This document shows positions 1-10,905 of a stretch of 10,905 nucleotides of DNA, one piece after another. This DNA is from Actinomycetota bacterium (lineage in GTDB: Bacteria; Actinomycetota; Actinomycetes; Propionibacteriales; Nocardioidaceae), in NCBI GenBank assembly GCA_009702305.1, contig WLIH01000036.1:1-10905 (forward strand). Reading direction: 5' to 3'. Both the position numbers and the translations under genes were made by a program. Within the stretch, counting starts at the first letter, position 1. Each line of letters starts with the position of its first letter. The notes beneath the pieces were generated by a model. The model had not been told where the DNA came from, ran no database searches, and worked only from the letters and a program-made list of their open reading frames with translations.

Positions 1-2106
1 AGCATCGCCGACAACCTCCGACTCGCCCGGCCGGGCGCGACCGAGGCCGAGCTGTGGTCGGCGCTGCGCAGCGTGGCCCTCGAGGAGCGCGTCCGCACCC
101 TCCCCGACGGGCTCGACGACGGCCTCGGAGAGGACGGCGCCACCTTGTCGGCGGGCGAGCGCGCTCGGCTGGCGCTGGCGCGGGTGGTGGTCGCGGACCG
201 GCCGTGGGTCCTGCTCGACGAGCCCACCGCTCACGTCGACGAGCTCACCGAGCGCATCATCGCCGACACAATCGTCGACCTCGGACGGCGCGCAGGGGTC
301 GTGGTCGTCGCGCACCGCCCCGCCCTGGTCGCTCTCGCCGACCATCACGTCGTCCTGCCCGCTCCGCATCGTCCTCGGGTCGAGGCAGCCGAGACGTCGG
401 CGACCGGGCCGCTCCGCCGCGGCACGGCCACCCCGGCGTACGTCCCGGACTCCCCCGCCCGGGGGACCGTGCGTCGCCAGCTGGCTGTCGGCGCCGTGCT
501 GGGTGCCCTCGCCTCGGCCTCCGGGGTCGCGCTGACCGCGACGGCGGGCTGGCTGATCGTGCAGGCGTCGACGCGGCCTCCCGTGCTGACGCTGCTGGTG
601 GCGATCGTCGGCGTCCGGACCTTCGGGCTCGCCCGTCCGGCGCTGCGCTACGTCGAGCGCCTGACGTCGCACGACGCGGCGCTGCGACTGCTGGCGGCGC
701 GCCGGGTCCAGGTGTACGAGTCGATCGTGCCGTTGACCCCCGGCCGCCTCGGTCGGCGACGGGGAGACGTGCTCGCGTCGATCGTCGACGACGTCGACGC
801 CGTGGTCGATGCCGAGCTGCGGGTGCGGATGCCCGCCCGCACCGCGACGCTGGTCTCGTCGTGCGGCATCGCCGTCGCGACGCTCGTGCTGCCGCAGGCG
901 GGGATCGTGCTGGCGGCGTACTGCGTCGTCGCGGGACTCGGCTCGTGGACGATCGCCCGCATCGGCGCCGCCCGGGCGGAGCGCTCCTACGTCGACCGGC
1001 GCGCAGCCCTGTCCGAGATCGTGCACGACGCCATCCAGGTCCGCGAGGAGCTGCTCATGTGGCAGGCGGTCGACGCGACGTGCGACAGCGTCTCAGCGGC
1101 GAGCGCGGCGCTCGGCAGGTCCGGCACGTCCGCCGCCCGGTGGAGCGCGACGGCCCGGGCGTGGATCTCGGCGACGACGGGAGTCGCGGTGGCAGCGATG
1201 GCCTGGGCAGCGCTCGGTGGCCTCGACGGCGGCATCTCGGCCCCGATGGCAGCACTGCTCGTGCTGGTGCCGCTCGGCCTGAGCGAGGTGATCGCCCCAC
1301 TGCCCGACGCCGCGACCCTGAGCGTGCGCACCCGGGCGTCCGCAGCGCGACTCGCGGGACTCGAGCACGCGACACCGGCGGTGCGGGAGATCCCCGCGAC
1401 GGCTCACCCCCGCGGCACCGCCCTGGACGTGGAGAGAGTCCGCGGCCGGTGGCACGACGCCGCGCCGGTGACCTCCGAGGTGTCCTTCATGGCGGCGCCG
1501 GGCGAGCGGATCGGCATCGTCGGCGCCTCCGGGTCGGGCAAGAGCACGGTCGCAGCACTGCTGCTGCGATTCCTGGACCCGGTGGCCGGCACGATCAGCC
1601 TGGGAGGCGCCACGACGACGAGGATGGGCCTCGACGAGGTCCGCGCGCTCACGGGACTCGTCGACGACGACCCGCACGTCTTCGCCACGACGCTCCTCGA
1701 GAACGTCCGCCTGGCCCGACCCGGCGCCGATGCGCGCGCCGTCGAGTCCGCCCTCGGTCGTGCCGGCCTCGGCACCTGGCTGGACTCCCTGCCCTCCGGG
1801 CTGGACACCTGGCTCGGAGACGGGCACGGCGGCCTGTCCGGTGGCGAGCGTGCACGCCTGGGTCTGGCCCGGTGTCTCCTCGCCGACCAGCCGGTGCTGG
1901 TGCTCGACGAGCCGACCGCCCATCTCGATCACACGACCGCCCGTGCCCTGGCCGAGCACGTCCTGCGCGGTGAGCGGCGGACGACGGTCATCTGGATCAC
2001 CCACGACCCGGTCGGCCTCGAGCTCGTCGACCGCGTCGTCGACCTCGGACCCCACCCGTCGTACGTCTCGTCGGCGAGACGCGACGACCCGGCCGACCGC
2101 CGATGA
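1..2106 (+). CDS. cydDC: Fused CydDC-type thiol/heme ABC exporter, 5'-truncated
   Basis: The reading frame is open from the first base, so the start lies outside the window; 701 residues are visible. Residues 1-115 are the end of a first nucleotide-binding domain: signature LSAGE at 49-53, Walker B with D73-E74, and H105 as H-loop. A transmembrane domain of the CydC type follows at about 155-400; the stretch around 'AIVGVRTFGLARPALRYVER' is characteristic. A complete second nucleotide-binding domain comes next: Walker A GASGSGKST at 508-516, signature LSGGE at 612-616, Walker B D636-E637, H-loop H668. The order NBD-TMD-NBD means CydD and CydC halves are fused in one chain, as in many actinobacteria. 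CydDC exports glutathione or cysteine, or handles heme thiols, and is needed to assemble cytochrome bd oxidase; cydA and cydB would be expected just upstream, which cannot be checked here. The gene converges on the hsp20 gene with a 34-bp gap. Confidence 0.9.
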   Translation, partial: SIADNLRLARPGATEAELWSALRSVALEERVRTLPDGLDDGLGEDGATLSAGERARLALARVVVADRPWVLLDEPTAHVDELTERIIADTIVDLGRRAGVVVVAHRPALVALADHHVVLPAPHRPRVEAAETSATGPLRRGTATPAYVPDSPARGTVRRQLAVGAVLGALASASGVALTATAGWLIVQASTRPPVLTLLVAIVGVRTFGLARPALRYVERLTSHDAALRLLAARRVQVYESIVPLTPGRLGRRRGDVLASIVDDVDAVVDAELRVRMPARTATLVSSCGIAVATLVLPQAGIVLAAYCVVAGLGSWTIARIGAARAERSYVDRRAALSEIVHDAIQVREELLMWQAVDATCDSVSAASAALGRSGTSAARWSATARAWISATTGVAVAAMAWAALGGLDGGISAPMAALLVLVPLGLSEVIAPLPDAATLSVRTRASAARLAGLEHATPAVREIPATAHPRGTALDVERVRGRWHDAAPVTSEVSFMAAPGERIGIVGASGSGKSTVAALLLRFLDPVAGTISLGGATTTRMGLDEVRALTGLVDDDPHVFATTLLENVRLARPGADARAVESALGRAGLGTWLDSLPSGLDTWLGDGHGGLSGGERARLGLARCLLADQPVLVLDEPTAHLDHTTARALAEHVLRGERRTTVIWITHDPVGLELVDRVVDLGPHPSYVSSARRDDPADRR

Positions 2107-2140
2107 GGGTGCATCTCGACGACGGTCGACCGGGCCGTGA

Positions 2141-2446
2141 TCAGCGCCAGGTGCCCGGCTGCCGGATCGGCATCGAGATGGTGACGACACCGGCCTCGCA
2201 GTCAGCGCGCACATCGCTCGGCGTGATCCCGGCCGGGATGCTGTAGACCCGCTGGAAGCGCGGGGTCGTGTGCTTGGCCCGCAGCGTCAGGGTGGGTCCG
2301 TCCACGCTGATCTCGAGCTGGGTGGAGTCCCCACCGGGCACCCGGGCCCGGATCATCCAGCGATCCCCCTCCTGGAACTCGCCGAGCGCCCGCACTGATC
2401 CGCCCGGACCTGCGCCACGCCCCCGTGGTGTCGGTGCTGCCGCCAT
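2141..2446 (-). CDS. Very short Hsp20 / alpha-crystallin family protein
   Basis: A 101-residue protein that is almost only an alpha-crystallin domain. The segment W30-P37 matches the start of the domain ('WMIRARVPG'), E45-R56 the strand ending in 'VDGPTLTLRA', and F64-P71 plus A81-P93 the hallmark 'F.R.y.IP' and 'A...AGVVTISMP' (the A-x-x-x-n-G-V-L motif). Family members are usually about 140-150 residues. Here the N-terminal arm is cut to about 25 Gly/Pro/Ala-rich residues, the loop between the central strands is very short, and no I-x-I tail motif is seen, so large oligomers may not form. The ATG at 2446 is chosen because a purine-rich SD (GGGGAG) sits 5 nt upstream. An upstream in-frame start at 2557 would run the protein up to the putative promoter boxes and adds only low-complexity residues. 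Small heat-shock proteins hold unfolded proteins without ATP. It is divergent from the Usp gene, implying shared stress control. Confidence 0.85.
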   Translation of the reverse strand: MAAAPTPRGRGAGPGGSVRALGEFQEGDRWMIRARVPGGDSTQLEISVDGPTLTLRAKHTTPRFQRVYSIPAGITPSDVRADCEAGVVTISMPIRQPGTWR

Positions 2447-2559
2447 CTCCACTCCCCCCGGCCGGGCCGCGCAGCCCGGAGCCGTGTCCGGACCCCGAGC
2501 CACCGGAGCGGGCGCCCTGCCCACCGGCTCAGCGTCCGCGCAGACACCGCGCCGCACCA

Positions 2560-2573
2560 GGGACCAAGGGCCC
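2560..2573. promoter_or_regulatory. DosR/DevR-like box 1 in hsp20-usp gap
   Basis: GGGACCAAGGGCCC matches the known DosR/DevR core GGGACTWWAGTCCC at 11 of 14 positions. It lies 114 bp upstream of the hsp20 ATG and 92 bp before the usp ATG. The match count is by eye. In Mycobacterium tuberculosis DosR drives hspX (an Hsp20) and several usp genes, so the target types agree. No DosR-family (NarL-type) regulator is in the window. The rest of the 218-bp gap (2447-2664) is G+C-rich; no clear -35/-10 pair was recognised in it. Confidence 0.5.
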
Positions 2574-2593
2574 GAGTCGACCGCACCGCCACT

Positions 2594-2607
2594 GGGCCTT
2601 TGGTCCT
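2594..2607. promoter_or_regulatory. DosR/DevR-like box 2 in hsp20-usp gap
   Basis: GGGCCTTTGGTCCT matches GGGACTWWAGTCCC at 11 of 14 positions. The flanked form GGGCCTTTGGTCCTGG (2594-2609) is close to the reverse complement of box 1 with its flank (2557-2573), differing by one substitution and one missing C. The two sites therefore face opposite ways, 34 bp centre to centre, one towards each divergent gene. Each is followed on the + strand by a GTCGACCG octamer (2576-2583 and 2609-2616). Box 2 lies 57 bp upstream of the usp start, a plausible activator position. Confidence 0.5.
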
Positions 2608-2614
2608 GGTCGAC

Positions 2615-2629
2615 CGGGCCTCAGGCCCG
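2615..2629. repeat. Perfect 6-bp inverted repeat upstream of usp
   Basis: CGGGCC-TCA-GGCCCG is a perfect hyphenated palindrome (6-bp arms, 3-nt loop), 35 bp before the usp ATG. It could be a third protein-binding half-site pair or a hairpin in the usp leader. It does not fit the DosR spacing (3 nt between arms rather than 4). In DNA this G+C-rich such a repeat can also arise by chance. Confidence 0.4.
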
Positions 2630-2664
2630 TACGACGGCGGCCGCGTCGTCGGGAGCATGGCTTC

Positions 2665-3528
2665 ATGGACAGCACCCGGATCGCGCTCGGCAGCATCGTC
2701 GTCGGCATCGACGGCTCCGATGCCTCCCACGAGGCGTTGGCGTGGGCACACGAGCAGGCGCTCCTCGAGGGGCGCGGACTCTCGCTGCTGCACGCGCTCG
2801 CGCCACTGAGCGGGGGCGTCCGCGCCTCCCTGATCTCCGCCGGGATCGATCCGGTGACCCTCCGGGTGCAGACCAGGCAGGACGCTCGCCACCTGCTGGA
2901 GGCCGCTCGCGCCGTCGTCGCGGACCGCAGCCCCGACGTCGACGTCGCGACCAGTCTCGTGGAGCTGGATGCCCGCGAGGCCCTCGTCGACGTCTCCCAC
3001 GACGCGTCGCTGGTGGTCGTCGGCTCGCGCGGACTCGGGCCGCTCCTCAGCCTGGTGATGGGATCGGTGAGCCTGTCCGTCGCCCAGCGCGCGGCGTGCC
3101 CGGTCCTGGTGCACCGCCCGCACGACGGCATCCGTCGCGGCATCCTGGTCGGCGTCGACGGATCGCCGCGATCCATGCCGGCCCTGGAGTTCGCGTTCCG
3201 TCAGGCGTCGCTGCGAGGTGAGCCTCTGACCGTGACGCACTGCTTCTGGGACGTCGCCGCCCAGGACGCGGGCCTCAGCGAGATCCGTCGAGTGCTGGCG
3301 GAGATGACGGGCGCGATGAGGGAGAAGTTCCCCGACGTCGACTGGCAGGTGCGCCTCGAGCACGGCCTGGCCGACGTGTGCCTGGCCCAGGAGTCCGATG
3401 TCGCGGACCTGGTCGTCATCGGCCGCACCCATCCGCGCCGTCACCTGCCCTTCCTGGCGCCGGGGGTCGCCACGGCGGTCCTGGAGCACGCGCGCAGCAA
3501 CGTCGCCCTCGTCCCGGACGTCGGATGA
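2665..3528 (+). CDS. Tandem-domain universal stress protein (UspA family)
   Basis: 287 residues, the usual length of the two-domain actinobacterial Usp. Domain 1 (about 8-148) begins with 'IVVGIDGS' (D16) and holds a complete ATP-binding motif G-x2-G-x9-G-S: G120, G123, G133-S134. Domain 2 (about 158-287) begins with 'ILVGVDGS' (D165), but its motif is degraded: G253-x2-H256 and then G267-V268 after ten residues. Nucleotide binding is therefore likely only in the first domain. The ATG at 2665 is chosen for the position of the first Usp strand and the GGGAG at 2651-2655; an ATG at 2657 is in another frame. Usp proteins bind ATP and support survival under hypoxia or growth arrest; their exact target is generally unknown. 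The response regulator gene starts 25 nt downstream on the same strand, so the two may be cotranscribed. The putative DosR-like boxes lie upstream. Confidence 0.92.
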   Translation: MDSTRIALGSIVVGIDGSDASHEALAWAHEQALLEGRGLSLLHALAPLSGGVRASLISAGIDPVTLRVQTRQDARHLLEAARAVVADRSPDVDVATSLVELDAREALVDVSHDASLVVVGSRGLGPLLSLVMGSVSLSVAQRAACPVLVHRPHDGIRRGILVGVDGSPRSMPALEFAFRQASLRGEPLTVTHCFWDVAAQDAGLSEIRRVLAEMTGAMREKFPDVDWQVRLEHGLADVCLAQESDVADLVVIGRTHPRRHLPFLAPGVATAVLEHARSNVALVPDVG

Positions 3529-3553
3529 TGCCCGGGCACGATCGGCGGGCCTC

Positions 3554-4528
3554 GTGCGTCTGCTGCTGATCGAGGACGACGCCGAGCTGCGCTCGGGACT
3601 GGTCGCCGCCCTGTCGGCCCGCGGACACCAGGTCACCGGCACGGGCACCGGCACCGAGGGGCTGCGCCTCCTCGAGGACCCGCCGGACATCGTGCTCACG
3701 GACCTCGGGCTCCCGGACGTTGACGGTGTCGACCTGATCGCCCGGATCCGGGCCATCTCGCAGGTGCCCGTCGTGGTGATGAGCGGCAACCGTGAGCGAG
3801 GGGTGGCAGCGCGGGCCCTGGACGCCGGAGCAGACGATTACGTGCCCAAGCCCTTCCATCTCGACGACCTCGAGGCACGACTGCGGGCCGCGGCACGCCG
3901 ACCCGCGATCGCCGCCCCGTTGCGCCACGTGCGCGCTGGCGACCTCCACCTCGACCTGGACGCGCGGCGCGCCGACCTGGAGGGCCGGGAGGTCTCACTG
4001 ACCCCGACCGAGTGGAGGGTCCTCGCAGCCCTGGTGGCCGGGCGCGGCAGTGTCGTCAGCTACCGCACGCTGGGCCGCACGGTGTGGGGCGACACCAGCT
4101 ACGTCCGGGCCACCGAGAGCCTGCGGGTCCATGTCGGCGCGCTCCGGACCAAGCTCGGAGGCGGCGATGACCGGTGCGGACCGATCACCACGGCCAGCGG
4201 CGTCGGCTACCGCTGGTCGACAGACGACGACGCCGGGCCCGACGCGGGACCTGACGCGGGGCCCGACACGGGGCCCGACACGGGGCCCGACACGGGGCCC
4301 GAGGACGTCCACTGCCCGCCGGACGACGCGGTCGTGCGGACCGATCGCGCCCTGCGCCACGACCTGTTCAACTGCGTGGCGTCCCTGTCGGTGATCGCCG
4401 GGCTCCTCGACCCCTCGTTCGAGGCCGATCCGGCGGCAGAGGAGCTGGCTCGCCGGCGGATCGGGCCGGCGGTCGACCGACTGCGCGATCTCGCCGCGGA
4501 GATGTCAGCGCGCCTCGACCCGCCGTGA
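3554..4528 (+). CDS. OmpR/KdpE-type response regulator with repeat linker and C-terminal DHp-like tail
   Basis: 324 residues from a GTG start, about 95 more than a normal OmpR-type regulator. The receiver domain (1-115) has the acidic pocket E7-D8-D9, phospho-acceptor D50, switch S77 and K99. The winged-helix domain (about 126-222) carries 'SLTPTEWRVLAALV' (148-161), 'ESLRVHVGALRTKL' (188-201) and the final 'GVGYRW' hairpin. Then come a GPDA/GPDT repeat linker (228-249) and a 70-residue helical tail with R268-H269-D270-L271-F272-N273, which resembles the phospho-histidine helix of Spo0B-type phosphotransferases. No ATP-binding domain follows. The GTG at 3554 places the first beta strand ('VRLLLIEDD') at the N terminus; its SD is weak (GCGGG). 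The gene lies 25 nt after usp and about 100 nt before the signalling operon ending in a histidine kinase. As an OmpR-type protein it should bind direct repeats; a candidate site follows it at 4545-4573. Confidence 0.9.
   Translation: MRLLLIEDDAELRSGLVAALSARGHQVTGTGTGTEGLRLLEDPPDIVLTDLGLPDVDGVDLIARIRAISQVPVVVMSGNRERGVAARALDAGADDYVPKPFHLDDLEARLRAAARRPAIAAPLRHVRAGDLHLDLDARRADLEGREVSLTPTEWRVLAALVAGRGSVVSYRTLGRTVWGDTSYVRATESLRVHVGALRTKLGGGDDRCGPITTASGVGYRWSTDDDAGPDAGPDAGPDTGPDTGPDTGPEDVHCPPDDAVVRTDRALRHDLFNCVASLSVIAGLLDPSFEADPAAEELARRRIGPAVDRLRDLAAEMSARLDPP
4235..4303 (+). repeat. Tandem 12-bp repeat encoding a GPD(A/T) linker
   Basis: Five in-frame copies of a 12-bp unit (GGGCCCGACACG or close variants) plus a partial sixth. 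They encode GPDA, GPDA, GPDT, GPDT, GPDT, GP (residues 228-249). Copies 3 to 5 are identical; copies 1 and 2 differ at a few bases. The result is an acidic, proline-rich and probably extended tether between the DNA-binding domain and the HDLFN tail. Identical tandem copies suggest recent slippage, so copy number may vary between strains. Confidence 0.9.
4346..4516 (+). other. Putative orphan DHp/Spo0B-like phosphotransfer segment (residues 265-321 of the regulator)
   Basis: The segment reads as two amphipathic helices. Helix 1 is R265 to about L285 with 'ALRHDLFNCVASLSVIAGLL'; helix 2 is about A294 to L321, Arg/Glu/Leu-rich. The H-D-x-x-N arrangement (H269, D270, N273) followed by a leucine/isoleucine helix is that of Spo0B-type and related dimerisation/phosphotransfer helices, in which the His is phosphorylated. 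There is no N-box or G-box afterwards, and the protein stops at P324. By family knowledge such a domain can pass phosphate between receivers but cannot autophosphorylate. Alternatively it is only a dimerisation helix pair. Confidence 0.45.
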
Positions 4529-4544
4529 GCCCGCGCAGCACCGG

Positions 4545-4573
4545 ACAAAGTTACAAAGATCCGCGAAAGATCC
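4545..4573. promoter_or_regulatory. Direct repeats in a low-GC patch, candidate OmpR-type operator/promoter
   Basis: The gap between the regulator and the next gene (4529-4629) contains an AT-richer patch, striking against its surroundings. AAAGATCC occurs at 4555-4562 and again at 4566-4573, a spacing of 11 bp or one helical turn. ACAAAG occurs at 4545-4550 and 4553-4558. OmpR-family dimers bind two direct half-sites 10-11 bp apart. The patch ends 56 bp before the next start codon. No textbook -35/-10 pair is clear, so the promoter function is inferred. Confidence 0.45.
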
Positions 4574-4616
4574 CTGGGGAGGGTGACCGGTCGGGTCGAA
4601 GAGCATCACGACACCC

Positions 4617-4623
4617 AGGAGGA
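4617..4623 (+). promoter_or_regulatory. Strong Shine-Dalgarno fixing the 4630 start
   Basis: AGGAGGA, ending 6 nt before the ATG at 4630. This is the best SD seen in the window and decides the start of the small gene. A GTG at 4525, overlapping the regulator's stop codon in the same frame, is less likely, because the extra 35 residues would cover the AT-richer repeat patch. Confidence 0.8.
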
Positions 4624-4629
4624 CCCGAC

Positions 4630-4965
4630 ATGCTGACCATCGTCATCCCCGCCGACGGCGCGGACATCCGACGCGACACCCTCGTCGATGTCGCCCACCA
4701 CCAGCTCCAGCTCGACCGCGGGCTGGAGCCCGGGGAGCTCGTCGTCGCGGTCTTCCTCGACGACTCGACCTGGCTCGCCGAGGTCGTGGACCTCGAGTTC
4801 ACGCTCGGCGAGACCCGCTACCTGCTCCGCGCCACCCACCCGCGCGGCCAGCGCGTCGCGCCGGCGCCGGAGCGCGGGCGGCCGGTGACCACAGCACAGG
4901 TCACCTACCTGCTCGACCTCATGGCGTCGGAGCGCCTCACCACGGCGACGGCGCCGCGATCATGA
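4630..4965 (+). CDS. Small unknown protein of the signalling operon (first gene)
   Basis: 111 residues, family not recognised. No signal peptide or membrane segment is seen. The sequence alternates short hydrophobic strands ('MLTIVIP', 'LVVAVFLDD', 'TWLAEVVDLEF', 'TRYLLRATH') with charged loops, then a helix near 'TAQVTYLLDLMASERL' (about 88-103). This suggests a small soluble beta-rich domain. It has the strongest ribosome-binding site of the cluster and its stop overlaps the start of the CheY-like gene (ATGA), so its translation is probably coupled to that gene. Its place ahead of a receiver and kinase suggests a partner or sensor-input role in that pathway; this is inference from context only. 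A high start-site certainty comes from the SD at 4617-4623. Confidence 0.75.
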   Translation: MLTIVIPADGADIRRDTLVDVAHHQLQLDRGLEPGELVVAVFLDDSTWLAEVVDLEFTLGETRYLLRATHPRGQRVAPAPERGRPVTTAQVTYLLDLMASERLTTATAPRS

Positions 4966-5339
4966 GCACCATCCTGGTCGCCGACGACGAGGCCGACCTG
5001 CGCGACCTGATGGCCGTCGTCCTGGAGTCGGCCGGCCACGACGTGATCACCGCCCGCGACGGGGTGCACGCCATCGCGCAGAGCGCTGCCCACCAGATCG
5101 ACCTCGTCGTCCTCGACGTGATGATGCCCCGCGCCACCGGCGTCGAGGTGCTGGGCGAGATCCGGGCCCGCTCCGGCTCCCAGCCCGCGGTCCTGATGCT
5201 CTCGGCCCTGTGCAGCCGAGCCGACATCCGAGCCGGCTACATCGCCGGCGCCGACGACTACATCGCTAAGCCGTTCTCGATGCAGGAGTTCGTCGACCGC
5301 GTGCACACCCTCCTCGACGAGCGGGCCGTGCTGGCATGA
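4962..5339 (+). CDS. Stand-alone CheY/Spo0F-like receiver protein
   Basis: 125 residues, a single receiver domain without an output domain. The acidic pocket is D8-D9, the phospho-acceptor D52 in 'LVVLDVMMP', the switch residue S81 in 'VLMLSA', and K103 in 'IAKPF'; all key residues are present, so it should be phosphorylated. The ATG lies in an ATGA overlap with the upstream gene, and its own stop overlaps the next start in the same way. Single-domain receivers act either by protein contact or as phosphate shuttles between a kinase and a phosphotransferase (Spo0F, CheY). With the kinase gene two positions downstream and a phosphotransfer-like tail on the nearby OmpR-type regulator, a shuttle role is plausible but not shown. 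Confidence 0.93.
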   Translation: MSTILVADDEADLRDLMAVVLESAGHDVITARDGVHAIAQSAAHQIDLVVLDVMMPRATGVEVLGEIRARSGSQPAVLMLSALCSRADIRAGYIAGADDYIAKPFSMQEFVDRVHTLLDERAVLA

Positions 5340-5632
5340 GCGGGCCAGCCACCGTCGTGGTCGAGACCGACCACCACCTCGCCCTGGCGCCGCTCGCGAG
5401 CCTGGTGTGCATCGAGATGCCTGCCGGGCTGCCCGCGCTGGGCTCGCGGATCGTGCTCCGGGGATTGGACGGCGCCATGCGGGACGCGATCGTCACGACC
5501 GTCGATCCTCGCAGCGGTGCGATCGCCGCTGCGGTCGGCTGGCCGGTCACCCGCCGTCAGCTCATCGAGCGCGGCTATGCGTGGTCCGGTCTCCGGCACG
5601 ACGGCGGCCTCCGCTTCGTGGTCTGCGGGTGA
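5336..5632 (+). CDS. Small unknown protein between receiver and kinase
   Basis: 98 residues, family not recognised. The start is the ATG of an ATGA overlap with the receiver gene. No signal peptide or membrane span is seen. It has beta-rich blocks ('ATVVVETDHHLA', 'LVCIEMPAGLPALGSRIVLRG', 'DAIVTTVDPRSGAIAAAVGW') and ends in 'GLRFVVCG'. The middle, a short barrel-like run with repeated Gly turns, is compatible with a small SH3- or PilZ-like barrel, but no fold can be assigned by eye. The kinase gene begins 3 nt after its stop (or 30 nt, if the ATG is used). Being locked between the two signalling genes by overlapping codons suggests that it works with them, perhaps as an adaptor. Confidence 0.75.
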   Translation: MSGPATVVVETDHHLALAPLASLVCIEMPAGLPALGSRIVLRGLDGAMRDAIVTTVDPRSGAIAAAVGWPVTRRQLIERGYAWSGLRHDGGLRFVVCG

Positions 5633-5635
5633 GGC

Positions 5636-7219
5636 GTGCCGGAGCCGAGAACCTCGGAGAGCATGGCCGACGACGTCAGCGTCACGTCCGCCGTGGAGCG
5701 CCGGCTCGCCGAGCAGGCGATGCTGCTCGAGCACGCCAACGACGCGATCGTGGTGCGCGACCTGGGCGGCCGGATCACGTACTGGAGTCCCGGCGCGGAG
5801 CGCCTCTACGGGTGGCCGGCCGACGACGCGTGCGGGCGACTGCTCGACCGATTCCTCCGCACCCAGCGTGATCCGGCGGCCTCGACCGAGGTCGTGACCG
5901 AAGCCCTGCTCGGCGCCGGCAGCTGGGAGGGGGAGCTGACCCAGCGCAGCCGCGACGGTGCGGAGCTCACGGTGCTGAGCCGCAAGACCCTGCTCCGCGG
6001 CGAGTCCGGCGAGCCGTACGGCGTGCTGGTGATCGCCAGCGACATCACCGCGCGACGCAGGGCCGAGCAGGCCCTGGCGCGCAGCGAGGAGCTCTTCCGC
6101 TCCCAGTTCACCTACACCGGCGTCGGACAGGCGATCAGGTCGCCCGACGACGTCCTCGAGTCGGTCAACCCGGCCCTCGCGCGGATGCTCGGCTACGACG
6201 ACATCGCCGACCTCGTCGGCCGGTCGGCCTGCAGCCTGGCGACGCCCGCGAGCATCACGACGCGCCGGGCAGAGCTGCTGCCGGTCTACGCCGGCGAGCG
6301 CGAGGCGGTGTCGTTCGAGGCGCAGATGATCCACCGGGACGGGACGCTCGTCGACGTGCAGTACACGTCGTCGGTGATCCGCGACGTCGACGGCCGGCCG
6401 CTGCGCTTCATCTCCACCTTCCAGGACATCTCCGAGCGCAAGCGGGCCGAACGGGCCCGCGACCTCGCCGTCGCCGAGCTCCAGGCCCGTCACGACGAGC
6501 TGGCGGCGATGAGCCAGCTCAAGACCGACCTCATGGGCATCCTCGGCCACCAGCTCAAGAACCCGGTGGCGAACCTCTCCATGGCAGCCGAGGTGGCCAG
6601 TGCGACCTGGGCTGCGGACAGCGCTCCGGCCCAGGGTCGCTTCCTCGACCTGGTGACGCGCAACGCCCAGCGCATCCAGCAGACCATCGACGAGGTGCTC
6701 AGCATGGTGGCCGTCGACAGCGGCCAGCTGACAGCCCACCCTGATCAGGTCCGCCTCGTCGACCTGGTCGACGAGGCGGTCGCGTCCACGGGAGTGAGTG
6801 CACGGACCGAGGCCGACGCCGCTGTCGTCGTGCTGGCGCAGCGCGACCACCTCCACCACATCCTCGACAACCTGTTCTCGAACGCCGTGAAGTACGCCCA
6901 CGCCAGGATCGAGGTGCGCGCATCGGTCGTGGACCCGGCCGGCGAAACCTCGGCGCAAGCGGCGATCGAGGTCGTCGACGACGGCCCGGGCATCCCGGAG
7001 GCCTTCCAACCCCACCTCTTCGAGCGGTTCGCCCAGCGGGACAAGTCGGGCCGACCCGCGGGCGGCACCGGACTGGGGCTGTTCATCGCGCGTCAGCTCG
7101 CCCGCGCCAACGGCGGCGACCTGGTGCTCGAGAGCTCGGTGGTGGGCCGGACCTGCTTCATCCTGACGCTGCCGCTGGCGCCAGACCCGGGCACGGCGTC
7201 CGATCCCACGACGACGTGA
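5636..7219 (+). CDS. Soluble PAS-PAS histidine kinase
   Basis: 527 residues from GTG 5636. An ATG at 5663 (518 residues) with GGAGA just before it is an equally possible start; neither SD spacing is ideal. Domain order: PAS 1 (about 27-145, ending 'ASDITARRRAEQAL'), PAS 2 (about 149-270, ending 'QDISERKRAE'), a short coiled coil, HisKA (about 290-360) with H305 in 'LGHQLKNPV', and a HATPase domain (about 405-518). The latter has the N-box at N416 ('DNLFSNAVKYA'), G1 at D449-x-G ('DDGPGIP'), the F-box 'LFERF', and G2 GTGLGL at 477-482. No transmembrane segment exists, so it senses a cytosolic cue. No haem- or FAD-binding residue can be named with confidence. The residue after the phospho-His is Gln rather than Glu or Asp. 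It is the last gene of the overlapping operon starting at 4630, and its likely targets are the CheY-like protein and/or the OmpR-type regulator. Confidence 0.93.
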   Translation: MPEPRTSESMADDVSVTSAVERRLAEQAMLLEHANDAIVVRDLGGRITYWSPGAERLYGWPADDACGRLLDRFLRTQRDPAASTEVVTEALLGAGSWEGELTQRSRDGAELTVLSRKTLLRGESGEPYGVLVIASDITARRRAEQALARSEELFRSQFTYTGVGQAIRSPDDVLESVNPALARMLGYDDIADLVGRSACSLATPASITTRRAELLPVYAGEREAVSFEAQMIHRDGTLVDVQYTSSVIRDVDGRPLRFISTFQDISERKRAERARDLAVAELQARHDELAAMSQLKTDLMGILGHQLKNPVANLSMAAEVASATWAADSAPAQGRFLDLVTRNAQRIQQTIDEVLSMVAVDSGQLTAHPDQVRLVDLVDEAVASTGVSARTEADAAVVVLAQRDHLHHILDNLFSNAVKYAHARIEVRASVVDPAGETSAQAAIEVVDDGPGIPEAFQPHLFERFAQRDKSGRPAGGTGLGLFIARQLARANGGDLVLESSVVGRTCFILTLPLAPDPGTASDPTTT

Positions 7220-7228
7220 GGCGCCTCA
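7217..7228. repeat. 12-bp perfect palindrome containing both convergent stop codons
   Basis: TGAGGCGCCTCA: the TGA of the kinase is the left end and the TGA of the leftward membrane-protein gene (read as TCA on this strand) is the right end. Only 6 nt separate the two genes. With no loop it is a poor intrinsic terminator, and no separate terminator is seen, so the transcripts probably overlap at their 3' ends. Confidence 0.8.
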
Positions 7229-8923
7229 GGTGACGGTGATCGGGAGGTCGGTGTCCCAGGGCTGGCGCATCACCATGTCGGCGACGCGCACGGTGCCGCG
7301 CTCGAACTCTCCGGTGGCGGCGTCGATCAGGCGGTAGGCCTGGGTCTGCCGGTGGATCGGCTGGGCGTCGAGGACCAGCACCCGCACCTCGCCGGGCTCG
7401 AAGGCGCAGCGTGCTTGCAGGGCAGCGATCAGCTGCTCGCGATGGAGGTGGCCGTCGCCGAAGTTCCACCCCAGCACCACCCCGGCGACCAGCTCGCCGT
7501 CCATCACCAGGTAGTCGGTCTCGTGGCGCTCGCCGCACAACCGCGGGATCAGGGCGAAGTGGGCCCGACCGTGCGTGTGCAGCGCTCGGAAGGCGTAGCC
7601 GGCGTACAGCGGGACCTCCGCCTCCTCCTTGCCGTAGATCTTCTCCAGCTGCTGGTGCGGCAGCATCGTCGCCTTCGTCGTGCCGGCGTCGAACTTCGCG
7701 AGGCCGGCCTCGGTGAAGCACCAGACCGAGGTGTCCCAGTTGCCGGCGTAGTAGCGCATGCCGAGCAGGAAGGAGATCTTCTCGGGGAACAGGTTGCCGA
7801 GCACGACCACGAGCGCGCTCGTCGCCGGGATCAGCAGCACCCACGGGTGCTCGAGATCGCCGATGCCGACCGACGCCTTGTCGACGAAGAGGGTCAGGAT
7901 GCCGAACATCATGAAGACGTTCCACTCCAGCGGCACACCCATCGGGATGCTCGTGATGATGTGCAGGTGGAAGGCGATCATCACGATGGCCGCGACCGTC
8001 GTGAACGTGCCGCCATGGGAGCAGATCAGGACGAGGGGTACGCCGAGCTCGACGGCCGTGCCGCCGTGGGCGAGGGTCTTCGAGAGTCGTGAGGGCCGCA
8101 GGTCGTCGGGGAAGGACCGGTGGAAGCGGTGCTTGAGCCGGCCGAAGCGCCAGATCGGGCTGTTGCTCTCCATCGCCTGCACCACGAAGGGGAAGTGCCT
8201 GTTCATCTTCGAGAGAGCCGCGCCCCACCAGATGCACAGCATCACCAGCTTGGCGCCGACGATCATTTCCGGGGCCGCGACGAGGAACGTGAGTGCGATC
8301 GCGGCGTACACCTCGGAGCGCGCCGCGAGGAAGATCGTGCGATCGCGCAGAGCCAGGACCCCGAGCACGCCGAGCACCAGCGCGACCTTCCACACCGGGA
8401 GCGCCGACGTGCTCCCCGGCCCGTCGGCGTCCGAGAGCAGGGCGAGCACGAGGGAGACCAGCAGGGCGGCGTAGAGCACGGCATCGAGGACCGTGCGTCG
8501 GTCGCCGGCCGTGAGCGGGACCCGTCCCGGCCAGGGAGGCATCCGGATGGTGCCGGGGCGCAGCCAGTAGAGGAACGAGCCGAGCGGCGGCAGGAAGCGC
8601 AGGTTGAGCGGGCCGAAGCCGCAGCCCAGCCCGAGCACCTCGAAGAGGACGGTCCACAGGACGAGCTTCTGGAACACGACCGGCTCGGACCACCAGTCGC
8701 CCACGGCCGTGAACCCGTCGATGCCGGGGGTGGTGAGCGCGAAGAGCATCCCGCCGAGCAGGTAGAGGCCGATCTTCACGACGTAGAAGACGTAGACGAC
8801 GTCGGGGGTGCCGAAGCCCACCTCGCACAGGTGACGGATGACCGGGCGCATCCGCTCGTTGCGGGTGCCCTGGCGCCAGGTGGCGACGTCGAGGTCGGGG
8901 AGGTCGGGTTGCAGGAAGCCCAT
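7226..8923 (-). CDS. Polytopic membrane protein, DUF3556-type
   Basis: 565 residues. The N terminus ('MGFLQPDLPDLDVATW', then 'GFGTPDVVYVFYVVKI') is the pattern I recall for the actinobacterial DUF3556 family; this is recognition by eye, not a search. About eight to ten hydrophobic spans are visible between residues 40 and 375: near 42-62, 83-103, 146-165, 177-192, 205-237, 290-325, 330-345 and 352-372. A soluble C-terminal region of about 190 residues begins near the 'NWDTSVWCF' stretch. Conserved-looking His/Trp-rich patches ('HFPFVVQAMESNSPIW', 'RLKHRFHRSFPDDLRPS') lie in a cytoplasmic-type loop. The molecular function is unknown. It lies 53 nt downstream of the alcohol dehydrogenase on the same strand, so probably the same operon, and shares the monooxygenase divergon. 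No strong SD precedes the ATG. A role in uptake or membrane processing of the alcohol/ketone substrate is conjecture. Confidence 0.85.
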   Translation of the reverse strand: MGFLQPDLPDLDVATWRQGTRNERMRPVIRHLCEVGFGTPDVVYVFYVVKIGLYLLGGMLFALTTPGIDGFTAVGDWWSEPVVFQKLVLWTVLFEVLGLGCGFGPLNLRFLPPLGSFLYWLRPGTIRMPPWPGRVPLTAGDRRTVLDAVLYAALLVSLVLALLSDADGPGSTSALPVWKVALVLGVLGVLALRDRTIFLAARSEVYAAIALTFLVAAPEMIVGAKLVMLCIWWGAALSKMNRHFPFVVQAMESNSPIWRFGRLKHRFHRSFPDDLRPSRLSKTLAHGGTAVELGVPLVLICSHGGTFTTVAAIVMIAFHLHIITSIPMGVPLEWNVFMMFGILTLFVDKASVGIGDLEHPWVLLIPATSALVVVLGNLFPEKISFLLGMRYYAGNWDTSVWCFTEAGLAKFDAGTTKATMLPHQQLEKIYGKEEAEVPLYAGYAFRALHTHGRAHFALIPRLCGERHETDYLVMDGELVAGVVLGWNFGDGHLHREQLIAALQARCAFEPGEVRVLVLDAQPIHRQTQAYRLIDAATGEFERGTVRVADMVMRQPWDTDLPITVT

Positions 8924-8976
8924 CGTGTACCGCTTTCAGTGCGTGCCGGTGGGACCGACGGAGAACGACGAAGTGC

Positions 8977-9999
8977 TCACGGGGTCAGCAGCACCTTGAG
9001 GCAGTCGGCGGATCGAGCGGCCACGGCGGCGTACGCCGCTGCGGCATCGGTCAGCGCGAAGGTGTGGGTGAAGATCCCCGTCGTGTCGATCCGCCCCGCT
9101 CGCACCATCGGCACCAGGTCCGACCACGTCGCCTGGACGGGTGCGGTGGTCATCCGCAGTGTCACGCTGCGGAAGACCCCCATCAGCACACCGAGCGGAT
9201 AGGGGTCGAGGTCGTGGATGCCGATCACAGAGATCGTGCCGGACGACCGGACAGCAGCGAACGCCATGTCGAGAGTGGCATCGTGGGCGACCGCGTCGAT
9301 CACCACGTCGGCGCCACGACCGCCGGTGGCTGCGAGGACCGCGTCCACGGGATCGCCGACCAGCGCCTCGGCACCTGCCGCGACCGCCCGGTCGAGCCGC
9401 CCTCTCACCGGGTCGAAGGCCAGCACCCTGCCGGCGCCCAGGGCGAGAGCCGAGCGGACGGCACACTGGCCGACCGCGCCCAGCCCGAGGACCACGACCG
9501 TGTCGCCAGGAGCGACGTCACCCCGCTTCGCACCGGCCCACCCGGTGGCGAGGTTGTCGGTCAGCAGCAGCGCCGCCTCGGTGGAGACGCCGTCCGCGAT
9601 CCGCAACACCTGGAAGTCGGCTGACGGCACCGCGAGCAGGTCGCTCTGAGCGCCACCGAGCTCGCCCGCACCGAACACCTTCGCCCCGGCGAGGCACGAC
9701 ACCGGGTCGCCGGTCGCGCAGCCGACGCAGCTCCCGCAGCCGGCGACCGAGGAGACCAGGACGCGGTCACCGACGCTCACGGTGCGGACGTCGGCGCCGA
9801 CCTCGACGACGGTGCCGACTGCCTCGTGACCGATCGCCACGGGGTACATCGGCAGGTCGCCGTCGTAGAAGTGCAGGTCGGAGCCGCAGATGGCGCTGGC
9901 CTCGACCTGCACGATCGCACCACCGCTGCCCGGGAGCTCCGGATCGGGCACGTCGGCCACGGTGACCAGGCCCGGGGCTTCGACGACGACTGCTCGCAT
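8977..9999 (-). CDS. Zinc-dependent MDR-family alcohol dehydrogenase
   Basis: 340 residues, the normal size of medium-chain zinc dehydrogenases. Catalytic zinc ligands are C38 ('AICGSDLH') and H58-E59 ('IGHEAVG'), with D148 a likely further ligand. The structural zinc site is complete: C88, C91, C94, C102. The Rossmann motif GLGAVG (172-177) is followed by D196 at the end of the second strand, which favours NAD over NADP. It should oxidise an alcohol to an aldehyde or ketone, or the reverse. The ATG at 9999 is chosen because it begins the GroES-like fold ('MRAVVVEAPG') and lies 6 nt after a good -10 box, implying a leaderless mRNA; longer in-frame starts would run into the divergent gene. It is divergent from a flavin monooxygenase and followed by the DUF3556-type gene. 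The pair ADH plus Baeyer-Villiger enzyme would turn a secondary alcohol into an ester through a ketone; the substrate is unknown. Confidence 0.93.
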   Translation of the reverse strand: MRAVVVEAPGLVTVADVPDPELPGSGGAIVQVEASAICGSDLHFYDGDLPMYPVAIGHEAVGTVVEVGADVRTVSVGDRVLVSSVAGCGSCVGCATGDPVSCLAGAKVFGAGELGGAQSDLLAVPSADFQVLRIADGVSTEAALLLTDNLATGWAGAKRGDVAPGDTVVVLGLGAVGQCAVRSALALGAGRVLAFDPVRGRLDRAVAAGAEALVGDPVDAVLAATGGRGADVVIDAVAHDATLDMAFAAVRSSGTISVIGIHDLDPYPLGVLMGVFRSVTLRMTTAPVQATWSDLVPMVRAGRIDTTGIFTHTFALTDAAAAYAAVAARSADCLKVLLTP

Positions 10000-10005
10000 C
10001 CGTGC

Positions 10006-10034
10006 AACGTAGGCTGGTAGACAGATCTGCGCAA
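10006..10034 (-). promoter_or_regulatory. Leaderless promoter of the dehydrogenase gene
   Basis: Read on the minus strand: -35 TTGCGC (10034-10029), a 17-nt spacer, -10 TACGTT (10011-10006, fits TANNNT), then 6 nt to the ATG at 9999. That distance puts the transcription start on or beside the A of the start codon. No SD is seen before this ATG, which agrees with leaderless translation, common in actinomycetes. Confidence 0.65.
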
Positions 10035-10045
10035 GTGTGTACTTT
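10018..10045 (+). promoter_or_regulatory. Leaderless promoter of the monooxygenase gene
   Basis: -35 TAGACA (10018-10023, 5 of 6 to TTGACA), a 16-nt spacer, -10 TACTTT (10040-10045), then 6 nt to the ATG at 10052. There is no SD before the ATG. The -35 lies within the spacer of the opposite promoter and the reverse also holds, so the two cannot be occupied by RNA polymerase at the same time. A short dyad AAGT-N4-ACTT (10033-10044) overlaps this -10 and could bind a repressor. Confidence 0.65.
10022..10029. promoter_or_regulatory. Central palindrome of the divergent promoter, candidate operator
   Basis: CAGATCTG, an 8-bp perfect palindrome whose centre (10025.5) is the exact midpoint between the two start codons. 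A shared regulator binding here would touch both -35 regions. It does not extend as a longer dyad, so the call rests on position and symmetry. No regulator gene is visible in the window. Confidence 0.35.
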
Positions 10046-10051
10046 TGGCTC

Positions 10052-10905
10052 ATGCGCGCACCGCAGGCAGGCCTCCCGTTCACCGACTCGGACGAGCAGA
10101 TCCGGGCCTGGCTCGACGACGTGTCGATCCCGACCCTGCTGGCGGCCTGCGTCCACATGAGCGGCGACGTCTCGATCCTCGACGGGCCGGTGGTGCCGCA
10201 GGGCGCGATGCTCAACGAGATCCAGGGCTATCTGACCGAGGAGGAGAAGGCCGCCGCGCGGGAGCTCGCCCTCGGGGTGATCCGCGACTACCGCGACCGC
10301 GGGTGCCCCGAGCCGGCCCCGCTGTCGCCGGAGGTCGTCCACCGGATGATGCGCTTCGTCGTCGGGGCCGACGTGGCCGACGAGTACGTGCCGATGATGC
10401 TCGAGGAGCTCGGGCTCGACGGCGTCGACGTGCGCGCCTCGACCCCGTCCCGCTCCGTGCCGGAGGACTTCTCGGTCGTGATCATCGGGTGCGGGATGTC
10501 GGGCCTGCTCGCGGCGATCCGGCTCGGCCAGGCCGGCATCCCCTACGTCGTCGTGGAGAAGAACGCCGGCCCGGGCGGCACGTGGTTCGAGAACACCTAC
10601 CCCGGCGCCCGCGTCGACGTCGGCAACCACTTCTACAGCTACAGCTTCGAGCCGAGCGACGACTGGACGGAGTACTTCGCCCGCCAGCCCGAGCTCCTGG
10701 CGTACTTCACGGCGGTCATGCACAAGCACGGCGTCGCCCAGCACGTGCGCTGGAGCACCGAGGTCGTCGGGGCGACCTGGGACGAGGACACGGCCACCTG
10801 GGACGTCGAGCTCGCCGATGGCGAGCGCCTCACGGCTCGGGCCGTCATCAGCGCGGTGGGTCAGCTCAGCCGCCCCCAGGTCCCTGACGTGCCCGGCACC
10901 TTCGA
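10052..10905 (+). CDS. Flavin-containing (Baeyer-Villiger-type) monooxygenase, 3'-truncated
   Basis: The frame is open from the ATG at 10052 to the window edge; 284 residues are visible. An N-terminal extension of about 140 residues ('IRAWLDDVSIPTLLAACVHM' near 17-36) precedes the FAD-binding motif G146-C-G-M-S-G151 in 'SVVIIGCGMSGLLAAIRL'. Next comes G175-G-T-W178 with 'NTYPGARVDV', typical of the Baeyer-Villiger class that begins FAD binding with GGTW and YPG. The length of the extension recalls 4-hydroxyacetophenone monooxygenase relatives. The NADPH motif and the Baeyer-Villiger fingerprint should lie beyond the window and cannot be checked. It would use FAD, NADPH and O2 to insert oxygen into a ketone, giving an ester or lactone. 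It is divergent from the alcohol dehydrogenase, which could supply the ketone. The ATG fits the leaderless promoter just upstream. Confidence 0.88.
   Translation, partial: MRAPQAGLPFTDSDEQIRAWLDDVSIPTLLAACVHMSGDVSILDGPVVPQGAMLNEIQGYLTEEEKAAARELALGVIRDYRDRGCPEPAPLSPEVVHRMMRFVVGADVADEYVPMMLEELGLDGVDVRASTPSRSVPEDFSVVIIGCGMSGLLAAIRLGQAGIPYVVVEKNAGPGGTWFENTYPGARVDVGNHFYSYSFEPSDDWTEYFARQPELLAYFTAVMHKHGVAQHVRWSTEVVGATWDEDTATWDVELADGERLTARAVISAVGQLSRPQVPDVPGTF

What the first reader, a model, noticed from the sequence alone, without database searches (positions are those of the whole stretch)
3554..7219. A possible complete His-Asp-His-Asp phosphorelay compressed into one cluster
Seen: a soluble PAS-PAS kinase (H305), a stand-alone receiver (D52), and an OmpR-type regulator (D50) whose C-terminal tail carries an HDLFN helix (H269) but no ATPase domain. 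Established: in the KinA-Spo0F-Spo0B-Spo0A relay the phosphate passes kinase to single receiver to a DHp-like phosphotransferase to a DNA-binding regulator. Inference: here the Spo0B-like step is fused to the final regulator, so the last transfer could occur within one chain or between two chains. Two unknown small proteins are locked into the same operon. I know of no described system with this layout.
Basis: partly seen in the sequence, partly recalled or inferred. Interest (0 to 1): 0.72.

Follow-up and report, generated by a model that had tools for sequence, protein, structure and literature searches.

The report
Transcription regulator with a kinase-derived tail
In one group of bacteria, a gene-switching protein carries at its end the histidine-bearing piece of a sensor kinase, and its gene sits beside that of a small free receiver protein, which suggests a signalling relay built into the switch itself.

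Summary
The OmpR-type regulator (3554-4528; D50) ends in a flexible linker and a two-helix hairpin carrying H269-D-L-F-N273; a free receiver (D52) and a PAS-PAS kinase (H305) follow. The tail is not a chance motif. Genome searches found 18 such regulators: 17 in the window's genus (215 genomes), one in another genus of its family. The His is followed by D/E in 18 of 18; +4 is N (17) or T (1). Pfam HisKA matches 13 of 16 tails (E up to 10, best 6.8e-6). All 18 genes lie within 450 bp of a free receiver, against 0 of 18 tail-less OmpR regulators (5 kb) and 0 of 15 in two whole genomes (1.5 kb). So the tail is a kinase-derived DHp domain, linked in evolution to the free receiver. Against it: a sister clade lacks the motif but keeps the receiver gene (8 of 9); one regulator keeps the tail His but has a dead receiver; the window's kinase has Gln where the catalytic acid belongs. 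Seven searches of open papers listed no such regulator.

The parts
2665..3528 (+). universal stress protein gene (two Usp domains), 25 bp upstream of the regulator
   Evidence: Pfam Usp 4e-36, 2 stretches
3554..4528 (+). OmpR/PhoB-type response regulator, 324 aa, with C-terminal DHp-like tail
3563..3883 (+). receiver domain of the regulator (aa 4-110), phospho-acceptor D50
   Evidence: Pfam Response_reg 2.3e-23
3983..4213 (+). winged-helix DNA-binding domain (aa 144-220)
   Evidence: Pfam Trans_reg_C 2.1e-15
4220..4327 (+). flexible linker with GPDTGPDA-like repeats (about aa 223-258)
   Evidence: pLDDT under 50 at aa 228-265; sequence
4328..4516 (+). DHp-like two-helix tail (aa 259-321); H269 codon 4358-4360, N273 codon 4370-4372
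   Evidence: helices 259-284 and 293-321; family HisKA match 13 of 16; alignment of 18 tails
4630..4965 (+). small protein 1 (111 aa), unknown; family often near receiver genes in the genus
4962..5339 (+). stand-alone receiver (125 aa), D52 codon 5115-5117; start overlaps small protein 1
   Evidence: Pfam Response_reg 4.5e-26
5336..5632 (+). small protein 2 (98 aa), orphan; start overlaps the receiver
5636..7219 (+). PAS-PAS-HisKA-HATPase_c kinase (GTG 5636 or ATG 5663), H305 codon 6548-6550 in HQLKN

Best explanation
This is a two-component module in which the phosphotransfer (DHp) domain of a kinase, without its ATPase domain, has been fused by a disordered linker to the end of an OmpR-type regulator. 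Most likely the tails of two regulators pair into a four-helix bundle, and the neighbouring free receiver docks on it. Phosphate is exchanged between receiver D52 and tail H269, and between H269 and the regulator's own D50, in one chain or across the dimer. This is a His-Asp-His-Asp relay with the third step built into the output protein; N273 would also allow the tail to drain phosphate. Shown by computation: tail homology to HisKA, invariant His, linkage to the free receiver. Inferred: dimer, docking, transfer, and its direction.
For: His invariant and acid at +1 in 18 of 18 tails, N/T at +4 in 18 of 18, at 40% mean column identity. HisKA matches 13 of 16 tails at E up to 10, best 6.8e-6; QseC DHp 2.1e-5. 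Single receiver domain within 443 bp of the regulator gene in 18 of 18, against 0 of 18 tail-less regulators within 5 kb and 0 of 15 tail-less REC-wHTH regulators in two whole genomes (about 1.5-kb flanks), where the two tailed ones both have it. Kinase domain within 4 kb in 16 of 18. Tail under purifying selection in 6 of 8 pairs (omega 0.07-0.21; the others 0.56 and 1.08), linker looser than tail in 6 of 8. Precedent for kinase > single receiver > kinase-derived His protein > regulator: PhyT (PMC5898713, abstract and discussion).
Against: Sister clade of 9 (97/97 support) has no H[DE]xx[NT] motif, yet 8 of 9 keep the receiver gene within 143 bp. The L270 regulator keeps tail H-E-L-S-T but its own receiver lacks the Asp and acidic pair, so His to own Asp cannot be general. 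Window kinase has Gln at H+1; CrdS E372Q had no kinase activity, though E372D had none either, so this position is judged on one protein family (PMC3510030). Tail H-boxes are not more like their local kinase's H-box than others (p 0.28, 8 representative loci; the window's own pair is the best of its row). No kinase within 5 kb in L116.
Confidence: 0.5

Rival explanations
1. The tail is a built-in phosphatase: it binds the regulator's own receiver or the free receiver and uses N273 to hydrolyse the phospho-Asp; the kinase phosphorylates D50 directly and the free receiver competes for or controls the tail.
For: N/T at +4 in 18 of 18 tails, the residue needed for HisKA phosphatase activity (N375 of CrdS; N375T half active; PMC3510030); no ATPase domain is needed.
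Against: The His and the acid at +1 are as strictly kept as the Asn (18 of 18), although CrdS phosphatase activity tolerated E372A fully and H371A largely.
Confidence: 0.2
2. The tail is a docking and dimerisation platform: binding of the phosphorylated free receiver, or phosphorylation of H269 itself, changes regulator dimerisation and DNA binding, without transfer to the regulator's own Asp.
For: L270 regulator with dead receiver keeps the tail His and an intact overlapping receiver gene; sister clade keeps tail and receiver gene without the motif.
Against: D50 is kept in the 16 regulators of alignment A2, so in most members the own receiver is probably still used.
Confidence: 0.18
3. Split kinase: the kinase's ATPase domain phosphorylates the regulator's tail His in trans, the tail acting as its DHp substrate.
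For: In the window the kinase has Gln at H+1 with a strong HATPase_c match, while the tail keeps the acid.
Against: The other kinase H-boxes listed near tailed regulators have D or E at +1 by eye, except a second kinase-like frame in L168 with no clear H-box; does not explain the free receiver.
Confidence: 0.07
4. Evolutionary remnant of a regulator-kinase fusion, without function.
For: The motif is absent in the sister clade.
Against: Invariant His in 18 of 18 and purifying selection in 6 of 8 pairs.
Confidence: 0.05

Closest known systems
KinA-Spo0F-Spo0B-Spo0A sporulation relay (recalled; Spo0B bundle as cited in PMC3433190)
   Same: sensor kinase, free receiver, DHp-type phosphotransferase, DNA-binding regulator
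   Different: Spo0B is a separate protein; here the DHp is fused to an OmpR-type regulator and is HisKA-like by Pfam
Pak-SdrG-PhyT-PhyR (Sphingomonas; PMC5898713)
   Same: several kinases to a free receiver to a kinase-derived His phosphotransferase to the regulator
   Different: PhyT is a separate membrane protein; PhyR acts on an anti-sigma factor
CckA-ChpT-CtrA (Caulobacter; PMC3433190 for ChpT)
   Same: DHp bundle acting as phosphotransferase; CtrA is OmpR-type and CpdR a free receiver (both recalled)
   Different: ChpT is a separate dimer with a degenerate ATPase-like domain
PR proteins such as CbbRR1, and the Red system of Myxococcus (as described in passages of PMC3018481)
   Same: phosphotransfer and receiver domains in one chain; in Red a transmitter that seems unable to autophosphorylate takes phosphate from a receiver
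   Different: no receiver + winged helix + DHp chain is described in the passages seen

Membership tests
OmpR/PhoB response regulators | receiver plus Trans_reg_C winged helix | tested here: met
HisKA-type DHp domain | sequence match to HisKA | tested here: met
   13 of 16 tails at E up to 10, best 6.8e-6; the window's tail alone does not match
HisKA-type DHp domain | helical hairpin with H-D/E-x-x-N/T on helix 1 | tested here: met
   window model: helices 259-284, 293-321; motif 18 of 18
HisKA-type DHp domain | homodimeric four-helix bundle | not testable with these tools
   only single chains were modelled
Spo0B | match to a Spo0B-type Pfam family | tested here: not met
   none among the 6 Pfam families that match any of 16 tails at E up to 10
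ChpT (HPTransfase) | DHp followed by degenerate ATPase-like domain | tested here: not met
   tail ends the protein; no Pfam match
His-Asp-His-Asp phosphorelay | intact His and Asp sites for four steps | tested here: met
   H305, D52, H269, D50 present
His-Asp-His-Asp phosphorelay | phosphate passes through all four sites | not testable with these tools
   needs in vitro transfer assays
HisKA sensor kinase (window kinase) | acidic residue at H+1 for autophosphorylation | tested here: not met
   HQLKN; CrdS E372Q lacked kinase activity (PMC3510030)

The most novel reading that the evidence does not exclude
A transcription factor that carries its own histidine phosphotransferase and reads out a free receiver through it: receiver~P loads the tail His, and in some lineages (L270) the phospho-His or the docked receiver, not an aspartate of the regulator, is the final switch for DNA binding.
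Probability: 0.15. Interest if true: 0.85.

Novelty: new variant of a known kind. Interest (0 to 1): 0.66.

Why it matters
It would be a relay whose phosphotransferase and output regulator are one chain, a link between separate phosphotransferases (Spo0B, ChpT, PhyT) and simple regulators. The natural series in one bacterial family (intact tail, tail with dead receiver, tail without the motif) lets one test what a DHp domain does when it has no kinase, and how relay steps are gained and lost.

Tried and rejected
L079, listed there as matching to residue 321, and four others matching past residue 245 merely run through a stop codon. The tail as a single sequence against 147 genus genomes gave the window and five weak hits; I read the frames at three (L090-L092) and took them for chance; L093 and L094 were not opened.

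Cognate kinase/tail H-box similarity: no support (p 0.28; 8 representatives of the 14 loci typed). Foldseek of the tail hairpin: best E 1.1, kinases among unrelated hairpins, uninformative. Small proteins 1 and 2 as distant relatives: 4.6 bits over 22 residues, not claimed. Promoter/terminator scan: nothing found. Kinase relatives: none at 1e-60 in the 29 other genomes searched.

Full report
What is there. The window lies in a fragmented genome of a genus that the tools leave unnamed (G000, 75.6% complete). Genes 3554-7219 read in one direction: OmpR-type regulator (324 aa), small protein 1, free receiver, small protein 2, PAS-PAS kinase. The last four overlap or abut; 101 bp separate the regulator from small protein 1. 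A universal stress protein gene (2665-3528) ends 25 bp before the regulator.

Is the tail real? A model of the regulator built on 34 ordinary regulators gives a confident receiver and winged helix, a disordered linker (pLDDT under 50 at 228-265) and two helices, 259-284 and 293-321, at moderate confidence, with H269 in the first; the tail alone, folded without an alignment, gives the same hairpin at mean pLDDT 78.5. The tail of the window has no Pfam match of its own, so relatives were needed. The first came from the neighbourhood of a relative of small protein 1: L116 has an OmpR regulator, 36% identical, with its own linker and tail RLHDLSN. A two-row profile against 215 genus genomes, a 16-row profile and tail profiles gave 17 His-tailed regulators in 17 genomes of the genus and one in another genus of the family (L271). 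In one search (209 genomes) the 17 score 6.1e-17 or better; the next hits, 1.1e-9 and weaker, are kinases where I read them, apart from one short frame (L295); one (G228, second hit) was not read.

Conservation. In 18 of 18 the tail holds His followed by D/E; +4 is Asn in 17 and Thr in 1. In the 18-row tail alignment only this His and an Arg of helix 2 are invariant, at 40% mean column identity. 13 of 16 tails match Pfam HisKA at E up to 10, best 6.8e-6; a profile of the 16 finds the QseC DHp domain in PDB sequences at 2.1e-5, aligned on the H-box, next best kinase 0.014; a kinase profile built from the loci, with no tail among its rows, matched four tails at 1.7e-5 to 2.2e-4. Selection on the tail is purifying in 6 of 8 pairs (omega 0.07-0.21; the other two 0.56 and 1.08), the linker looser in 6 of 8.

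Linkage to a free receiver. The nearest single receiver domain lies within 443 bp of the regulator gene in 18 of 18 (one overlaps by 13), on the same strand in 12 of 18. Controls: 0 of 18 tail-less OmpR regulators from the same genus listing had one within 5 kb (chosen by me from high-scoring rows, 11 of them one close group, so not independent). In the 28 Trans_reg_C places of two single-contig genomes, 17 had receiver plus winged helix; the two with tails were the only ones with a single receiver beside them (about 1.5-kb flanks). The 18 are not independent either: several are close pairs. A kinase catalytic domain lies within 4 kb in 16 of 18; L160 has only pieces in two frames and L116 none.

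Exceptions that matter. Nine regulators that I picked for long frames beyond the winged helix (L198, L207, L235-L241) have extensions of 60-85 aa without H[DE]xx[NT]; by eye, His stands at the place in three. They form one clade (97/97), so the motif was lost there or gained elsewhere; the split of all extended from tail-less regulators is weak (57/72), the root is not fixed and the window's own branch is very long (1.41). Eight of nine still have the receiver gene within 143 bp, L241 at 2.3 kb; several of these receivers look shortened around helix 4 (by eye). In L270 the regulator's receiver has lost the acidic pair and the Asp, yet the tail keeps H-E-L-S-T and the intact receiver gene overlaps it. 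So the tail-receiver link is more general than the tail His to own Asp link.

Kinase. The window's kinase reads HQLKN. In CrdS, E372Q had no autokinase activity but full phosphatase activity, and N375 was needed for phosphatase; E372D also lacked kinase activity although D is common there (PMC3510030; abstract and passages seen). Whether this holds here is unknown; that some HQ kinases work is my recollection only.

Mechanism. The most economical reading is a relay with the phosphotransferase fused to the output regulator, with the free receiver as donor or as sink; direction is not settled. The keeping of both His and acid argues against a pure phosphatase; the keeping of Asn allows one. Nothing here measures phosphate flow.

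Small proteins. Protein 1 has matches in 16 of 96 genomes (own genome included); 11 of the 19 places outside the window's have a receiver-like frame within the 3-kb locus. Protein 2 finds only weak matches (3.9e-4 at best, 98 genomes).

Known systems. Seen: PhyT (PMC5898713: abstract and discussion), ChpT (PMC3433190: passages), Spo0B of Paenibacillus (PMC12826061: abstract), the domain survey PMC3018481 (passages: 125 proteins with P and R domains, CbbRR1, the Red system) and a 2025 review (PMC12471899: passages). Seven searches of the open library listed no regulator with a C-terminal DHp by title or abstract; subscription papers and supplements were not seen. I file it as a new variant of a known kind.

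Noticed in passing
window 6548-6562: The kinase's H-box is HQLKN: Gln replaces the acid needed for autophosphorylation in CrdS, with a strong HATPase_c match (9.9e-25).
   Followed up: partly
L270 5870-6946 (-): OmpR-type regulator whose own receiver has lost the phospho-Asp and acidic pair but keeps a His-bearing tail, overlapping an intact free receiver gene.
   Followed up: partly
L295 1432-1698 (+): An 89-aa open frame that is little more than a DHp domain (AHDLNNP), possibly a free-standing phosphotransferase or a broken kinase.
   Followed up: no
L156 4887-5486 (+): A 199-aa DHp/ATPase-like frame (NHEMRTS) next to a tailed regulator; its ATPase part looks incomplete, somewhat reminiscent of ChpT or Spo0B.
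   Followed up: no
window 4630-4965; L096-L114: Small protein 1 belongs to a family without Pfam or NCBIfam match that often lies near receiver genes in this genus, some of them perhaps of a non-OmpR kind (not tested).
   Followed up: partly
L207, L235-L240: Free receivers beside motif-less tails keep Asp and Lys but look shortened around helix 4 (by eye).
   Followed up: no
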